From the NCBI GenBank assembly GCA_013812995.1, contig JACCSL010000516.1:1-10188 (forward strand): 10,188 nt of DNA. Reading direction: 5' to 3'. The position numbers were made by a program, and so were the translations under genes. Below are positions 1 through 10,188 of the stretch, in pieces; position 1 is the first letter of the stretch, and the number at the start of each line of letters is the position of its first letter. This DNA is from Ardenticatenales bacterium (GTDB lineage: Bacteria > Chloroflexota > Anaerolineae > Ardenticatenales > Ardenticatenaceae). The notes beneath the pieces were generated by a model, which had not been told where the DNA came from, searched no databases, and was given only the letters and a program-made list of their open reading frames with translations.

Positions 1-3000
1 ACGCAGGCCCGCCTCACGGCGATTCTGGACGCCACCCCGGACTTTGTGGGCATTGCGGCTGTGGGTGGGAAACCGCTCTACATGAACCGCGCCGGAGCGG
101 AGATGGTGGGCTACACAGTGGAAGAAGTCCTCACTCATGCATCTCTTGGGGACTTCCACCCCGTCTGGGCAGAAAATTTGATCGGCACCCAAGGTATTCC
201 CATCGCCATCCGCGAGGGCACGTGGAGCGGCGAGAGTGCCCTGCTCACCAGGGATGGTCGAGAGATTCCCGTCTCCCAGGTCATCATCTCCCACAAAACG
301 AGCGATGGCGAGGTATCCTATATATCAACGATTGCGCGTGACATCACCGAGCAGAAGAAAACAGCGGAGGAGTTACAGCAATTTGCTGAACAACTCCGCA
401 CGGCGGCGGAATCCGCCGCGCAGATCAATGCCATCCTGGACCCGGACGAGCTCCTCCAGCACACCACAACGCTCCTGCAAGAGCGCTTCGATCTCTACCA
501 TGTGCATATCTACCTCCTGGACGAGATGCAGCGAGTCCTTGTCATGCGCGCAGGCTCGGGAGAGGTCGGGCGGCAGCTACGGCAGCAGGGGCACACCATC
601 CCCATCGATCAGGAGCATAGCCTTGTGGCGCGTGCGGCCCGAAGCCAGGATGTGATTCTCGTGAATGATGTCACGGCGGAGGCCGACTTCCTGCCCAATC
701 CGCTTCTGCCCAACACCCGCTCCGAGGTCGCGGTGCCGCTCGTGGCGGCGGGTCGTGTGCTGGGTGTCCTGGATGTGCAGGATGACCAGGCGAACCGTTT
801 CACTCCCTCGGACCTGGATGTGTTCCGCACGCTCGCGAGCCAGGTGGCGACCGCGCTGGAAAACGCACGCCTCTTCGAGCAGGTCGAACAGAACCTCATC
901 GAGGCCAAGATCCGCTTCGAGGTGAGTCAGGCGCTGGCGGGAACCCAATCGGAGGAGGATGCGCTCGACACCATCCTGGAGCGTGCTGGCTTCTACCCGA
1001 AAGCGCAGGTATCGCTCTTTCTCTTCGACCCCACGTCAGAGGAGCAAGCCTTTGTCGTCCATGACACACGCTCCTTCCGCAGCAATCTCACCCCGCTCCC
1101 GAAGGGGGTCCGCTTCCCCGTCAGTGAGTTCCCTGTGATCGGGCAGTTGGTTTCGCCCGATGATATTCTCGTCTCTGATAATGTCCACAATGATGGGCGT
1201 TTTGACGAGAAGATGCGCAATGTGCTCCGGCAGAGCGGGGCCATCAGCGGCGCGATTATCCCGCTGACCATAGGCGATGAATGGATCGGCATCATCTCGG
1301 CGACCTCGCGCGAGGAGGGCTACTTTGACGAGCAGAAGCTCTTCCTCTATCGCCTGCTGACCACGCAGGGCGCGGTGGCGGTACGCGCGGCGCGGCTGCG
1401 GGAGGCCCGTGAGCAGGCGCGGGCGGAAGCGGAGCAGGAACGCACCCTGCTCGACGGCATTCTGACGAACCTGCCTGTGGGTGTTTTTGTGACCAACCGC
1501 GCGGGTGTGCCCATCCGGGTGAACGAGAAAGCATCTGAGCTGCTGGGACGCGGGATTCGTGGGGAGGCAGGCAACTACACGGAGATTTATGATGTGATCC
1601 ACCGCGAGAGCGGCGAGATCTACCCCGAGCAGAAGCTCCCGCTCGTGCAAACTTTGATGGATGGGCAGCAACACAGCGCCGATGATCTGGCCGTGCGCAA
1701 GCCGGATGGGACGATGGTGAACCTCCTGGTCAACTCCGGCCCCGTGCTTGACCCTGCCGGTGAGATGCTGGGGGCCATCGTCGCCTTCAGTGACATCACC
1801 GAGCGGGTGCGCGCCGAGGAGTCACTGACACGCTTTACGAACCAACTGCGTACCGCTGCCGAGCTGGCAAGTCAGGTCAACGCGATTCTCGATCCCAATG
1901 AGCTGCTCCAGCAGACCGTGGACCTCCTGAAAGAGCGCTTTGGGCTCTACCATGTCCATGTTTACCTATTGGATGAGGTCAGCGGTCAACTCCTCATCCG
2001 GGCAGGGTCCGGCGAGGTCGGGCGGCAGCTGCGCGAGCGGGGACACTCCCTATCCATCGACCGGGAGCAAAGTCTGGTGGCGCGCGCGGCACGCACCCGC
2101 GAGGTGGTCCTCGTGGATGATGTCGCGGCAGAAGCTGGCTTCTTGCCCAACCCGCTCCTGCCTGATACACGCACGGAGGCGGCCGTGCCACTTCTGGCGG
2201 GGGGCAAGGTGCTGGGGGTCTTCGACGTGCAGGACGATGAACCAAACCGCTTCAGTTCTTCAGACCTGGATGTGTTCCGTACCCTGGCCGGCCAGGTTGC
2301 CACCGCGCTGGAAAATGCACGCCTCTTCGAGGAGGTGCAAAAGAGCCTTGAGGAGACCGCGATTCGCTTCCAGGTCAGTCAGGCGCTGGCCGGAACGCAG
2401 ACGGAAGACGATGTGCTGGACGCGATGATCCAGCAGGCTGGCTTCTACCCCGAGGCCCAGGTGATGATCTCGCCCATCGATCCCGAGGCAGAGGAACAAA
2501 CCTTCGTCGTCAAGCGGGTGGATTCCTTCAGCAGCGGGCTGATGCCCATCCCAATGGATGTGCGGATTACGATTCGCGAAATGCCCCTGCTTCAGCATCT
2601 CTCGGCAGATCAGATCTTTGTTGCGTCGGACATCGAGACGGATGAGCGCTACGATGAGGCTAGTCAAGCCATGTCCAAGGCAGTGGGCAACCGAAGTGCT
2701 ATGGTTGTACCAATGGTGGTAGGCGGAGAGTGGCTCGGAAACCTGGTCGCGACTTCGCCTGAAGTGGGGTACTTCGACGACTATCGCAAGCAGTTCCTCT
2801 ATCGCTCGCTCGCGGAGCAGGGAGCGGTGGCGCTCCGCACGTCGCGTCTCTTTGATGAGACGCAGCGCACAGCGGCGCGTCTGCGCGAGTTGGACCGCCT
2901 GAAGAGCGAGTTCCTGGCAAACATGAGTCATGAGCTGCGCACGCCGCTCAACTCCATCATCGGATATGCCGAAATCCTGCTGATGGGGATCAATGGCGAA

Positions 3001-3600
3001 CTGAGCGACGATGTGCAGGAAGATGTACAGGCCATCCGGAGCAGCGGCCAGCACCTCCTGCGCCTCATCAATGATATCCTGGACCTCGCTAAAATCGAGG
3101 CCGGGCGGATGACATTGGAGTGGGAAAATGTTTCCCTCTCCTCCGTTCTGGACGAGGTGCGCAGCAACAATATCAGCCTCATCCACAACAAGCCGATCGA
3201 GTTGGTCGTCGAGATCGAGGAAGATCTGCCCCAGATTCGGGGGGACAGCCTGCGACTGAATCAAATCCTCACCAATCTTCTCTCCAATGCCATCAAATTC
3301 ACCAATAACGGCCGGGTCTGGCTGCGCGCCTACCAGGAAAATGGCAACATCGCGCTGGAGGTAGCGGATACCGGTATTGGCATGAGTGAGCGGGACCTGG
3401 TAACAATCTTCGAGGAGTTCCGGCAGGTGGATGGCTCCAGCACCCGGCGGGTTGAGGGAACAGGTCTGGGGCTTGCCATTACACGACACCTTGTTCAGAT
3501 GCATGGTGGGAGCATCGCGGTGGAAAGCGAGTTGGGCAAGGGGAGCACCTTCACCGTAACGTTGCCAGCTCCGCAGGAAACCGAAAATCAAGGTGGGTGA
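1..3600 (+). CDS. Multi-domain PAS/GAF sensor histidine kinase, 5' end outside the window
   Basis: The frame is open from base 1 and already reads PAS sequence (TQARLTAILDATPDFVGI), so the true start lies upstream and the GTG at 46 is internal. Counting the codon at base 1 as residue 1, the order is PAS (about 4-118), GAF (140-292), divergent GAF (300-465), PAS (481-605), GAF (624-776), divergent GAF (784-945), HisKA (964-1030) and HATPase_c (1080-1192). The H-box is NMSHELRTPLN with the phospho-accepting His at residue 977 (codon 2929-2931). The N-box NLLSNAIKF, G1 box DTGIGM and G2 box GTGLGLAI are intact, so it should be catalytically active. The PAS-GAF-GAF block occurs twice, 484 codons apart. 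No membrane segment or receiver domain is visible, which suggests a cytoplasmic sensor, though the missing N-terminus could change that. It is three bases upstream of the next kinase gene and probably co-translated with it. The ligands of the PAS and GAF domains cannot be inferred. Confidence 0.95.
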   Translation, partial: TQARLTAILDATPDFVGIAAVGGKPLYMNRAGAEMVGYTVEEVLTHASLGDFHPVWAENLIGTQGIPIAIREGTWSGESALLTRDGREIPVSQVIISHKTSDGEVSYISTIARDITEQKKTAEELQQFAEQLRTAAESAAQINAILDPDELLQHTTTLLQERFDLYHVHIYLLDEMQRVLVMRAGSGEVGRQLRQQGHTIPIDQEHSLVARAARSQDVILVNDVTAEADFLPNPLLPNTRSEVAVPLVAAGRVLGVLDVQDDQANRFTPSDLDVFRTLASQVATALENARLFEQVEQNLIEAKIRFEVSQALAGTQSEEDALDTILERAGFYPKAQVSLFLFDPTSEEQAFVVHDTRSFRSNLTPLPKGVRFPVSEFPVIGQLVSPDDILVSDNVHNDGRFDEKMRNVLRQSGAISGAIIPLTIGDEWIGIISATSREEGYFDEQKLFLYRLLTTQGAVAVRAARLREAREQARAEAEQERTLLDGILTNLPVGVFVTNRAGVPIRVNEKASELLGRGIRGEAGNYTEIYDVIHRESGEIYPEQKLPLVQTLMDGQQHSADDLAVRKPDGTMVNLLVNSGPVLDPAGEMLGAIVAFSDITERVRAEESLTRFTNQLRTAAELASQVNAILDPNELLQQTVDLLKERFGLYHVHVYLLDEVSGQLLIRAGSGEVGRQLRERGHSLSIDREQSLVARAARTREVVLVDDVAAEAGFLPNPLLPDTRTEAAVPLLAGGKVLGVFDVQDDEPNRFSSSDLDVFRTLAGQVATALENARLFEEVQKSLEETAIRFQVSQALAGTQTEDDVLDAMIQQAGFYPEAQVMISPIDPEAEEQTFVVKRVDSFSSGLMPIPMDVRITIREMPLLQHLSADQIFVASDIETDERYDEASQAMSKAVGNRSAMVVPMVVGGEWLGNLVATSPEVGYFDDYRKQFLYRSLAEQGAVALRTSRLFDETQRTAARLRELDRLKSEFLANMSHELRTPLNSIIGYAEILLMGINGELSDDVQEDVQAIRSSGQHLLRLINDILDLAKIEAGRMTLEWENVSLSSVLDEVRSNNISLIHNKPIELVVEIEEDLPQIRGDSLRLNQILTNLLSNAIKFTNNGRVWLRAYQENGNIALEVADTGIGMSERDLVTIFEEFRQVDGSSTRRVEGTGLGLAITRHLVQMHGGSIAVESELGKGSTFTVTLPAPQETENQGG
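382..2880 (+). repeat. Internal tandem duplication of a PAS-GAF-GAF module within the kinase gene
   Basis: The stretch starting at 382 (FAEQLRTAAESAAQINAILD) recurs from 1834 (FTNQLRTAAELASQVNAILD), an offset of 1452 bases or 484 codons. The match runs through the first GAF (both contain RAGSGEVGRQLR, LVARAAR, FLPNPLLP, SSDLDVFRTLA or PSDLDVFRTLA, and QVATALENARLFE) and into the second, divergent GAF (RFEVSQALAGTQ against RFQVSQALAGTQ). Similarity fades in the distal part of the second GAF and in the PAS domains. This is a protein-level repeat made by duplication within the gene, not a mobile element. A third copy of the GAF lies in the neighbouring kinase gene. Confidence 0.85.
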
Positions 3601-3603
3601 TTG

Positions 3604-5247
3604 ATGCGCCGTTCCGCGCTTCCCCCATTCCGTCACTGGTTCTCGCGCCAGGAAAGCCTGATTATCATCGGGTCGGCCGTGATCTACATCGTGCTGTTCC
3701 TGGGCGGCTATCGCCAGTTCGGGGCGAGCCTGGCGGCGCTGGCGCTCCTGCCTGGTAGCGTGATGGCCTGGTATCTAGGCCGCCATCTCAAGGTAGGCGT
3801 CGTCGCGGTGGTCGTCATGGCCGAGATGGCCTTGATCAACCTGTTTCTATTTACGGCGACGGGGTATAGGGACCCGATAGGGGGTGTTATTGGCTCTCAG
3901 GGCATCTCCGGGACCCTCGCGGTGGGCATCTTTGGTGCAGTGATTGCCTGGCTGGGCCAGGTGCTTGAGCAGCGAACCCGCTTGGCCACGCAGCTGCGCA
4001 CCGCCACCGAGTTGAGCCAGCAGCTCAATCATATCCATGAGATCAACCCCCTGCTGGAGCAGGTTGCCACGCTCCTCCAGAGCCGCTTCTCGCTCTACTA
4101 CGTTCAGATCTTTCTACTAGGAGCGCAGCCGCAGGATCTGGTGATGCGGGCAGGCTCGGGCGAGGCGGGTCGCAAGCTCCGGGAGAGCCGCTACACGATC
4201 TCCGCCGGGCAGGGGCCGAGCATCGTTATGAAAGCCGCAGACTCCCGCAAAAGCATTCTGTCCAATGATACGCGAACAGATACCTCCTTTCTTCCCCATG
4301 CCATGCTGCCCAAGACGCGCTCGGAGCTTGCTCTGCCCCTGATTTCCCATGACAAGCTCCTTGGGGTTCTTGATCTCCAGGATGATCAAGTGAACGGCTT
4401 CCGGCCCGAAGACATCGACATCTTCAATGTTCTGGCCGGGCAGATCGCGACAGCCCTGGAAAATGCGCAGCTCATTGAGGCGCTAGAGCATACCGCTGCC
4501 CAACTCCGCGAGGCCAATAACCAGAAGAGTCGCTTCCTCGCCAATATGAGCCACGAGCTGCGTACGCCGCTCAACTCTATCATCGGCTATACCGAGATTT
4601 TGCTGATGGGAATCAGCGGCGAGCTGCCCGAGGCGGTGATGGAGGACATCGGCGCGATTCAGGCGGGCGGCCAGCACCTTCTGCGGCTCATCAATGACAT
4701 CCTGGACCTCGCCAAGATTGAGGCCGGGCGGATGACGCTGGAAAAGGAAACTGTCGAGGTTGCCGCGCTTGTTGAGGAGGTCAAAACGAGTTCGATGAGT
4801 CTACTTCGGAACAAGAACGTGTCGATGAGCACCGAGGTAGAGGAGGGACTTCCCACCCTCTGGGTAGATCACGTCCGATTGAGTCAGGTGCTGACCAACC
4901 TGCTCTCGAACGCTATCAAGTTTACCAATGAGGGCAAGGTTCGCGTTCGAGCCTACCAGGCCAACGGCTCCGTCGCCATTGAGGTCGCGGACTCCGGTAT
5001 CGGGATGACCCCGGAAGGAATGGCCTCTCTCTTCCAGGAATTCCAGCAGGTAGATGACTCCAACACCCGGCGGGCCACGGGTACGGGTCTGGGGCTCGCG
5101 ATCACGCGCCACCTCGTGCAGATGCACGGGGGGGAGATCGTTGTGGCAAGCGAGCTGGGCAAAGGCAGCACGTTCACGGTAAAATTGCCAGTTGAAAGGA
5201 CACAGACCGCGCCGGAGGCAAAAGCAGAAGCCCCCGTTGGCTCCTGA
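3604..5247 (+). CDS. Membrane-anchored GAF sensor histidine kinase
   Basis: I chose ATG 3604 because AGGTGGG (3591-3597) lies six bases upstream; TTG 3601 is the alternative and changes one residue. The 547-residue product has four hydrophobic segments (about 19-35, 38-57, 63-84 and 100-119), with almost no extracytoplasmic sequence between them. These are followed by a GAF domain (140-292), HisKA (307-372) with H-box NMSHELRTPLN and His317, and HATPase_c (408-530) with N-box NLLSNAIKF (Asn436), DSGIGM and GTGLGLAI. It ends in an Ala/Pro/Glu-rich tail. All kinase motifs are present. GAF and kinase core are close to those of the upstream gene (shared stretches include SHELRTPLNSIIGY, GQHLLRLINDILDLAKIEAG and LAITRHLVQMHGG), so the two probably arose by duplication and may phosphorylate the same receivers. 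The membrane part could sense the bilayer or only anchor the protein. It resembles no named sensor module that I recognise. Confidence 0.95.
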   Translation: MRRSALPPFRHWFSRQESLIIIGSAVIYIVLFLGGYRQFGASLAALALLPGSVMAWYLGRHLKVGVVAVVVMAEMALINLFLFTATGYRDPIGGVIGSQGISGTLAVGIFGAVIAWLGQVLEQRTRLATQLRTATELSQQLNHIHEINPLLEQVATLLQSRFSLYYVQIFLLGAQPQDLVMRAGSGEAGRKLRESRYTISAGQGPSIVMKAADSRKSILSNDTRTDTSFLPHAMLPKTRSELALPLISHDKLLGVLDLQDDQVNGFRPEDIDIFNVLAGQIATALENAQLIEALEHTAAQLREANNQKSRFLANMSHELRTPLNSIIGYTEILLMGISGELPEAVMEDIGAIQAGGQHLLRLINDILDLAKIEAGRMTLEKETVEVAALVEEVKTSSMSLLRNKNVSMSTEVEEGLPTLWVDHVRLSQVLTNLLSNAIKFTNEGKVRVRAYQANGSVAIEVADSGIGMTPEGMASLFQEFQQVDDSNTRRATGTGLGLAITRHLVQMHGGEIVVASELGKGSTFTVKLPVERTQTAPEAKAEAPVGS

Positions 5248-5273
5248 TGGCGCTTGCTAGGTAGGTAATTGCT

Positions 5274-7406
5274 ATGGATACATTATTCAATTCAGTTCGC
5301 TGTCTGGAGTGCGGTCATGAGATGGAGGCGGATCTCTATGGCAGCCGCTGTAGTGAGTGTGGCAGTGGCTGGCTTGATGCACGCTATCGCTATGAGGCAC
5401 TGCCCGCGAATTGGCCTGCCCTACTAGCGAGCCGCCCCACAAACCTGTGGCGCTACCGTGAGCTTCTCCCCTTCCCGGACGGGATTCGACCCGTCTCGCT
5501 GGGGGAGGGCTGGACCCCGCTGACGCCCGCCGAGGGGCTGGAACGAGAGTTTGAGCATCAAGGGCTCTGGATCAAGGATGAGCGGCAACAGCCCACGAGT
5601 TCCTTCAAAGATCGCCAAGCCGCGCTGACGGTGAGCGCCCTCAAGGCGCGTGGAATCGATGAGATGGTGCTTGCCTCGACGGGCAACGCGGCCGCCGCCT
5701 ATGCGGCCTTCTGCGCGCGGGCCGGGATCAAGCTGTGGGTCTTCCTCACCAGCAGCGTCCCCGCTGAGAAGATGCGCGAGCTCGCCCTCTACGGGGCCGA
5801 GGTGGTCAAGATCACGGGCACCTACGACCAGGCAAAGGGCATCGCCGCCAACTTCGCGGCCCGGCGCGGCATTCACTTTGACCTGGGGGCCAAGGCACTC
5901 CCGGGCAAAGAGAGTATGAAGACGATAGCCTTCGAGATCGTGGAGCAGATGGGCTGGCGCGCCCCGGACTGGTACATCCAGGCAGTCTCGGGCGGCATTG
6001 GGCCGCTGGGGGTGCTCAAGGGTTTCACAGAGCTGTACCAGGTAGGGCTGATCGACCGTATCCCGAAGCTGGGCATCGTGCAGGTGCAGGGGTGCGCCCC
6101 GATGGTTCAGGCGTGGCAGCAGGGGTTGTCCCAGGCGGAGCCGGTTCAGCCCGACACCCTCATCACGGTGCTCGCTACGGGTGATCCCGGCTTTTCCTAC
6201 ACCATCCTCAAGGCGGCCAACGACGAGCATGGGGGTGCGATGGTTGCCGTCAGCGATGGGGAGGCATTCCGGGCCATGCGACGCCTCGCCCGAACCGAGG
6301 GTCTCTCCGTAGAACCAGCGGCCAGTGTGGCCTTCGCAGGGCTGGAGAAGCTTTTCGAGGGACGATTTATCACCTCCGGGGAGCAGGTTGTTATTAACTG
6401 TTCGGGTCACACCTTCAGCGCGGAGAAGCACACGCTGGAGGATCGCTATGTGTTGAACCTGGAGATGGAAACACAGGCAGCGTCCACCTCGGAGGTCGCT
6501 ACGGTATCACGCCCCTATCAGGAAGGGCTGACCGAGGCGCTCAAGCAGTTGGACGAGCAGGTTACCAGTATCGTTGTCATCGACGATAACCCGCATGACA
6601 GCCGCCTGATCCGTCGCCTGCTCCAGAGCTACAAAAATTACCGCGTTTTTGAGGCGCACAATGGCCCCGACGGCATCGATCTGGTTCGCCAGCGCCAACC
6701 GGACCTCGTGGTGCTGGACCTGACGCTTCCGGACATGGATGGCTTCTCCATCCTCTCGGCGCTGAAGGCCGATGAGCGTACCCGTGAGATTCCGGTGATT
6801 ATCATCTCGGCCAAGACGCTGACGGATGAGGAGCGTACCCATCTGCGCCGCCTCACCGAATCGATCTGGCAGAAGGGCAACTTCAGCATTCAGGAACTCA
6901 TTCACCATGTGGTGGATGTCATGGGGGGGGAAGTCGAGCAGCCAGACGCACCGCTGACCACCACCCCGCGCGAGATTGTGGACAAGATGACCGAGGCGTT
7001 CGCCTGGGCCTCCAAGGAAACCGCCTCGAAGGAGCAGCCGCGCATCCTCGTCGTCGATGACAATCGCCTGGATGCACGGCTGCTGCGCCGTCTGTTCGAG
7101 GCCCGGCAGCGCTTCAAGGTGGCCGAGGCACACTCCACGGCAGAGGCCCTGGCGGCCCTGGCGGAAACCACCCCCGATCTGATTATCCTGGATCTGGTGC
7201 TGCCGGATGGCAGTGGGGAAGAGCTGCTCAAATCGCTGCGCAACCGCGCCGAAACGCGCGACGTACCCGTAATCGTCGTCTCGGCCAAACTGATGGACTC
7301 GGCCCTGCGCGCGGAGCTCGCCGAACAAACCGATTCGGTCTGGGACAAGGGAACGATGGATCGCAGCAGTCTTCTTGCTCATGTCGAAACAATGCTCTCG
7401 GAGTAA
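5274..7406 (+). CDS. Threonine-synthase-like PLP enzyme fused to two response-regulator receiver domains
   Basis: ATG 5274 follows AGGTAGG (5259-5265) by eight bases and begins a 710-residue protein. Residues 1-392 resemble a complete fold-type II PLP enzyme of the threonine synthase family. There is an N-terminal zinc-ribbon pattern (Cys10, Cys13, Cys26, Cys29), the motif LGEGWTPL, the PLP lysine Lys112 in SSFKDR, the ASTGNAAAAYAAF loop with Asn138, a glycine loop SGGIGPLG (239-246), EGLSVEPAA (342-350) and a C-terminal SGH (Ser377). After a short linker come receiver 1 (431-551: Asp437/Asp438, phospho-acceptor Asp482, Ser512, Lys534) and receiver 2 (588-710: Asp595/Asp596, Asp640, Ser670, Lys692). 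Both receivers keep all phosphorylation residues. The frame is continuous and the fusion point has no stop. Threonine synthase converts O-phosphohomoserine to threonine; here the usual NPYRIEGQKT-type substrate loop reads ALPGKESMKT, so another phosphorylated or amino-acid substrate, or a pure sensing role, is possible. Position between two kinases and a stand-alone receiver suggests control by phosphorylation. The domain calls are firm; the reaction is not. Confidence 0.9.
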   Translation: MDTLFNSVRCLECGHEMEADLYGSRCSECGSGWLDARYRYEALPANWPALLASRPTNLWRYRELLPFPDGIRPVSLGEGWTPLTPAEGLEREFEHQGLWIKDERQQPTSSFKDRQAALTVSALKARGIDEMVLASTGNAAAAYAAFCARAGIKLWVFLTSSVPAEKMRELALYGAEVVKITGTYDQAKGIAANFAARRGIHFDLGAKALPGKESMKTIAFEIVEQMGWRAPDWYIQAVSGGIGPLGVLKGFTELYQVGLIDRIPKLGIVQVQGCAPMVQAWQQGLSQAEPVQPDTLITVLATGDPGFSYTILKAANDEHGGAMVAVSDGEAFRAMRRLARTEGLSVEPAASVAFAGLEKLFEGRFITSGEQVVINCSGHTFSAEKHTLEDRYVLNLEMETQAASTSEVATVSRPYQEGLTEALKQLDEQVTSIVVIDDNPHDSRLIRRLLQSYKNYRVFEAHNGPDGIDLVRQRQPDLVVLDLTLPDMDGFSILSALKADERTREIPVIIISAKTLTDEERTHLRRLTESIWQKGNFSIQELIHHVVDVMGGEVEQPDAPLTTTPREIVDKMTEAFAWASKETASKEQPRILVVDDNRLDARLLRRLFEARQRFKVAEAHSTAEALAALAETTPDLIILDLVLPDGSGEELLKSLRNRAETRDVPVIVVSAKLMDSALRAELAEQTDSVWDKGTMDRSSLLAHVETMLSE
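6923..6930 (+). other. Run of eight G in the linker between the two receiver domains
   Basis: Eight consecutive G encode the Gly-Gly at residues 551-552, exactly at the end of receiver 1. A one-base slip here would leave the PLP enzyme and receiver 1 intact and put receiver 2 out of frame. Similar C8 runs occur at 7551-7558 and 8369-8376, so in this GC-rich DNA the run may mean nothing. Confidence 0.5.
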
Positions 7407-7410
7407 CTTG

Positions 7411-7779
7411 ATGGATGCCAAAACCGTTCTCTACATTGAAGACAATTTCCACAACCGCCGCCTGGTTCGCAAGATTCTGGAATCGCGCGGCTACACCGTC
7501 ATTGAGGCAGAAGATGGGTTGACGGGGCTGGACATGGTGCGGGAACTTCGCCCCCCCCTGGTGCTGATGGACATCGGTCTGCCAGGGATGGATGGCCTGG
7601 AGGTGACCGGGCGCATCAAGGGAGATGCCGAACTGCGTCACATCCCGGTGATTGCGCTGACCGCCTCCGCCATGCGCGGCGACCGGGAGCGCTTCCTGGA
7701 GGCGGGCTGCGATGACTACCTGTCCAAACCTATCCAGCCGATGGAACTGCTCAATCTCATTGCCACTTACCTGCCATAA
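7411..7779 (+). CDS. Stand-alone CheY/DivK-like response regulator receiver
   Basis: ATG 7411 is chosen because GGAG (7400-7403) lies seven bases upstream and the protein then begins directly with the first receiver strand (KTVLYIEDN); the open frame further upstream overlaps the preceding gene. The 122-residue product is one receiver domain with no output domain. It has the acidic pair Glu10/Asp11, phospho-acceptor Asp54 in LVLMDIGLPGMDG, Thr84 in ALTASAM and Lys106 in YLSKP. Glu in place of the first Asp is common in DivK-like regulators. The sequence is closer to the canonical receiver type (Thr, K-P) than the two receivers fused to the PLP enzyme (Ser, K-G), so it may serve a different step, such as a shuttle or phosphate sink for the two kinases. 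The gap to the upstream stop codon is four bases and an intrinsic terminator follows, making it the last gene of the operon. Confidence 0.95.
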   Translation: MDAKTVLYIEDNFHNRRLVRKILESRGYTVIEAEDGLTGLDMVRELRPPLVLMDIGLPGMDGLEVTGRIKGDAELRHIPVIALTASAMRGDRERFLEAGCDDYLSKPIQPMELLNLIATYLP

Positions 7780-7802
7780 GCGGCCTCTTGTGAGGGAACT
7801 AG

Positions 7803-7831
7803 AACCTTCCTCCTTTTGGGGGAAGGTTTTT
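7803..7831 (+). terminator. Intrinsic (rho-independent) terminator of the signalling operon
   Basis: AACCTTCC (7803-7810) pairs perfectly with GGAAGGTT (7821-7828). The stem extends inward through TCC/GGG (one T-G pair) around a TTTT loop (7814-7817), giving about 11 pairs. A T-run follows immediately (7827-7831). It lies 24 bases after the receiver stop codon. Confidence 0.88.
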
Positions 7832-7881
7832 GTGTGGCACTCCTCGCGCTGCCACCATTCCCTTCTACCCAGGAATCACTC

Positions 7882-8832
7882 GTGATTATTCGACCCTATG
7901 TAGAGGCAGATGATCCTGCCCTCATGGTGCTTGAGCGTCAATGCCCGCGTGGCGACCCTGATCCTTTCGTTCACTACCGGCGACGGTTCGTGGATCGCGC
8001 TGCGCTCTTCACTGAGTACTATCTGCTACTCATTGAATCGCAGGGAACCATTGTGGCTGTCGCTGCGGCGAGCATCAAAAACAGCACCATCAAGGGGCAG
8101 TCGATGCGCATCGGCTATATCTTCGATGTGCGTGTCTCCCCCGCCATGCGTCGGCAGGGGCTGGCAGCCACCCTCGTGGAGGGGCTGGAGGCCGACTTGC
8201 AGAGTATGGGGTGCGAGGGCGTCTATGCCCATGTCGTTGCCACCAACGTCGCCTCGCTCCGCCTCTTCACCAATCTGGGCTACACGCGCCAGCGCCAGCT
8301 ACGCTTTCTGACCTATCAGCCCATGCCTCTGTTTACGTCCGACCCGGTACCAGTGCTCCGCCACCGCGCCCCCCCCTATGATGAGATTGCCTATCACCAT
8401 CGAGAGCACGATCTCTTTGTAGAAGATGTGGCTCCCTCTCTGGTTCCCTTTGACTTCGAGTGCTGGGAAAGTCAGGAAGGCAGCGCCTCGATCAGCCTCT
8501 TCGATCAGAGCCAGGTGTTCCAGCAGGTGCCCATTGACGCACCGTGGCCCACGCCCGAGGAGATTGCGCGGCGTGGTCGCCACTGGCGGCTCTTTCATCC
8601 CTTCGGCAACGCAGCAGACCTCCAGCCCCTCTTCGATACGATTCGGGACCAGGCGGTGAGCGAGAATATCAACAAGCTGACCATGCTGGTCGATGTCGAG
8701 GACCCGCTCCCCTCCTTCATCTATGCCGAGACGACGGACCAGCGCGAGTATGTCGCGCTGACCCGCCCCTTCGATCCCAAATGGGATGGCACCTTTGGGC
8801 CAAAGTTCTACTGCGACACCCGCGAACTTTAG
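7882..8832 (+). CDS. Two-domain GNAT-family acetyltransferase, HLS1-like layout
   Basis: The frame is open from 7816, but that point lies inside the terminator hairpin. I chose GTG 7882, with AGGA (7871-7874) seven bases upstream, which starts at the first GNAT strand (MIIRPYVEADDPALMVLER). The product has 316 residues. Residues 1-155 form an N-acetyltransferase domain using acetyl-CoA: motif A is FDVRVSPAMRRQGLAATLV (81-99, with R-Q-G-L-A as pyrophosphate loop), followed by ATN (120-122) and SLRLFTNLGY (125-134). Residues 156-316 are a second region I cannot assign to a separate family by eye. The opening LERQCPRG, the strand GYIFDVRVSP, FTNLGY and the ending CDTREL resemble, from memory, the plant HOOKLESS1 acetyltransferases over their full length. 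The substrate is unknown. No clear promoter is visible between the terminator and the start. The 3' end overlaps the convergent sulfurtransferase gene by four bases. Confidence 0.85.
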   Translation: MIIRPYVEADDPALMVLERQCPRGDPDPFVHYRRRFVDRAALFTEYYLLLIESQGTIVAVAAASIKNSTIKGQSMRIGYIFDVRVSPAMRRQGLAATLVEGLEADLQSMGCEGVYAHVVATNVASLRLFTNLGYTRQRQLRFLTYQPMPLFTSDPVPVLRHRAPPYDEIAYHHREHDLFVEDVAPSLVPFDFECWESQEGSASISLFDQSQVFQQVPIDAPWPTPEEIARRGRHWRLFHPFGNAADLQPLFDTIRDQAVSENINKLTMLVDVEDPLPSFIYAETTDQREYVALTRPFDPKWDGTFGPKFYCDTREL

Positions 8833-9686
8833 GGGGGCTCCTCCCCCACCGCGACCGGACGCTCCGGGCTCGCGCTCCAGCCGCTCCACGAGGGAACAAA
8901 GAGGCGCGCCCCGGACAGGCCGCTAACCTCCAGCGCCAGCAGGTTGTGGCAGGCCGTTACCCCCGAGCCGCAGTACACGACGACCTCCTCTGCTGCGTGC
9001 GTGCCGAGTGCGCTCTGCCATGTCTCAGCCAGCTCCTCCGCCGGGCGCAGCGTGCCTGCGGGCGCAAGGTTCTGTGCGAAGGGACGGTTGCGCGCCCCTG
9101 GAATGTGCCCGGCCACGCGATCAATGGGCTCGATTTCTCCCCGGTAGCGCGCCGCCTCTCGGGAATCGATCAGCAAGGTGGCAGGGGACCGCTCCAGAAG
9201 CTCGTCCATCGAGGCCAGCATCTCGGGGTGCGGCTCACCCTGGAAGTGAGCGGGAGGTCGTGTCTCTGCGCCGCTGGCAGTGGAGTAGCCCTGCGCCCGC
9301 CAGGTGGGCAAGCCGCCGTCCAGCACAGCGATGGCCTCGTGGCCCAGGTAGCGAAGCATCCACCAGAGGCGCGCGGCAATGGAACCTCCCTGGTCGTCGT
9401 AGCAGACCACCTGCACGCCCTCGGCGATTCCCCACGCGCCAAGAGTAGCGCGGAAGGTGTCCAGCGCCGGGAGGGGGTGGCGGCCCTCGTCGGGGGTGGC
9501 CAGGGCAGAGAGGTCCTTGTTCAGGTCCGCATAGATGGCTCCGGGAATATGCGCTTCCAGATAGCGCGCGCGGCCAGCCGCCGGGTCATCCAGCTTGAAA
9601 CGACAATCCACGACAGCCCACGCAGGATCTCCCAAATGTTCCCGCAGGGCCTCGGCGCTAATCAGGGTGCTATAATACTCGGCCAT
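8829..9686 (-). CDS. sseA: Sulfurtransferase, 3-mercaptopyruvate type (tandem rhodanese domains)
   Basis: ATG at 9686-9684 (minus strand) is preceded by AAGGAG (plus-strand CTCCTT at 9691-9696). An in-frame ATG farther upstream would add 29 residues unlike the family. The 285-residue product has the usual length of two-domain sulfurtransferases. The N-terminal domain (about 5-135) contains VVDCRF, HIPGAIYADLN and an inactive loop with YDDQGGSIAARLWWML. The C-terminal domain (about 155-280) contains LLIDSREAARYRGEIEPID, GHIPGARN and the catalytic loop VVYCGSGVTAC with Cys239. The CGSGVTA loop is the form typical of 3-mercaptopyruvate sulfurtransferase, as opposed to CRKGVTA of thiosulfate rhodanese; this is why I prefer sseA, although substrate use is not certain from the loop alone. 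No signal peptide is seen, so it is cytoplasmic. It is convergent with the acetyltransferase gene and divergent from the cupredoxin gene, with a CRP-type site between them. Confidence 0.92.
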   Translation of the reverse strand: MAEYYSTLISAEALREHLGDPAWAVVDCRFKLDDPAAGRARYLEAHIPGAIYADLNKDLSALATPDEGRHPLPALDTFRATLGAWGIAEGVQVVCYDDQGGSIAARLWWMLRYLGHEAIAVLDGGLPTWRAQGYSTASGAETRPPAHFQGEPHPEMLASMDELLERSPATLLIDSREAARYRGEIEPIDRVAGHIPGARNRPFAQNLAPAGTLRPAEELAETWQSALGTHAAEEVVVYCGSGVTACHNLLALEVSGLSGARLFVPSWSGWSASPERPVAVGEEPP

Positions 9687-9721
9687 GACTCTCCTTGTCT
9701 GATTGTGTGAATAGGAACGCC

Positions 9722-9750
9722 ATTGTAGAGGGAGCAGGATAACCCGCCAA
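9722..9750 (-). promoter_or_regulatory. Candidate promoter of the sulfurtransferase gene
   Basis: On the minus strand TTGGCG (9750-9745) and TACAAT (9727-9722) are separated by 17 bases. They match the sigma-70 consensus at 4 of 6 and 5 of 6 positions. Transcription would start near 9715, leaving a short leader of about 30 bases that contains the AAGGAG ribosome binding site. This is a by-eye match only. Confidence 0.45.
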
Positions 9751-9777
9751 TCGCTCCTGGCTCTGTCATGCAATTGC

Positions 9778-9793
9778 TGTGATGTCTGTCACA
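9778..9793. promoter_or_regulatory. Perfect CRP-consensus palindrome (CRP/FNR-family operator)
   Basis: TGTGA (9778-9782), six bases, TCACA (9789-9793): both half-sites match the CRP consensus exactly and the spacing is the canonical six. Its centre (9785.5) lies about 70 bases upstream of the inferred sulfurtransferase transcription start, near a typical class I activator position, and about 143 bases upstream of the cupredoxin start codon. Which member of the family binds, and whether it activates or represses, cannot be told from sequence. Confidence 0.6.
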
Positions 9794-9873
9794 AGGGTTA
9801 AGCTTAGCCTGGAATAAAGGAGAAAACCAGAGCAATACGTTTTGTTTAGAGACAGCACAGAGTACAATTACGA

Positions 9874-9891
9874 TTCGTTGTCGCAAACGAA
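9874..9891. repeat. Short inverted repeat upstream of the cupredoxin gene
   Basis: TTCGTT (9874-9879) and AACGAA (9886-9891) form a perfect six-base inverted repeat around a six-base centre, 37 bases before the ATG. It could be an operator or a weak hairpin in the leader. A possible -10 (TACAAT, 9863-9868) sits just upstream, but I see no good -35 for it. Confidence 0.35.
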
Positions 9892-9928
9892 CACTCAATA
9901 TAGTTCAAGAGAAAGAGAAGGAAACTGT

Positions 9929-10188
9929 ATGCGTAAGTTGCAACTTGTTGCCCTGCTGGCTGTTATGGTCCTGCTGCTAGCTGCCTGTGGCGGTGGAAAT
10001 ACCACGTCCAGCGGGAGCGGAAACACCGAGGGTACCACGGGTGGGGCCGAGAGCGCCGTGCCTGCACCGAAGTCCGTCACGGTCGAGGGAACCAATGACC
10101 TTAAATACCTACCCGCCGAGTTGACCGCTGAGGCTGGCCAGTCCCTGGATATTACGCTTCAGAACTCCAGCGCCCTTGAGCACAACAT
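9929..10188 (+). CDS. Secreted lipoprotein, probable cupredoxin (3' end outside the window)
   Basis: ATG 9929 follows AAGGA (9918-9922) by six bases. The first 86 codons are visible. Residues 1-20 are a lipoprotein signal peptide: MRKLQ, a hydrophobic core and the lipobox LAAC with Cys20 as the lipidation site. A flexible Gly/Ser/Thr/Asn linker (21-45) follows, as expected for a protein tethered outside the membrane. From about residue 50 the sequence looks like the first strands of a small copper protein (VTVEGTNDLKYLPAELTAEAGQSLDITLQNSS) and ends at ALEHN, where His85 is placed like the first copper ligand of auracyanin and plastocyanin-type proteins. The remaining ligands (Cys, His, Met/Gln) would lie beyond the window, so copper binding is inferred. 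The likely role is electron transfer at the outer face of the membrane. Transcription probably depends on the intergenic region with the CRP-type palindrome. Confidence 0.78.
   Translation, partial: MRKLQLVALLAVMVLLLAACGGGNTTSSGSGNTEGTTGGAESAVPAPKSVTVEGTNDLKYLPAELTAEAGQSLDITLQNSSALEHN

What the first reader, a model, noticed from the sequence alone, without database searches (positions are those of the whole stretch)
5274..7406. A threonine-synthase-like PLP enzyme covalently joined to two intact receiver domains
The sequence shows one uninterrupted frame with a complete-looking PLP enzyme (zinc-ribbon cysteines, Lys112, Asn138, glycine loop, Ser377) followed by two receivers that each keep the acidic pair, phospho-Asp, Ser and Lys. 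Receivers normally control DNA-binding, cyclic-di-GMP, methylesterase or phosphatase outputs; I know of no characterised case where they are fused to an amino-acid biosynthetic PLP enzyme. Inference: phosphorylation by the neighbouring kinases switches the enzyme, or amino-acid binding in the PLP domain feeds into the phosphorelay.
Basis: partly seen in the sequence, partly recalled or inferred. Interest (0 to 1): 0.88.

Follow-up and report, generated by a model that had tools for sequence, protein, structure and literature searches.

The report
PLP enzyme fused to phosphorelay receivers
A protein that joins a vitamin-B6-dependent amino-acid-type enzyme to two receiver domains of bacterial signalling is real and intact, belongs to a large family whose named carriers found here are Chloroflexota bacteria and which usually lies beside sensor kinases, and is probably an enzyme switched by phosphorylation, though what it acts on is unknown.

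Summary
ORF 5274-7406 (710 aa) is one frame: four-Cys ribbon, PALP domain with PLP lysine K112, two Response_reg domains. The fusion recurs widely: 140 of 396 class genomes match at E<=1e-120, and searches with two single-receiver members return 6,814 and 5,970 protein clusters at E<=1e-100, one named Herpetosiphon giganteus. In a 120-row tree all 55 fused PALP domains share one branch. Among 419 distinct members K112 is kept in 419; REC1 keeps D438 419, D482 418, S/T512 419, K534 419. A histidine kinase lies within 1.5 kb upstream, same strand, in 70 of 82 distinct loci, against 1 of 46 other PALP loci.

Best reading: an enzyme-output response regulator, where the kinase phosphorylates the receiver and this changes the PLP enzyme. 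It is probably not threonine synthase: phosphohomoserine-pocket residues are replaced, and 35 of 36 carrier genomes tested have a separate receiver-less thrC match above cut-off. Receivers attached to metabolic enzymes are a recognised class (PMC5847659, section 14), so this is a new, unusually widespread variant.

The parts
1..3600 (+). Histidine kinase 1 (start lies off the contig): PAS and GAF domains, HisKA, HATPase_c
   Evidence: H-box SHELRTPL and a G box found
3604..5247 (+). Histidine kinase 2: hydrophobic N-terminus (by eye), GAF, HisKA, HATPase_c; ATG 3 bases after the kinase 1 stop
5274..7406 (+). PALP-REC-REC fusion protein, 710 aa
5301..5360 (+). Four ribbon cysteines C10, C13, C26, C29
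   Evidence: 44 of 44 single-REC rows; C26 and C29 in 142 of 142 and C10, C13 in 124 of 142 double-REC rows, the other 18 having a gap there
5493..6407 (+). PALP domain, residues 74-378; PLP lysine K112 at 5607-5609
   Evidence: K112 in 419 of 419 distinct members
6558..6929 (+). REC1, residues 429-552; phospho-Asp D482 at 6717-6719
7035..7403 (+). REC2, residues 588-710; phospho-Asp D640 at 7191-7193
   Evidence: D596 124, D640 137, K692 140 of 140 double-REC members
7411..7779 (+). Stand-alone receiver (REC3), starts 4 bases after the fusion's stop
   Evidence: a REC-only gene is next downstream in 22 of the 22 two-receiver loci and in 36 of all 67 loci annotated (my count; L089 and L090 are near-duplicate records)
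7807..7823 (+). Terminator-like hairpin with T tail, suggesting the unit ends after REC3
   Evidence: 7 such sites in 6.8 kb, 4.0 expected in shuffles, so weak; sequence seen

Best explanation
An enzyme-output response regulator. A GAF/PAS histidine kinase encoded just upstream phosphorylates REC1 at D482 (and in this branch REC2 at D640). The receiver change alters the activity or assembly of the attached fold-type-II PLP enzyme, which acts on a small amino-acid-type substrate other than O-phosphohomoserine. Shown: the fusion, its single branch in the tree, its catalytic-residue conservation, its kinase linkage, and loss of the threonine-synthase signature. Inferred: phosphotransfer, control of activity, and the nature of the substrate.
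For: PLP lysine in 419 of 419 distinct members; REC1 D438 419, D482 418, S/T512 419, K534 419 of 419 (mostly the top-listed hits of three searches, so close relatives are over-represented). Kinase domain within 1.5 kb upstream on the same strand in 70 of 82 distinct loci, against 1 of 46 other PALP loci. All 55 fused PALP domains on one branch, support 100. REC directly behind PALP in 85 of 87 distinct loci, 0 of 67 other PALP loci. Mean identity to the window in double-REC relatives: PALP 77.3%, REC1 70.5%, REC2 61.9%, against linkers 41.2% and 20.1%, so all three modules are constrained.
Against: No structure could be predicted, and a coupling analysis gave no excess of PALP-REC pairs (13 of the top 50, 20.0 expected). 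REC is C-terminal. The residue three before the receiver lysine is almost always I/L/V and not aromatic, unlike the usual Tyr/Phe switch (recalled). 12 of 82 loci show no kinase within 1.5 kb upstream. REC2 sites are looser than REC1. I found no biochemistry on it.
Confidence: 0.56

Rival explanations
1. Metabolite sensor: the PALP domain binds an amino acid or PLP adduct, which changes how the receiver takes or gives up phosphate, so the protein feeds the phosphorelay and does not chiefly make a product.
For: REC is C-terminal; a single-domain receiver gene follows in 36 of 67 loci (my count) and could carry the output; in some loci a REC gene sits between kinase and fusion, a REC-cyclase in the two tested.
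Against: The PLP catalytic residues checked are fixed, more than simple ligand binding would need; the kinases already carry GAF/PAS sensor domains.
Confidence: 0.2
2. A genuine threonine synthase placed under kinase control.
For: Closest solved chains are threonine synthases (2zsj E 1.9e-45). 11 of the 26 PALP-REC matches listed exceed the TIGR00260 cut-off of 167.1 bits (best 188.6). Many of the named rows read 'threonine synthase'.
Against: The window scores 156.7 against 167.1 and misses the 7 threonine/cysteate synthase cut-offs shown. T88 becomes A/V, the N154-S155 and NAGN motifs are lost, and TGHGLKDP becomes (S/T)GHTF (pocket roles recalled). 35 of 36 carrier genomes tested have a REC-less match above cut-off (my count).
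Confidence: 0.12
3. The receivers serve only for assembly or placement (dimerisation, docking on the kinase) and the enzyme runs at a constant rate.
For: No excess of PALP-REC coupling; non-aromatic position three before the lysine.
Against: D482 418, D438 419 and K534 419 of 419: a pure scaffold would be expected to lose phosphorylation residues.
Confidence: 0.1
4. Assembly or frameshift artefact joining two genes.
For: L061 shows the pieces in separate frames.
Against: 140 of 396 class genomes, some in one contig; REC behind PALP in 85 of 87 distinct loci.
Confidence: 0.01

Closest known systems
Response regulators with metabolic-enzyme outputs (PMC5847659, section 14: in archaea REC with KaiC-type NTPase, BcsA-like glycosyltransferase, thioredoxin reductase, pyruvate phosphate dikinase; bacterial cases cited to reviews not held here)
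   Same: REC fused to an enzyme that is not a usual signalling output; lineage-restricted as far as seen
   Different: Output is a PALP enzyme; REC is C-terminal, one or two copies; found in many families of a phylum, where the archaeal fusions are described as narrow, typically a family or genus
Threonine synthase (TIGR00260 / PRK08197)
   Same: Fold-type-II PLP enzyme; SFKDR lysine, STGN loop; PRK08197 is the best NCBIfam model (277.3 bits)
   Different: Below cut-off for the window (some relatives pass TIGR00260); phosphate-pocket and C-terminal motifs replaced; REC domains added
Cysteate synthase (TIGR03844)
   Same: Related PALP enzyme; matches residues 8-387
   Different: 132.9 bits against a cut-off of 324.9
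Standard two-component response regulators with cyclase or phosphodiesterase output
   Same: Kinase next door, intact receivers; L194 and L195 carry a REC-cyclase gene too
   Different: Output enzyme here is a PLP enzyme

Membership tests
Response regulator (two-component) | Receiver with acidic pair, phospho-Asp, Ser/Thr and Lys | tested here: met
   REC1 418-419 of 419; REC2 124-140 of 140 depending on site
Response regulator (two-component) | Cognate kinase linked | tested here: met
   70 of 82 distinct loci; window kinases at 1-3600 and 3604-5247
Response regulator (two-component) | Phosphorylation-dependent change of output | not testable with these tools
   needs biochemistry
PALP fold-type-II PLP enzyme | Schiff-base lysine, Asn loop, glycine-rich phosphate loop, C-terminal Ser/Thr | tested here: met
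   K112 419, N138 419, G243 419, G241 418, S/T377 419 of 419 (residue roles recalled)
Threonine synthase | Score above TIGR00260 or PRK08197 cut-off | tested here: not met
   window 154.1/156.7 against 167.1 and 277.3 against 303; 11 of 26 listed relatives do exceed TIGR00260
Threonine synthase | O-phosphohomoserine phosphate pocket (T88, N154, S155, R160 in T. thermophilus numbering, recalled) | tested here: not met
   T88 is A or V in the 55 rows, N154 and S155 positions are A and K in the window, R160 is K in the window
Threonine synthase | Makes threonine from O-phosphohomoserine | not testable with these tools
   assay needed
Cysteate synthase | Score above TIGR03844 cut-off | tested here: not met
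   132.9 against 324.9

The most novel reading that the evidence does not exclude
The PLP enzyme is a signalling output: on kinase activation it makes or destroys a small amino-acid-derived signal, which in one branch is moved by the EamA transporter encoded beside it. That would make it a two-component pathway whose message is an amino-acid metabolite.
Probability: 0.13. Interest if true: 0.87.

Novelty: new variant of a known kind. Interest (0 to 1): 0.64.

Why it matters
Thousands of protein clusters, many of the named ones labelled 'threonine synthase', look like phospho-controlled regulators with a different substrate pocket. If confirmed, a PLP amino-acid enzyme joins the outputs that histidine kinases can control directly, in Chloroflexota, a phylum common in sediments and reactors and thinly studied (recalled). 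A named isolate species among the hits (Herpetosiphon giganteus; that it is cultured is recalled) makes the question testable.

Tried and rejected
A mean-field coupling analysis (403 rows, effective number about 60) gave no excess of PALP-REC pairs among the top 50, 100, 200 or 400. Single inter-domain pairs do rank 5th, 6th and 8th (REC1 residues 518-521 with PALP 255, 282, 283), but that PALP stretch varies in length between subfamilies, so I treat it as no evidence either way. Apparent N-terminal extensions (open frames near 1,000 aa or more) were looked at in a sample and showed no further fused domain. The first gene-context count (50 of 65) undercounted kinases because of the simple ORF caller; it was replaced by a domain-based count (duplicates still in), then with duplicates removed. 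No plasmid match. No Rfam match in the window.

Sampling of other phyla by the genome search was not possible, so restriction to Chloroflexota rests on named hits only. One search gave 20 loci: 9 hold the fusion (L084-L087, L089-L093) and one (L088) ends inside PALP at its contig end; all ten have Chloroflexota names or lineage (Aquidulcis by the tree label). Of the other ten, L094-L102 have no REC behind PALP; L103 is a short match and was not tested.

EamA link: among loci with at least 1.2 kb held on both sides, EamA lies within 1.5 kb of 20 of 79 fused loci against 0 of 40 other PALP loci (one search's 21 of 87 against 0 of 48 included control loci with short flanks). 12 of the 21 loci come from one family (f29), so the events are fewer than the counts. 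GNAT (1 of 87) and ParA (0 of 87) did not stand out within 1.5 kb, although both recur further out.

Literature: nine of ten paper searches used. No title or abstract start shown named a PALP or threonine-synthase response regulator; one search listed 20 of 129 papers and one search listed 20 of 23. I saw section 14 and passages of PMC5847659, passages of PMC4558063, and the term passages of PMC7090099 and PMC3162934, which are unrelated; the rest as listings only. Galperin 2006 and 2010, the likeliest places for an earlier mention, are not held, so an earlier listing cannot be excluded.

Full report
What is there. The window is one whole contig of an unnamed draft genome (83.6% complete). Relatives of the fusion that carry an organism name are Chloroflexota. 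Reading along the + strand: a GAF/PAS histidine kinase whose start is off the contig (1-3600), a second kinase with a hydrophobic N-terminus and a GAF domain (3604-5247), the fusion (5274-7406), and a stand-alone receiver (7411-7779), with gaps of 3, 26 and 4 bases. A hairpin with a T tail follows (7807-7823; such sites are only mildly above chance there), then a GNAT gene, so the unit probably ends after the receiver.

The fusion is genuine. PALP covers residues 74-378 and two Response_reg domains follow. Near-full-length relatives turn up in 18 of 60 genomes (own genome counted; partial hits in G005 and G054), in 23 of 201 genomes of the phylum at E<=1e-90 (the sets overlap), and in 140 of 396 of the class at E<=1e-120; most have one receiver. 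Protein searches give 7,571 clusters at E<=1e-60 with the window protein, a looser limit that can include receiver-less enzymes, and 6,814 and 5,970 at E<=1e-100 with two single-receiver members. Each search scored only 8,000 candidates and listed 120; the listed rows carry both Pfam domains.

One branch. In a 120-row tree all 55 fused PALP domains lie on one branch with support 100 and length 0.88, apart from canonical ThrC and other PALP clades of the same genomes (FastTree; branches that long can mislead). The double-receiver proteins fall together inside it; one member of that group, L085, reads as a one-receiver protein followed by separate REC genes. Some genomes carry both a two-receiver and a one-receiver member (e.g. 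G408, G499, G478).

Both halves are kept working. Over 419 distinct members of at least 500 aa (140 of two-receiver length, 279 of one-receiver length) K112 and N138 are invariant. REC1 keeps D438 419, D482 418, S/T512 419 and K534 419 times. REC2 is looser: D596 124, D640 137, S/T670 138, K692 140 of 140. These are mostly the top hits of three searches, so deep diversity is under-sampled. Mean identity to the window in double-receiver relatives is 77.3% for PALP, 70.5% for REC1 and 61.9% for REC2, against 41.2% and 20.1% for the linkers.

Kinase linkage. A kinase catalytic domain ends within 1.5 kb upstream on the same strand in 70 of 82 distinct loci with at least 1.2 kb held; for other PALP genes it is 1 of 46. 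Of the 12 exceptions one (L048) has a kinase within 4 kb and three had only 1.5 kb of upstream sequence. A REC-only gene is next downstream in 22 of 22 two-receiver loci (my count). In several two-receiver loci a REC gene lies between kinase and fusion; the two tested by Pfam are REC-adenylate/guanylate cyclases. Other recurrent neighbours are an EamA transporter (20 of 79 against 0 of 40) and, in one branch, a REC-less PALP gene; the one tested is of the PRK08197 family (577.5 bits against a cut-off of 303).

Probably not threonine synthase. The window falls below the cut-off of each of the seven threonine/cysteate synthase models among the 25 families shown. Using T. thermophilus numbering from the alignment (computed), T88 is Ala or Val, N154 and S155 are not kept, NAGN becomes SGGxGP and the C-terminal TGHGLKDP becomes (S/T)GHTF. 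That T88, N154, S155 and R160 hold the substrate phosphate is recalled; I found no held paper for it. Against this, 11 of 26 PALP-REC matches listed do pass TIGR00260, up to 188.6 bits, so the family is close to threonine synthase. 35 of the 36 carrier genomes given to one search also have a REC-less match above that cut-off (my count from its table); the exception, G042, has one at 165.1.

How it most likely works. The kinases carry the sensing domains; the receiver is the phosphate acceptor; the PLP enzyme is the output. Phosphorylation and its effect are inferred. The sensor and scaffold readings remain open because no structure or assay was available and the coupling analysis showed no excess of inter-domain pairs.

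Novelty. Receivers attached to metabolic enzymes are a recognised class (PMC5847659, section 14, read), the archaeal ones with narrow distributions. A PALP output, this breadth, and the kinase linkage are what is new as far as my searches reach. Two reviews that might list it are not held.

Noticed in passing
window 7816-8832 (+): GNAT acetyltransferase gene behind a terminator-like hairpin; GNAT genes also lie downstream of the fusion in L187 and L195 and by similarity in L192 and L196-L198.
   Followed up: partly
window 8832-9773 (-): Rhodanese-domain protein, two matched stretches, on the opposite strand.
   Followed up: no
window 9842-10186 (+): Start of a lipoprotein-like gene with a signal peptide and cysteine (by eye), cut by the contig end.
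   Followed up: no
L194 10123-11223 (-), L195 9844-10962 (-): REC fused to a class III adenylate/guanylate cyclase domain, encoded between the kinase and the PALP-REC-REC gene.
   Followed up: partly
L064-L067, L091, L093: A REC-less PALP gene lies just downstream of PALP-REC; the one tested (L065) is PRK08197-type. The two could form mixed oligomers.
   Followed up: partly
REC1 residues 531-535, REC2 689-693: Position three before the receiver lysine is almost always aliphatic, an aromatic sits two before it in most members, and REC1 has KG in 415 of 419 in place of the usual KP (the usual form is recalled).
   Followed up: partly
L061: In one draft genome (G005) the PALP and REC pieces lie in different frames, so the gene is broken or misassembled there.
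   Followed up: no
L085: Inside the two-receiver branch one locus reads as a one-receiver protein with separate REC genes behind it, perhaps a split of the second receiver.
   Followed up: no
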